In this document: one piece after another, positions 1 through 64,000 of the stretch
Layout: each line of letters begins with the position of its first letter
Numbering within the stretch: position 1 is the stretch's first letter
DNA from: Cyanocohniella sp. LLY
GTDB taxonomy: Bacteria; Cyanobacteriota; Cyanobacteriia; Cyanobacteriales; Nostocaceae
Reading direction: 5' to 3'
NCBI GenBank assembly: GCA_022241785.1
Contig: JAKOMP010000019.1
Coordinates: forward strand, 1 to 64,000
Length of the DNA: 64,000 nucleotides
Notes under the pieces: model-generated
Told to the model about the DNA's origin: nothing
Database searches by the model: none
What the model saw: the letters and a program-made list of their open reading frames with translations, nothing else
Program-made: the position numbers and the translations under genes

Positions 1-12
1 GAGGAGAATAAA

Positions 13-160
13 TGTCATTGCGAGGAGGAACGACGTTCGCGTAGCGTGTCGCTTTGCGACTCAGCAATCGCAAAGTCTCGCACTAAGAATAAAACCATGC
101 GATTGCTAGAGCCTCCGGCACGCTACGCGAACACTCCACTTCGTTGCGTTCGCAATGACA
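13..160. mobile_element. MITE-like inverted-repeat element
   Basis: Ends TGTCATTGCGA (13-23) and TCGCAATGACA (150-160) are perfect inverted repeats. Inner inverted segments GTTCGCGTAGCGTG / CACGCTACGCGAAC are also present. Confidence 0.7.
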
Positions 161-963
161 TTCAAAAAAGTGGGATGCTCCCATTCTAATGTCCAAGCTT
201 CTAGATCAAATTTGATATCCCTACCTAGCTGTTTGAAACAGGCTGCTAAAGCCAGCCACGGTTTAATAAAAGCTTCATCGAAGGCATCCCCATCATATTT
301 ATCTAGCAAAACTCCCAAATCTAAGCGGAAAAATTTAGCGCTTTCTTCCTGATTTGGAAAATAATATAGGTAATTTAATCCTTGATTTGTCGCACTATGT
401 AAATCAATCAAGTAATCTGCATCTAAACTCAGATATTGGAGTTTGTAGCTAAACTGATCAGTGTAAGGTATGCTACTAGGAGAATGAACTTTTTCGGAAA
501 CTTTCCTAAATTCTTGCTGAATTTTCGTTAAATAATTTTTTCGGACGACATCTTGATGAAGATGAAGTTGAGATTTAGCAAAAGCGACTAAATCATTAGT
601 TTCTTTCTCGTAATCCCAAAAAATGCGATTCCAATCTCTAGCTTCGTAGAAACAAAATCGCCCTGGGGAAAAAACATGAGAACGTTCGTTAGTTCCCATA
701 GGATTACAAACTGGAACTAACCAAATTTCCCCAATTAATTCAGTCTCATTGAGGGTTAATAGAAATTCAATTAGTTGGTGAATAACGGCATTACCAGCAA
801 TTTCTGCCCCGTGTAAATTCGCTTGAATATAAACTTTTTTTCCTGGATGCTTGCCAATGAATTTGTATACTTGAAGAGACAGGCGATCGCCTGAAGCCAT
901 TTGGCGTAAAAAAACCGTTTCAATAATCGGAATCATAACCATATAACTCCTTTTTTTTACCAA
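106..963 (-). pseudogene. Succinylglutamate desuccinylase/aspartoacylase-family (M14-like) protein, C-terminus replaced by repeat element
   Basis: Motifs NLHGAEIAGN and DLHSATN typical of the family. TTG start. The last ~20 aa (NVIANATKWSVRVACRRL) are encoded by the repeat at 13-160. Confidence 0.6.
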
Positions 964-1117
964 TAAATATTTAGTATATAATTAATTAACCAAATACCAG
1001 GCTTTAGCAATCTGTATAATTAAAGTAGTGGCAATCAAAAATTACGCAATTGATTTATATAATATCATTAATTGAACACTTAATAAAGTTAATTTTTATT
1101 CCATAAACTGAACCTCA

Positions 1118-3700
1118 ATGTGGCAATCAAGCAGTATAAAAATCACCAACAATCATCAAAATTCATTAAATTTTTTGAGTTTAACGAAATGTTTGACCAG
1201 AAACTTTCTCTATGAAGTAGACCTTCTAAGAATTGCTGCCAGCTTGAAGCAGGAGCAAAAACAGAAAAGGACACTAGGACAGTTTTTAACTCCTGCTCCC
1301 GTAGCAGAATTAATGACGGGAATGTTTAATAAACTTAATCTTTCTCAAATATCCTTAATTGATGCAGGAGCAGGATCTGGGTCATTACTTGCAGCCTTTG
1401 TGGCTAAACTTTGTACTCAGCAGCAACGTCCAGACAATTTAGAAATTGTTGCTTATGAAATTGATCCTTTCCTAATTAAATATTTGCATCAAACATTAGA
1501 ATTATGTGCAAAAGAATGTCAAAGAGTAGGTATTTCTTTAAATTACGAAATTCGAGAAAAAGACTTTATTGAGGATGCTGTCAGGCTTCTTCAGCCTAGT
1601 TTGTTTGATCATTCTGACAATTTAAGATTTACACACGCTATTATTAATCCCCCATATTTAAAAATTAATGCTCATTCTCAGGTTCGTACTTTGTTACGTT
1701 CTCTGGGTTTAGAAACCAGCAATCTCTATTCAGGTTTTATAGCTGCTACATCTCAACTTCTCCAATCAGGGGGGGAGCTTGTAGCTATTTCGCCACGTAG
1801 TTTTTGTAATGGGCCATATTTTAAGGATTTCCGAAAAATGTTTTTGGCAATGATGGCTTTAGAAAAGATACATCTTTTTGAATCTCGACAAGAAAGTTTT
1901 AGTGATGATGAGGTTTTGCAGGAGACAATCATTATTCATGCTACAAAACAAAAACAGAAATTTGACACCGTACTCATCACAACAAGTAGGAGTACTGAAG
2001 ATGATTTTATTATGTCTAATAACTTGGCTTATGGGGAGGTAGTCCACTCCAACGACTCGCAACAATTCATTCGCATTATTCCAGATACATTAAGTCAGCA
2101 GGTAGTTCAACAAATAGCAAATTTTACTTGCACATTAAAAGACATCGGCTTAACAGTATCAACGGGACGTGTTGTAGATTTTCGCGTAAAAGAATATCTG
2201 CGTTTAAACCTAGAAAAAGACAGTCTTCCTTTAATTTATCCAGTAAATTTATTTAAAGGATATGTAGAATATCCTCAAACAACGAGGAAATCTCAAGCCT
2301 TAGTATATACAGAAAAAACCGCTTCACTTCTAGTACCGAATGAACATTATGTTTTGACTAAACGCTTCTCTCCAAAAGAGGAAAAAAAACGAGTGGTAGC
2401 TGCTGTATATAATGCTAACCAAATGTGTTATCCCTGGGTAGGTTTTGAAAATCATCTGAATTATTTTCACCAGGAAGGAAAAGGACTTAATCTTACCCTA
2501 GCACGCGGTCTTGCTGCCTATCTTAACTCAACCCTCATCGATACATTTTTTCGATTATTTAATGGTCATACTCAAGTTAATGCAACTGATTTACAAAATC
2601 TAAAATACCCTAAAATAGAACAACTTATATCCCTGGGAGGACGAATTGGAGAAAATTTTCCATCACAGAGGGAAATTGATGAACTTATGGAAGAGGAATT
2701 ACTGAGTATGACAAATCAGTCGGAAAACAATTTTTTAATAATCAAAACTCGTATTGATGAAGCACTGCAAATATTAGTTGAACTTGAGCTTCCCAAGGCA
2801 CAACTCAATGAATGTTCAGCATTGACCCTTCTGGCTTTACTTGCTTTGAAGCCCACTGATTCATGGAAAACTGCTGCATCTCCGTTGATGGGAATCACAC
2901 CAATGATGGAATTTATGGCACAGTACTATGGCAAAACATATAAACCGAATACTCGTGAAACTGTTCGTCGCCAAACAATCCATCAATTCTTAGACGCGAC
3001 TTTAGTTATTGCCAATCCTGATGTTCCTGAACGTCCTATTAATAGTCCAAAGACAGTATATCAGATTGAAGAAAGTGCGCTGGAATTACTACGCACTTAT
3101 GGAACTAATGAGTGGAAAAAGAGCCTTCGCACTTATCTTTCTTCAGTTGAAAGTTTGAAAAAACAATATGCTCAAGAGCGCGAACTATTACGTATTCCTA
3201 TAATAGTTGAAGGAGAGTTAAAAACTTTATCACCAGGTGGACAGAATATTCTGATTGAAAAGATTATTAAGGAGTTTGCACAACGGTTTACACCTGGAGG
3301 AAAACTGATTTATGTTGGTGATACTGATGAAAAATTTGCGTATTTTAATGAAATCGCATTAAAAAATTTAGGTGTTACTATCAATTCTCATGGTAAAATG
3401 CCTGATGTGATTATCCATCACATAAACAATGATTGGCTAGTCTTAATTGAAGCTGTCACTTCTCATGGCCCAATTAATCCTAAGAGAAAGAAAGAACTTG
3501 CAACTCTCTTTGCTAATACAAAAATTCCCCTGGTAATGGTAACTACATTTCTGAGCCGTAAAGCTATGGTTGAGTATTTGGCAGAAGTGGCGTGGGAAAC
3601 AGATGTCTGGGTTGCGGAAGATGCTACCCACCTGATTCATTTTAATGGTGAGTATTTGTTACAGGCTTATAAGGTAGATAAAAATTCTGACTCAGAATAA
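1118..3700 (+). CDS. Fused N6-adenine DNA methyltransferase / BsuBI-PstI-type restriction endonuclease
   Basis: N-terminal LGQFLTPAPVAELM, DAGAGSGSLL (SAM motif I) and NPPY (motif IV). C-terminal ELLRIPIIVEGELKTLSPGGQN...IYVGDTDEKFAYF...PDVIIHHINNDWLVLIEAVTSHGPINPKRKKEL resembles BsuBI/PstI REases. Confidence 0.85.
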   Translation: MWQSSSIKITNNHQNSLNFLSLTKCLTRNFLYEVDLLRIAASLKQEQKQKRTLGQFLTPAPVAELMTGMFNKLNLSQISLIDAGAGSGSLLAAFVAKLCTQQQRPDNLEIVAYEIDPFLIKYLHQTLELCAKECQRVGISLNYEIREKDFIEDAVRLLQPSLFDHSDNLRFTHAIINPPYLKINAHSQVRTLLRSLGLETSNLYSGFIAATSQLLQSGGELVAISPRSFCNGPYFKDFRKMFLAMMALEKIHLFESRQESFSDDEVLQETIIIHATKQKQKFDTVLITTSRSTEDDFIMSNNLAYGEVVHSNDSQQFIRIIPDTLSQQVVQQIANFTCTLKDIGLTVSTGRVVDFRVKEYLRLNLEKDSLPLIYPVNLFKGYVEYPQTTRKSQALVYTEKTASLLVPNEHYVLTKRFSPKEEKKRVVAAVYNANQMCYPWVGFENHLNYFHQEGKGLNLTLARGLAAYLNSTLIDTFFRLFNGHTQVNATDLQNLKYPKIEQLISLGGRIGENFPSQREIDELMEEELLSMTNQSENNFLIIKTRIDEALQILVELELPKAQLNECSALTLLALLALKPTDSWKTAASPLMGITPMMEFMAQYYGKTYKPNTRETVRRQTIHQFLDATLVIANPDVPERPINSPKTVYQIEESALELLRTYGTNEWKKSLRTYLSSVESLKKQYAQERELLRIPIIVEGELKTLSPGGQNILIEKIIKEFAQRFTPGGKLIYVGDTDEKFAYFNEIALKNLGVTINSHGKMPDVIIHHINNDWLVLIEAVTSHGPINPKRKKELATLFANTKIPLVMVTTFLSRKAMVEYLAEVAWETDVWVAEDATHLIHFNGEYLLQAYKVDKNSDSE

Positions 3701-3775
3701 CCACAAACCGAATCATTTTATTTGATATAGTTTCCCCCCAGTCCAACTTTTCGAGCCAACGTCCGCGCAGTGGTA

Positions 3776-4441
3776 CTAGTCCAACTGACTAGGTGTCATT
3801 TCTACTTTTGCTGGTGATAGCGGTGGACGCAGACATAAATAAATTAAGGGGCCAAATAATGGGATTAAGGAGGTTAACCAGAAAACTGGCTGATTTTTCC
3901 AACCGCGACGTGCCATATCATCTCCTAGTAATGAGGGAAATAATAGACACAGCAGACAGAAATCTAAACTCATGACATGGATGAAACGGCTGGTTTGCCA
4001 CTGCTGCACAAAATCGCCCCAATCGCCTTGTAAACCGTAAGCAACTAAAATCGCTGCGGCTATAGTCAAGACAATACCAGTGATGCGAGAATCTAGAAAT
4101 TTGAGCAAGAGATTTTTTTGCCCAACAAACTCTTGATTGGGATTTCGGAGAATTAAATAAGGCAAAAGGGCAAAAGCACCAACGGCAAAAGCAGCAGTAG
4201 CGAAAGGCCAAGCTAGTATTTTTTGACTTCTACCATCAATAAATAATACTGCACTGTAGATGAGAGGCCAGATGCCCATGACATTGAATAGGGCAATGAC
4301 TAGAGGGTTAATACCTTGCCATTGTCCCATAGATAGGTTTTGGATCAACTCAAATGTATTTGGTTGATCGGGAGGTGCAAAAATAAATGCATAGGTAATA
4401 AATCCTAGCCATAGCACCCCAAAAGTAATTTTTCTGAGCAT
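3776..4441 (-). CDS. Multi-pass membrane protein, conserved cyanobacterial hypothetical
   Basis: 221 aa with several hydrophobic segments; immediately downstream of hrcA on the same strand. Confidence 0.7.
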   Translation of the reverse strand: MLRKITFGVLWLGFITYAFIFAPPDQPNTFELIQNLSMGQWQGINPLVIALFNVMGIWPLIYSAVLFIDGRSQKILAWPFATAAFAVGAFALLPYLILRNPNQEFVGQKNLLLKFLDSRITGIVLTIAAAILVAYGLQGDWGDFVQQWQTSRFIHVMSLDFCLLCLLFPSLLGDDMARRGWKNQPVFWLTSLIPLFGPLIYLCLRPPLSPAKVEMTPSQLD

Positions 4442-4453
4442 CTTCTCAACAAA

Positions 4454-5551
4454 TTAACTAAAAGCTTCCGAGAGGTAATCAGCTGCTGCTGCTACCACTG
4501 CGATCGCACCTTCGTAATCTAGGCGTGTCGGCCCTAATACTCCCACACTTCCGACAGGTAGTAAACCCCGGCGATAGGTAGAAGAAATCAAAGTACAGGT
4601 ACGTATCGGCTCTAGTGGGTTTTCGGCTCCAATGCGAACGGTTACCCTGGACTTACCAGCCTCTTCTGTCTCCGGTTCCTCAAAGATTAATCGCCATAGC
4701 TGGTCTTGTTCTTCTTCCAGCAGGTGGATAATTGTCTGTACTTGCTGTAATTGAGAAAATTCTGGCTGACGCAACACCTCGGCTACACCCCGAACCATAA
4801 TTTGGGTGGTATTTGGTGCTAGAGTGCGTCGGGTTAATTCGGCAACTGAATTTTTCAAAAATTCACCATAACGCTGGAACTCTTGATCTAATTCGCTCCA
4901 GTCTAAACTAGCTAATTCTAATAAACTCCGGCCCCGCAAATGGGTATTCAAAAAGTTAGAGACAATTTGCAATTCATGGTCTATCACCTCTGGATCTGGT
5001 TGTGTTTCTACATTAACTGGTGATAAATCCATCAACCTAGAATGAGTTTCGTAAGCATCCGTCACCACAATCAGCATGATTCGTCCGACTTCAATTTGCA
5101 TCAATTGCAAATGTCGCAAAGTTGCTGTGTTGGTTTGCGGCATGGTAATCAAGCTAATGCAACCACTCAAAGTTGCTAAAATTTGTGCAGCTCCTTGTAA
5201 TGTGGCTTCCAAACTCCAATCTTCCCATTGCAGACGCTGTTGCAGTGCTAATTCTACTTCTTTAGTTAAAAATTCCGTGCGCGTAACGTCTCGTAAAGAA
5301 GGTGTAATTAGCTGGTCAACATAAATGCGATAGCCTGAGTCCGAAGGTACTCTGCCGGCGGATGTGTGTGGTTGGTAAAGTAACCCAGATTTCTCTAAGA
5401 CACCCATCACATTGCGAATTGTGGCTGAACTCACACCCAGGTCGTACTCCTCGACCAACGCTTTTGAACCAACCGGCTCTGCCGTAGCGATGTAGTGACG
5501 TACCGTTGCCCAAAGTATATGCTGTTGTCGATTTGTCAACTGGACTTCCAT
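4454..5551 (-). CDS. hrcA: Heat-inducible transcription repressor HrcA
   Basis: N-terminal w[78 protein letters not shown] and C-terminal [23 protein letters not shown]. Confidence 0.96.
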
Positions 5552-5960
5552 AGGATATGTTTTGCTGAACGCAAATTTTAATCAAACTTTAAAAAAATTT
5601 GGGATTTGAAAGCCAAAAAGTTAAATAATAATTAATTAAGATAGCAAGTTATATAATTTTATTGTAGTTGCGAAAGGTAAAGTTCTGTGATTAGTGTTGC
5701 TATAGCTTGACTGTTGTTAACCACGATAAGTTCGCTGGATCTGATTATTAGGAGTTTTTCCGTATTTTTGCAGCTTCTTTTCCAAAAAGCTGTATTTTAT
5801 ACTACTACTTTTTAGTAGAAGTTAATATATATAGCTTCAGTAAATGTACCCTGATATACAGATTGAGGAATTTTAACCCTAATAATTTCCTGAAATATTA
5901 GGGTATCAAAGATAGCACTGTTGAGATGGTGTTACTATGACATCTCAACAATTTGGTCAG

Positions 5961-6320
5961 CTAATATTGGGGAACTGAAGAGTCAACTAATAGAGAATAG
6001 GCATCAATCCCACCAGCAATATTTTTCACATTTGTGAAACCTTGAACCATTAACCACTGACACATTTGGGCAGAACGAATGCCGTGGTGACAAAGCACGA
6101 GGGTTTCCGCTTGGGGATTGAACATCGTCGGAACTTGATCGCCCCATTCCACAAATTCGCTCAGGGGTAAGTTAACAAAGCCTTCAATGCTCGCGATAGC
6201 TAATTCTTGCGGTTCGCGCACATCTACTAACTGAATAGTTGCATCATTAGAAGACAGACGTTGCGCCAGTTCCTCTACACTAATCTGAGTAATGCTTAGA
6301 CCAGAAGGATTCCCTGTCAT
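5961..6320 (-). CDS. Rhodanese-like domain protein
   Basis: LVDVREPQEL...LPLSEF...LVLCHHGIRSAQMCQWLMVQGFTNVKNIAGGIDAY. Confidence 0.92.
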   Translation of the reverse strand: MTGNPSGLSITQISVEELAQRLSSNDATIQLVDVREPQELAIASIEGFVNLPLSEFVEWGDQVPTMFNPQAETLVLCHHGIRSAQMCQWLMVQGFTNVKNIAGGIDAYSLLVDSSVPQY

Positions 6321-6453
6321 GCGTTTTTTGTAAACAACCTTATCTTCCTTATGGTGACAGAAAATTCTTCCCCTAGCATGAGCATCTATTACTAGGGGAG
6401 TGGGGAGTGTACTTCTCTACGAGACGCTGCGCGAACGACTGCGCTCAGTAACC

Positions 6454-6487
6454 GGGGAGTGGGGAGTGGGGAGTGGGGAGTAGGGGG
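6454..6487. repeat. Heptameric tandem repeat (GGGGAGT)n, STRR type
   Basis: GGGGAGTGGGGAGTGGGGAGTGGGGAGTAGGGGG seen directly. Confidence 0.95.
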
Positions 6488-6592
6488 GAAAGACTTTGCA
6501 GTATTACTGTCATCTTTTTTCTTTTCTTCTTAGTCACCACTTCCAACAAATGAGGCTTTCTGGTTAAATGGCTGTAAAACTGCTGGTTTAGT

Positions 6593-8248
6593 ATGTCTAA
6601 TGTAAGTAGTCAACGTTCATTATTTGGTTTCTTGGTTGCAGGAGCGATCGCTTTGCTAGTTGCGATCGCCGGTTTTTGGTTTTTCGCTAGAAGTCCGGCT
6701 AGATTGGCTTCTAGTTCCCAGCCTGGTGCTGCCATATTTGTGTCGAAACTGGCTCCGGTGATGGTTTCTTTGCTGGCGAATCCTGATAAATTACAGGCTT
6801 TGGAGCGTGAAGGAGAGTTATCTCAGATCAAAACTAGTTTATTTGCTAAGAGTGGCATCGATTACAAACAAGATATTCAACCCTGGCTAGGAAATGAAAT
6901 TACTCTTTCTGTGACTACCTTGGATATTGACCGCGATGCGGAGAATGGCAAGCAACCAGGGTATCTTATGGCACTAGCCACTGATAAACCAGAGAAAAGT
7001 CGCGAGTTTTTAGATTTGTTGTTTTCTCGGCGGGTGTTATCTGGTGCCAACTTGGCTGTTGAACAATATGAAGGCGCAAAGCTGATTTATGACGATTCCC
7101 TACCACAGCAGGATGCCCTTGCTGGTGCAGTTGTGGATGGCTTTGTATTGTTTGCCAATGATCCTAAGGTGCTGCGAGATGCGATTAATAATGTCCAAGC
7201 ACCTGATCTGAATTTGAGTAGTTCCCCCCAATACCAAAAAGCTGTCGAAAAATTGCCCCAGTCAGCCTTTGCTACGACTTTTTTTAATCTGCCGATTTTG
7301 GCAGAATGGCAAGGTTTAGAATTACCCGAAGCCACCTATGATAGTCAAATTATTTCTTTGTCGTTGAACTCCAAGGGCATTCTGGCAGAAACTAACTTTT
7401 TGACGAACTCGGAAATTCTGCCTTTATCCCCAACCCTAGATAAACCTGTAGGAGCATTAGAGTATGTTCCTGCGGCTGCAAGTATGGTAATTGCTAGTTC
7501 TGATTTACAAAATTTGGGTAATAGTGATTTAGCCCAAGTGTGGACACAGGTGAAAACAGCCGTATCTGGTTCTGGGACAGATATTATTTCCAGATTGGTA
7601 CAACCACTGACAGAACTACAGAAAACCAAGGATATTAACTTGGCAGAAGATATATTTAGCTGGGTAAAAGGAGAATACGCCTTAGCATTGTTACCCCAAG
7701 AAGGACAAAGTAATCCTGATTGGATTTTTGTGGTCGAAAGATTAGAAAATGTACCAGAAGGTATATCTCATTTAGATGCGATCGCTTCAGATCATGGGCT
7801 AAATATTAGTTCTTTCAACTTGAATCAACAAAAAATTTCCGCCTGGACGGAGTTAAGGGCGGCGACTCAACAAACCGATACCAAAAAACGTCCCACCTTT
7901 GCCATTGAGGCTAAAGTCCAGGGAGTACATACCACTCTGGGAGATTACGAAATTTTCGCCTCCAACTTGGAAACGTTAAACGAAGTAATTACAGCCAAGA
8001 AAAATTCTTTGATTAACGATCGCAATTTCCAAGACAGTATCGCGGCTATTCCCCAACCCAATCAAGGGTATATATATCTGGACTGGCAAAAAAGCCAAAC
8101 TCTGTTAGAGCGTCAACTACCGATTCTCAAGCTAGTAGAAGTAGTTGGTAAACCCATTTTTAACAACCTGCGATCGCTGACTGTTAGTAGTTATGGTCAT
8201 GATACAGGATTGCTTAAAGGCGATGTGTTATTCCGATTCCATAACTGA
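6593..8248 (+). CDS. DUF3352-type cyanobacterial membrane-anchored protein
   Basis: 551 aa with N-terminal TM segment. PAAASMVIASSDLQNL and long periplasmic-type body resemble DUF3352 proteins. Confidence 0.75.
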   Translation: MSNVSSQRSLFGFLVAGAIALLVAIAGFWFFARSPARLASSSQPGAAIFVSKLAPVMVSLLANPDKLQALEREGELSQIKTSLFAKSGIDYKQDIQPWLGNEITLSVTTLDIDRDAENGKQPGYLMALATDKPEKSREFLDLLFSRRVLSGANLAVEQYEGAKLIYDDSLPQQDALAGAVVDGFVLFANDPKVLRDAINNVQAPDLNLSSSPQYQKAVEKLPQSAFATTFFNLPILAEWQGLELPEATYDSQIISLSLNSKGILAETNFLTNSEILPLSPTLDKPVGALEYVPAAASMVIASSDLQNLGNSDLAQVWTQVKTAVSGSGTDIISRLVQPLTELQKTKDINLAEDIFSWVKGEYALALLPQEGQSNPDWIFVVERLENVPEGISHLDAIASDHGLNISSFNLNQQKISAWTELRAATQQTDTKKRPTFAIEAKVQGVHTTLGDYEIFASNLETLNEVITAKKNSLINDRNFQDSIAAIPQPNQGYIYLDWQKSQTLLERQLPILKLVEVVGKPIFNNLRSLTVSSYGHDTGLLKGDVLFRFHN

Positions 8249-8652
8249 TAAATTCTCTGGGAGGGAAAAATACTAGAAATATTTTTAGGAACTGGAAAAG
8301 TAGCTAATATCAGGAATTAACACTCTTGTAGCCAGCAAAACAAGCTTACTCACCCTGAGCCATATACCTAAAACGTAGTTATTGCTACATACACTAGCAA
8401 TAACCACATATACCATTAGAAAAAACTTGCACTCAAACTAAGTTCAGGACAAATACTTGTTCTGCTGGTTGGTCTTGGCATTTCATCACCAGACATGCAA
8501 ATGATCTATCGAGAATTAAGTAATTGTGCTGTTTTACTTAGTAGTTCTGCTCACACATACTAGGGAGATAAAAAATTATCCCACAAGGCCGAGGCAGGTA
8601 TTGACAAAAATCTGCCATTATGCAAAATAAGCGAAACGCAAAGGAGTTTGCT

Positions 8653-8916
8653 ATGCAGCGACAAATGTGCTGGTTATCTAAGTCCGGCAGTGATGGAGAG
8701 AAAATTTTGCATTTGCAAGCCTCACCTAATCAGCCTTGGCGACCCTACACAGCTTTTCCTCAATTTGCAGTACCAGATTACCAAATCCCTGGTGGCTCAA
8801 AAGGTTGGGCAACTTATCAAAAACTTCTGAAAGCAGGCTGGACTCTAGTACATAGCGCACGGGCAAACGAATTTGGTAGCAGCAGCTATGTCGAATCAAG
8901 ACTGCAAAATTCATAA
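8653..8916 (+). CDS. Small conserved hypothetical protein
   Basis: Reading frame of ORF 8620..8916; likely start at MQRQMCWLSK within the ORF. Confidence 0.55.
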   Translation: MQRQMCWLSKSGSDGEKILHLQASPNQPWRPYTAFPQFAVPDYQIPGGSKGWATYQKLLKAGWTLVHSARANEFGSSSYVESRLQNS

Positions 8917-8917
8917 T

Positions 8918-10684
8918 TTACCATCCTCTGGGGAAACCTTCACCGCGAGGATCGGCGGCACCTTCTAAATTGCCGTCTTTGGTGACAACGATCGCGTTAG
9001 CATTACCCCAAGAATTAATCTCATTAATATTGTGTCCGCGACGGCTTAACTCTTGCAAAGTTAGTGCATCTAATCCCCAACGTTCCACACGTAAATTATC
9101 GGGTAACCACTGATGATGTATGCGGGAAACGGACACAGCAGCCCCAATATCCATTTCGTATTCCAGCACATTCAGGATAATTTGTAATACCTGAGTGATG
9201 ATGGTGCTACCACCAGGAGTACCCACCGCCATCCGCAGGCGGCCATTCTCCGTGATCATTGTCGGAGTCATACTAGATAAAGGAGTTTTGCGAGGTGCGA
9301 TCGCATTAGCTTCATTACCTATTAAACCAAAAGCATTTGGCACTCCTGGTGCAACAGCAAAGTCATCCATTTCGTTGTTGAGAATAATCCCTGTCCCTGG
9401 TGTGACGACACTGGCACCAAAGCCTAAGTTAATGGTGAATGTGAGACTGATAGCATTACGTTGTGCATCGACAACGGTTAAATGACTGGTTTCAGGAGAT
9501 TCACTTTTAATGAAAGTGGGAATAGGGAATAGGGAGTGGGGAGTGGGGAAAGAGTTGAAATTTCCTGGCTGAACTTGGGATGCCGGTTTCGCCACTTCCA
9601 TATCAATTTCTTGACGGCGTTTTTGGGCATATTCTGGACTGATTAGTTGTTGTACAGGGACTTTGACAAAATCGGGATCACCTAAATGTACTGAGCGATC
9701 AGCATAAGCAATCTTCATGGCTTCGATCATTAAATGCAAAGCATCGGGATGACGCCAACCTAAAGACTTGAAATCAGTTTCACCAATAATATTTAACATC
9801 TGCAATAAATGAACACCCCCCGATGAAGGTGGTGGCATTGAGCAGATTTTTGCTTGACGGAACTTTCCACACACAGGAGTCCGCCAAATTGGTCTATAAG
9901 CTTTGAGGTCTTCTAGGGTAATTAAACCACCATTTTTGGCCATATCAGAGGCGATCGCCCAAGCAATACCACCTGTGTAAAAACTTTGGGGATTACGAGC
10001 AATTTCTGTGAAAGTCCGAGCCAAATCATGCTGTACCAGTCTTTCTCCTGGTTGATAAAACTCATTATTACGAGTGAAAATTTCCCGCCCTGCTGGATTG
10101 TCGAAAATTGGGTGTCTGGGAGACTCACTGACTTGTAGATAACGAGGAGAGAGAATACGGCGGAGAATATAACCATCTTTAGCTAAAGCGATCGCAGGTT
10201 TCACCACCTCTTGCCAAGGTAAATTACCATAACGACGATGCACTTCATACATACCGGCCACAGTCCCTGGTGTCGCCACCGCCAAATGACCATTGACACT
10301 TGCATTGGGACGCACATTACCTGCTGCATCCAGGTACATATCTTTTGTGGCTTTGATGGGTGCGCGTTCCCGAAAATCTAGCGCTTTGATTTCACCAGTT
10401 TCCCCAGAATGCATCAATAAAAATCCGCCACCACCAATTCCTGCTGAAAAAGGCTCAACTACAGAAATAGCAAAAGTTGTAGCTACTGCTGCATCAATAG
10501 CATTACCACCCTGACGCAACATCGCAATTCCCGCATCACTGGCGAGGGGATGTGCTGAAACAACCATTCCCTTTTGGCTGCGTAGAGGTACTGTAATAGT
10601 TGCTACTGCTGCTTGGTTGCACAAGACAACGCCAAAGGAAAAGACAGTGATAGCAATGCGTCGGGATTTAGTAAAAATACCCAT
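8918..10684 (-). CDS. ggt: Gamma-glutamyltransferase
   Basis: GMVVSAHPLASDAGIAMLRQGGNAIDAAVATTFAISVVEPFSAGIGGGGFLL; PPSSGGVHLLQMLNI; TSHLTVVDAQRNAISLTFTIN; GTPGGSTIITQVLQ. Confidence 0.96.
   Translation of the reverse strand: MGIFTKSRRIAITVFSFGVVLCNQAAVATITVPLRSQKGMVVSAHPLASDAGIAMLRQGGNAIDAAVATTFAISVVEPFSAGIGGGGFLLMHSGETGEIKALDFRERAPIKATKDMYLDAAGNVRPNASVNGHLAVATPGTVAGMYEVHRRYGNLPWQEVVKPAIALAKDGYILRRILSPRYLQVSESPRHPIFDNPAGREIFTRNNEFYQPGERLVQHDLARTFTEIARNPQSFYTGGIAWAIASDMAKNGGLITLEDLKAYRPIWRTPVCGKFRQAKICSMPPPSSGGVHLLQMLNIIGETDFKSLGWRHPDALHLMIEAMKIAYADRSVHLGDPDFVKVPVQQLISPEYAQKRRQEIDMEVAKPASQVQPGNFNSFPTPHSLFPIPTFIKSESPETSHLTVVDAQRNAISLTFTINLGFGASVVTPGTGIILNNEMDDFAVAPGVPNAFGLIGNEANAIAPRKTPLSSMTPTMITENGRLRMAVGTPGGSTIITQVLQIILNVLEYEMDIGAAVSVSRIHHQWLPDNLRVERWGLDALTLQELSRRGHNINEINSWGNANAIVVTKDGNLEGAADPRGEGFPRGW
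9518..9552. repeat. STRR-type heptamer repeat inside the ggt coding region
   Basis: gtgggaatagggaatagggagtggggagtggggaa, translated in-frame on minus as FPTPHSLFPIPT. Confidence 0.85.
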
Positions 10685-10740
10685 TTTATAATTTTTTCAG
10701 TAATTATTGATTACTTTAACGCCGTGTGCGACTTTCTCTC

Positions 10741-10822
10741 AGACCTAACCCCCAACCCCTTCCCTACAAGGGAAGGGAGCAAGAATCAAAGCCTCTCTCC
10801 GTTTCGTTTCGGGGAGAGGAAT
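10741..10822. repeat. Intergenic palindromic repeat (CCTAACCCCCAACCCCTTCCCTACAAGGGAAGGG...)
   Basis: CTTCCCTacaAGGGAAG hairpin and CTCTCTCCG...GGGGAGAG inverted segments seen directly. Confidence 0.6.
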
Positions 10823-11104
10823 GGAAGCGGGGTTTCAAGAATAAGTCGCACATCGCGTTACTTTTAGATACTGTCACCTTTTCGTTCTTTTTCAGCAAGC
10901 CCTAGTAGACTGACACCGCTACAATAGTGTATTAGATATAGGTTGGTTTGACGTAGGAAACCCAAAATCATTGGCAGCGTTGGGTTTTGCAAAATCTCAA
11001 CTACAATTTTTTTGCACGAATTTATGCGATCGCTCATAGCAAATAACAGCGAAATATCACCAGTAGTAGAGATTTAAGCCATTATTTGATGAAGGTTCGT
11101 AAAA

Positions 11105-11626
11105 ATGACACAGGAATTAACTGACCTCAGAAATAGCATTTTACAAGGACGTTACGCAGATGCTTTGGCAATTGTGGATGAGTTAGAGGGGATGAGTAAG
11201 CAAGCAGTTTTGCGTAATATCCAGTCTTATGTAAATATCTTGTTAATTCATTTAATTAAAAATCAAATAGAACAGCGATTAACAAATTCTTGGGTGGCAT
11301 CTATTCGCAACTCGATCCGAGAAATTCAAAAACTGAATACCAAAGAAAATAAAACATCCTATTATGTCAATCAAGATGAATGGGAAATATTGATAGTAGA
11401 GGAAGTAATTGAAGATGCTATAGCTGATGCCAGTGTGGAAGTAATGAATGGTAAATATAATCAATTTCAACTAGCTAAAATTATCAAGAGAACTGAGTTA
11501 ATTGAAACCGCTTTAAAATTTTTAGCTCTTACTTATTCTTATGCAGCAAAAGAAATCCCTACAATTGTGGCAGAAACAATAACTCAGTTACCTGGTGGCG
11601 AAGATTGGCAAGCAGGAAGATGGTGA
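11105..11626 (+). CDS. DUF29-type protein, copy 1 of tandem pair
   Basis: DELEGMSKQAVLRNIQSYVNILLIHLIK...SWVASIRNSIREIQ resembles DUF29 proteins. Confidence 0.7.
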   Translation: MTQELTDLRNSILQGRYADALAIVDELEGMSKQAVLRNIQSYVNILLIHLIKNQIEQRLTNSWVASIRNSIREIQKLNTKENKTSYYVNQDEWEILIVEEVIEDAIADASVEVMNGKYNQFQLAKIIKRTELIETALKFLALTYSYAAKEIPTIVAETITQLPGGEDWQAGRW

Positions 11627-11847
11627 AAAAGCAGGGGGGCAGGGGGCAGGGGAGAAAAACCACCCACAAGGAGGAGCCACTGCGGTGGAAGGGTTTCCCG
11701 ACTTGAGTGGACTGGCGTCAAGTGGCGTTGGGGCTTCTCTACGAGACGCTGCGCGTAGCTTGCTTCTCCGTAGGAGTACAACCACCAGAGCAAGGGAGCT
11801 ATCGCCCACAATTCCACTCGGCTTTAAACCTTATCTTTTGGTAAACA
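11627..11847. repeat. Repeat-rich spacer between DUF29 copies (G-rich tract plus CTTCTCTACGAGACGCTGCGCG dispersed repeat)
   Basis: gggggcagggggcagggg and gcttctctacgagacgctgcgcgtagcttgcttctcc; similar motif at about 6411, 30031 and (reverse) 44041. Confidence 0.65.
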
Positions 11848-12357
11848 ATGACACAAGAATTAACTGACCTCAGAAATAGCATTTTACAAGGACGTTACGC
11901 AGATGCTTTGGCAATTGTGGATGAGTTAGAGGGGATGAGTAAGCAAGCAGTTTTGCGTAATATCCAGTCTTATGTAAATATCTTGTTAATTCATTTAATT
12001 AAAAATCAAATAGAACAGCGATTAACAAATTCTTGGATGGCATCTATTCGCAACTCAATCCGAGAAATTCAAAAGCTGAATACCAAAGAAAATAAAATAT
12101 CCTATTATGTCAATCAAGATGAATGGGAAATGTTGATATTAGAAGAAGTAATTGAGGATGCCATCTCTGATGCCAGTGTGGAAGTAATGAATGGTAAATA
12201 TACGCGCTCTCAATTATCAGCCATTGTGGATAAAAACCAATTGATAACTAGAGCAATTCAATTTCTTGATTTAACTTATTCCTATTCGGCCAAGGAATTA
12301 CCAACAATTATGGATAATTATCTAATTCACTTACCTGGAGGAGAAATTTGGCGTTAG
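11848..12357 (+). CDS. DUF29-type protein, copy 2 of tandem pair
   Basis: First ~118 aa nearly identical to 11105..11626; different C-terminus. Confidence 0.7.
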   Translation: MTQELTDLRNSILQGRYADALAIVDELEGMSKQAVLRNIQSYVNILLIHLIKNQIEQRLTNSWMASIRNSIREIQKLNTKENKISYYVNQDEWEMLILEEVIEDAISDASVEVMNGKYTRSQLSAIVDKNQLITRAIQFLDLTYSYSAKELPTIMDNYLIHLPGGEIWR

Positions 12358-12364
12358 AAAATAC

Positions 12365-12949
12365 CTAATAAGTTGATAAACTTAAGCTAAGTCCTGGCAA
12401 GACATTTTCACCAGACAACACTCTAGGCAAATCTTGCACTTCTACGTTTTTTCCTGAGCGATAAATTTCTACTTGCTGCTGTTGAGGGTTAATTAACCAT
12501 CCCAAATTTACCCCTGCATCCCTGTATTCCTGCATTTTCTGACGCAGAGTTGCTAAATCATCGGTAGCTGACCTTAATTCCATGACAAAATCTGGTGCTA
12601 TAGGAGGAAATTTACGTTTTTGTTCAGGAGTAAGAGCTTCCCATCGTTCACGTTTTATCCACGCTGCATCAGGAGAAAGGTCTGCACCATTAGGTAATTT
12701 AAATATAGTCGAAGAACTAAAAGTGTAGCCGAGTTTTGTTTGTCGATTCCAGATTCCCAAATCAATAATTAAATCAGCTTCTCGATTCCCGCTTTCTCCT
12801 CCCACAGGTGGCATAATAATTAATTCTCCGGTAGCTGTCCGCTCAAATTTTAACTCCTGATTATTTTGGCATAGCTGATAAAACTGTTCGTCTGTGAGAG
12901 CAACGGTATCTAAGTTTAACTTTAAAGGACTAGTAACCATATAAATCAC
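12365..12949 (-). CDS. Uma2 family endonuclease (PD-(D/E)XK superfamily)
   Basis: LTDEQFYQLCQNNQELKFERTATGELIIMPPVGGESGNREADLI...DAAWIKRERWEAL...APDFVMELRSATDDLATLRQKMQEYRDAGVNLGWLINP. Confidence 0.93.
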   Translation of the reverse strand: MIYMVTSPLKLNLDTVALTDEQFYQLCQNNQELKFERTATGELIIMPPVGGESGNREADLIIDLGIWNRQTKLGYTFSSSTIFKLPNGADLSPDAAWIKRERWEALTPEQKRKFPPIAPDFVMELRSATDDLATLRQKMQEYRDAGVNLGWLINPQQQQVEIYRSGKNVEVQDLPRVLSGENVLPGLSLSLSTY

Positions 12950-12998
12950 CTACTATAAATTGAGCGATAGGGCGGGATATTCCCACCCTAATCATCAT

Positions 12999-14420
12999 TT
13001 ATCCAAAATGTTTGATAATTGCGTCGGCAAATTCAGAACACTTTAAAGGCTCTACTGGTGGTTCTAGCAACCTGGCTAAATCATAGGTGACTTGACTACT
13101 AGCGATCGCCTGGCCTAAACCTTTCTTCACTAGGTCTGCGGCTTCTTGCCAACCCATAAATTCCAGCATCATCACACCAGACAAAATCACTGAACCAGGA
13201 TTAATCCGATCTAAGCCGGCGTGTTTGGGTGCGGTGCCGTGGGTAGCTTCAAAGATGGCACAAGCATCGCCAATATTAGCCCCTGGCCCCATTCCTAAAC
13301 CACCAACAATGGCCGCAGCCGCATCAGATAAATAATCACCGTTTAAGTTCATCGTCGCCAGAATCGAATACTCATCGGGTCTGGTTTGGATTTGTTGGAA
13401 AATACTGTCAGCAATCCGGTCATTGACCATGATTTTGTCTTTCCACTGGCCGTTACCGTGGGTTTCCCAAATTGAGTTAAGAACTGTTTCCACTTCTTGG
13501 ACAATTTGCGCCTTTTTCTCTGGTGTCAAGGAATCATAACCAGGGTCAATCTCACGGGCATTATCTTCTGAGGAGATATCAGGATTTTTCTCTTTGTTGC
13601 TTAAAATCCAAGATTCCCTTTCAGTAACGCATTCAGTGCGAAATTCACTGGTTACCAATTCATAACCCCAATCACGAAAAGCGCCTTCGGTGTACTTCAT
13701 AATGTTGCCTTTATGCACCAAGGTCACTTGTTGCTTGTCTTTGGGTAACAGTAAGGCGTGTTTGATGGCGCGTCGTACTAAACGCTGAGAACCAGTTTTA
13801 CTGATGGGTTTGATGCCAATACCCGCATCGAGGGGGATTTGTTTTTTGCCGTGTTCTGGGGTAGCGGGAATGAGTTCTTCGTTGAGAATTTTAATCAAGC
13901 GATCGCCGATTTCACTTCCCTGTTTCCACTCGATACCCAAATAAATATCTTCCGTATTTTCTCGATAAACAATTACATCTAGTTTTTCTGGGTTTTTGTG
14001 GGGCGAGGGTGTACCTGCATAATAACGGCAAGGACGTACACAGGCATACAGATCAAAAATTTGCCGCAGTGCTACATTTAAAGAACGAATCCCACCGCCG
14101 ACGGGAGTAGTCAAGGGGCCTTTTATGGCTACACCGTATTCTTTAATTGCCGTTAAAGTATCCTGAGGTAAATACTGATATGTGCCGTATAAATCACAAG
14201 CCTCATCCCCAGCGTAAACCTTAAACCAACTAATTTGACGTTGATTATTGTATGCCTTGGCTACCGCTGCATCTAGCACTTTTTGGGTAGCAGGCCAAAT
14301 ATCAATACCTGTGCCATCGCCCCGAATAAAAGGGATAATTGGATTGTCAGGCACAATTGGCTCACCATTTTTAAAGGTGATTTTTGTTCCGGCTGTGGGG
14401 GGGATAATCTTGTCGTACAT
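12999..14420 (-). CDS. icd: NADP-dependent isocitrate dehydrogenase
   Basis: [92 protein letters not shown]. Confidence 0.97.
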
Positions 14421-14645
14421 ATTTCAAACACTCCTGAACGATACGCCGCCAGTCCAAAATTCTTTCTTTGACAGGCTTGCAGATTTTGCTATGTCTTTTG
14501 TTTACCTAGACACAAGGTGCAGATTTTTCCCTCATTCCCCTTGTACAGTATTTGGGGGTAAACTACTTTTCGCTATCAGTGCTTCACCTTGGAGAACAAT
14601 CGATAGCCAATCACTTTTTCACTGAACGCTAACAAGAGTAATGGC

Positions 14646-15374
14646 ATGACAGACCCAATGATTTTATCAGGCACTGCTAATGACATCGACTCCCTACGAG
14701 AATCGTTAATCGCTGGGTCTCTTCAAGTCCAACAACAGATTATCCCACAGTTAGCTAACTTGGGTAATGAAGGATTAGATGTGTTGATGGAATTTTTACG
14801 GCAACGACGTGATCACCCAGCGACTTGGATCGATGGCAAAACTTATCAAGTCCTCTACAATTCTGATGCACCCCAAGTCAAAGAATTTCTGCAAACAGAC
14901 TTCCCTGAAGGAATTGTACCTCTAAAATCAGAGTCAGGGATTAATTACAATCCCTTGCAACAGCTACTTGCTGTCCAGGATTTCCAAGCAGCAGATCGCA
15001 TGACTATCCAAAATCTGTGTGAACTAGCAGGGCCAACGGCTGTACAAAGAAAATGGTTGTATTTTACTGAAGTAGAAAATGCGCCAATTGTTGATTTACA
15101 AACTATTAACCACCTCTGGATAGTCCACTCCGAGGGCAAGTTTGGCTTTTCGGTGCAGCGCGAAATTTGGTTGAGTTTAGGCAAAAATTGGGATAATTTC
15201 TGGCCGAAAATTGGCTGGAAAAGCGGTAATAACTGGACACGATACCCCAACCAGTTTACCTGGGATTTAAGCGCCCCTAAAGGTCATTTACCCCTGTCTA
15301 ATCAACTACGGGGAGTGCGTGTATTTGCTTCGTTGTTGTCTCACCCGGCTTGGTCTACGAGTGGAAAAAAATAA
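14646..15374 (+). CDS. GUN4 domain protein
   Basis: LQQLLAVQDFQAADRMTIQNLCELAG...TVNHLW-type region, KFGFSVQREIWLSLGKNWDNFWPKIGWKSGNNWTRYPNQFTWDLSAPKGHLP. Confidence 0.93.
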   Translation: MTDPMILSGTANDIDSLRESLIAGSLQVQQQIIPQLANLGNEGLDVLMEFLRQRRDHPATWIDGKTYQVLYNSDAPQVKEFLQTDFPEGIVPLKSESGINYNPLQQLLAVQDFQAADRMTIQNLCELAGPTAVQRKWLYFTEVENAPIVDLQTINHLWIVHSEGKFGFSVQREIWLSLGKNWDNFWPKIGWKSGNNWTRYPNQFTWDLSAPKGHLPLSNQLRGVRVFASLLSHPAWSTSGKK

Positions 15375-15446
15375 TGAATGGTAATCTAAAAGGAGTTTAC
15401 CCGCATCTATCTGCATAAATAGAATATTGACGTTTGAAATCGGCTT

Positions 15447-16589
15447 ATGGCAAAAGTTCAACTAGAAGAAATTAGACGTAGATTTAACAACGTCTCCGCC
15501 ATCGAGGATATTACCTTTGAAATTCCCGATGGCGAGTTTTGGGTATTGGTGGGGCCGTCGGGTTGTGGGAAGTCGACAATTTTACGCACCATCGCCGGCT
15601 TGGAATCTGCCACATCAGGTAATCTGTATATTGGCGATCGCCTGATGAATAATGTCCCTGCTAGACAACGGGATATTGCGATGGTATTCCAAAATTATGC
15701 TTTATATCCGCACATGACGGTGGCGCAAAACATCGCTTTTGGCATGAAAATGCGGAAGGTTGACCCGAAGCTGATTCAAGAACGAGTGGTGAAAGTGGCG
15801 CGATCGCTTTCTTTGGAACACCTACTAGATCGCAAACCCAAACAGCTTTCTGGGGGACAGCAACAACGGGTAGCATTAGGACGAGCGATCGCCCGTGAAC
15901 CCCAAGTATTTTTACTAGATGAACCTCTGTCTAATTTAGATGCCCAGTTACGCGATGATACTAGAGCAGAGTTAAAACAGTTACATCACCAGTTGGGAAT
16001 TACTACTATATATGTGACCCATGATCAAGTCGAGGCAATGACCTTGGCTGATAAGATTGTGGTGCTGGAACGGGGTAAAATTCAACAAATTGGTGATCCC
16101 CAAGGTATTTACGCGCGTCCAGCTAATCGCATGGTGGCAACTTTTTTGGGGAATCCTCCCATGAATATTTTGCCTGCAATTTATCAAAATAATGTGTTTG
16201 ATGTGAATGGCCAGTCGTTGAGTGTTCCACCTATGGTGAGGGAACAGGTGCAGTTACGTCAAGGTCAAACTTTTGATTTGGGGATTCGTCCTGAGCATAT
16301 TTATATTGACGAACCGCCAAGTCGCCCGCGCGCAGCGATGCCCGTAAGGGCTGTAGAACGCCAAGAAAAGGATAATAATCAGTTGCTGGTTGAGGTGCAG
16401 GTGGTGGAACCTCTAGGAAGAGAGACTTTGATTCGCGCTAGTTTACCGGGTTTGACTTCGGTGTTGAATATTCAGACTAATGCCAATGTCCGGCCGCGTC
16501 CAGGCGATCGCTTGTCTCTACAATTAGATTTAAGTCAGTTGTTTGTTTTTGATCCTAAAACTGGTGATCGAATTTCGCCTTTAGATTAG
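15447..16589 (+). CDS. ABC transporter ATP-binding protein (UgpC/MalK-like)
   Basis: Walker A GPSGCGKST, signature LSGGQQQRVALGRA, Walker B VFLLDEPLSNLDAQLR; C-terminal TOBE-type region. Confidence 0.95.
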   Translation: MAKVQLEEIRRRFNNVSAIEDITFEIPDGEFWVLVGPSGCGKSTILRTIAGLESATSGNLYIGDRLMNNVPARQRDIAMVFQNYALYPHMTVAQNIAFGMKMRKVDPKLIQERVVKVARSLSLEHLLDRKPKQLSGGQQQRVALGRAIAREPQVFLLDEPLSNLDAQLRDDTRAELKQLHHQLGITTIYVTHDQVEAMTLADKIVVLERGKIQQIGDPQGIYARPANRMVATFLGNPPMNILPAIYQNNVFDVNGQSLSVPPMVREQVQLRQGQTFDLGIRPEHIYIDEPPSRPRAAMPVRAVERQEKDNNQLLVEVQVVEPLGRETLIRASLPGLTSVLNIQTNANVRPRPGDRLSLQLDLSQLFVFDPKTGDRISPLD

Positions 16590-16608
16590 CGATCGCTTGG
16601 GGGAAAAT

Positions 16609-16757
16609 TTAACTAGTAGGCACAAGTTTAAATCCTGTAGCGTTCAGGATTTCCGTGTCGCCTTTTTTGACGATGAGGGTGGGAGAAGCATTACCATCTT
16701 CTGTAATCGCTTGTGACAAATGTAGCGATAATCTCCATTTACCCAACCTGTAAACCC
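16609..16757 (-). pseudogene. Short gene remnant (unknown family)
   Basis: Reverse-strand frame reads ...VYRLGKWRLSLHLSQAITEDGNASPTLIVKKGDTEILNATGFKLVPTS*, protein-like without an adequate upstream gene. Confidence 0.4.
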
Positions 16758-16870
16758 GGATTTCTCATAAATAATAAGAACATAAGTGAAGTCAGGTTGT
16801 CAGCCGTTAATTCGCACCTATATTTAGACAATTACTCAAACCTGATTTTGAGCCAAAGGTTAATCAACAG

Positions 16871-18184
16871 TTAATAATTGCGCCCAGTGGTGGATAGTCC
16901 TTCGACGATTAGTGATGGAGTATAACAAGAACCATTCCAATCAGCATCGCCACCTAATGCGACTAATTGTTTCAAGGCTGTGTAAACATTACCTGCGACC
17001 ATTGTATCTTTAACACGTCCAATTACCTGACCCTTTTTTACACGGTAACCCAAATCAATATTGATAGAAAAATCACCTGAAATGCCATTACCACCACCTA
17101 GCATTTGATCCACAATTAAGCCATCATCCATCTGTTGAATTAAGTCTTGTAATGATGCCGTACCAGGCTGGATCAAGAAATTAAATAAACCAGGGGTGGG
17201 ATAACTGCCAAAACTAGGGCGAAAACCATTGCCGGTGGTGTTAATACCCAATTGGCGACCAGTGGTGCGATCGCAATAAAAATTCTGTAAAATCCCATCT
17301 TGGATAAAGACTAAATCAGTGGTGGGGGTACCTTCATCATCAAAAGGGCAACTATAAGGGCCAGCTTGGGGGTCTTGATAGAGGGTGAGGCTGGGTGAGG
17401 TGACTAATTTACCGAGGCGTTCTGCCCAAGGAGAAGACACCTCTAAAATGCGCTTGCTATTCAAGGCTGCTTGTGCAGTCCCCCAAAGCATATCAGCAGC
17501 TTTAGAGGTAAACAAAACAGGAAGGCGACCATTGGGGGAAGAGACATTTTCTTTAGCCCAATTTAACCTTTGTAAAATTTGATGAGCTAATTTTTCAGGG
17601 TGGAGAATGTCTCGTTGGGTTTGTCCATCGGCAACACTTAAAAAATCATCACCTCTGACCCATTCGGCTGACATATAGCAACTCAGGGTCGTATCAGTGT
17701 AGTAACAATCTAAACCTTGACTATTAATAAGTCTAGTAGTTTCCACATCACATTCCCAATCACCATTACACAGAACCTCGGGATAGACATCACGAATTAG
17801 AGCGATCGCTTCTTTGCCCCAGTTGACCAATACCTCTAAGGGTACAGTCTGGCCTAGATCTGGATAAAATGGCTGGCTGTTACTGAGCAATTCCACTGGT
17901 TCTGGCTCATTCAGTTGACTCAACGCCAACGCTCGTTCCACCATTACTTGTGCCTGAACAGAACCGTAAGCTACAGCGAGTCCTGGACGCCCATTACGCC
18001 ACAGCCTTAGGGCTGTACCTTCAGATTGACTGGTTTCTAGCTGCTTGAGGCGATTAGCCTCAAAAAACACGGGACGAGAAAGCGATCGCGACTGATATAC
18101 CTCCGCTGCTTCGGCTCCCGATTTTGTGGCTAGTTCTAGCAATTGTTCTGCTAGCGTATCTTGTGACAAGTTTTCAGAATCCAT
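16871..18184 (-). CDS. TldD/PmbA family protein
   Basis: GAEAAEVYQSRS; VLFTSKAADMLWGTAQAALNSKRI; DDEGTPTTDLVFIQDGILQNFYCDRTTGRQLG; GNGFRPSFGSYPTPGLFNFLIQPG. Confidence 0.93.
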   Translation of the reverse strand: MDSENLSQDTLAEQLLELATKSGAEAAEVYQSRSLSRPVFFEANRLKQLETSQSEGTALRLWRNGRPGLAVAYGSVQAQVMVERALALSQLNEPEPVELLSNSQPFYPDLGQTVPLEVLVNWGKEAIALIRDVYPEVLCNGDWECDVETTRLINSQGLDCYYTDTTLSCYMSAEWVRGDDFLSVADGQTQRDILHPEKLAHQILQRLNWAKENVSSPNGRLPVLFTSKAADMLWGTAQAALNSKRILEVSSPWAERLGKLVTSPSLTLYQDPQAGPYSCPFDDEGTPTTDLVFIQDGILQNFYCDRTTGRQLGINTTGNGFRPSFGSYPTPGLFNFLIQPGTASLQDLIQQMDDGLIVDQMLGGGNGISGDFSINIDLGYRVKKGQVIGRVKDTMVAGNVYTALKQLVALGGDADWNGSCYTPSLIVEGLSTTGRNY

Positions 18185-18228
18185 GACCCTTAGTGAATTG
18201 TGGATTTTGGATTTTGAACTGCAAATGA

Positions 18229-18338
18229 ACGCAGATAATTATCCCAAATCTTTGGTATCCATCCACTTGTATTGGCATGAGCCATTTGGCAACATAGATG
18301 GACGCAAATAATTATCCCAAATCATTGGTATCTATCCG
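18229..18338. repeat. Two ~36-bp imperfect direct repeats (ACGCARATAATTATCCCAAATCWTTGGTATCYATCC)
   Basis: Copies at about 18229-18264 and 18301-18338. Confidence 0.8.
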
Positions 18339-18807
18339 CGAATCATCGCCACAGAGAATTTTCCCCAAATCATCAGCGTGTATCACTCTGTATCAGTATT
18401 CGGCATTGCTACGAGACTTGTGTGTACACTGTAGCTGTTACTAAGTTGCACTCCCAGATAGTAACTGAGGCTGGGGACGAAGAAGTAGAACTCTTAGAGA
18501 ACGCAACTGAGGATGAACTACGAAACTAGAGAATAGATGAGATAATTTCCGATTTTCTTGAGCTTTATTAACAGAGATCAACTCTCAAATCATTTACTAA
18601 TTCTGCAATAATTACTGTATACAGGATGCACAAATATCAAAATGGTGTAGCCTATAGAAATACTCAATGATATGTGAAAAAATTTTAATCATTTAGAATA
18701 AACTTTGTTCACAAAAGTTGGATTTTAATTGACAAAGCTCATCTTACATGTATTTCAAAAATAAAATAAAAGACCCATATATTAATAAAGTTATCTCTAG
18801 CCACTCA

Positions 18808-19665
18808 ATGATATTGGGAAAATTTTCACGTCGTTTCTTACTTTTACAAATACTAGTTGTCATCTTGGCTGGATGCCAATCAAGGTCAAGTCCTCAGGGT
18901 ACGTTAACTGTGGGCGTCATTAATTATGGTGGAGGGTCAGAAATCATTGATCAGTACGCTAAGTTCAATAGTTATTTGGGCGAAAAAACCAAAGCACGGA
19001 TTTTGCTAGAGCCTACGTTTAATGAAAATAAAGCAATTGAACGTTTGGAAACAAAGGCTTGGTCATTGGTATTTGCTCCACCTGGTTTAGCTGCTATTGC
19101 CATCTCCCGTTACCAATATACTCCGGTGGCTCCTTTATTAGGTGTAACTAATTTACGCTCAGTCTTGATTGTTCGCAAAGACAATCCTATTCGTGAATTA
19201 CAACAGCTACAAGGACAAACAATTGCATTAGGTCAACCAGGTTCAGCGACAGGATATTATTTGCCCTTGTACAATCTTTATGGTTTAACTTTAAAGGAAA
19301 TATTATTTGCACCTACACCTCAAACTGCTTTGGAATGGGTTGCTGAAGGAAAAGCCGCAGCGGGTGCTGTCTCTTTAGAGGAATTTAAACTTTATGGTTC
19401 ACAGTTCAACCAGACAGAATTTCATATACTCCATACAGATCCGCACAATGTACCATCGGGTGTGATTTTAATTGGGCCTAATATAGAGAAAAATCGCCAA
19501 CAATACATCACCCAAGTCATCAGAGAATTTCCTGCAACTTTGGCTCAAGAAGTCGGGTATGTACCTAATGGGCAAGTACCCGATTATAAATATATGATTT
19601 CTGTCGTTGAACGGGTCAAATTTATTACTTCTGATCTCCAGACTCAGCCTGTCGATTTATTTTGA
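18808..19665 (+). CDS. Phosphate/phosphonate-type (PhnD-like) substrate-binding lipoprotein
   Basis: Lipobox-like LVVILAGCQS; GTLTVGVINYGGGSEII...YLGEKTKARILLEPTFNE; LQGQTIALGQPGSATGYYLPLYNL; ORF 18748..19665 with likely start at MILGKFSRR. Confidence 0.85.
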   Translation: MILGKFSRRFLLLQILVVILAGCQSRSSPQGTLTVGVINYGGGSEIIDQYAKFNSYLGEKTKARILLEPTFNENKAIERLETKAWSLVFAPPGLAAIAISRYQYTPVAPLLGVTNLRSVLIVRKDNPIRELQQLQGQTIALGQPGSATGYYLPLYNLYGLTLKEILFAPTPQTALEWVAEGKAAAGAVSLEEFKLYGSQFNQTEFHILHTDPHNVPSGVILIGPNIEKNRQQYITQVIREFPATLAQEVGYVPNGQVPDYKYMISVVERVKFITSDLQTQPVDLF

Positions 19666-19679
19666 GTCAAACTTTTTGT

Positions 19680-20450
19680 TTAAAAAAACAATTTAAATCT
19701 TGCTAATTGCGTGGCGATCGCTTCAGTTAATATTTTATTTAGTTCTGTACTGTCTTGAAATTGTAAAATTTGCTGTGTGGGCAAATCGAAAGGAAATTTC
19801 CCCTCCAAGTCTGGGCGCTGCATGTGAGCTAGTAAAATTTGTTCTGAGCGTTTACTTTGAATGGCATAACCAATTTCTACACAGACATTAGGACTAGGTA
19901 TCAATTGACTAGTTTCTTTGCCTGCAATGCTAGCAATGGGTGTAGTATCAGCGATAAATAACAGACTCTTACGGATTTTTCGCATAATGGCGCGACTGAG
20001 CCTGATGGGAGTATCACTTGAGCGATGAGACTCTACTAATGCTAACGGCATCCGCGATCGCAAGTTCAATTGTGCCAAACTTTTTTGCAGTTCCTCTCGC
20101 AGAGCATCACTGGCTGCGGCATACTCAGCTTGGGAGCATAAAAAAATCGTTGGTTCTAACTGCGCTAGTAATGCTTGTTTGGTGAAATAAATTTCATGAC
20201 TAATCAAGTCAATGTTAGCTACGCAATAACCGCCACTACCTTCAATATAAAATTCAATATTTTCTCCTTCTAGGTAGCGACCAAACCAGGTTGATTGCTT
20301 AACTTCGTCACTGTCTTCTAAAAAATCTGCTCGTAATGCTGATCTCAGCAGACTTTTTTTACTGAGGCGAATGTCTGGTAGGCGCTTTTCCAGTTCTGCA
20401 ATCGGCTCGTAATCTTCAATGTACCATGCTCTGAGCGCAATAATTGACAT
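19680..20450 (-). CDS. Hypothetical protein with TIR/nucleotide-hydrolase-like C-terminal motif
   Basis: SLLFIADTTPIAS...PSPNVCVEIGYAIQSKRSEQILLAHM...KFPFDLPTQQILQF. Confidence 0.6.
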   Translation of the reverse strand: MSIIALRAWYIEDYEPIAELEKRLPDIRLSKKSLLRSALRADFLEDSDEVKQSTWFGRYLEGENIEFYIEGSGGYCVANIDLISHEIYFTKQALLAQLEPTIFLCSQAEYAAASDALREELQKSLAQLNLRSRMPLALVESHRSSDTPIRLSRAIMRKIRKSLLFIADTTPIASIAGKETSQLIPSPNVCVEIGYAIQSKRSEQILLAHMQRPDLEGKFPFDLPTQQILQFQDSTELNKILTEAIATQLARFKLFF

Positions 20451-21084
20451 AAGAGGCTATTTCAAATGTCTCATACTATTTAACTTCGTCATTAGCTTAC
20501 ACCCTGATGTACCCATCAAAACAACAACACCCAAGCATCTACTAGCTTTTGGATTTTCCTCACTTTTGTTTATACTAGCCAGGGATGTAATTAATCTCAT
20601 TACCAAATAAGCAATGAAAACCAGTTACAGCGCCCCCTGATTTTCAATCTTTGAGGAAATATCAGCGTTCGCGTTGGGTGTTGTTGGGTTTTGACGAGAC
20701 AGACATAAATTAAACAGCGTCTTTACCTCTTTGTTTATTGCAAATTTAGCTGTTGCATCTGCCAGGGAAGCTTTATAGCTTCAATTATTAGATTAGCATT
20801 CTCTAGATTAACGGTCATGCTTTTGCAACCAAACTTTACTTTTAATACTAAGTAAGTAAAGTTTATTTACAGTTGATGCTCCAGATAAATGTGTTAACTA
20901 AATTTAAAAATTTCCCCATCAAAGCTTTTTGACTTTTGTCTTCTGTGAAGTGGTACTAACTGCCTTTGTTTTTTTATTAATTTCGAGTTATAACACCGAT
21001 AAATCGGTGACGGAGGCGGCAATATTTTTGATGCGAATGCTGATAATACTTCAACATAATATGAAATCTAAATTGAGTCATAGC

Positions 21085-23844
21085 TCAGGAATTGTTTAAG
21101 TTTTGAAAAGAATTAATTTTACCTATGCTTTGAATAGGAATTTCAATCCAGAATTCTGTACCTTTGCCTATGTCCGAAATACACTCCATGACTCCGCCAT
21201 GTTTTTCGACAACAATTTGGTAGCTGATGGCTAGTCCTAGTCCTGTACCCTTGCCCACCGATTTTGTAGTGAAGAATGGATCGAAAATGCGTTTTTTCAC
21301 ATCCTCCGTCATTCCCGGGCCGTTATCAGCAATGCGAACTAGTAGCCGACATTTATCTAGAGAAACTTGAGTAGAAATCCAGATTTTTGGTGAGGAAAGA
21401 TTATTTTCTGCTTTTGCCTTTATCCCTTGCTCCTCTAAAGCATCAATAGCATTGCTGAGAATATTCATAAATACCTGATTCATTTGACCGGCGTAACATT
21501 CTACAAGGGGCAAATTACCATAATCTTTAATAATTTCAATGCTACTCAAGTTGGTACTTGATTTGAGGCGATGTTGTAAAATTAATAAGGTGTTTTCTAT
21601 GCCTTCATGCAGGTCAACAGCCTTATTATCAGCCTCATCCAAACGGGAAAAGTTGCGGAGCGATAATACTATGGAGCGGATACGTTCAGCTCCCATTTGC
21701 ATGGAAGATATAGTTTTTGGTAAGTCTTCTCGGAGAAATTCTAAATCAATGGTCTTAATGAATGAGGAAATATCAAGATTTGGTTGGGGATAATGTAACT
21801 TGTACAAATCTAAAAGTTCCAGCAGGTTTTGAGTGTAGTTATTCGCGTGGGAAAGATTACCATAGATAAAGTTAATCGGGTTGTTGATTTCATGGGCTAC
21901 ACCCGCCACTAACTGTCCTAAGCTGGACATTTTTTCAGTTTGAATTAATTGGGACTGGGTTTCTTGCAGTTCAGTTAAAGTTTGTTCTAATTGTGCCGCT
22001 TTATTTCTGGCTTCGGTTTCTGCCGTACAGCTTTGTTCATATAGTTGAGCTTGTTGAATTGCGATCGCAGCCTGATCTGCTAGCTGTTGTAGTAACTCAA
22101 TTTCTGCATCTTGCCATTTTCTGGGTGCATTGCATTGATGGGCTATCAGTAACCCCCAGAGTTGCATACTGATATTAATTGGTACAATTAAATTAGCTTT
22201 TACCGACAAACTCTGCAAAAATTCTTGATGACAAGCACTTAAAGATTCTGTTGATACATTATCAATTGCCCTAATTCTCCCCCGTAAGTAGAGACGTGCC
22301 GATTCATCAGGAAAGCAATTTAGTGGTGCTTTCATGCCTAAAAGTGACGGCCAATTGCCACTAATTTCTTCCACAATTATTTCACCAGCAGATTCACCTA
22401 CCAACTGATAAATCAGCACTCTGTCTGAATTTAGTAAAGGACGGACTTCCTTGACGATAGTTTGCAAGGTTGTTTTCAAGTCCAATGTACTGCGAATTTG
22501 CTCTGAGACTTGCTTAATGGCCTTGGTTAGTAGTAATGATTGTTCGAGTTCAGCCGTTTTTTGTTGTACCCGGCATTCTAAGTTGGCATTCAGCGCTTGC
22601 ACCTGTTGGTACATTTGCTGCTGCTGAATTGCCATTGAAAAGTGATAACACAAAGCTTGCCCCAAGGAAATTTCTTCGGGTTTCCACTCTAGAGGTTGCC
22701 CTTTTTTTTGCTCTCGCCAAGCTGCAAAAGACAGTCGGGGTAGTCTTTGTTGCTGATTTTGGTCGTGCTGTCCCGCCCATAAAATTTCGCTGTCACATCC
22801 GGCGCGAAAAATACTAATCATGCCGATAAAACTTTGACGCATATGTAGAGGAATCAGCAAAATTCCCCGAATCTCAGTTGCTTGAAACGCCGCAGTTACA
22901 CTTTGCAGACTTGGTTCTTGGTAGAGATCAGTAATTGCCCAAATATTACTTGGTTTAAACTCACCTATCCAGTTTTGCCAGACGGGATGCTGTTCAATGA
23001 CTGTATTCTCTAATTCATCAGGAAGTTGCGGTTGTGCGCCTGATGTATGTACTTCTCCACTATGTTCAATAAAAATTCTCCCCCCAACACCATTGAATGC
23101 AGTAATAATTGCTTGTAGGGCTTCTGATAATTGGATTGTGGGTAGTTGGTGCAACAACATACTCACTTGATTAATCGTGGCTTCTCGCTGTTGGTTAGCA
23201 CGGGCTTCGGTGAGTAAATTACTTTGAGCGATCGCTATTGCTACTTGATCCGCAACTTGTTGGACTACTTTCAGTTCCCGCTTCAAAATCGTGCGTGGTT
23301 GGCTATGATGCGAAACCAATAATCCCCATAATTTGGGTTTTGTTGATTGCCCTCCCAGCTCTTGATGTAAAATTGGCACCACCAGCGAAGATTGTACCCC
23401 CATTGCCTGTAAGTATTGAATATGACATGGGTCTACCTGCCGATAATGGATATTCTCTGTTGGTAAATTTTCACCAGTTTCTTTTGACTTGAGTGGTGAT
23501 AGTCCTATCCTGCCACTAGCTACATCAACTATTGAACGCTGTCGCGCTAATAACAACATCTCGCGTGCGGCTAGAGGAATATCATCTGCTGGAAAGTGTA
23601 ACCGCAGTAACGATGGCAAACGTTGTTCCTCAATAGATTCGGCAATGACTTCACCACTACCATCAGCATCAAATTGATACACCATCACCCGGTCGGTAGC
23701 CAAAAATAACCGGACTTCGGCAACAGTAGCCGCCAGTATCTCTTGAAGTTCGAGCGATCGCCTAATCCGTTTGGTGATCCGATGCAATAAACCTTCTTGG
23801 TTAAACGGTAATTGCGAATCACTGGAGTTATCAGTAAAAGCCAT
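21085..23844 (-). CDS. Multi-GAF sensor histidine kinase (phytochrome/GAF-like N-terminus)
   Basis: GAF-like DRVMVYQFDADGSGEVIAES and DRVLIYQLVGESAGEIIVEE; HisKA QLVAGVAHEINNPINFIYGNL; HATPase VFMNILSNAIDAL, ADNGPGM, GKGTGLGLAISYQIV. Confidence 0.94.
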   Translation of the reverse strand: MAFTDNSSDSQLPFNQEGLLHRITKRIRRSLELQEILAATVAEVRLFLATDRVMVYQFDADGSGEVIAESIEEQRLPSLLRLHFPADDIPLAAREMLLLARQRSIVDVASGRIGLSPLKSKETGENLPTENIHYRQVDPCHIQYLQAMGVQSSLVVPILHQELGGQSTKPKLWGLLVSHHSQPRTILKRELKVVQQVADQVAIAIAQSNLLTEARANQQREATINQVSMLLHQLPTIQLSEALQAIITAFNGVGGRIFIEHSGEVHTSGAQPQLPDELENTVIEQHPVWQNWIGEFKPSNIWAITDLYQEPSLQSVTAAFQATEIRGILLIPLHMRQSFIGMISIFRAGCDSEILWAGQHDQNQQQRLPRLSFAAWREQKKGQPLEWKPEEISLGQALCYHFSMAIQQQQMYQQVQALNANLECRVQQKTAELEQSLLLTKAIKQVSEQIRSTLDLKTTLQTIVKEVRPLLNSDRVLIYQLVGESAGEIIVEEISGNWPSLLGMKAPLNCFPDESARLYLRGRIRAIDNVSTESLSACHQEFLQSLSVKANLIVPINISMQLWGLLIAHQCNAPRKWQDAEIELLQQLADQAAIAIQQAQLYEQSCTAETEARNKAAQLEQTLTELQETQSQLIQTEKMSSLGQLVAGVAHEINNPINFIYGNLSHANNYTQNLLELLDLYKLHYPQPNLDISSFIKTIDLEFLREDLPKTISSMQMGAERIRSIVLSLRNFSRLDEADNKAVDLHEGIENTLLILQHRLKSSTNLSSIEIIKDYGNLPLVECYAGQMNQVFMNILSNAIDALEEQGIKAKAENNLSSPKIWISTQVSLDKCRLLVRIADNGPGMTEDVKKRIFDPFFTTKSVGKGTGLGLAISYQIVVEKHGGVMECISDIGKGTEFWIEIPIQSIGKINSFQNLNNS

Positions 23845-24123
23845 ATTGCCGACTATACCTAAAAATTAAAGTATAAAATTTTTTGAATTATTTTATTTGC
23901 TAGTGTTTACCACTAAAAGGTTTGATTAATCAAGGGTTAAAGGTTAAGAAAAGTTTATTAATTTACACTCAATTCTATATCTTCAATATTAAGATGCATA
24001 GAGTAAAACTATGTAAAGCAGAAAAATTCATATATTTTCTTGGTTTGAGCAAAAAACTTGACAAATTTTTAATTAATTTATCAAAAAAACAGGAATTATC
24101 ATTAGTTGAGCCGCTGTTTTTTT

Positions 24124-24153
24124 ACAGGGGAAAGGATAAAAATGTTCCCCTGT
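24124..24153. other. Hairpin ACAGGGGAA-N12-TTCCCCTGT
   Basis: Perfect 9-bp inverted repeat; adjacent T-run is not on the canonical 3' side. Confidence 0.5.
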
Positions 24154-24179
24154 GATCACTAATATTTAATTCAATGTAC

Positions 24180-24698
24180 TTAATCGCACTGAAGCTCACC
24201 AGAAGATACAGTAATAAGACGTAATTGACGAATTTCTGCACGCACACTCATCAGGATTTTGCCGAGATGGTTTTGACCTGTGTTTTCTGCACCACAGCCC
24301 CAAAAATAATCTTTTGGCGAATTTTCTACTAAAATTTCGTCGCCTGTACTGAGGAGAATTTCGCGAATTTCATCATGGGTGGAAAATTTTTTGCGTACTG
24401 CTTCTCGCATCACTTGAGTTTTGACTGTCTCCCAGTCTGAACGGAGTTGGCGCGTGCTACAGCGTCCTAAAGCAGCAGCATCTTCGGGAGTAGCGGCAGC
24501 ATGAATAACAGGAATAATCACTGCATCAACACTACCCACAAACTTTTGTGCTTGATAATAATGCTCTACAGTCGGCCAATAAGTACCTTGGATATGGATG
24601 CCGTGGCGAGAAAAATTAGAAAAACAGCCATAAGGCTGCCAAACCTTGTAAAAGTATATGGTCATTTGAAAATTGCTCTTTATATATATCAATTTCAC
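24180..24698 (-). CDS. NADAR/YbiA family protein
   Basis: IYFYKVWQPYGCFSNFSRHGIHIQGTYWPTVEHYYQAQKF...ENSPKDYFWGCGAENTGQNHLGKILMSVR; likely start at MTIYFYK inside the ORF. Confidence 0.93.
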   Translation of the reverse strand: MKLIYIKSNFQMTIYFYKVWQPYGCFSNFSRHGIHIQGTYWPTVEHYYQAQKFVGSVDAVIIPVIHAAATPEDAAALGRCSTRQLRSDWETVKTQVMREAVRKKFSTHDEIREILLSTGDEILVENSPKDYFWGCGAENTGQNHLGKILMSVRAEIRQLRLITVSSGELQCD

Positions 24699-24974
24699 TC
24701 TAGCCGAGTGTCTACAGCCTTTACCAACTCCTTTGGGGAGATGAGGGTATCAGGGAGAAAGATTTAAGGGACTGACAAATAAATAAATGTTCCATTACTT
24801 TTGAGGCTGGGGGAGTTGGGGAGGCAGCTAATTTTTCACGGTATCTGGAAAACCTCACTTACATCTGTGCAATTGTATATTTCCTAGAAGAGAAAGCTAG
24901 CACTGGCCTCCAGACAGAAGATATGGCTAAAGAAAAATTCTATGGTGGTAAAAAAGTCGGTTTGAGAGGTTGAG

Positions 24975-25475
24975 ATGGAGGTTAACAGAGAAACTGCTCA
25001 TCGGCGGATGCCACTGATTGTATCGGGAATTTTCTTGGGATTGGGACTGGGAGGCTTTGTTGATGGCATCCTGCTGCATCAGATTTTGCAATGGCATCAT
25101 ATGTTAAGCAATGTTCGTCCTCTGAAAACCGATTCTAATATAGATTTAAACATGGCATGGGATGGTTTATTTCATGCCTTTGATTGGATATTGACCGTAA
25201 TCGGCATCGCATTGCTATGGCGCGCCGGAAGTCAAGAGGATGTTCCTTGGTCACCCCATACTTTTGTTGGGTCGATACTCATGGGTGCAGGCTTATTCAA
25301 TTTCGTTGAAGGACTCATTGACCATCAAATTCTGGGGATTCATCACGTTAAACCAGGGCCGCATCAATTAGCTTGGGATTTGGGATTTCTCCTATCTGGT
25401 GTACTGCTGATTGTGGTTGGTTGGATCATGCTTCAAAATAGCCAAGATAGTTCACACGTAGAAATGAAACATTAA
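24975..25475 (+). CDS. DUF2243 membrane protein
   Basis: GIFLGLGLGGFVDGILLHQILQWHHMLS...FHAFDWILTVIGIALLWRAG. Confidence 0.88.
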   Translation: MEVNRETAHRRMPLIVSGIFLGLGLGGFVDGILLHQILQWHHMLSNVRPLKTDSNIDLNMAWDGLFHAFDWILTVIGIALLWRAGSQEDVPWSPHTFVGSILMGAGLFNFVEGLIDHQILGIHHVKPGPHQLAWDLGFLLSGVLLIVVGWIMLQNSQDSSHVEMKH

Positions 25476-25526
25476 TCTCCATCTCCCTGATGTCTACAAA
25501 AATGAAAAGTTCAGTAAAATCAAGCA

Positions 25527-26510
25527 GTGACGATTAATCAGGATAAAAGCATGGAAATGCGACAATTGGGCAACTCAAACGTGCAAATTACGCCCATTCT
25601 TATGGGAACTTGGCAAGCCGGGAAAAAAATGTGGGTGGGAATTGAAGATGATGACTCGATTAAAACCATTCGGGCAGCATTTGAAGCAGGTATTACCACT
25701 ATAGATACAGCCGAGGTATATGGAGAAGGACACTCTGAGCGGATTATTGCCGCAGCTTTATCTGATGTCCGCGATCGCGTCCAGTATGCCACAAAAGTGT
25801 TCGCCAACCATCTCCAGTTCAATTTGGTAATTGAAGCGTGCGATCGCTCTTTGCAAAACCTCAAAACTGACTACATCGACCTGTACCAAATTCATTGGCC
25901 CTCTGGGTCTTTTAATAGTGAAACTGTCCCCATCGAAGAGACGATGAGCGCTCTCAATCGGCTGCAAGAGCAAGGTAAAATTCGGGCTATTGGTGTTTCT
26001 AACTTTTCTGGCGACCAATTAATAGAAGCATCGCAGTATGGGCGGATTGATAGCTTACAACCCCCGTATTCACTATTTTGGCGGCAGGTCGAACAAGATG
26101 CTATGTCTTATTGCATCGAAAATAATATTTCCATCTTGGCTTATTCACCTCTAGCCCAGGGATTATTAACGGGGAAATTTGCCCCAGACCAGAAATTTGA
26201 CCCCCAAGACAATCGTGCTAAAAACAAACTGTTTCAAGGCGAAAACTTTCAACGGGCCCAGCAAGCTTTAGAAAAACTACGTCCCCTAGCTGCTAGCCAT
26301 GATTGTAGCCTGGCTCAGTTGGCATTAGCTTGGTTAATTGCTCAACCCCAAACAAGTGCCATCGCCGGGGCGCGTTATCCCGAACAAGCAAAAGATAATG
26401 CTTTAGCTGCGAACGTTCAACTTTCTCCCACAGAACTCGCAGAAATTGATGCCATCGGACGTATTGTCACCGATCATCTTGATAACAACTCTGTGATGTG
26501 GAATTGGTAA
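25527..26510 (+). CDS. Aldo/keto reductase
   Basis: FDTAEVYGEGHSERIIA-type motif (TIDTAEVYGEGHSE), KTDYIDLYQIHWP, GKIRAIGVSNFS, LAYSPLAQGLLTGKF. Confidence 0.95.
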   Translation: MTINQDKSMEMRQLGNSNVQITPILMGTWQAGKKMWVGIEDDDSIKTIRAAFEAGITTIDTAEVYGEGHSERIIAAALSDVRDRVQYATKVFANHLQFNLVIEACDRSLQNLKTDYIDLYQIHWPSGSFNSETVPIEETMSALNRLQEQGKIRAIGVSNFSGDQLIEASQYGRIDSLQPPYSLFWRQVEQDAMSYCIENNISILAYSPLAQGLLTGKFAPDQKFDPQDNRAKNKLFQGENFQRAQQALEKLRPLAASHDCSLAQLALAWLIAQPQTSAIAGARYPEQAKDNALAANVQLSPTELAEIDAIGRIVTDHLDNNSVMWNW

Positions 26511-26948
26511 TTCCTTTGTAGAGAGAAGAAACAGGGCGAAAGACTTGAGGCTATTCACAAAATCTTTCTTCCCCATCTCCCCATTTCCTCTTAAAGATGA
26601 AAAAACGTTGGGGATCAACAAACTCTGGTTTATTGCAAAATTAAACAAAACATCAACTTTAGTAAAGTCAGGTTTGCTTTTCCTCAACAGAGTGATAACT
26701 TAAATAGTAGGACACTCAAACAAGCAAAACCAAAACTTAATGGGTAAATGAATTTGTGTCCCCCGTCATTAGCCCAAGCAAATCTCGGCAGATAAATGGT
26801 AAGTGGCAAAAACCTAACTTAACAGGTAAAGCCAAATCCCACAGCGGAAAAACTAAGATTGCTGAGAATGCTAGTTGTTATTGTCCACCTTAGTTATTGA
26901 CTCTTTCAATTAATTAACAAGTTAACAAATTTGAAACCTGTGAATCGT

Positions 26949-26980
26949 AAAAAACCTGGTCAACCCGTACCAGGTTTTTT
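26949..26980. terminator. Bidirectional intrinsic terminator-like hairpin
   Basis: Perfect 12-bp inverted repeat AAAAAACCTGGT-caacccgt-ACCAGGTTTTTT, with T-run for both strands; just downstream of the minus-strand cyclase. Confidence 0.85.
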
Positions 26981-27023
26981 AATGGGCAAATGATTTATAG
27001 CAAATTGCGAAGCACATAGAGAT

Positions 27024-28649
27024 TTACGAATCATGCACATATTTTGTTTGATAAACCTTCACTAATCGGTCAATACCTTTGAAACGATGATGCCCCATTT
27101 CTTGAAAATCCGAGGATTGGGAAAGCAAATTATAAGTAACTTCACTGATTACACATTCACTAGGGGGACAAACGGCTTCCATACGAGCGGCGAGATTAAT
27201 TGTTGCCCCCAATGCCGTATAATCCACCCTTTGGGAACTACCAACATCTCCCACCACAGCCTTACCACTGTTAATGGCAATACGTAATTGTAAAGGTTCG
27301 TGCCAAAAATTATTGGCGTTGAGACGTTCAAGACGAGCCAGCATTCCCTTAGCAGCAGCGGTGGCGCGATCGGCATGATCTGCTTGTGGTTCGGGAGCGC
27401 CAAAAAAAGCCATAATACAATCACCAATATACTTATCCAAAGTGCCACCATAAGCAAACACTTCTTGCAACATCTCTTCAAATAAATTATTTAATAATTG
27501 AGCGATCGCAGTTGGTGTTAATTTTTCTGATATGGCCGTAAAACCCACTAAATCTGCGAACAAAATACTAATTTCGCTTTCTGCGGGAGCTAAACGACCA
27601 TCTGGTAAACCACCCATAGTGATTAATTGCTGGACAACACCTGGAGAATGATAACGCTCTAATCGATGACGAATTACTTCTTCAGTTTTTAACTTATCTG
27701 CCAATAACCAACGCTGCACACTAGACGCTACTAAATTCGCTAAAGCCGAAAAAAAGCTAAGTTCTTCCTCGCCATCATCTGCCCAATGATAAGAAGAAAG
27801 ATGAGCATCAGCGTAAAGAACACCGACAACTTTATTTTCATCCCACAAAGGTACAGCCATAGCACTACGAATGCCTTTGACCAAAATACTGTGTTCTCCA
27901 GAAAACCGTTCATCCTTATGGGTATCAGCGCTTTGAATAGCGACTTTTTCTGCAAATACCTTTTGGCAAATACTATGACTAATCCAGTTGCTATCACCTG
28001 CTAGATATTTTTGTTGGGAAACGTCTCTAGTACCAGCATTGACTAACTCTAGGTGACCACATCCGCCGACATCAATTAATAATGCCAAGCGGTCAATACT
28101 ATCAAGGTAACGAAACACAACTTGTTGTACCTGAGAGAAAATCTCTTCGATAGATGCTGCTGCACAAAGATTTTTAGCTATATCTACCAAGTCTTTGAGA
28201 CGGGCAATGGTTTTATCTTTATTACTGGGTTCCCCATCCTTACTATCAGCTTCTATCCATTGCTGTTGCAATTGCTTGACATTGCGAAAAATGGTTCTTG
28301 GCTCAGAAGTGCCAGCCGCTACAGTATGCTGGTGCATTAACTCTGTACCAGGATGAGCAAATAACACTACCAAATTCACATTTCCTAGCCAAATGATATC
28401 GCCATGATGTAACTCTTGAGCATGACTGATAAGAGTTTGGTTTACTTGTGTCCCATTTTTACTGCCCACATCCTCAATAGTCCACATCCCTTGAGCCGTC
28501 TTCACTAGACGGGCATGTCTACGAGATACTCCCCCGAAAGGTAAGTACAAGTCACATTCCGGCAAACGACCAATTGTGAATTCATCTTGATTCACTACTA
28601 CCGTTGTTTCCGTATCTCCCTGTTGTAGACGTAATGTAATTTCAGTCAT
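27024..28649 (-). CDS. FHA-GAF adenylate/guanylate cyclase
   Basis: FHA: FTIGRLPECDLYLPFGGVSRRHARLV...VGSKNGTQVN; GAF region; cyclase: ISILFADLVGFTAISEKL, YIGDCIMAFFGAP, RIAINSGKAVVGDVGS. ORF extends to 28706; start MTEITLRLQQ preferred. Confidence 0.95.
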   Translation of the reverse strand: MTEITLRLQQGDTETTVVVNQDEFTIGRLPECDLYLPFGGVSRRHARLVKTAQGMWTIEDVGSKNGTQVNQTLISHAQELHHGDIIWLGNVNLVVLFAHPGTELMHQHTVAAGTSEPRTIFRNVKQLQQQWIEADSKDGEPSNKDKTIARLKDLVDIAKNLCAAASIEEIFSQVQQVVFRYLDSIDRLALLIDVGGCGHLELVNAGTRDVSQQKYLAGDSNWISHSICQKVFAEKVAIQSADTHKDERFSGEHSILVKGIRSAMAVPLWDENKVVGVLYADAHLSSYHWADDGEEELSFFSALANLVASSVQRWLLADKLKTEEVIRHRLERYHSPGVVQQLITMGGLPDGRLAPAESEISILFADLVGFTAISEKLTPTAIAQLLNNLFEEMLQEVFAYGGTLDKYIGDCIMAFFGAPEPQADHADRATAAAKGMLARLERLNANNFWHEPLQLRIAINSGKAVVGDVGSSQRVDYTALGATINLAARMEAVCPPSECVISEVTYNLLSQSSDFQEMGHHRFKGIDRLVKVYQTKYVHDS

Positions 28650-28888
28650 GAGTGTGACGTGTCTATCCTGGAAACTGGGGACGCAAGCATCTTGAAGATA
28701 AAGCATATGCAGAGTGTATACTTTACCTTTTCTTTATGGCACTGTTAATAGCATTACGACAACTATGTGTAGTTAAAGTAACACCAAAAAATCAACGATT
28801 CCAGCTTGTTAGATGGTCATCCTGCTATTGATGATTAGCGCTCCAGATGCCTGCACCACAAGGAATTATGGGATATTTTTTGATTTTT

Positions 28889-28919
28889 AAAAGGGAACAG
28901 GAAAATCTCTCCTGCTCCC
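28889..28919 (-). terminator. Terminator-like hairpin downstream of Bax-inhibitor-1 gene
   Basis: Reverse strand GGGAGCAGGA...TCCTGTTCCC followed by TTTT; one mismatch. Confidence 0.5.
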
Positions 28920-28973
28920 CTACGTCTTTGGTCAGTACTTAAAGTTTACTTACTGCCTCATATTCAGTAACAC

Positions 28974-29702
28974 TTAGTCACGGCCATTGAGGGCAATCAG
29001 TAACCGCAAGATAAAAACAAACAGGTTGATGTAGGTAAGGTACATCGATAAAGCCGCAGGTAGGTATTGGTCATCTTCGTAAGTGCGGGGCAAGATGTAG
29101 AAATCAACTACAGATACACCCACAAACAGAAATACTCCTAAACCTGAAATACCGATTTCTAACCAACTGGGTGTGTAAACACCAAATAAGGCCAGCCCAA
29201 ATTGGATAAGTACGACCACTACCAAAGCCATGACACCAAGGCTGACAGTTTTTGTCAAAGCCATGCCATCTTGCTCAGAGAGATTAGAACCGATTTGACG
29301 AGCAGCAATAAAGGTGATGCCACAACCGAGGGCTGCCAAACCAATACCTTGAATACCAACGCCTTGGGTTCTCAAGGCCATAAATACTAAACCACTGAGA
29401 GTATATCCAGATAAAAGGCTGTAGGTGGCTAATAACGGTAGCGCCACACCCTTGTTACCTTTTTCAGCCACATTGCGAGCCACAAAAAATAAAATTAACT
29501 CCACAATCATTGCCCCAATGAAAGTGGGAAAGAAAATCTCCGGGTTGCTACGGATAACGCTCAAACCACCGTAGGTTCCTAAAGCGGTTAGCACAAGTCC
29601 GCCACCGACATAAGGCAGGGCATTGGCAATTACATTTGGGCCGATGAGGGCTTGAGTTTTAGCCTCACGAATAGCATTACGAAAGTTACTTGTATTGCTC
29701 AT
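28974..29702 (-). CDS. Bax inhibitor-1 (YccA/TMBIM) family membrane protein
   Basis: Multi-TM protein; GGLVLTALGTYGGL..., C-terminal YLPAALSMYLTYINLFVFILRLL. Confidence 0.9.
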   Translation of the reverse strand: MSNTSNFRNAIREAKTQALIGPNVIANALPYVGGGLVLTALGTYGGLSVIRSNPEIFFPTFIGAMIVELILFFVARNVAEKGNKGVALPLLATYSLLSGYTLSGLVFMALRTQGVGIQGIGLAALGCGITFIAARQIGSNLSEQDGMALTKTVSLGVMALVVVVLIQFGLALFGVYTPSWLEIGISGLGVFLFVGVSVVDFYILPRTYEDDQYLPAALSMYLTYINLFVFILRLLIALNGRD

Positions 29703-29824
29703 AAGTTAATTTTGCAGATGAATGTCTGGTTTACTCCCATTCTTACCAATTTTTGTAGTTAACAGCCAGAACTCACCCAGAGAAATAACTTGCTGCTGGG
29801 ATGAGCCTCTGACAAAATTGCATC

Positions 29825-30110
29825 CCCAGGTCAAAAGAGGCAGGGGGGCAGGGAGCAAGGGAGCAAGGGAGAAAGCTGAGACGGAGCTTGTTACTCCGCC
29901 CCAGCAAGAGCACCCAAGAAGGCGATGCCCTGAGCAGTTCGGCCGGTGGCACAGTGAGCTTGTCGAACTGCTCACTGTATCACTTGTCGAAGGGGCGGGG
30001 CGTTATACCCATTTTCCGCTCTACTTCACGGCTTCTCTGCGAGACGCTGCACGAACGGGGCAGGGCTTGCTCCCCCTGCTCCCTGCCCCCCTGCTTTTTC
30101 ACACCGGACT
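29825..30110. repeat. Composite dispersed-repeat block
   Basis: GAGCAGTTCG...CGAACTGCTC hairpin; CTTCTCTGCGAGACGCTGCACGAACG; G-rich (GGGAGCAA)n at left and CCCCCTGCTCCCTGCCCCCC at right, in inverted orientation. Confidence 0.7.
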
Positions 30111-30428
30111 GTACTAGGTTTGGCTGATCATACAAAATAGCTGTTGAGTAATGAATGCATTTTTCAGCATAAATAGCTAGCTTTGATCGCAAAAAATCAA
30201 CATTTTGTTGTAATTAATTTCTAAATAGAAAAACAAAATAACTAACAACAGATGAAAGTCCCAAATCATGCGTGTATATACTGATTGGCAAAGTAGGTTT
30301 CTTCGTAAATTCAGTAAAACGACGATGGTTTATTCAGCGTTGACTAAGGAAAATAATGACAGATTTGAAGGCAATATACGTAACTCCATTTTTTCCCATA
30401 ACAGGAGTTCAACCAAAGGAATTTTTAT

Positions 30429-31214
30429 ATGGCAACAAGCGAATCCTCTATGCGAATTGATGGTATGGAGTTATTGCACTCATACCACCAAAATCCCTCT
30501 ATTAAACTTCGTAATCAACTGGTACAGTTACATACTGGTTTAGTTCGTAAGATGGCACATAAATTTAGTCATCAATGTAATGAACCTTATGAAGATTTAG
30601 AGCAAATCGGTTATTTTGGTTTAATTAGAGCTATTGAGCGCTTCGATCCCAGCCAAGGATATGCATTTAGTTCCTTCGCTGTGCCATATATTCGAGGTGA
30701 GATGCTGCACTTTTTACGCGATCGCAGTACGCTATTAAAAATTCCTCGTCGTTGGCAAGAACTTTACAATGAGGGGCAAAGAGTTCGTAAAGAATTATCT
30801 ATTTCTCTAGGTCGTTCTCCCAGAGATTCAGAAATTGCCGATGTACTTCACGTTTCTGTACAAGAATGGCAAGAAACTAAATTAGCAGCACAAAATCGGA
30901 TGCCTTTAAGCTTAGATGCTACCGCAGTCCATTACGTTGATTGCCAAATAACTTTAGGCGAAGCACTTCCTTGTCCTCGTTCTACTGCCCTTCAACAACA
31001 AGACGAAGAACGGCAACAACTACAAGGGGCAATCAGTATGTTAGAAGAAAAGCCCCGCATGGCAGTTGAGATGGTATTTTTAAAGGAACTTTCTCGCAAG
31101 GATGCTGCTAAAAATATTGGCACTAGTCCCATGACAGTTACGCGGTATTTGCAAAAAGGTATTCAGGATCTCATTGGCTATTTGCAACCACAAGCAATGC
31201 CTACAGGGTCTTGA
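30429..31214 (+). CDS. sigF: Group 3 RNA polymerase sigma factor, SigF type
   Basis: YEDLEQIGYFGLIRAIERFDPSQGYAFSSFAVPYIRGEMLHFLRDRSTLLKIPRRWQEL; region 4 ELSRKDAAKNIGTSPMTVTRYLQKGI. Confidence 0.88.
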   Translation: MATSESSMRIDGMELLHSYHQNPSIKLRNQLVQLHTGLVRKMAHKFSHQCNEPYEDLEQIGYFGLIRAIERFDPSQGYAFSSFAVPYIRGEMLHFLRDRSTLLKIPRRWQELYNEGQRVRKELSISLGRSPRDSEIADVLHVSVQEWQETKLAAQNRMPLSLDATAVHYVDCQITLGEALPCPRSTALQQQDEERQQLQGAISMLEEKPRMAVEMVFLKELSRKDAAKNIGTSPMTVTRYLQKGIQDLIGYLQPQAMPTGS

Positions 31215-31685
31215 GGCGGGGAGATGGTGAAAATGGGTACAAAAGTTATTAAAGACCACAAGGATTTAGAAGTGTATCAAGCAGAATCAGCCACAACTCA
31301 AATTTGTAATAGCAGATAATGCTGTAGGGGTCATTTACCATCGATTACACCACTGTTTAACCGAAGTACCTTGGTTTAGTACCAAAGTCAATAAACCATG
31401 AAATCGCCTCACCCCCATTGATAGTTGATACTTATGGGGACAGAAATTGGATAGAAGTTTTTATAAGCCAAGGTTTGGTTACAGTTAAAAGAATATCATG
31501 TCCGAAATAAAAGAAATCTAACTCTACATTTTATCTTAGTTTTTTGTGCATATAGTTGATCAATTGAGCTTAATTTGTGTCTCAGTCCCGTTAATCGTAG
31601 CCCACATATAGGACTCCTATTTAATTATTGAAAAAACTCTGTATACTCAAAAAATCTTCTTTCCTACTCCCCACTCTCTACTCCC

Positions 31686-31859
31686 TGACAAGTGTAGGTT
31701 TTTAATTTAGGTGTGAGTTGACACTCTCAAACACAATTTTAAACTGTGTGAAAACACCAAATTTCGTTCTTGAGTGGGAAACCAGAGGGGAAAGATGAGT
31801 TTTCAATCAACGAAAACACCCCATTTCAGATGCATTCGTGAAAAACCTACACCTGTCAG
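31686..31859. mobile_element. 174-bp MITE with 18-bp TIRs
   Basis: Left TGACAAGTGTAGGTTTTT (31686-31703); right AAAAACCTACACCTGTCA (31842-31859); TIRs differ at 1 of 18 positions. Flanked both sides by ACTCCCC/CTCTCTACTCCCC STRR sequence. Confidence 0.85.
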
Positions 31860-31964
31860 CTCTCTACTCCCCACTCTCTACTCCCCACTCCCAGCCTACG
31901 CAAGTAATTTTAGGAATCAAACCGGATTCCTATAGGTGGGCTTTTCACATCTGTTCCCACTGGA

Positions 31965-32420
31965 TTAACAAGGCATCAACGCATCTAATCTGCCCAATAC
32001 TGTCATATCTTCTGCATCCAACTCCACAGGAATACCACTACGAATTAATTCTGAAAAATCTTCATTGGGAACCATCACAGTCAAAGTATACAAGCGAGTA
32101 TTTCCTGTATTTTTCAGCAAATGAGTACCAGTAGGAGGCACTAACAAACTATCTCCAGCTTTAATTGGAACACTCTTGCCGTCACAAATAGCTATTCCTT
32201 CCCCTTTCAGGACAAAAAACATTTCCACCGCCCACTGATGATGATTTGGCGGTGTTTGACCCCCAACATCAAAAATTTCTACACAGCAAGTTAAAGAGGT
32301 ATTGGCATTAATAGAATCGAAAATAATCGCTAGCCGATTGGAGTCGTGTGGACTGATACGATATGTTTGATAGTCTTTGGGTGACTTGATAATAGGAATT
32401 ACACATCTAGTAGCGTGCAT
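31965..32420 (-). CDS. Cupin domain protein
   Basis: HHQWAVEMFFVLKGEGIAICDGKSVPIKAGDSLLVPPTGTHLLKNTG. Confidence 0.93.
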   Translation of the reverse strand: MHATRCVIPIIKSPKDYQTYRISPHDSNRLAIIFDSINANTSLTCCVEIFDVGGQTPPNHHQWAVEMFFVLKGEGIAICDGKSVPIKAGDSLLVPPTGTHLLKNTGNTRLYTLTVMVPNEDFSELIRSGIPVELDAEDMTVLGRLDALMPC

Positions 32421-32460
32421 ATTTATCCCCTAATTCGTAATTCGTGTTTGAATTCAAGAC

Positions 32461-33243
32461 TCAAGACTTCAGTGCTGTGAAAACTGCTTGCGAATCTGTA
32501 ACAAAACCGAAACATTGCTTAATGTTGTACAACGTTGCCAGCCAACAATACTCAGGAGAAGTGGTAGCGGTGCAGTCTTTGACTAAAATGCAGTCATATC
32601 CTAAAAAGTTGGCGTCACACAGCGTACTCATGACACATTGATCAGCATTGACACCCCCAAATAATAGTGTCGTTATTCCCAAGTTCCGCAAAATACTATC
32701 TAAAGGCGTATCCCAAAATCCACTCATGCGGTATTTATCCACACAAATATCTTCTGGTAGCTGTGGAAGTTCGTCTACCACCGCCGCCGCCCAACTACCC
32801 GCCATCAGTACTTTAGCACCGTTGCTAGGTAAAGGATCACCCAGTCCCACACCGTCGCCTGTGGGGTTATAAACGTGATGCGAAGCCGCACTAATATTTA
32901 ATAAATCGGAACGATTTCCCCAGTTTACCCAAATTACAGGCACACCGATGGCCCGTAGTTCTGGAAGTAAGTTATTTAAAGGTTGGATGGGTTGACGCGC
33001 TGGATTGACATCTACACCGATATGTGAAAGCCAACCATCAGGGTGACAAAAGTCGTTTTGCATATCAATCACCAGAATGGCAGTTTTGGCTAAATCCAGG
33101 TGCAGAGTTTTAGTTTCTGTGGATACGGTAACAGGTAGGGGGGACTTTGGCGGACGAGTAATGTCTGCAATATCCTGATTCACACTCCAAGCGTTTGGTG
33201 CGACTCCCAAAGTCCGAAATGACGGATTCATAAATAACAACAC
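32461..33243 (-). CDS. Isochorismatase/cysteine hydrolase family protein
   Basis: TAILVIDMQNDFCHPDGW...VIWVNWGN...DKYRMSGFWDTPLDSILRNLGITTLLFGGVNADQCVMSTLCDANFLGYDCILVKDCTATT. Confidence 0.94.
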   Translation of the reverse strand: MLLFMNPSFRTLGVAPNAWSVNQDIADITRPPKSPLPVTVSTETKTLHLDLAKTAILVIDMQNDFCHPDGWLSHIGVDVNPARQPIQPLNNLLPELRAIGVPVIWVNWGNRSDLLNISAASHHVYNPTGDGVGLGDPLPSNGAKVLMAGSWAAAVVDELPQLPEDICVDKYRMSGFWDTPLDSILRNLGITTLLFGGVNADQCVMSTLCDANFLGYDCILVKDCTATTSPEYCWLATLYNIKQCFGFVTDSQAVFTALKS

Positions 33244-33385
33244 ACAAGACAGTACCTAAATTTGTAACCTGAATTGCTATTGAAAGTGCGATCGCTTCAT
33301 CAAGGTTAAAATCGCAGATCAGCTAGCGGTAAAGTTTCAACGTGTTACTCATAGAATAGTTGAAATCTAGTAATAGAGGTAAATT

Positions 33386-34783
33386 GTGAATTTTACTATC
33401 GAAAATGTTTTGATTGCTGATGAAGATGCCTACACAACCGTCAATGTGCAGGTTGCAGACAATCAGATAGTTGCCATTGCACCTAACCTCGATGTCATCG
33501 GTACTGCCGTTGATGGTACAAATAAGCTATTACTCCCAGGTTTCGTTAATGCTCATACCCATTCCTCGGAAATGTGGCAACGGGGTATAATGTCGATTTT
33601 TCCCTTGGAATTATGGTTGGCAGAATTATATGACTTTGCGCCCCTGGATTTAGAAAAAGTTTATCTCAGTGCTTTAGGTACAGCCGTAGAAACTTTACTT
33701 TCTGGTGGTACAAGTGTGGTAGATCATTTGGTGTTAATTCCGGGACAAGAGTTAGCCACCATCGCCACAGCTGTTCGTGCTTACAAAGAAGTGGGGATTC
33801 GGGCTTTTATTGCGCCCCTGATTCAAGATGAATCCCTCACCGCCGGTCTACCCTCTGGGGAATCAGCACAAAATCATGAGCCTTATTTTCGCTCAACTGC
33901 GGCCACATTGGAAATTATGGAAGAGGCCATCAAGCAGTTTCATCGCCCGGATGAGGGTGTAAATATGTTAGTTGCACCTACAGGGATTCAGCTGTGTACC
34001 GATGCCTTATTTACAGGATGTATTGAGTTAAGCGATCGCTATCATATTTGTCGTCACTCTCACTTGCTGGAAACTAAGGCCCAAGAAAAACTCGCCCAAG
34101 AAAAATATGGTTGTACTGCTGTTGAACATCTTCAACGTATCGGTTATTTGAGCGATCGCACTTCTTTAGCCCATTGTGTCTGGTTAAGTGATAATGATAT
34201 TACTATTCTGGCTCAAACCCAATCTACAGTTGTTCACAATCCTTTAAGTAACCTACGTTTAGGTAGTGGTATCGCCCCGATTTTAAAATATCGCCAAGCT
34301 GGGGTAAATGTCTCTTTTGGTTGTGATGGTGCTTCTAGTAATGATTCACAGGATTTGCTGGAAGCCATTAAAATTGGTTCTATTTTGCATAATATTACAG
34401 ACTCGGATTATCAGCACTGGATTACTCCCCGCCAATCTGTAGCAATGGCCTCTTTGGGGGGTGCTAAAGGACTAAATGTAGCTGATCAACTTGGTTCCTT
34501 GACCGTTGGGAAAAAAGCTGATTTAGTAATGTATGATTTGACTAATTTATCATTACTTCCCCGGACAGATCCCATTGGTTTATTAGTGTTAGGACGTCCC
34601 GCAAATGTTGTGGCTAGTGCGTGGGTGAATGGTAAACAAATTGTGGCTGATGGTCAAGTTACCACAATTAATGTTGATCAATTACGGCAAGAATTATTTA
34701 AACATAGTCAATGGGAGACAAAGCGTAAGTCTCAAAGTGTGGCACAAATTGAGGCACATTACCGCAAAGTTATGGATTTATGA
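33386..34783 (+). CDS. Amidohydrolase (AtzA/TrzN/MTA-SAH deaminase-like)
   Basis: LLLPGFVNAHTHSSEMWQRG; SLAHCVWLSDNDI; VVHNPLSNLRLGSGIAP; VNVSFGCDGASSNDSQDLLEAI; GSLTVGKKADLV. Confidence 0.93.
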   Translation: MNFTIENVLIADEDAYTTVNVQVADNQIVAIAPNLDVIGTAVDGTNKLLLPGFVNAHTHSSEMWQRGIMSIFPLELWLAELYDFAPLDLEKVYLSALGTAVETLLSGGTSVVDHLVLIPGQELATIATAVRAYKEVGIRAFIAPLIQDESLTAGLPSGESAQNHEPYFRSTAATLEIMEEAIKQFHRPDEGVNMLVAPTGIQLCTDALFTGCIELSDRYHICRHSHLLETKAQEKLAQEKYGCTAVEHLQRIGYLSDRTSLAHCVWLSDNDITILAQTQSTVVHNPLSNLRLGSGIAPILKYRQAGVNVSFGCDGASSNDSQDLLEAIKIGSILHNITDSDYQHWITPRQSVAMASLGGAKGLNVADQLGSLTVGKKADLVMYDLTNLSLLPRTDPIGLLVLGRPANVVASAWVNGKQIVADGQVTTINVDQLRQELFKHSQWETKRKSQSVAQIEAHYRKVMDL

Positions 34784-34839
34784 AATCTGGTGAGTGGGGA
34801 TTAAGGACTGGGAAGTGTTATCCCCATTATTCCCCTCAT

Positions 34840-35310
34840 TTATCTTTTTGACTGATATTTAACGTAACCTAATTGCCAATTTTGTGCTTGTTTTAACTGA
34901 TTTAACTTGCCTTGAGCAATTAGCTTTAAAGCAATACGAGTGTTTAATTGCCCCTTGATTATGGTGTAATATTTTGGCTGCTCAACTCCTGTAAACACCT
35001 TGCCACGATTGAAAAATTGTCCACAGTAAAGTTCAGTTCCCGGTATTGATACTGTAAATAATCCGTCACTTCTATATCCATTGGGAATGGCAAATATAGC
35101 ATAGACATTGTGCGGGCCGCGCCAAGGCTGAACTACTAGTTTCTCAGGATGGGTGTAGTATTTTTCACCTGAGGCAGATCTAAACGCACCTGGTTGACAT
35201 CTGACTACAGGTGGTTTTTCGGCGATGTAAGAGGAAACATAAGAAAATCCTAGAACTCCACATAAGCTCAGGAAAAATAATACGTAGAATATTAATTTTT
35301 TCACTTGCAC
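34840..35310 (-). CDS. Hypothetical membrane-anchored/secreted protein
   Basis: 156 aa, N-terminal hydrophobic segment LIFYVLFFLSLCGVLGFSYVSSYI. Confidence 0.55.
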   Translation of the reverse strand: MQVKKLIFYVLFFLSLCGVLGFSYVSSYIAEKPPVVRCQPGAFRSASGEKYYTHPEKLVVQPWRGPHNVYAIFAIPNGYRSDGLFTVSIPGTELYCGQFFNRGKVFTGVEQPKYYTIIKGQLNTRIALKLIAQGKLNQLKQAQNWQLGYVKYQSKR

Positions 35311-35474
35311 TTGACTAGATACTGGATTGCTTCATGTAAGTTCATATTTTAGCGAATCATGACGATTTTGCGGGAAGCGCAGCTATGCCGTTAAGCTGAT
35401 CGCACTGAGATGAGTCACTTGTACATGTCATCTGGCAACTGTGAAAATTTATACAATACCACAGACGCGATCGC

Positions 35475-37553
35475 TTGCATGTTGCTAAATTAACAAAGAA
35501 TATTAGAACCAAGCACAGTTACTTACAAACTCTTATGGTATCTACTACTACACGCTTCTCGGATGTTCAAAACCATTGGGCGCTTCCATTCATTGAAGCC
35601 CTAGCAGCACGGCGGATTTTAAATGGCTATCCTAATGGAACTTTTCGTCCCGATAATTCTGTGACTCGCGCTGAGTTCGCAGCCATAATTGGGGCGGTAT
35701 TTACAATGCCGCTGTTGCGGAAATATGTCCCTTTTGTGGATGTCCCGGCTAATCACTGGGCCATAAGTGCCATTCAAAAAACTTACGAAACGGGATTTCT
35801 CATCGGCTATCCTGATGGGCGTTTTCGTCCCAATGACCGAATTTTCCGCAGCGATGTTTTAGTTGCTTTGGTCAATGGCTTGAATATTGCGGCTGATGTC
35901 AAACCTGATTTGTTGAGTGCTCTACCACAAATTTATCAAGATGCAGATAAAATTCCTGGTTATGCCAGAAGCCAAGTAGCTATTGCTACTAGTATAAATT
36001 TAGTGGCGAGTCATCCCAATGTAAAATTACTCAACCCGACTGTAGCGGCAACTCGCGCTGAAGTATCAGTAATGGTATATCAAGCTTTGGTGTATTTGGG
36101 GCAGATAGAAAAAATAGCTTCCAACTTCATCATAGTGCCACCGCTAGCCGTGCCAACTTCGGGAACTGTGAGTGTCAGTCATCAGCGAGAGTTTCGCGCG
36201 GCCTGGGTAACAACAGTTTGGAATAGTGATTGGCCTTCCAAAGCGGGACTTCCTGTAGCCCAACAGCAAGCGGAATTTTTAGAAATTCTCAACCGCCTCC
36301 AAGCATTAAACTTTAACGCCCTAATTTTGCAAGTGCGACCAGAGGGCGATGCTTTATATTCTTCCCCATTAGAGCCGTGGAGTGCTTGGCTGACGGGAAC
36401 TCAAGGTAGAGCGCCAGAACCATTTTATGATCCTTTAGAGTTTGCGATCGCAGAATGTCACAAGCGTAATATTGAACTTCATGCTTGGTTTAATCCTTAC
36501 CGCGCCAAAACTAGTCTCACAGCTAGACCCAATGCCCGCCCCCATATAGCTTTGACCAATCCCGAAGTAGTTTACCAGTGGGGTACTCAGCTATGGATGG
36601 ACCCAGGAATCAAAATTGTCCAAGATAGAGCCTATAACGTCATTATGGATGTTGTCAGTCGCTACAATTTGGATGGCATTCACCTAGATGATTATTTTTA
36701 CCCTTATCCCATCCAGGGTCAGACTTTCCCCGATGATAAAACCTATGCAGCATATAGGGCTACAGGTGGTGGACTTAGCTTAGGTGATTGGCGACGAGAA
36801 AATGTCAATCAAATGGTGTTGCGTCTATTTCAGGGAATTAAAGCTACAAAGCCCCATGTCAAATTTGGCATTAGTCCTTTTGGGATTTATCGACCTGGAC
36901 AACCACCAGGAATCACTGGCTTAGATGCCTATAATGTGCTTTATGCCGATGCTAAAAAATGGTTAGAGCAAGGCTGGGTTGATTATATGGCCCCCCAACT
37001 TTATTGGCGCACTGATCAAACAGCTCAGAGTTACCCAGTATTACTGCAATGGTGGACAGGAATTAATCCCCAACGACGACATATATATGTAGGTAATACT
37101 CTTAGTCAACTAGATGGTAAGGCCTGGAAAGATGAAGAAATTGATAAACAAGTAAAAATTACGCGCAACCTTGTAGGAAACTTAGCATTAGGAAACATTT
37201 TCTTCAGCATGACTCCGATTAATCAAAATCGCCAAGGCATTGCTGATAGATTCCAAAATTCACTTTATGCTAGTCCTGCAATAGTACCTACCATGCCTTG
37301 GCAGAATACAGTTGCACCACCTCCTCCTAAAGAACTGCAAGTTAACAATCGTCGGTTAAGTTGGCAACTAGGTGATAATCAACCTGTTCGTTCTTGGACT
37401 CTATACCGCCAAACTGGTACTACTTGGATACTTCAGCGGGTTTTGTCTGCCGGTACAACTTTCGCCACTGTGCAACAAGCTGGAACCTATGCCGTATGTG
37501 CAGTTGATAGATTGGCAAATGAGAGTTTAGGAACAGTAATTGCCGTAAGTTAG
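35475..37553 (+). CDS. SLH-domain protein with GHL10-type glycoside hydrolase domain
   Basis: SLH repeats FSDVQNHWALPFIEALAARRILNGYPNGTFRPDNSVTRAEFAAII and FVDVPANHWAISAIQKTYETGFLIGYPDGRFRPNDRIFRSD; GHL10 EFRAAWVTTVWNSDWPSKAG...NFNALILQVRPEGDALYSSPLEPWSAWLTG...GIHLDDYFYPYP. Confidence 0.95.
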   Translation: MHVAKLTKNIRTKHSYLQTLMVSTTTRFSDVQNHWALPFIEALAARRILNGYPNGTFRPDNSVTRAEFAAIIGAVFTMPLLRKYVPFVDVPANHWAISAIQKTYETGFLIGYPDGRFRPNDRIFRSDVLVALVNGLNIAADVKPDLLSALPQIYQDADKIPGYARSQVAIATSINLVASHPNVKLLNPTVAATRAEVSVMVYQALVYLGQIEKIASNFIIVPPLAVPTSGTVSVSHQREFRAAWVTTVWNSDWPSKAGLPVAQQQAEFLEILNRLQALNFNALILQVRPEGDALYSSPLEPWSAWLTGTQGRAPEPFYDPLEFAIAECHKRNIELHAWFNPYRAKTSLTARPNARPHIALTNPEVVYQWGTQLWMDPGIKIVQDRAYNVIMDVVSRYNLDGIHLDDYFYPYPIQGQTFPDDKTYAAYRATGGGLSLGDWRRENVNQMVLRLFQGIKATKPHVKFGISPFGIYRPGQPPGITGLDAYNVLYADAKKWLEQGWVDYMAPQLYWRTDQTAQSYPVLLQWWTGINPQRRHIYVGNTLSQLDGKAWKDEEIDKQVKITRNLVGNLALGNIFFSMTPINQNRQGIADRFQNSLYASPAIVPTMPWQNTVAPPPPKELQVNNRRLSWQLGDNQPVRSWTLYRQTGTTWILQRVLSAGTTFATVQQAGTYAVCAVDRLANESLGTVIAVS

Positions 37554-37633
37554 GGAACTTTCATTTCAATAAACATCCCCAAATTTATTGTAGAGCAGGC
37601 ATACTTCGACAAGCTCAGTACAAGTCTTGCCTG

Positions 37634-40255
37634 CTAATTACCAATACATTGACTCAGCAAAACTTCTAAATCATTGTTTACCTGTTCAAGTTCTTGACGC
37701 TTTTGATAAATCAACTCTTTTTCAGCTTCGCGTTGTTCCAGAGTTTCTTGATGAGCTTTTTCTTGTTGTTCCAGAAGGTTTTCATAAAGTGCGATCGCTT
37801 GCTCAATTACTCGGCTTGCTGACTCAACACGGCTATCAAAAATTGTGTTAATTATTTCTTTTAACTTATTATAAAATTCCTGTTTTGAGTCTTTCAACTT
37901 TTTAGTACCTGTGTCAGAAACTTTCTTCTTTATTTGGTCGTTTAATCCATCTAAATCAAGCATTCCTAAACCAAATGAACTAGCAATTGTAGCAGCAAGA
38001 CTAGCGACAACAACTGCAATGAATCCAATTCCTGCGAATACTATTAACCCCGCTGCTAAAGCAGCACCTATTCCCAGCCCTCCACCTATTCCTCCGAGAC
38101 CCATAAAATCATCATGGATACCAGTAATGGAAAGATCCATTTGTTTACTAAAATTTGTTTTAATCTTCTGATCTAAGCGTTGAAAATCTTCTTGAATCGC
38201 TTCTATTTCGTAAGCAATATTTGCATCTAAATAATCAACACCTTCTTTGATGATAATATCTTTTAGTGTCTGATTACCCCACTCATCTATTTCTTTTGAT
38301 AAGTCTCTGATAAATTGATTAGTATAATCTTTAATCAGTTTGTCTTGGCTTGTAACTGGGTTATGTTCCGAATACCAAATTTGACTTTTTTTAGCCATCT
38401 TTTTATCTAATTTCTTAAGCCACTCATCCCAAGACTTAGTAGCTTCTTCATAAACTTTCGTTACTAAATTAGATAATAATTTACGTATTTTTACATCTCG
38501 TCCACTGGCTTCTCCTATCTTTTCTAAAATTCCTAACTTTTCAGCCTCAGAAATTTGAATTTTTCCGTTTAAAGTATTTTCAGATTGAGATAAAGCATTG
38601 AAACATTTGTGAATTATTTTATTAATTTGACTGACAGAAGATTCAATTTTTACTCTGCCACTTTCAACTGTAAGAAATTGCTCAAGAGAAGAAGTAAAAT
38701 TTTGAAAGCTTTGCAAATACTCATTTTCTACTCCCTGTAAAATGGCATCTAGTGTAGCTTGAGCAGAAATTAAATGAACGCGGTTGTTACCTGTAACTAA
38801 GGGCTTTTGACCCAAGACAAACTTTTCAATTCTCTGTCTTACTTGTTCACGACCTTTCTCACTACGCACTAAATCTATGAAATTACCTACTACAAAAAGA
38901 TTATTGGCAGGTTCATTTTCTTGACCATGATTTAGTTGAATTTTTATATCCTGGAGTAAGTCACGCTCTCCTTGAGATAAGGAACATGAAGCATTAGTGA
39001 GAAAAATGACTGCATCAGTATCTTTGAGCAATCTTTGTGTAACTGTAGTGCGGTCAGGATGTTCGTTTAAGCCTGGAGAGTCTATGATTTCCACCCCACT
39101 ACTACATAACTCTAAATCAGGATGCTCAAAAACAATTTCTGCAATTTCCGAATGTGCTAATTCATCACTGAGACAACCTAATGCTGCTTCTTCTGAAATT
39201 GTCGCTTTTAGTTGATACTCTTCAGCAGGTATCTCTTCTTCTCGTCCATCTTTATAACGGCAAGTTACTCGTTTTTTAGTGCCATATTTTAAAACGGTTA
39301 TTGCACCACTACAAGGAATTTCCCTCACAGGTTGTATTTCTTCCCCTAGTAAAGCATTTAAAAAAGTTGATTTACCTCGGCTAAATTCACCGACAACTGC
39401 TAACCTAAATTGTTGAGATTGCAATTTTTTAAATACTTGGTTGGCTTCTTCTATCAAAGTATGAGGAAGAAATTCTTGCTGCTGGCATTCCTCAATAATT
39501 TCAAAAATCTGATTACAATAATTATCTAATTTTTTATGACGGCTTTGAACCTTTTTAAATTCTTTGTAATCTATATTCTTCTGCTGTTTAGTATTTTTGT
39601 GTTCTAGCTTAACAGGTAAAGTCTTCAGAATATCACTGGCGGCTTTGACAAATATAGTATCCAGTTCTTGGAAACGAGAGGGGTCAAGTAAAAAATGCAC
39701 TTCATTGACAGCAGTAAGTTCTACATTTCCATGATGAGTAAATCCAGTTTCTAAAACTGCTAAGTGTTGTAGATTAATCCCTAACTGCTTGGCAACTATT
39801 TGTAAATACTTTTTCTCACGGGAATCCATGTCTCCATCTGCGGCTGATATTTCATAACCAAAGTTGATTAACAACAATCTTTCTGATTCGGAAAGTGGAG
39901 CCGCAAGTGTCAATAAGTCATTAGCTTTTTGATAAACTTGATTTTCTTTTACACCCTTAATCATCAAATGTGTTAATCGACGCACATCACTGTCTGGAAG
40001 GCTAAATCGATAAACAATGGTCAGTAACCTTTGCTTTTCCGACTCAGCTACTTTGCCATCTACAAATATCACTCCCAGTAATACTGTGACTAAATTTGCT
40101 AAAAATATTACAAGCGGCGTGATATCTCGTTGACTCAGTTTTTGTCCTGTGATGCGCGACAATAATTCAATAGTCTGAGCGCCGACCTGTGCAGTTTTCA
40201 TAAAGATTGTGAGCCGATAAAGTTTTCCAGTTTTAGTATGCCCAGGTTTTACCAA
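37634..40255 (-). CDS. TerB-like domain plus dynamin-family GTPase
   Basis: TerB-like NFGYEISAADGDMDSREKKYLQIVAKQLGI; G1 GEFSRGKSTFLNALLG, G3 DSPGL; hydrophobic segment GIGAALAAGLIVFAGIGFIAVVVASLAATIASSFG; C-terminal coiled coil. Confidence 0.9.
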   Translation of the reverse strand: MVKPGHTKTGKLYRLTIFMKTAQVGAQTIELLSRITGQKLSQRDITPLVIFLANLVTVLLGVIFVDGKVAESEKQRLLTIVYRFSLPDSDVRRLTHLMIKGVKENQVYQKANDLLTLAAPLSESERLLLINFGYEISAADGDMDSREKKYLQIVAKQLGINLQHLAVLETGFTHHGNVELTAVNEVHFLLDPSRFQELDTIFVKAASDILKTLPVKLEHKNTKQQKNIDYKEFKKVQSRHKKLDNYCNQIFEIIEECQQQEFLPHTLIEEANQVFKKLQSQQFRLAVVGEFSRGKSTFLNALLGEEIQPVREIPCSGAITVLKYGTKKRVTCRYKDGREEEIPAEEYQLKATISEEAALGCLSDELAHSEIAEIVFEHPDLELCSSGVEIIDSPGLNEHPDRTTVTQRLLKDTDAVIFLTNASCSLSQGERDLLQDIKIQLNHGQENEPANNLFVVGNFIDLVRSEKGREQVRQRIEKFVLGQKPLVTGNNRVHLISAQATLDAILQGVENEYLQSFQNFTSSLEQFLTVESGRVKIESSVSQINKIIHKCFNALSQSENTLNGKIQISEAEKLGILEKIGEASGRDVKIRKLLSNLVTKVYEEATKSWDEWLKKLDKKMAKKSQIWYSEHNPVTSQDKLIKDYTNQFIRDLSKEIDEWGNQTLKDIIIKEGVDYLDANIAYEIEAIQEDFQRLDQKIKTNFSKQMDLSITGIHDDFMGLGGIGGGLGIGAALAAGLIVFAGIGFIAVVVASLAATIASSFGLGMLDLDGLNDQIKKKVSDTGTKKLKDSKQEFYNKLKEIINTIFDSRVESASRVIEQAIALYENLLEQQEKAHQETLEQREAEKELIYQKRQELEQVNNDLEVLLSQCIGN

Positions 40256-40344
40256 AATTCACTTATTTACCGAATAATTACGGTTATATTTTTGACTTAT
40301 AATTAGTTAGGCTCAGAAAAATTAGCTTTTAGTAATGCAGAAAT

Positions 40345-41640
40345 ATGTTGTTCCAATTTGCCCCTGCAATTCGAGCTGGTATTGAAACTGGTAAATATAT
40401 TCAAGTCTTGAGCAATGGAATACCAATCAGTATGGCTAGAGATGGAGCTACGGGACAGTTTATTGCTCATGCGATTGGTGCAACAGTCAATAATAGCCCT
40501 TTATCACCCCTGGTAGTTGCTCCTAATTTGTTGATAAATGGGATGCAAATGTATCAAAACCATCAAGGCTTTACATCTGTACTCAATAGTCTGCAAACTT
40601 TACAAACTAGCTTGGGAGTGTTGCAAGCCACAACAGCTTTGATTGGTGTGGGAACAATCGCAGGTGTAGCACTAACAGCAGTCAATCTACATCAGACACT
40701 CAAGCTGAGAAAAGAAGTAGAGCAAATGCGGCTGGAAGTCAAAAATGGCTTTATTGACTTAAAACAAGCTTTAAAAGACCAAGGAGCAGAAATTCGACAA
40801 TTAATTGAAGAAGTAGCCCAAGATATCAAATTTGAACAACATCGTACTGTTTTAATTCGGGCGTATGGGCTGTTTATCCAGGCGATGAACCGCTTTCGTT
40901 CAGCAATGCAATTACAGGATATGAACCGGAGAAACGCTGAGATTGATGGTGTGCGGGGAATGTTATTTGAGGCTTTAGCCGATTACACTAATCCTCATTT
41001 GTTATCAGAAACTTGTGCAGCTGGACAACTCCGCAGACTGGAATGTGCTTGGACAATTGAACAGGGGATTATTGCGACATATCAAGCCCAAAACGAAATG
41101 TCAGCCGTTAGCGATAGACTTTACCATCTGCAAAATACCATCAGTGAAAATGCTTGCATGGTAATCAATTCATGCGAATCATGCGATGAACTTGATTTTC
41201 TTTTCCCTGAAATCAGCCGGATTCGTAACCACGATTTAGCAGTTGTGGAAACATGGCATCATCAAGTTGAGTGGATGCGATCGCTATCTCCATCAGATCT
41301 GAAACTCTTAAATAGCGCTGATTTCAATACTTCAGAATCTAACGACACCCCAGACACCAACGCAGCCACAACTGCTTTAGTACCACCAGAACAACTAACG
41401 TATGAAAATTTAAGTGAAAAATCTCACTTTGCTTCTCTGCGTGACCAGTTACTATTTATATTTAAGCCAGCGCTACGTAAAGACTATGAAGCCTACGTAA
41501 ATCAACAAGCTGGTGTTGCTGGTTACAGAACATTATTTCCTAAGAATTTACAGCAAGCTTCAGATTTAACGGTTGCTAATCTTTATTACTACTTCAAGAT
41601 TCGAGATGAATCGAAAGTTGAGCAAGAACAAGCAGTGTAG
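40345..41640 (+). CDS. Hypothetical protein with TM segment plus coiled coil
   Basis: ATTALIGVGTIAGVALTAVNLHQTLKLRKEVEQMRLEVKNGFIDLKQALKDQGAEIRQLIEEV; divergent from the dynamin gene. Confidence 0.75.
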   Translation: MLFQFAPAIRAGIETGKYIQVLSNGIPISMARDGATGQFIAHAIGATVNNSPLSPLVVAPNLLINGMQMYQNHQGFTSVLNSLQTLQTSLGVLQATTALIGVGTIAGVALTAVNLHQTLKLRKEVEQMRLEVKNGFIDLKQALKDQGAEIRQLIEEVAQDIKFEQHRTVLIRAYGLFIQAMNRFRSAMQLQDMNRRNAEIDGVRGMLFEALADYTNPHLLSETCAAGQLRRLECAWTIEQGIIATYQAQNEMSAVSDRLYHLQNTISENACMVINSCESCDELDFLFPEISRIRNHDLAVVETWHHQVEWMRSLSPSDLKLLNSADFNTSESNDTPDTNAATTALVPPEQLTYENLSEKSHFASLRDQLLFIFKPALRKDYEAYVNQQAGVAGYRTLFPKNLQQASDLTVANLYYYFKIRDESKVEQEQAV

Positions 41641-41722
41641 GTTATGACAACAAAGCAGTATCTAGTTTCTCAATCACAAAATTCTGAAGTACAAGAAATT
41701 CATCTTCTCTAATTAACTAAAT

Positions 41723-42334
41723 ATGGGCGTATTTAACAAAATTACAGCAACGTTTCAGGAGTCTAGACAATTTATCAAGAAAAGTCTAGAAGAATACATT
41801 ATGTTTAGCTCAGAAGCTAAACAATTGACTTTGAAAAATAAAATGGTTTTACTTCTCTGTCAACAAGCTATATCTAGAGTTGAGCAATTGAAAAGCTTAG
41901 AACCAGACTCTGAGGAAGGGCTGATTGCGACAATAGAGTATAATAAAATACAAGTAAAATTACATTTTACTCCTGAAAAAATTACTCTTCATGAAGATTG
42001 TATTGCAGGTGAACTTCGTTTATTAAAGCAACCTGAATTTGACACAGAATCAATAATTTACCGTTACCTCATCGCAGGTTGGAAAACATTTTTGGGAGGT
42101 AAAATACCCAATGGTACTTTACCAAAAGAAGTGAAAATCGAAAATGATAAGGTTTACTATACTCTCCCTCGAAATCAGTTACAGCTTTTAGATTCCCTTT
42201 TCCATAATCTGGAAACTGGTTCTGCTTTGATAACTAACCTTAAACAAGGGGATTTAACTATTGAAACTTCAGTAGCTTTGAGTTGGAATAATTTCAAACT
42301 TCAAAATCTGCTTCAACTTTTGAATCCAAAATAG
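41723..42334 (+). CDS. Hypothetical protein, codirectional with 40345..41640
   Basis: 203 aa ORF, short spacing (82 nt). Confidence 0.7.
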   Translation: MGVFNKITATFQESRQFIKKSLEEYIMFSSEAKQLTLKNKMVLLLCQQAISRVEQLKSLEPDSEEGLIATIEYNKIQVKLHFTPEKITLHEDCIAGELRLLKQPEFDTESIIYRYLIAGWKTFLGGKIPNGTLPKEVKIENDKVYYTLPRNQLQLLDSLFHNLETGSALITNLKQGDLTIETSVALSWNNFKLQNLLQLLNPK

Positions 42335-42349
42335 ACAAAACAAACAATA

Positions 42350-42796
42350 TTACTCTGATTTATCACTTTTTTGAGAAAAATTAAGATCATTTCCATCATA
42401 TATCCACATTGGTTTGACACCCTGTGAATGCTGGAAACCAAGTTTTTCATAAAATGGAACAGCATTATTTATTGCCAGTAATATTTGCTGATGAAAATTA
42501 ATATAACGGCTTTGCAAACGCTTGAGAATTTCTCGCCCTATACCTCTATTTTGATATGAGGGTAACACTAATAAATGAGGATAATAAACAACTAATGCTC
42601 CATCTGAAATGGCATTACCAAGACCAATCAGCAAATTTTGATGCCATGCTGAAATAACTGTGTGCGAATTGCCAAGAGCTAATAAAAGTTGTTCAGGCTT
42701 CTCTGCTGATGACCATCCACATTGTGCATAAAGATTGATGACTTGATTACGGGTAAGTTTTGCTTTATCTTGATACTCAATTTCTGCAAAATTCAT
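42350..42796 (-). CDS. GNAT family N-acetyltransferase
   Basis: ALVVYYPHLLVLPSYQNRGIGREILKRL...ILLAINNAVPFYEKLGFQ. Confidence 0.92.
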   Translation of the reverse strand: MNFAEIEYQDKAKLTRNQVINLYAQCGWSSAEKPEQLLLALGNSHTVISAWHQNLLIGLGNAISDGALVVYYPHLLVLPSYQNRGIGREILKRLQSRYINFHQQILLAINNAVPFYEKLGFQHSQGVKPMWIYDGNDLNFSQKSDKSE

Positions 42797-42804
42797 ATAA
42801 TCTT

Positions 42805-42896
42805 AGGACTTACGCACTCGCCACGAAAATTAAGGCTTTGAGATTGCTTCCCTACGGTCGCAATGACGGAAATACGTGGTTGGTTACGTAAGTCCT
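42805..42896. mobile_element. 92-bp MITE-like element
   Basis: AGGACTTACG (42805-42814) / CGTAAGTCCT (42887-42896) inverted termini; internal CCTACGGTCGCAATGACGG. Confidence 0.7.
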
Positions 42897-42921
42897 GTAA
42901 TCTGTATAATCTTTATTCTCA

Positions 42922-43059
42922 GTGGCTTAAAAGCCACCGAGTCGTTTTTCATCCTTGGTCTAAAGCACAGAATCCAGTACGACATACCTATTCTTCCAGG
43001 GCTTTCAAACTCCCGTCTGTTTCTTGTAACGCACCATGCCCTATGATGAGGTGCGTTAC
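42922..43059. repeat. Palindrome-rich intergenic segment
   Basis: GTGGCTT-aa-AAGCCAC (42922-42937) and GTAACGCACC-N14-GGTGCGTTAC (43026-43059). Confidence 0.65.
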
Positions 43060-43202
43060 GCTTTTCAAGGTGCCATGCCTCTCGGCTGAAGGGTTTTTTG
43101 AATGGTTGAATACCCTACCACAAGCATGATCGTACCAAAAAAGTCCTTCTCAAAGAACGAGGCTTTAAACCCAATTTTTCGGTAAATTACAATTTTGCCT
43201 GA

Positions 43203-43733
43203 CTACTTGCCAACATATCTACTAAACAATTGAATAGCGTCGGCAATATTGACATCTCCATCCCCGTTGGCATCTAAGAAAGAATTTAAGACAGAATTTC
43301 CACCAGTTCGGGGATTTTGGGCATTAGCACCAGATTGTAATAAATTCAATACTATAGGCACAATCATAGGTAACAATTGCATGATTGTACCAGCATCTAA
43401 TCCTGTCTGTTGGGAAGCTACCTGTGCTACCTGCTGTTGGATTTGAGGGGGAAACAGGGAACTGACGGCTTGAGGGTTAGAAGAAGTCCCAGCATATTGA
43501 TTAACCAATGCTTGGGTTGCTTCACTACCCTCTGTGGATTGCTTCTGTTGTAAAGCAGAACGTACATAGTTACCTACTACACCGACAACAGATTGCATGG
43601 TTGAAGGATTTGTCCCAGTAGCATTACTCAGCTGATTAACAGTGTTAAGAATACCGCCGAGTTGACCTAAACTAGCTTGTTGACTGGGATTACTCACAGC
43701 ACCGAGAATTTGGTCAAATAGACCCATAATCAT
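43203..43733 (-). CDS. DUF937-like protein with C-terminal dockerin/EF-hand-like motif
   Basis: MGLFDQILGAVSNPSQQASLGQLGGILN...; C-terminus DANGDGDVNIADAIQLFSRY. Confidence 0.7.
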   Translation of the reverse strand: MIMGLFDQILGAVSNPSQQASLGQLGGILNTVNQLSNATGTNPSTMQSVVGVVGNYVRSALQQKQSTEGSEATQALVNQYAGTSSNPQAVSSLFPPQIQQQVAQVASQQTGLDAGTIMQLLPMIVPIVLNLLQSGANAQNPRTGGNSVLNSFLDANGDGDVNIADAIQLFSRYVGK

Positions 43734-44087
43734 CGTTCTCCTTGTGTTTTCATTTTTTGACTGCGGAAAAGCTGTTGCTATTATGAAAGAATTAACTCCG
43801 CAAAACTAGAGACTTAAGGATGAAAAATTGGTGTCATCAGGGTGTACAAATAAAGTTTTGTTCGTAGTGAGCGATTTATCGCTCTCTTGCAATATTTTAA
43901 AGGTCTAGAGCCGCTGACTACAAACTTATAGGGTAGCCAGCCCTATTAGGGTAAATGGCAGACAAGACTTGTACTGAGCAGTTCGGCAAGCTCACTGTAA
44001 CACTTGTCGTAAAGCCCTGAAGGGCATAGCTGCGCTTACCGCGTAGCGTCTCGTAGAGAAGTATGCCTACCCCACAAAATTTGTGTT

Positions 44088-45896
44088 TCACGCTGCTACT
44101 GCTTCTTTAATCCATTGTTGCAGTGTATTAATAACTTCCTCAATGGCTATTTCTTGGGTTTCACGGGTGGCGCGTTTGACTACTTCAACTTTGCCATTGT
44201 TAATCGCCCTACCTGTAACTATTCTGTATGGGATACCAATTAAATCAGCATCTTTGAATTTTACTCCCGCCCGTTCATCACGGTCATCAAGTAATGTTTC
44301 TACACCTGCTTTATTCAGTTCGGTGTAAAGTTTTTCGGCAATTTCTACTTGTTTAGCATCTTTGATGTTGGGAATCGTGACGATCGCCTGATAAGGTGCG
44401 ATCGCAACTGGCCAAATAATGCCGTCTTTATCGTAAGATTGCTCCACAGCCGATTGTGCCAACCTGGATACACCCACGCCATAGCAACCCATGAATAAGG
44501 GGTTTTCTTCACCCTGTTCACTTGTATACGTTGCATTCATAGCTTGGGAGTATTTGATACCCAGTTGGAAAATGTGACCTACTTCGATACCACGGGCGGT
44601 TTGTAGGGTTTGTTCTGGATTATGTACGGCGCGATCGCCTGGTCTGGATTTGCGTATATCTACTTTTAATTCTGGTAGCTTAAATTGTTCATTCCAGTTT
44701 GCCCCCACGACGTGATAACCAGTTTCATTGGCACCTGTGACGAAGTTTTTTAAGTCAACGACTGTTTGATCAACTAACCGCAAAAACTGAGGATGTAATT
44801 GTTTATTAGCAGTAATATACTCATCGCCAATATCAGGAGCAATATAACCTAAAGGTAGAGATTTAGTAGCCCATTTTGCTTGAGTTTCAGCATCGGGGAC
44901 ATCCAAGGAAATAATAGCTTTAGCACCGTAATTAGTAGCTAATTTTGTCAATTCATTTTGTAATTTAACTTCATTGACTTCTTGATCACCCCGAATATTC
45001 ACCAGCACTAACACAGTCATACCATTGTCGTAAACTGTTTGGTAAAGGACATTTTTGACAATTTGGGTGGGAGAACATTTGAGAAAATCACAAAGTTTTT
45101 CAATGGTTTCTGTTCCTGGGGTTTCCCGTTTTTCATAACTAGTAAACGGTGAAGTTTCCGCATCCACAGGTAAAGAAACGGCTTTTTCCACATTGGCGGC
45201 ATATTTACCATCTTCGGTATAGAGAACCTCATCCTCGCCAGCATCCGCTAACACCATAAATTCTGTCGAACCAGAACCGCCAATAGCCCCAGAATCAGCT
45301 TCCACTGCCCGAAATGCTAACCCAGAACGCCTTAGCATATTGCTATAGGCTTGGTACATATCTTGGTAGGTTTCCTTAAGACTGGCTTCATCGGTATGGA
45401 ACGAGTAGCCGTCCTTCATAATAAATTCTCGTCCGCGCATCAACCCAAAACGGGGACGAATTTCATCGCGGAATTTAGTTTGAATTTGATATAAATGTAG
45501 CGGTAGTTGACGATAGGAGCGAATCATATCACGGGCAACAGTCGTGATTACTTCTTCATGAGTCGGCCCTAATCCTAATTGTTGTTCACGACGGTCGATG
45601 AGGGAAAACATAATTCCCTCGGCTTTGGTGTAGGTATCCCAGCGTCCCGACTCTTTCCACAACTCAGCAGGTTGTAATTGTGGTAAAAGACATTCTTGTG
45701 CGCCTGTGGCGTTCATTTCTTCCCGGACAATTTGGGAAACCTTTTGTAGTACCCGCCACATCAAAGGCAAATAAGCATAAACTCCGCTACCGATGCGACG
45801 AATGTAACCTGCACGCAGTAATAATTTATGGCTGGGAATCTCAGCATCAGCTGGATCATCCCGCAGTGTAACGAATAACATTTGTGACAGTCGCAT
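44088..45896 (-). CDS. proS: Prolyl-tRNA synthetase
   Basis: [83 protein letters not shown]. Confidence 0.98.
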
Positions 45897-45964
45897 CGTG
45901 ATTTTCCCTTTCCAGAAGTAATCGGTTAAATTTATAATTTTCCATCCATCAGGAGCAAATTACC

Positions 45965-47356
45965 TTGTCAGATGTAATTTATCAAGCACAAGCACCCCTG
46001 GAATTTATTCCCCCAGCCTTCAATCCCCTAATTTTGAAAGGCTTTCATCTGTTGTTACCGAGTTGGATTAACTGGCAAACAGCTATTACCCAAATTGAAG
46101 CAGATAACGTAGAGGTTTTGGTGGATCTTTATCGTCAGTTTCAAGAGGGAAAAATCCGCTTTATGCTGGCATTTCGCCATCCCAAAACAGATGATCCGTT
46201 TTGTTTGGGCTACTTATTTTCTCAAATTATGCCCAAAGTAGCACGCCAGCAGAATGCAGCCTTACAACTACCAATTCATGCTCATTTTATCTACGATCGC
46301 GGCATTCCTTTATGGGCGGGTGCCTATACCGGCTGGATTGCTTCGCATTTGGGTGGGACTTCCATTCAACGGGGTAAAGCTGACTGGACGGGGTTACGTT
46401 CGGCGCGGGACTTGTTTGCCAATGGCAAATTTCCGATGGCGGCGGCGCCAGAAGGGGCTACCAATGGTTTGTCGGAGATCATCAGTCCTTTGGAACCAGG
46501 GATTTCCCAATTAGGCTTTTGGTGTGCAGAAGACTTGCAGAAACTAGGACGCTCTGAACAAGTTTTAATTGTACCAGTTGGGATGAAATATAGTTATGTG
46601 GCGGCTCCTTGGAAGGCGATCGCGGATTTATTAAGTGAATTAGAAGCGGCTAGTGGTTTAGTGGTGAACCCCAAAGAACAAAGTCAGCATCCCTGTTTAG
46701 AATCGCTGTATCCCAGGTTATTAACTTTAGCCGAACACTTACTTTCTTTGATGGAAAAGTTTTACACGCAGTTTTATCATCAAACTTTGCCGGATACCAA
46801 AACAACGGCAACAGAAACCAGTAATCGTAATGAAATCTTAGCCATGCGGTTGCAAGCTTTATTAAATACAGCCTTACAAATATCCGAACAGTATTTTAAC
46901 TTACAGCCTAAAGGCGAATTAAGCGATCGCTGTCGGCGGGTAGAGCAAGCTGGCTGGAATTATATATTTAGAGAAGAGTATAAAGATATCAAAACATTAT
47001 CACCTGTAGAGAAAGCCTTAGGCGATCGCGTTGCCAACGAAGCCAATTCTCGAATGTGGCATATGCGGTTAGTAGAAAGCTTTGTGGCGGTTTCTGGCAG
47101 TTATATCCGCGAAAAACCCACAGTAGAAAGGTTTGCGGAGACAACTTTAATTTTATGGAAAATGATTGCCCGAATTAAAGGTGATAAAGCTACCCAACTT
47201 CCCCAACTAGGTAAGCAAAGGGTGAAAATTACCATTGGTGAGCCGATATCAGTATCAGAGCGTTATCCTGTGTATAAAGAAAATCGCTTAAATGCGAGGC
47301 AAGCTGTTGCTGATTTAACCAATGATTTGCAGCAAGCGATGGAGAATTTAATTTGA
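45965..47356 (+). CDS. 1-acyl-sn-glycerol-3-phosphate acyltransferase-like protein
   Basis: MLAFRHPKTDDPF...LARQLGGTSIQRG-type region (HLGGTSIQRGKADWTGLRSARDLFANGKFPMAAAPEGATNG). Confidence 0.85.
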   Translation: MSDVIYQAQAPLEFIPPAFNPLILKGFHLLLPSWINWQTAITQIEADNVEVLVDLYRQFQEGKIRFMLAFRHPKTDDPFCLGYLFSQIMPKVARQQNAALQLPIHAHFIYDRGIPLWAGAYTGWIASHLGGTSIQRGKADWTGLRSARDLFANGKFPMAAAPEGATNGLSEIISPLEPGISQLGFWCAEDLQKLGRSEQVLIVPVGMKYSYVAAPWKAIADLLSELEAASGLVVNPKEQSQHPCLESLYPRLLTLAEHLLSLMEKFYTQFYHQTLPDTKTTATETSNRNEILAMRLQALLNTALQISEQYFNLQPKGELSDRCRRVEQAGWNYIFREEYKDIKTLSPVEKALGDRVANEANSRMWHMRLVESFVAVSGSYIREKPTVERFAETTLILWKMIARIKGDKATQLPQLGKQRVKITIGEPISVSERYPVYKENRLNARQAVADLTNDLQQAMENLI

Positions 47357-47510
47357 GAATGATTCAGTTTAGAGTGTCAATCTATCTGTAAATTCAAACT
47401 GGAGTCGTTATTTTACAGTGTTTCCCACATTCTAAATTGATGATCAGTCGCATTAAGATAACGAATATGAATTAAATAACATAAATAACATGATGCAAGT
47501 CTAGTTTTTG

Positions 47511-47582
47511 ACCTCACCCTGCCTTTGACTTGCGTCAAAGTCTCCCCTCTCCTTGGTAAGGAGAGGGGTTGGGGGTGAGGTT
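47511..47582. repeat. Nested palindromic intergenic repeat
   Basis: CCTCACCC...CCCCTCTCCTT-ggt-AAGGAGAGGGG...GGGTGAGG. Confidence 0.8.
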
Positions 47583-47692
47583 CTGTATTTTATTAAATCC
47601 ACATTCCTAAGTAGCGCTTCAGCACCACTGCTTTGGAACTATATCCGCAAGCAGTTTAGTGCTGTGTGCCATTACATTTGTCAGTAACAAAT

Positions 47693-48421
47693 ATGTTAAA
47701 TATACGGTTGCAAATTATAATTTTTATGACAATAGGAGTTCTACTAGGTTGTCAAGAATCTCAAGTTTCATCACAACCAAATCCTGGTAATTCTTCTATG
47801 GCACCTACTGTACCTCACAGTGTTGCAGTCTCTAAAATTACTCCCAATTCTCCATCTACTGAGTCCAGCAAATCTCAGAAAACTGGCAAAATAATTGGGC
47901 AAGCTATTGACTGTAATAACGACGGCAAAGATAACGGTTACCGTATCGATTACGACAACGATGGCATTCCCGATGACTGTATTACTTACGATGATAATGG
48001 TAATGTCATCAAGAATGAGGAAGCCACAAACAATATTGACACCACAAATCCTCAAGCCTTATATGACACTCGCATGATTGCTTTAGAACAACTAATTGAA
48101 GGTTGTCAAGAAAATAGCAAGGTTGAAGGCGATATAACTTACACAACTTGTATACTTAACAATCGCCCTGTAAAAGCAACAGAATATCTCACAGAGTTAG
48201 GCGATGGATTAATCATTTGGTTTGAAAATGGGAACGTCAAAGCTGTACAACGCACCCATAACGGTGAAACTTTCTTTTTTGACAACGGGCGACTAGAAGT
48301 AAAATTTGAGGAAGCTGGGGAAAAAGTGTTTACTACTTTCAGTAATGAAGAACGCAGCGAATTGGAAGAACTGGGACGCACTAGCTACCAACGCATCTTT
48401 CAAGAGTTTGGCATTCGCTAG
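47693..48421 (+). CDS. Lipoprotein with Asp-rich calcium-binding-like repeats
   Basis: IIIFMTIGVLLGCQES lipobox-like; DCNNDGKDNGYRIDYDNDGIPDDCITYDDNGN. Confidence 0.75.
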   Translation: MLNIRLQIIIFMTIGVLLGCQESQVSSQPNPGNSSMAPTVPHSVAVSKITPNSPSTESSKSQKTGKIIGQAIDCNNDGKDNGYRIDYDNDGIPDDCITYDDNGNVIKNEEATNNIDTTNPQALYDTRMIALEQLIEGCQENSKVEGDITYTTCILNNRPVKATEYLTELGDGLIIWFENGNVKAVQRTHNGETFFFDNGRLEVKFEEAGEKVFTTFSNEERSELEELGRTSYQRIFQEFGIR

Positions 48422-48500
48422 CCCCTAGCCTCTAGTATCTAGTACAGCACGGCGTAAATAGGCATACCATTTGAAATCGTCATACAGCCTGTTTGATAAG

Positions 48501-48531
48501 CTTTTTGACTTTTGACTTTTGACTTTTGACT
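48501..48531. repeat. Heptameric tandem repeat (TTTTGAC)n
   Basis: TTTTTGACTTTTGACTTTTGACTTTTGACTT. Confidence 0.95.
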
Positions 48532-48632
48532 TCCGCGCAGCGGTACTAGTCTCTATTCCCCAGTCTCCAGACAATAGACTAAACTAGTTATTTATAGTGT
48601 AGTTTTGTAAAATCCTGTTGGCTAACTGTTTT

Positions 48633-48959
48633 ATGGTTACAAGACTTTCAGCAGCTATTTACGCAACGGGTACGTCACCGACTGTAGCGCCTGAACGGTC
48701 TGATCAAGTTACCCGTAAGCCTTATCCGAATTATAAGGTGATCGTGTTAAATGACGACTTTAATACTTTTCAACACGTAGCTGAGTGTTTGATGAAGTAT
48801 ATTCCCGGAATGACGGGTGATCTAGCGTGGGATTTGACTAATCAGGTACATTACGAAGGACAAGCCATTGTTTGGGTAGGCCCCCAAGAACCAGCAGAAC
48901 TGTATCATCAACAGCTGCGTCGTGCTGGTTTAACAATGGCTCCTTTGGAAGCGGCTTAA
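48633..48959 (+). CDS. clpS: ATP-dependent Clp protease adaptor ClpS
   Basis: PNYKVIVLNDDFNTFQHVAECLMKYIPGMTGDLAWDLTNQVHYEGQAIVWVGPQEPAELYHQQLRRAGLTMAPLE. Confidence 0.95.
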   Translation: MVTRLSAAIYATGTSPTVAPERSDQVTRKPYPNYKVIVLNDDFNTFQHVAECLMKYIPGMTGDLAWDLTNQVHYEGQAIVWVGPQEPAELYHQQLRRAGLTMAPLEAA

Positions 48960-48964
48960 ATATC

Positions 48965-49276
48965 ATGGGTAAAGCCAATAAAGACGCTGCTCACAAAGAC
49001 GGTAGATTAGTCTGGAATCACTCAACTCATATTTCTGGTCTCATCCCAATTTTAGAACGCCTCTGTCAACAGCATGGGATTCAAACTGTCACGCCAGGTG
49101 TGATTGGGCGTGCAAAGGGTCATTGTCCCAAAATGCAACTGCGTGTGTCTGTACCCATTCGTGGTGGGTATAAAGTCATCGCCCGTCAGGGTAAGACAGT
49201 ACAAGAGGTATTTATCCTGACCACTTTAGATCAGGACACATTCAAAGATACGCTAGCGATCGCCATGAAAAATTAA
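48965..49276 (+). CDS. DUF2103-type protein
   Basis: MGKANKDAAHKDGRLVWNHSTHISGLIPILERLCQQHGIQTVTPGVIGRAKGHCPKMQLRVS. Confidence 0.82.
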   Translation: MGKANKDAAHKDGRLVWNHSTHISGLIPILERLCQQHGIQTVTPGVIGRAKGHCPKMQLRVSVPIRGGYKVIARQGKTVQEVFILTTLDQDTFKDTLAIAMKN

Positions 49277-49324
49277 TCAGCCCCATAGTCTCTTGTCTAC
49301 GGTTCAGCGACTGTTGACTATTGA

Positions 49325-49645
49325 TTATTCTTCAATCCGGCGGACTGCGAATTTATGTAGCGGCAAACTCAAAATACAAGAAAAAGTCAAAAAATACGAT
49401 AAAGCCGTAGTTATTTTCACAGACATGAGTAGAGTTTCCCAGTCAGGTAAAATCATCTTCTCAACGCCAAACGCCACACAGTAAACGAGCCAATAAGAAA
49501 AGCTCATTCTAAAGAGAATTTTCTCTGTTTCTTCTAGATTATCTTTTGGTTGCTTGCGATCCCACAGTAACAGTAGGCCAGCAATACAAGCAACAAAGGA
49601 TACAGCAACTACAAATTCATGACACAATACATTGATTGAATGCAT
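49325..49645 (-). CDS. Small membrane protein, hypothetical
   Basis: 106 aa, hydrophobic segments. Confidence 0.4.
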   Translation of the reverse strand: MHSINVLCHEFVVAVSFVACIAGLLLLWDRKQPKDNLEETEKILFRMSFSYWLVYCVAFGVEKMILPDWETLLMSVKITTALSYFLTFSCILSLPLHKFAVRRIEE

Positions 49646-49892
49646 TTGCGCTTATCCCAATACTTGAATCAGTTGAGATTCAGTCTAAAGGAATAATCCT
49701 CCGGCTTACAAAAAACATTTACAAACTGCAATAGAACACTGTAATTAATTTAAAAAATTGCAACAAAAGTTATATTTTTATCAAGATTGCTATTAATAAT
49801 AAGTTTTAAATTCAATTATGGAGATTTATCAAGAAAGTAGGCGATCGCTAATTGTGATTTGATGTAGCAGTCCTAAATACATTAAAAATAAA

Positions 49893-49923
49893 TCTACTCC
49901 CTACTCCCTATTCCCTATTCCCT
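49893..49923. repeat. STRR-type repeat (CTACTCCC/CTATTCCC) overlapping the 3' end of the acetyltransferase CDS
   Basis: ctactccctactccctattccctattcccttc. Confidence 0.8.
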
Positions 49924-50458
49924 TCTTCCGTTCCTTAATAGGTTCAGCCGGATTACCTGCATAAATCATCATCGGCTCTAAAGAGCGCCCCGTAACCCCA
50001 CCTAAAGTCAGAACTGCTCCCCGACCAACCGTCACACCAGGCCCAATAACTGACTTAGCCGCAATCCAACTACTTTCCTGAATATGAATTGGAGCAGTAA
50101 TTAGTTGAAAATCAGGATGATTCCAATCATGATTACCTGTGCAAAGATAAACATTTTGAGATAGGCAAACATGACTATCTATGGTGACATGAGCCAAATT
50201 ATCTATCCAAGCATCTTCTCCAATCCAAACATAATCGCCCACAGTTAATCGCCAAGGAAACTTCACCCGCACCCCAGACTTAATGCGAACACCCTGACCA
50301 ATTTTTGCCCCAAATTTACGAAGTACCCAAACCTTTAAGCCTGACATGGGAAGCCAACGACTCTCAACCAAGGGTGACCCTAAAAAGTACCACAAAAGTT
50401 GTTGCCAGTAAGGAGCGCCAGGAGTATAAGTACCAAGACTATAGTTATCTAAACGCAT
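49901..50458 (-). CDS. WcaF-like hexapeptide acetyltransferase, exopolysaccharide associated
   Basis: LVESRWLPMSGLKVWVLRKFGAKIGQGVRIKSGVRVKFPWRLTVGDYVWIGEDAWIDNLAHVTIDSHVCLSQNVYLCTGNHDW; possible HpsU-type (inference). Confidence 0.9.
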   Translation of the reverse strand: MRLDNYSLGTYTPGAPYWQQLLWYFLGSPLVESRWLPMSGLKVWVLRKFGAKIGQGVRIKSGVRVKFPWRLTVGDYVWIGEDAWIDNLAHVTIDSHVCLSQNVYLCTGNHDWNHPDFQLITAPIHIQESSWIAAKSVIGPGVTVGRGAVLTLGGVTGRSLEPMMIYAGNPAEPIKERKKGIGNRE

Positions 50459-50655
50459 ATTTATAGTTAATCAAGGGCGGGATTGAGACTTGCTCCTGTA
50501 CGACCTGTAAAAATCCACAAGAGGGCGCGAGCAATATCGCGAATAATCCGGATGATAGATTCTTGGGGGCGACTCGATGGTACAGCCAATGGAGTAAAAG
50601 CGATACCTTGACTACCAAGGATGATGGTGGCGATCGCTTTAGCCCTAGGCATGTA
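50449..50655 (-). pseudogene. Fragment duplicate of ydcF-type gene 3' end (plus acetyltransferase start junction)
   Basis: 61-aa ORF MPRAKAIATIILGSQGIAFTPLAVPSSRPQESIIRIIRDIARALLWIFTGRTGASLNPALD nearly identical to the C-terminus of 51333..51920. Confidence 0.85.
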
Positions 50656-50705
50656 AAAATCTAAGGGAATTAGTTATATGTGTAGAATTTATGCACTACG
50701 TAAAT

Positions 50706-51125
50706 CTATGCAATTAAGTTGAGGGCATGATTAATAATAACATTTTGATCAATTTTTGATTCTAACTCTTCTACTTCATATCTTCCTTCTTCTACTTCCA
50801 AAGAGGCATTATCTAAAGCTGAGGGATAGGCTTCTTCAAAAACCAATCGCAACTCTTCTGATGTTAAGTAAGAGCCTCCTGACTTACGTCGTTTATTTTT
50901 TAGCTGAATTTCCCGAACACAATTGCGAATTGATACATCCCAAGACCGGGTTGTTCGATCCTCAGCTTTTTGCTTAATGAGATGTAGTAGCAAGACTTTA
51001 GCATAACTGCGGATATTATTAATTTTATCTTCACGGCTCATTTCTTCTAATTCTTCAACAATAGCTAATGCTTCCGCGATGTTACCTTGTAACAATAAAG
51101 ATTTTAAGGTGAGTATTTCTTCCAT
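50706..51125 (-). CDS. DUF29-type protein (third copy in window)
   Basis: MEEILTLKSLLLQGNIAEALAIVEELEEMSREDKINNIRSYAKVLLLHLIKQKAEDRTTRSWDVSIRNCVREIQ parallels the 11.1 and 11.8 kb copies. Confidence 0.7.
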   Translation of the reverse strand: MEEILTLKSLLLQGNIAEALAIVEELEEMSREDKINNIRSYAKVLLLHLIKQKAEDRTTRSWDVSIRNCVREIQLKNKRRKSGGSYLTSEELRLVFEEAYPSALDNASLEVEEGRYEVEELESKIDQNVIINHALNLIA

Positions 51126-51332
51126 AAACGTCCATTAAAGTTGAAGGTTGAATGCTGAATGCTGATCTCAATTATCTAAAACAGGGGGCTGTTCCAATAT
51201 TTCAATACAGTTCAGTTAATGATAATTGTAGATGGGGTCCACAGGCAGCACAACTCAACATATTCTTGATCATGTTGCTTCTTCTTGCATAAACTTAACT
51301 GTTGACTGATTTATCTAAACGCATATTTGTCG

Positions 51333-51920
51333 TTAATCAAGAGCAGGATTAATACTTGCTCCTGTACGCCCTGTAAAAATCCACAAGAGGGCGCGAGTAA
51401 TATCACGAATAATACGGATAGTAGCTTCTTGGGGTTGATTCGATGGTACAGCCACTGGAGTAAAAGCGATACCTTGACTACCCAGTACGAGAGTTGCGAT
51501 CGCTTTGGCTCTCGGCATATGAAAATCTGAAGTAATCAAAAATAAGTGCTGAATTCCGTGTTGTTTGAATTCTGGGATGAGGGTAGTAAAGTTAGTAACT
51601 GTATCAACAGCACGATAATCCAGATAAAGTCTGCTTTCTGATACACCCGCAGCTTGAAAAATTGGTTTTACTAATTTAGGTGGAGTACCAGAAGAAACCC
51701 AAATTTTTAAATCAGGATACCAACGTGCTATTTCAGCCGCAGAATTTTCCCGATCTGTCCAACCGCCGAGGGTCAGGATAGCTTGAGGTTGAGGAGACTG
51801 GTGATAGGCGATCGCTAGTCTTCCAGGAATGAGCAATAGTATTGTCAGGACAAAAATTACTGGAGCCAAAATCAAATATTTTGTAAGTGGAAATTTGAAT
51901 AATTTTACCCATAGTTTCAT
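51333..51920 (-). CDS. YdcF family (DUF218) protein
   Basis: PQAILTLGGWTDRENSAAEIARWYPDLKIWVSSGTPP...LFLITSDFHMPRAKAIATLVLGSQGI. Confidence 0.92.
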   Translation of the reverse strand: MKLWVKLFKFPLTKYLILAPVIFVLTILLLIPGRLAIAYHQSPQPQAILTLGGWTDRENSAAEIARWYPDLKIWVSSGTPPKLVKPIFQAAGVSESRLYLDYRAVDTVTNFTTLIPEFKQHGIQHLFLITSDFHMPRAKAIATLVLGSQGIAFTPVAVPSNQPQEATIRIIRDITRALLWIFTGRTGASINPALD

Positions 51921-52512
51921 AAATTTAATTTATCTATTTCACAAAAAAATCTCCTATTATCTTTTCACATAAACGACATACTTCATAGACACTTCATATT
52001 GAAGCACGTACTACACAGTGAAATAAATCATTAAATCGGTACTATAAATTTAAACTTTTTTCTTTACCAAAGCATCGCCAGGTTTACTTTATAAGGTTTT
52101 TACATCAAGGAAAGTCATGTAGTTTTAGTGTAATTCTTTTGACAATATGTGAAATTATGGTAAATTTACCCAGGCGAAACAAAAAAATTTCAGGTTTATT
52201 GAGAGGTAACAGTAATGACTGTTCACAGCATCTGTTGGATTTGTGCGATCGTATTTAAAACCACCTTTGAAAATCTGGTTTCTTCATTGATTTAACGTAG
52301 TGTTAGTCACAATTTAAGATTTCGGTGCCAATTTATTCTGTAAGCAAGTTTTATGGCTTACTAGAAGCAATCAATTGTTGAAAAGCTGCCAAAGGTAGTT
52401 AATAATTTCATGCGATTCAATTTTTCAGTGTGTATCTCTAAATACTACTGAACTTCTGAATTTAGATAGAAATGTGTTTGCAACATCAAAATAGTTGGTG
52501 GATGAGGATTCT

Positions 52513-54651
52513 ATGAAGCTTTTCAATAATATTCTGAGAGTAATTTATTCTCCTACTGTTCTCTTGTGGGCTGTTGTCTTTGGGGCGGTTCCAACTAATG
52601 CAGGAAATCTAGTACCAACGAATACAACTCGAACAGCACTTAACCAAATTAGTGTCTCAGGCAATACTTCAGATATAGCTGCCAATGGTAGTGATATTAC
52701 ATCAGTAAAAGTAACAAAAGTCACAGACATCAACAATAGCTATATTCAGAATGTTCTGAATAGTGATCTAGACAAATTGAGTGCCAACATACAGTTGGCA
52801 CAGGCAACAACCAACAGCCCTTGGAGAGAACGAATTCTCAACGCTAATGGAACTATCAATTGGCAAGAATATACTAATGTAGCGCAGAACTATCACAAGC
52901 GCGAAATGATCGATTACCGTTTCGGTCCCAAATATAGCGACTTTCACACCACAGAAGAATCATTTCCGTTAGTGTATCAGCCGTCAAGTGATGGTATCAT
53001 TCGCAAAAATGCTGGAAATTGGTGTCGAGTAAGCCCAGGAACAGACGGTGATCCGGGAGGTGCTTGGATAATGTCTGGTCAGATGCTATTCTCACCTGAT
53101 GCCAGTGCACCTCCAGAGTATCAATTCGGCTCATCAAATATGCGAAGTGCCGATGCTGCTATGAGGTTTAGCGATAATGGATTATGCTTGAGAGTCCGTC
53201 CAGAATGGACGGCAGATTGGTGGAATCGGAATAATATTAGTACACCCACGACTCCAGCAGTAAAGCAATTTTACAATGCATCTGGTAGCCAATTACCGTT
53301 GCCACCGATTGCAACAGCCAGAGGGGTTGGTGGTGCCTCTGTGACTGGTTTTTTAGCATTCCAGAATGGAGTGATAGGAATTACTGGGACTGGAAACGAT
53401 CCTTATACTTCGGAAGGATTTAGCTACCTTTCGGCAAAACTGGGTAATGGCAAGGTACCAACAGCAATGGCGGTTACTAACAACAACGAATTCGTGTTGG
53501 TGACGGTTTGGGATACTGTTAACCGCAAGGGACAAGTGGCGGTACTAGCAGTGAAAACACGCCAAATGGCACAGGAAAGTAGATTCTATTGGGGATTGCC
53601 AGGATGGCCAACTGTCAAAGGTCTCAAGTTAGTTGGATATGTAGATTTACCCTTTGCTGCACCAAACGCGATCGATGTAACTGTAAGTACTAGACTAGGA
53701 AATCCTCGGGGCTATAACGATAATCGAAACGATGATTTGAACCTCCAATCTGTACGTGATAACTGGTATAAGAATACAGCTTGGGATACTTCATGGGGAA
53801 ATAATTACTGGAAGCAGACAGCGCAAAGTGGATATGCAATTGTAAGCTCACGAGCAGAAAATAAAGTTGCATTTATTGATCTTCGGCCTATGCTTAAATA
53901 CTACCGGAAGATGTATTTAACTACTCCAGCTAACTTCGATCAAACGAAGAATGAAGGTACTGCTTCTAATCAATGGCCACATACATTTGGCCACGCGCCA
54001 GAGCAGAAGCCCGTTGTAGCTAAAGTGTTGACTATAGATAAACCAACTGCGGTAGCAACAGGCAATAGATGGAATACTCTTCGGACTCCAAGATCATATT
54101 ATGACGGCGACTTCACCAAGCCTCTCAAAACAGCATACATCGCTTCTATGGATGGAACTGTGCGGATGTATAATGTGGATTCTTTGATTTTCCCGAACGC
54201 TACTGCCTCTGTTTCAGATATTCCGTTTAAATCATTTCAAGTGGGCAGAAATCCAGTCCAGATGTTTCATGGATTTCACAGCACCGCAAATGATGATTAT
54301 TACATAGTAAGTCGTGGTGATCGGGCTATTTACTACACACGTTATAACGGAAACATCAGGGGAATCTTGCGTGATTCTCGTCTTAAAGATCCTGTGAATG
54401 TCGCAGTATCGTTAGATCAAGCTGGATATGGTGGTAGCGGACCAGACAAGGCGATGTATGCTAATGTTCTAACAGTGATGGATTTCAATGGTAAGCAAAT
54501 TGTCAACTATATGGTAGACGATGGCTCTAATGTGAATAAAGAACAAGTGAATTTTATCGGGCCGAATGGACAAAAAATGCTCTTCCAGCACGGATATTCT
54601 AATCCGGTTAATGGCTACCCTTTTATGTTCACTGTTGAGGAGGTAATATAA
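52513..54651 (+). CDS. Large secreted protein, beta-propeller-like, unknown function
   Basis: Signal-peptide-like MKLFNNILRVIYSPTVLLWAVVFGAVPTNAG; repeated strand-rich blocks (YAIVSSRAENKVAFIDLRP; KTAYIASMDGTVRMYNVDSL; NVLTVMDFNGKQIVNYMVDDG). ORF 52495..54651. Confidence 0.7.
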   Translation: MKLFNNILRVIYSPTVLLWAVVFGAVPTNAGNLVPTNTTRTALNQISVSGNTSDIAANGSDITSVKVTKVTDINNSYIQNVLNSDLDKLSANIQLAQATTNSPWRERILNANGTINWQEYTNVAQNYHKREMIDYRFGPKYSDFHTTEESFPLVYQPSSDGIIRKNAGNWCRVSPGTDGDPGGAWIMSGQMLFSPDASAPPEYQFGSSNMRSADAAMRFSDNGLCLRVRPEWTADWWNRNNISTPTTPAVKQFYNASGSQLPLPPIATARGVGGASVTGFLAFQNGVIGITGTGNDPYTSEGFSYLSAKLGNGKVPTAMAVTNNNEFVLVTVWDTVNRKGQVAVLAVKTRQMAQESRFYWGLPGWPTVKGLKLVGYVDLPFAAPNAIDVTVSTRLGNPRGYNDNRNDDLNLQSVRDNWYKNTAWDTSWGNNYWKQTAQSGYAIVSSRAENKVAFIDLRPMLKYYRKMYLTTPANFDQTKNEGTASNQWPHTFGHAPEQKPVVAKVLTIDKPTAVATGNRWNTLRTPRSYYDGDFTKPLKTAYIASMDGTVRMYNVDSLIFPNATASVSDIPFKSFQVGRNPVQMFHGFHSTANDDYYIVSRGDRAIYYTRYNGNIRGILRDSRLKDPVNVAVSLDQAGYGGSGPDKAMYANVLTVMDFNGKQIVNYMVDDGSNVNKEQVNFIGPNGQKMLFQHGYSNPVNGYPFMFTVEEVI

Positions 54652-54871
54652 AACTTTACTTTATAGTTTATGTAATGTGAAATAGTTCCAATAATAAGCT
54701 TGTACACACTATACAGCACTTCCAGCAGCTATGAGGTACATCCTCAAAACTGAGAACTTTGCTAGGAAAAGGGCAGGGAGAAAAACTGTATTCCATAATA
54801 GCGGTAACCGCTGTATGTGTGTATGAGATTTTTTTGTTGATCAACCTGCGATTTTTAAGTGACTGTTCACA

Positions 54872-55420
54872 TCACACTATATCAACAGAGTATTCTTGTA
54901 ACTGCCTAGCTAGTAGTAATAGAGGAAAGGAAAACAGAGACATTACCTCTAAAGCATCAGTAATAACTTCGAGGAGATTAAGACCATGCTTAGAAGCAGT
55001 GGAAAGAAAAGAACGGATATTGGCGAATGAAACCGCAAAATCAAATGAGCGAAAGCCACCAGAAATTTTCTGCTTACACTTCATCATCCGCAAGTCACGT
55101 TCTGCTACAACAGACATATCACATCCACATCCAGGAGATGAACATAGTGTTGGATGTTCTACGATATTGTCTGGCGGCAATACTTGTTTTAATGTCTGCC
55201 CTGGATGACCTATTTGTCCCCCTGATGGCCGCTTTCCTGTTTCTCTTAAACTTTTTGTCCATATTTTACTTGACTTTTTGAGTCTGTCGCTTGCCGGTGG
55301 TTTTGAACTTGTTTTGCTATCTAGTCCCAAACGTCTCTCTAGCTCTGCTATCCGTTCCCGCAGTTCTTGATTTTCTTTCTCCAGTCTCTCGATTTTTTGA
55401 TCTTTTTCTTCTGGACTCAT
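54872..55420 (-). pseudogene. IS66-family transposase, internal-deletion derivative
   Basis: N-terminal coiled coil/zinc finger (LEKENQELRERIAELERRLGLDSKTSSKPPASDRLKK; GGQIGHPGQTL; CSSPGCGCDMS) joined directly to the C-terminal LRMMKCKQKISGGFRSFDFAVSFANIRSFLSTASKHGLNLLEVITDAL. Confidence 0.88.
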
Positions 55421-55446
55421 GCTTGAACACTACCATCTTTCTTCCC

Positions 55447-56454
55447 TCATGGGAATCTTCCTGACATTCCTACCTGGGCAGTTACATATTTTTGCTGAAT
55501 GCAAAGTTGCTGGAAAATTAAGTTGGCTGCTGCTTGATTACCAACTTCATTCAAATGTACATCGTCTCGAAAGTAACTTTTAACAGTACTACTAGGAAGC
55601 TTAGACCAAGCTTTGTGAGTATCAAATACTGGTATTTGCAAGGATTTAAGCACTTCCATAAACTCCGGTTTGTAAGGTGGAGTGATAGGCTCAGGAACTA
55701 AGTCATAACGATTAGGTGTAAAAAGCACATAAATCAGTATCTTTTCATCCCGTACTAAATTTACCACCTCTTTGAAAAGCTGCATATTTTTTTGAAACTC
55801 TTGATTCAATTGTGCAGAGGAGACTTGAGGGGTTTCTGGATGAAAAAATTGGTTGAAGTCAGCATTCTCCAATACTCGCGGTATTACGTAGCGAGCAACA
55901 GCCTCCTGAATTGCTGATATTGGAGGACGATCTGGGTAATTAGGGTGGTTTCCCACATGTTCACTGGTGCTAGTAGGTTGAGTTAGGTCATGCGTCCCAA
56001 CTTGCAAAATTACAGCATCACTGTTAAAAGTGCCGAACTGTTGGAGATAACCTAACTGATTGCCCATTCCCCATGAGCCGGCAGAAGCATTCAAAACTTC
56101 TGCGGGTTTTCCGGAAGCTTGAATTTTGGCTGCCAATAGTTCGGTAATAATTTCTTTTTGATCAATAGGATTACCACCATTAAGTACCGAATCACCAATC
56201 ATTAAAATTCTAAGAGTATCTTGAGGCTTTTTGAGTGTAATTGGTGAAGTTCTTTGAGAGTATTGATTATATTCAATTGTTTTACCAAAGCGAAATATTT
56301 TTTGGTTAGGTTGAAAGCGATAGCCTGTATAGTTATCAACTTGGCTGAGTACAGGACTTCCAAGCCCGAACAGAAGTCTTAATGCTATTTCACTACCTAA
56401 TACAGTAATTATTGCTACAAAGGGTATTTTGTAATTACGTAAAAATTTATTCAT
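55447..56454 (-). CDS. SGNH/GDSL hydrolase-family protein
   Basis: RILMIGDSVLNGG...VLNASAGSWGMGNQLGYLQQFG...VILQVGTHDL...FRDDVHLNEVGNQAAANLI. Confidence 0.88.
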   Translation of the reverse strand: MNKFLRNYKIPFVAIITVLGSEIALRLLFGLGSPVLSQVDNYTGYRFQPNQKIFRFGKTIEYNQYSQRTSPITLKKPQDTLRILMIGDSVLNGGNPIDQKEIITELLAAKIQASGKPAEVLNASAGSWGMGNQLGYLQQFGTFNSDAVILQVGTHDLTQPTSTSEHVGNHPNYPDRPPISAIQEAVARYVIPRVLENADFNQFFHPETPQVSSAQLNQEFQKNMQLFKEVVNLVRDEKILIYVLFTPNRYDLVPEPITPPYKPEFMEVLKSLQIPVFDTHKAWSKLPSSTVKSYFRDDVHLNEVGNQAAANLIFQQLCIQQKYVTAQVGMSGRFP

Positions 56455-57253
56455 CCACTTGTGTCAAACTGCTGTCTACTGTTTTTTCTTCCTCAATCAA
56501 GCGGATGGATAACAAAATTTCAGCTAGCATTCGTTGGTAAGCATAGTACAAACCTGCCCATCCGTCCAATATTCCTCCTTTTACAATTAGACAATAAAAT
56601 AAAACTATAAAAGGAGCGAACAGCTTTTTTTTACGAATTTTATCGCCTAAACCTAATTCATTTACTGGAGTTTCTAGTAATTTCTTAACTTCAATAACCA
56701 TATACCTATCCTGTGCCCACAGCCAACGACTCAAGGATTTGCGATCATCATGATTGATATACCCCGAAAGTGTTGCTGATTTACCAGTAACTTGCAAAAG
56801 CTGAGTATGACCATCATCTATGTAAATTGCTTTTTTTTTGCGGAAGAGGATTTGTCGAGGGGGAAGTATTGTACCTCTTAGAGGTTTGCCAAAAACGCAG
56901 TATTTAAATCTGACAAAGTATCCATTTATCTTGCTATCGATTGGTAGAACTTCAATTTCAGCCATTAACTCATCTGTGACAATATAATCTGCATCCAATG
57001 AAAGCACCCATTGAGATTTTACTTGTTCCAAACCATAATTCCACTGAGTAGCATGAGTATCAAATTTTTTTTGAAAAACTTGTAATTGTGGGTAAGAATG
57101 CAAGATTTCAAGGGTTTCGTCATTGCTATAACTATCAATAACTACAATCTCCTTTGCCCAAGTCAAATGTTGGAGAGTGCGCTCAATATTTGGTGCTTCG
57201 TTATATGTGAGTATGAGAGGGGTAACATTTTCGGCTATTGACGCAGGATTCAT
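56447..57253 (-). CDS. Glycosyltransferase family 2
   Basis: VTPLILTYNEAPNIERTLQHLTWAKEIVVIDSYSNDETLEIL...WVLSLDADYIVTDELMAEI. Confidence 0.94.
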   Translation of the reverse strand: MNPASIAENVTPLILTYNEAPNIERTLQHLTWAKEIVVIDSYSNDETLEILHSYPQLQVFQKKFDTHATQWNYGLEQVKSQWVLSLDADYIVTDELMAEIEVLPIDSKINGYFVRFKYCVFGKPLRGTILPPRQILFRKKKAIYIDDGHTQLLQVTGKSATLSGYINHDDRKSLSRWLWAQDRYMVIEVKKLLETPVNELGLGDKIRKKKLFAPFIVLFYCLIVKGGILDGWAGLYYAYQRMLAEILLSIRLIEEEKTVDSSLTQVDE

Positions 57254-57414
57254 GAAACTTGCCTAGAAATTGAAAATTTAATCGGTTCAATACTGAGAAA
57301 TCAAGTTTTTGAAAACGCTTACAAAATATAGCACTCAAAGTTGAATATACTTATTTAATCTGATAACTAAAACTAGAATTAACCTAGATATCTAAGGTAA
57401 AGGTACCATAGCTG

Positions 57415-58596
57415 TTAAGCATCTTTGTGTTTGAGGATATTTTTGTAAACTTCAATTAAATTTGAGCTAATACTATTCCAAGTATATTTATCAAGAATTA
57501 GTTGGCGAGCACGATCGCCCATTTGTTTCCCAAATTGAGGAGAATTCAGAAAGTCATCAAAAGCATTAGTAATCTCTGATACATCCTGTTGTGTGATGTA
57601 ACCAAGGTTATATTGCTCAACTACAGAAGCAAGTGCTACACCAGGCGTGATTATAACAGGAAGGCCTGCGGCTAAAGCTTCTAGGACTGCTACGCCAAAA
57701 TTTTCAGAATAAGAGGTGAGGGCAAACAAATCTGAGCCTTGAAGGAATAAATTTTTGCTCTCACCTTCCACAAATCCAACAACATGAGTGCGATCACTTA
57801 GTCCATAAGAGAGTAGTAGTGATTGAATATGGGCTTCGTAATCGGAGTTACCACTACCTGCCAAAAGAAAAGTGAAATTGTGATGAGTAAGTTTGCTAAG
57901 GGCTTGAATCAGGAAATCTAATCCTTTTTTTGGATGCAGGCGAGACAAAAATAAAATTATGGGTTCGTCTGCTGGGATATTGAAGCGTTGTCGCAGTTTG
58001 TCACGAGCATTGGGAATCTGCTGTGGTAAGGAAATCCCCAGGGGTAAGATAAAACTATGTTTACCAAGTCCCAATTGAGAAACCTCCTGCTGTTCCTGTT
58101 CAGAAGTAAAATGAATAGCTTGACAGTGGTTAATGTTTGCTTGCTCAAACAACCGTAGGTAAATTTGCTTTTTACGGGTACTTTGTTGTAAAGACCATTC
58201 GCATAATAAACCATGTGGGGTAACAATATAAGGTAGATTTTGCAGACGGGCGATCGCCATTGCAATAGTAGATGGGTAAGAAAAAATAGCGTGAACATGA
58301 ACCAGATCGTACTGCGCCATATTCTGCCACAGCCATTGTGTTAACTGCCAAGAGAAGGCATATTCCCTGACAGGTTTGATATTTGGTGAAAAGCGATGAA
58401 AAAACCAAACAGGAACGTTCTGATATTCAATGCGCTTTTGCAGAGGCACATCAAGCAAGCTATCACCATTGTCGTTTGTAGTGACAATTTCGGCATCGAC
58501 ATTGTTTGGTTGCAATGCCTGAACCATGTCTAAAACAGCTTGGCTAGTACCACCTCGCACCTTAGGCACAGAGGGAGTAACGTGGAGAATTCTCAT
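57415..58596 (-). CDS. Glycosyltransferase family 4 (possibly HpsP-type)
   Basis: MRILHVTPSVPKVRGGTSQAVLDMVQAL...FLSRLHPKKGLDFLIQAL...LTSYSENFGVAVLEALAAGLPVIITPGVALASVVE. Confidence 0.93.
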   Translation of the reverse strand: MRILHVTPSVPKVRGGTSQAVLDMVQALQPNNVDAEIVTTNDNGDSLLDVPLQKRIEYQNVPVWFFHRFSPNIKPVREYAFSWQLTQWLWQNMAQYDLVHVHAIFSYPSTIAMAIARLQNLPYIVTPHGLLCEWSLQQSTRKKQIYLRLFEQANINHCQAIHFTSEQEQQEVSQLGLGKHSFILPLGISLPQQIPNARDKLRQRFNIPADEPIILFLSRLHPKKGLDFLIQALSKLTHHNFTFLLAGSGNSDYEAHIQSLLLSYGLSDRTHVVGFVEGESKNLFLQGSDLFALTSYSENFGVAVLEALAAGLPVIITPGVALASVVEQYNLGYITQQDVSEITNAFDDFLNSPQFGKQMGDRARQLILDKYTWNSISSNLIEVYKNILKHKDA

Positions 58597-59750
58597 GAAT
58601 GAGATCCGATAGGTGAAATTTTCATGAGTTCAGCAAGGGTTTGTTTAAATCGTTCAAATCCAAAGATATCGATTACCTTTTGGCGTAAAGCTTCAGGTTG
58701 ATATATTAAAGGATTGGGATAAGTTCCTTGCAAAATCTTTATGAGAGCTTCAGTAATTTGATTTATATCATCTGGATTAATCAAAGCTCCTAGTTCGCCG
58801 TTGCAAAGCGCGTCAATTGCACCATCCTGGTTTCCTCCTAAAGTGGGCTTACCACAAGCTAGGGCTTCTAAATAAACGATCCCAAATCCTTCACCTTTGC
58901 TTGGCATGGCAAACACATCACACAAGTTATAGTGAAGAACTATTTCTTCATCTGGAATAAATCCGGTGAGAGTTACATGGTTTTGCAAATTTAGACTTCG
59001 CACAAGTTCCTCAATTCGAGGGTGGTCATCACCTTTGCCAACTATCAGGTAATGGACATCGGGAATTTGCTGTCGAATTTGGGGTAAGGCTCGAATCACT
59101 TGATCATAACCTTTGTAGGCATCACTACGGGATAGCCGAGCTACAGTTAATATTATCGGTTGTTTTGGGGTTAAACCGTAACGTTCTAGTAATAATGTTG
59201 ATTTAGGAGCAATCTCAAATCGGTTAGCATCAAAAGTTACAGGTAACAGAGAAATTTGATTAGGATCAATATTTTGTTCTTTGAGTAGGCGATCACGGGT
59301 ATAGTTACTAACAGAGACTATTTTTGCCGCCGCTTTTAAGGCTTTCTGCTTGATTGGGTTTTTCAGATCCCAGGCATCAATGCCATGAACTACAATCCAG
59401 TAAGGAGTACTAGTAAAACGGCAAGCAAAGTAAGCAACTGGAGCAAAATTAATGTGTCCAGATAGAACCAAATGCGGTTTTTCTATCAGAAATCCCATTA
59501 ATAGATTCCAAGCAAAATGTATGATTTGTAAATTACCAGGTGTTTTTCCATGGAATTTAAATGATATATTATCTATATTGAAAAATTTTGCGTTATTACC
59601 TTTATCTAACTTATTATAAATTTGGATTTTTAATTCTGGAAAATCTTCAACTATTGCTTGTATTACATCCTGTAAATAAATCTGTATGCCTCCCTTGAAA
59701 TCAAATAAATTCGGAACCCAAACATGAATTAATTTGTCATTATTTTTCAT
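58593..59750 (-). CDS. Glycosyltransferase family 4 (possibly HpsO-type)
   Basis: ILTVARLSRSDAYKGYDQVIRALPQIRQQIPDVHYLIVGKGDDHPRI...AMPSKGEGFGIVYLEALACGKPTLGGNQDGAIDAL. Confidence 0.93.
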   Translation of the reverse strand: MKNNDKLIHVWVPNLFDFKGGIQIYLQDVIQAIVEDFPELKIQIYNKLDKGNNAKFFNIDNISFKFHGKTPGNLQIIHFAWNLLMGFLIEKPHLVLSGHINFAPVAYFACRFTSTPYWIVVHGIDAWDLKNPIKQKALKAAAKIVSVSNYTRDRLLKEQNIDPNQISLLPVTFDANRFEIAPKSTLLLERYGLTPKQPIILTVARLSRSDAYKGYDQVIRALPQIRQQIPDVHYLIVGKGDDHPRIEELVRSLNLQNHVTLTGFIPDEEIVLHYNLCDVFAMPSKGEGFGIVYLEALACGKPTLGGNQDGAIDALCNGELGALINPDDINQITEALIKILQGTYPNPLIYQPEALRQKVIDIFGFERFKQTLAELMKISPIGSHS

Positions 59751-59806
59751 AATTTATAATTCTTTAATGTCATTTTTGATTGAATTTACGTAATCAAATA
59801 ATTAAA

Positions 59807-61201
59807 CTATAGCTGTCTATGGAGAGTAAACATAGATAAATCATTATTTTCATAAAAATTTTTTCTTTCTAGACGAGGTAACAAAAATATAAACCCACTT
59901 AAAAACCAGTAATACACGTTAGCAACCGGATGAACAACAACTTGAGTAGGTAACAAAACTATATGTAAAAGAAAAGTTACTAATGCTAAGTCTTTAAGAA
60001 AAGGACTCTTAAGATTTTGATAGATAGACCAAAGCGTAATTAAAAGAGCGATACGCATCCCATACCAAAGTATGGCACCAAATTGCCCTATTTCAACAGT
60101 AATACGATCAATCTCATCTTCAACAGGTGGTGTTGGTAAACTTTCAGGTAATTTAAACACTCGCTGTAAAGCTTTACTCCCTGATTGAGTTGAACCTGTA
60201 CCATACCCATCTATGAAAGATTTGCCAGGAACAGAATTAATAGAAAATGCATTTACTATTCGAGTACTCATCTCTGAGCCACTTCCTGGATCATCGATGC
60301 GAGTTGAAAATGCATCAATTGCTGGAGCAAACCATTGGATTAATAAAATAACTCCAATAATTGTAGGAATAGCAAGTTTTTTGATGATTTTCACAACGGC
60401 TTTTAATTGATTAAAAGTCTTGATACCTAAATAAGCTACAAGCAGTAAAAAAGCAAATACAAAAACTCCACGAGCACCAGTCATAAAAAAATTAGCAATC
60501 ATTAAGAATATCTCAACTAAAATAATTTTTTGCCATATCAAAGATTGTTTTTTTGTTAAAAAAGGAAGTATAAGACCGAAAGAAATAGTTAAGTACGTTG
60601 TATATAAATTCGGAAAAGAGAATACACTAGATATCCGGAGTTTACCATCACCAAAGCCAAGTACTTCAGATGCTTCCTCTCCTCCAGGAGCAATATTGAT
60701 AATGCTTGAGGGAGGACTAAGAAATTGAAAAATTCCTAAAATACATACTGGAATTAAAATTAGAAGATAATTACGTAAAAATTTATAAAGCTCCTCTTCC
60801 GAATTAAAAAGGTATGGAAGCATCCAAATTAAAGGAACATACAGCAAATAGCGGCTTAAACCAAATAAACCAATGATTGGCGAACCTAAGTCAGGATTGA
60901 AAGATTGAAAAATTAACCATATTGAGCAAAGACTTATAAATCCATGAAAAAACGAAACCCCATGATTATTGATTAATGAATGTTGTTTATGAGGTAATAA
61001 AAAGTATTTAATATAGGCAACAATTAAAACAAAATCTTTAAAGAAATATATTAGATTACTAGCTTGAGGTAAAAACCATTTTCGCAAAGCGCCATCAATA
61101 ATTATTATTAATAAAACTCCTTTCACCCATTGTCGCCAATTTAAATTAATGATGGCAATTATCAAAATTACAACAAGTGGTAGAATAAAAAAAATATTCA
61201 C
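59807..61201 (-). CDS. O-antigen polymerase/ligase-like multi-TM protein
   Basis: 464 aa, ~10 hydrophobic segments, located among glycosyltransferases. Confidence 0.8.
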   Translation of the reverse strand: MNIFFILPLVVILIIAIINLNWRQWVKGVLLIIIIDGALRKWFLPQASNLIYFFKDFVLIVAYIKYFLLPHKQHSLINNHGVSFFHGFISLCSIWLIFQSFNPDLGSPIIGLFGLSRYLLYVPLIWMLPYLFNSEEELYKFLRNYLLILIPVCILGIFQFLSPPSSIINIAPGGEEASEVLGFGDGKLRISSVFSFPNLYTTYLTISFGLILPFLTKKQSLIWQKIILVEIFLMIANFFMTGARGVFVFAFLLLVAYLGIKTFNQLKAVVKIIKKLAIPTIIGVILLIQWFAPAIDAFSTRIDDPGSGSEMSTRIVNAFSINSVPGKSFIDGYGTGSTQSGSKALQRVFKLPESLPTPPVEDEIDRITVEIGQFGAILWYGMRIALLITLWSIYQNLKSPFLKDLALVTFLLHIVLLPTQVVVHPVANVYYWFLSGFIFLLPRLERKNFYENNDLSMFTLHRQL

Positions 61202-62211
61202 TGAATTATTCCTTCCAGGACTTGAAGATATGTTTTTGCAACTGAGCTTTTCCGGTGTCTTGCTAAATGGGTTTCTTGACTGGCTCGATACAGATTTAGT
61301 TTGGTATTATGAAGCAGTAGATCAGCTAAAATCTGGGTCAAACCTTCTACACTTCCATTTGGAAATGTAACTCCACATAGGCCAATGGCATCTTTTAATC
61401 CACCCTGTTCTGAACCAACAACTACGCATCCACAAGCAATTCCCTCTAAAGCAACAATACCAAAAGGTTCTTGCCATCGAGAGGGTACAACCATTATTTT
61501 ATAAGTATTTAATATTTGAGCTAAAGGATATCCAAACTGAGTACCTAGAAACTTGACTTGCTCTGCAATTCCAAGTCTTTTTACTTGCTCTCTAAGATTA
61601 GGTTCTTCTGTTCCTTGACCAATAATAGTTAAATTTGGTTCCAATCCCTTCTGTTTAAGCAATGCTAGGGAGTCTATAAGTAAATCAGCTCCTTTATCAG
61701 ACACTAAGCGACCAAGAAAAACCAAGTCCTGATCACGTCTTACTTTTGGCATTTCATAAAAAATATCATCCTGGTATGAGTTAGGAATAACAGTTACGGG
61801 AACTGGAAGTTCAGCAGCTATAGCTTGACTAGGTGCAATATTACTAGCAGCAAAGCGAGTCACCCAATTCTTCAACGCACCTTGCCAGGTTAATTTAGAC
61901 CCCGGATATAGATACCAAGTTTGATGAGTAACTACTAATGGTTTTCTAAGGATTAAAACAGGCCAAATTGCTTTTAGGCTTATGCAACCGTGGAAACAAA
62001 TATCACACCAATGGGTTAAGTTTAACAATTGATTAATTGTGGGACAGCGAATTACCTCGAAAGAAAAATTATCATCTTCACTTGTGGAAGTTTGGGTAGC
62101 TAATTTTACGTTATGTCCATGAGCGACAAACTCATGAGCCAGATTTAATATAACTGTTTCTAATCCACCAACATTTGGGTAAAATACAGATGAATATACG
62201 AAAATTTTCAT
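61198..62211 (-). CDS. Glycosyltransferase family 4
   Basis: VYSSVFYPNVGGLETVILNLAHEFVAHGHNVKLAT...VFLGRLVSDKGADLLIDSLALL...VVPSRWQEPFGIVALEGIACGCVVVGSEQGGLKDAIG. Confidence 0.94.
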   Translation of the reverse strand: MKIFVYSSVFYPNVGGLETVILNLAHEFVAHGHNVKLATQTSTSEDDNFSFEVIRCPTINQLLNLTHWCDICFHGCISLKAIWPVLILRKPLVVTHQTWYLYPGSKLTWQGALKNWVTRFAASNIAPSQAIAAELPVPVTVIPNSYQDDIFYEMPKVRRDQDLVFLGRLVSDKGADLLIDSLALLKQKGLEPNLTIIGQGTEEPNLREQVKRLGIAEQVKFLGTQFGYPLAQILNTYKIMVVPSRWQEPFGIVALEGIACGCVVVGSEQGGLKDAIGLCGVTFPNGSVEGLTQILADLLLHNTKLNLYRASQETHLARHRKSSVAKTYLQVLEGIIQ

Positions 62212-62308
62212 TTTTTTGTATTATTTTTGATATCTTACTACATATTAATTATGCTGTAAAAAAATTACTTTTAAATATATGTAGAATTTTTTATAAAAAA
62301 TCACATAC

Positions 62309-63406
62309 CTATACGGTTGTATTTTTGATAATGTCAGCAAATATTTTAGCTTGCCTGGACAAATTATGGGTTTGATACCAATTGTAAGCATTTTTAGCAA
62401 TCGTCTCTCCAACAGCAAAACTCAGTTCTTTAGTTTGACTATCTATTAACCAGTAGTGTTTATTGATCTCCAATCCATCTTCCTCTTTGCCCCACGCGTA
62501 GTAGTTTGTGCCAATTGGAATAACGCCATGAGCGCAGTAGGCAGCAAATATAGTTGAGCGGGTTAAGAAGTCTAGAGGATAATTGAAAAAACCAGCCCAT
62601 GAATCTTGAAGGATAGCACTCACTTTTTCAGCAGGTTGCAGCCCTAAGCTAAATATGGGAACATTATTAATTTCAAAAATTGGCAAGTTAATTGGTGGAC
62701 CGATATCGATGACTTCCTGGATGTCTAATTCTCGGCAAATAGACTTTAAAGCAGATATGGATTGCTGATAGACTTTGGCCCGATTCCCAGATCCACCGAA
62801 TACCACTAGCCGATGTTTTCGTTCAGCTAGCGGGAGTAATTTTTTTGGTTCACCGATACTAGAAAAGACGGGCAGGATTGGAATTTTTAATTGTTTACCT
62901 GGACACAGTTTACCTAGAACTTCAGCATAACCGGGCTTGTTTGTAATAACGCAATCACTAATATTTAAAAGGTTAGCAGCGAGTCGCTTCTGTAGAGGTG
63001 CAGTCCAAAATGCACTAGTCCAGAAGGGATAACGAGCCGCGTAAATTTCATGAAACATTGTAACTAAATTGCCTGCACTTATTCCCATCTTCCATTGCTG
63101 CAAGCCATTAACTAGCCAAACAGGACAACCCCGTGTAGCATAACCATACCCTACATAATGCAAGAGGATAGTAGCAGAGGGGGAAACAATTTCTCCTAAA
63201 ACAGCATTCAAAGCTTTTGGTGAACGTTCGGAAACTTTTTTAATAGGGAAATCTTCAATCGCTGTTGCCCCAGTCCAATCCGGATCACCCACCAGAAAGT
63301 AGGTTTTGATACCAAAATATCGACGAAATTGTCTGGCAAGTGCTAAAGCGTAGTCACCTACTCCACTAGTTACTGGAGGCATTTGTGGAATAATTTGAAT
63401 AAGCAT
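62309..63406 (-). CDS. Glycosyltransferase-like protein
   Basis: MLIQIIPQMPPVTSGVGDYALALARQFRRYFGIKTYFLVGDPDW; cluster context. Confidence 0.8.
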   Translation of the reverse strand: MLIQIIPQMPPVTSGVGDYALALARQFRRYFGIKTYFLVGDPDWTGATAIEDFPIKKVSERSPKALNAVLGEIVSPSATILLHYVGYGYATRGCPVWLVNGLQQWKMGISAGNLVTMFHEIYAARYPFWTSAFWTAPLQKRLAANLLNISDCVITNKPGYAEVLGKLCPGKQLKIPILPVFSSIGEPKKLLPLAERKHRLVVFGGSGNRAKVYQQSISALKSICRELDIQEVIDIGPPINLPIFEINNVPIFSLGLQPAEKVSAILQDSWAGFFNYPLDFLTRSTIFAAYCAHGVIPIGTNYYAWGKEEDGLEINKHYWLIDSQTKELSFAVGETIAKNAYNWYQTHNLSRQAKIFADIIKNTTV

Positions 63407-63427
63407 TTTAAGTATATTATTATTTTT

Positions 63428-64000
63428 TTATACCTTAGAACAGAGGAGTTCTTTGAACAAAATTTGTAGTCGTTGGCGATAACGTTGAGGAGTAAATTGC
63501 TGGGAAAATTGACCTGCTATTTCACCCAAACATGCACAATATTCTCGGTCGTCCCGCAACATTATAAGTTTATCGGCGATCACCTCAGCATTCATAATGG
63601 GAACTCGCCAGCTTTCGTCTGGAACGGGAACACCACAGTTTTCGCTAACAATAACAGGTAGACCACAAGTCATTGCTTCCATTCCTACCCATCCAAAAGC
63701 ATCTACAAGAGACGGTAAAACTAAAACATCTGACTGCCAATAGTGATGACATAGTTCTGCTTTCGTTGTTGGTGGTTCATAAATAAAATAATCTTGATAT
63801 TTAGCTAAATAAGGCTCTATTTCAGGCATTATCGCACCTAATAATGTCAGTTCAATTCCCGTACCACATAACTTAATAGCTTCCAGGAGGTAAGGAATGC
63901 CTTTACGTAAAGAAATAGCTCCAACAAATAGTACTTTTAGACGGTCTGGAGATTTAGGAAATGGAATAAGTGATGGTTTAAAAAGAGTAGTATCTGACCA
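63428..64000 (-). CDS. Glycosyltransferase family 4, 5' end beyond window
   Basis: Frame stays open upstream of the listed Met: WSDTTLFKPSLIPFPKSPDRLKVLFVGAISLRKGIPYLLEAIKLCGTGIELTLLGAI-MPEIEPYL...VLPSLVDAFGWVGMEAMTCGLPVIVSENCGVPV. Confidence 0.93.
   Translation of the reverse strand, partial: WSDTTLFKPSLIPFPKSPDRLKVLFVGAISLRKGIPYLLEAIKLCGTGIELTLLGAIMPEIEPYLAKYQDYFIYEPPTTKAELCHHYWQSDVLVLPSLVDAFGWVGMEAMTCGLPVIVSENCGVPVPDESWRVPIMNAEVIADKLIMLRDDREYCACLGEIAGQFSQQFTPQRYRQRLQILFKELLCSKV

Follow-up and report, generated by a model that had tools for sequence, protein, structure and literature searches.

Does the dynamin-like gene in a 64,000-nucleotide stretch of the genome of the cyanobacterium Cyanocohniella sp. 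LLY (contig JAKOMP010000019.1; hereafter the window) belong to a fixed multi-gene system, and what might such a system do? The initial annotation proposed a three-gene membrane-remodelling locus, in which a TerB-dynamin GTPase, a divergent 431-aa protein (P431) and a 203-aa protein (P203) could serve membrane surveillance or phage defence. The in vivo role of cyanobacterial bacterial dynamin-like proteins (BDLPs) has still to be settled, although BDLP1 serves as the structural model of both mitofusins and dynamins (PMC5827413).

A dynamin stalk gene and its partner P431

All three open reading frames were recovered (Table 1), with P431 divergent to the dynamin gene as originally described. The reported dynamin length of 873 aa and the gap of about 90 nt rest on a TTG start and were revised. 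Homologues begin at a methionine matching window residue 19 (MDTSLV..TVxLLSRITGQKL), and the codon of that methionine in the window is an ATG at 40201, so the gene most likely starts there, giving the shorter protein and the wider spacer of Table 1. An SLH and GHL10 glycosyl-hydrolase-like protein is encoded at 35475-37553, convergent with the dynamin gene, and shows no sign of module membership.

Table 1. Features of the locus (positions in the window; aa, amino acids; KD, hydropathy)
Feature	Position	Strand	Remarks
TerB-BDLP gene	37634..40201	-	855 aa, counted from conserved ATG
TTG-start version of the TerB-BDLP ORF	37634-40255	-	873 aa
TerB domain	39767..40093	-	Pfam PF05099, E 1.7e-13; same place in genome search
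Dynamin_N GTPase domain	38951..39403	-	Pfam PF00350, E 3.1e-27; GEFSRGKST, DSPGL, G4 NFID
Stalk/paddle region (part always adjoining P431)	37634..38728	-
Hydrophobic paddle core	38003..38059	-	19-residue KD mean 2.70 at residue 733; aligns with BDLP1 paddle region
Divergent intergenic region	40202..40344	none	143 nt, common to both genes
P431 gene	40345..41640	+	431-aa partner, no known family
P431 hydrophobic hairpin	40606..40692	+	residues ~88-116; hydropathy, predicted helices, alignments
P203 gene	41723..42334	+	facultative neighbour, no known family; 82 nt downstream of P431

The window dynamin is a BDLP-family protein preceded by a TerB domain, because a profile of 39 dynamin homologues matched BDLP1 of Nostoc punctiforme across GTPase, stalk and paddle (residues 213-842, E 2e-44) and BDLP1 was also the closest fold (2j69_A, TM 0.67 by target) to its AF2 model (mean pLDDT 81). 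Its assignment as a dynamin-family membrane GTPase was thereby borne out in sequence and fold. The TerB-like region scored 51.3 bits against a Pfam gathering score of 24.4, which places it in the TerB family, the Dynamin_N match likewise exceeded its Pfam cut-off, and the long hydrophobic segment was located at residues ~733-751. Besides the dynamin GTPase motifs (GxxxxGKS/T, DxPG), the window protein has a neck/trunk stalk and paddle homologous to those of BDLP1, as do all intact GTPase-bearing partners of P431. None of the 64 GTPase-bearing homologues examined has lost the P-loop or the DxPGL motif; their G4 motif is mostly NFxD (NFID in the window protein, NAWD in BDLP1). From BDLP1 (PDB 2j68/2j69; Tandem B clade) the window protein differs by its N-terminal TerB domain and by a divergent partner that is not a second dynamin.

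That partner was correctly described as carrying one hydrophobic hairpin followed by a long helix. Hydropathy peaks at residue 95, within a hydrophobic stretch near residues 88-116, and a confident predicted structure (pLDDT 81, pTM 0.83) starts with a small beta part at the N-terminus and continues with a helical hairpin of hydrophobic character (helices 73-100 and 103-112) and then long helices forming a large bundle. No significant match to P431 was found in Pfam, NCBIfam or PADLOC, its profile found no relative among PDB sequences, and fold searches returned no PDB chain and no viral fold model at E<=0.001. We therefore rejected the idea that P431 is an already known toxin or fold. A ClyA/HBL-type alpha pore-forming toxin was also rejected, since the fold is not shared and toxin matches appeared only at E>1 and TM<0.2. 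The suggested pore or anchor function found no counterpart in these fold searches; with no fold relative to go by, hydropathy is what suggests a membrane role for P431.

A stalk-only profile, run on 248 cyanobacterial genomes, placed P431 beside all 27 evaluable intact stalk genes, a count that leaves aside a few remnants as well as two stalk genes situated at the ends of contigs (G034, G195). The stalk profile A5 did not pick up the other BDLP stalks of the window genome. From the side of P431 we surveyed 80 loci taken from an all-species scan, to which the genome search added 28 more; the former lean towards the window's relatives because the best 80 of 199 were taken. Where roughly 1 kb or more of upstream sequence is available, a full-length P431 ORF is almost always accompanied by a stalk-bearing partner, contig-end ambiguities arising from draft assemblies. 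Exceptions with an intact P431 ORF are L140, which retains only a 90-aa remnant of the partner, and L142 and L174, whose partners are truncated or broken up by a different ORF. P431 and stalk distances correlate in mirror-tree comparison (r 0.83, permutation maximum 0.24; 0.88 for pairs of the TerB-GTPase-stalk type alone), which is supporting evidence only, as r includes common species history. The association of the two genes is far from chance, and the unit consists of the dynamin/stalk gene and P431, their pairing being obligate in evaluable cases.

The dedicated hairpin-bearing partner of the initial proposal thus stood, whereas its third gene did not. P203 adjoins the pair in just 3 of 10 P203-bearing genomes, in two of them on the far side of the dynamin gene, so we rejected a three-gene unit. 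It lies downstream of P431 in the window and in L114, L122 and L140, beyond the dynamin end in L080 and L087, and elsewhere in most genomes. P203 has no significant match in Pfam, NCBIfam or PADLOC, and is a facultative, loosely linked neighbour. One homologue, on an 86-kb contig (L112; G053:C2), sits beside a protein of 1091 aa and one of 513 aa that looks actin/DnaK-like, both as judged by eye, and another lies directly upstream of a different dynamin-like gene of 793 aa (L106:8404-12812; G043).

Exchangeable modules on both proteins

Stalk partners occur as intact ORFs in four architectures: TerB-GTPase-stalk, the form of the window; GTPase-stalk (L080, L082, L132, L134); TerB-stalk (L149, L161, L173, L184, L193); and stalk alone, of about 340 aa (L088, L090, L091, L096, L103-L105, L178-L181, L187). 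The initial annotation was to be given up if homologues of P431 were routinely found apart from the dynamin gene, and on this point the result counts against it in part. P431 does occur without a GTPase domain, beside TerB-stalk and stalk-only proteins, but never without the stalk. Lacking the GTPase head, the latter two kinds of partner are to be regarded as BDLP-stalk derivatives and not as BDLPs. Of the 60 GTPase-bearing partners, 59 have a stalk hydropathy of >=1.74 (L145, the remaining one, is truncated), and all 16 GTPase-less ones stay at <=1.57, a pattern indicating that the GTPase head and the predicted membrane-inserting paddle are either both present or both missing. TerB and GTPase modules are each optional on the stalk protein. 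A quick P431 tree calls for 3 or more switches in GTPase presence and 6 or more in TerB presence; gain and loss are indistinguishable on this tree because its root is not known and some rows are long-branched. A free-standing TerB orthologue of the dynamin N-terminus (198 aa) lies between housekeeping genes in Microcoleaceae (L061:1492-2088; G097), with further matches in G127, G203, G041 and G195.

P431 is modular at its other end. The core, about 425 aa long, closes with a conserved VANLYYYF-like motif and is followed by nothing, by an AcpP-like ACP, by GUN4, or by a long module in which a Gly-rich membrane segment may be present; these modules were found solely as fusions. The ACP retains its DSL serine in L129, L135, L136, L138, L141, L144, L152, L158, L168, L177 and L082, and an ACP-like domain without this serine is present in L078 and L162. 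GUN4 is fused to P431 in L140 and L142, where the dynamin partner is only a remnant, and in L176, whose contig ends before the partner. The extension state switches at least 15 times on the P431 tree. Among Microcoleus-type loci with common flanks, L168 (with ACP) and L167 (without) are collinear on both sides at 90-93% identity, and the ~600 bp encoding the ACP module in L168 are absent from L167; L165, L162 and L159 have other modules at the same site. Related Microcoleus have thus swapped the C-terminal modules of P431 at a single syntenic position. A small Gly-rich hydrophobic protein without a Pfam match is encoded downstream of P431 in L156 (5071-5430), and its gene is variably present in Microcoleus-type loci (also L154, L158, L167, L168, L190).

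Proposed function of the pair

We consider it somewhat better than even (probability about 0.55) that the two proteins form an obligate, signal-regulated membrane-remodelling module of cyanobacteria. The stalk would bind P431 directly, and the complex would sit at the membrane via the P431 hairpin and, in GTPase forms, also via the paddle. In the window form, GTP-driven BDLP assembly may then remodel or hold together the membrane patch marked by P431. The TerB domain and the P431 C-terminal modules would feed in the cell-state signal that decides when the module acts, ACP perhaps reporting acyl-lipid supply and GUN4 tetrapyrrole status. In headless forms, P431 and a soluble stalk might do the job, or regulate it, without GTP. 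Because GTPase-less pairs exist, GTP-driven remodelling is not the universal activity. The intact P431 ORFs with broken partners (L140, L142, L174) also weigh against this reading. The likely role, as judged from the fused domains only, is to respond when the membrane is damaged or stressed, be it by abiotic causes or by an invader.

In filamentous cyanobacteria, the constant pairing, a GTPase that is dispensable where the stalk never is, and swappable domains on both proteins give the pair the look of an undescribed modular membrane machine. A further-reaching version deserves tentative mention. P431 and the BDLP-stalk protein could themselves be this machine, with a GTPase-free minimal form, the head and paddle as a removable drive, and ACP, GUN4 and membrane modules retargeting it, much as happens in polymorphic immune or stress systems; we regard this as conceivable but hold it with less confidence.

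Known systems, distribution and alternative readings

Among the closest known systems is Eleos, in which two dynamins, LeoA and LeoBC, lie side by side. The window protein is likewise a dynamin-family GTPase with weak similarity to LeoA (3e-16) and LeoBC (4e-12), but it is a single dynamin with an unrelated partner. Identity with Eleos was therefore rejected, there being no second dynamin and no dynamin similarity in P431. DynA of Bacillus subtilis has, to our knowledge, no TerB domain and no P431-like partner. DynA resembles the window protein as a bacterial dynamin tied to BDLP-type membrane surveillance and phage tolerance (PMC8844932), but it consists of two fused dynamin units (PMC4159319), unlike the window protein. 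The cyanobacterial BDLP clades described in one study (KGK, HSR1, chaperone, Tandem A/B and unclassified) also have conserved gene neighbours, but its main text presents no TerB-bearing clade and no P431-type neighbour (PMC5827413). Conflict systems of multicellular prokaryotes carry GUN4, a regulator fused in cyanobacterial systems of this kind, and other exchangeable modules on a conserved core, as P431 does, but with no dynamin, TerB or ACP core in the paper's text (PMC7159879). A literature search, with many subscription papers outside its reach, found no description of the TerB-dynamin pair.

Could the pair be an anti-phage or conflict system, with P431 a membrane-perturbing effector that the BDLP stalk checks or assembles, and TerB, ACP and GUN4 sensing invasion? 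This is a serious alternative, though less probable. Its presence is patchy, P431 occurring in 29 of 248 sampled cyanobacterial genomes and in 160 of 393 genomes of the window's order; the best 80 of its 199 relatives in the all-species scan were all cyanobacterial. Genomes with several architecturally different copies, the C-terminal swapping at a fixed site typical of polymorphic conflict systems, the precedent of GUN4 as a conflict-system regulator and, for defence, that of DynA would all fit. LeoA/LeoBC models match 33 of 39 members, but with the scores expected of any BDLP. Decay is also common, with deletions across the spacer in several lineages. In L153 (in a genome also holding L076), L085, L164 and L172, leftover sequences of both genes abut, the spacer and the P431 N-terminus being missing and usually the dynamin N-terminus too, while in L190 little of the dynamin is left and the N-terminus of P431 is gone. 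Against a conflict role, the intact P431 ORFs that persist beside broken partners argue that P431 is not obviously toxic. Together with the converse case (L175), these loci (L140, L142, L174) led us to reject a strict toxin-antitoxin logic. No copy was found in plasmid, phage or viral-contig collections, and cargo of mobile elements was rejected on that ground. Neighbours are mostly housekeeping genes, with no TerC/TerD-type genes among the neighbour families listed. PADLOC was run on 81 neighbours and, as controls, on 81 ORFs drawn from the same eight genomes. Matches to Uma2 (PDC-S03) covered up to 8 neighbour proteins, several from two sister species, against <=1 per family in the controls; beyond Uma2, this small matched comparison gave no excess. 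The phage-defence role first suggested for the locus thus found generic LeoA/LeoBC similarity, no second dynamin and no defence-island signal.

The concentration of the module in the window's order, its single copy in the window genome among housekeeping neighbours, and the constancy of neighbours across species at some Nostoc loci could instead point to a constitutive membrane-architecture factor of multicellular cyanobacteria, acting at the thylakoid, septum or heterocyst envelope. We think this unlikely, given that, even inside a family or genus, most genomes lack the module, and that it decays frequently and swaps domains rapidly. That the genes are divergent neighbours held together only by a common promoter, without physical interaction, is very improbable: most loci are head-to-head with gaps of 40-350 nt, but the order is a tandem operon in L089 and L186 (gaps 43-51 nt), and adjacency survives 1.3-1.5 kb of spacing in L148 and L155 as well as the loss of GTPase, paddle and TerB.

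Through the obligate partner and the natural variants that lack both GTPase and paddle, the binding target of the stalk and the purpose of the GTPase become directly accessible to genetics. The fusions to ACP and GUN4 point to lipid and pigment metabolism as sources of input that can be put to the test.
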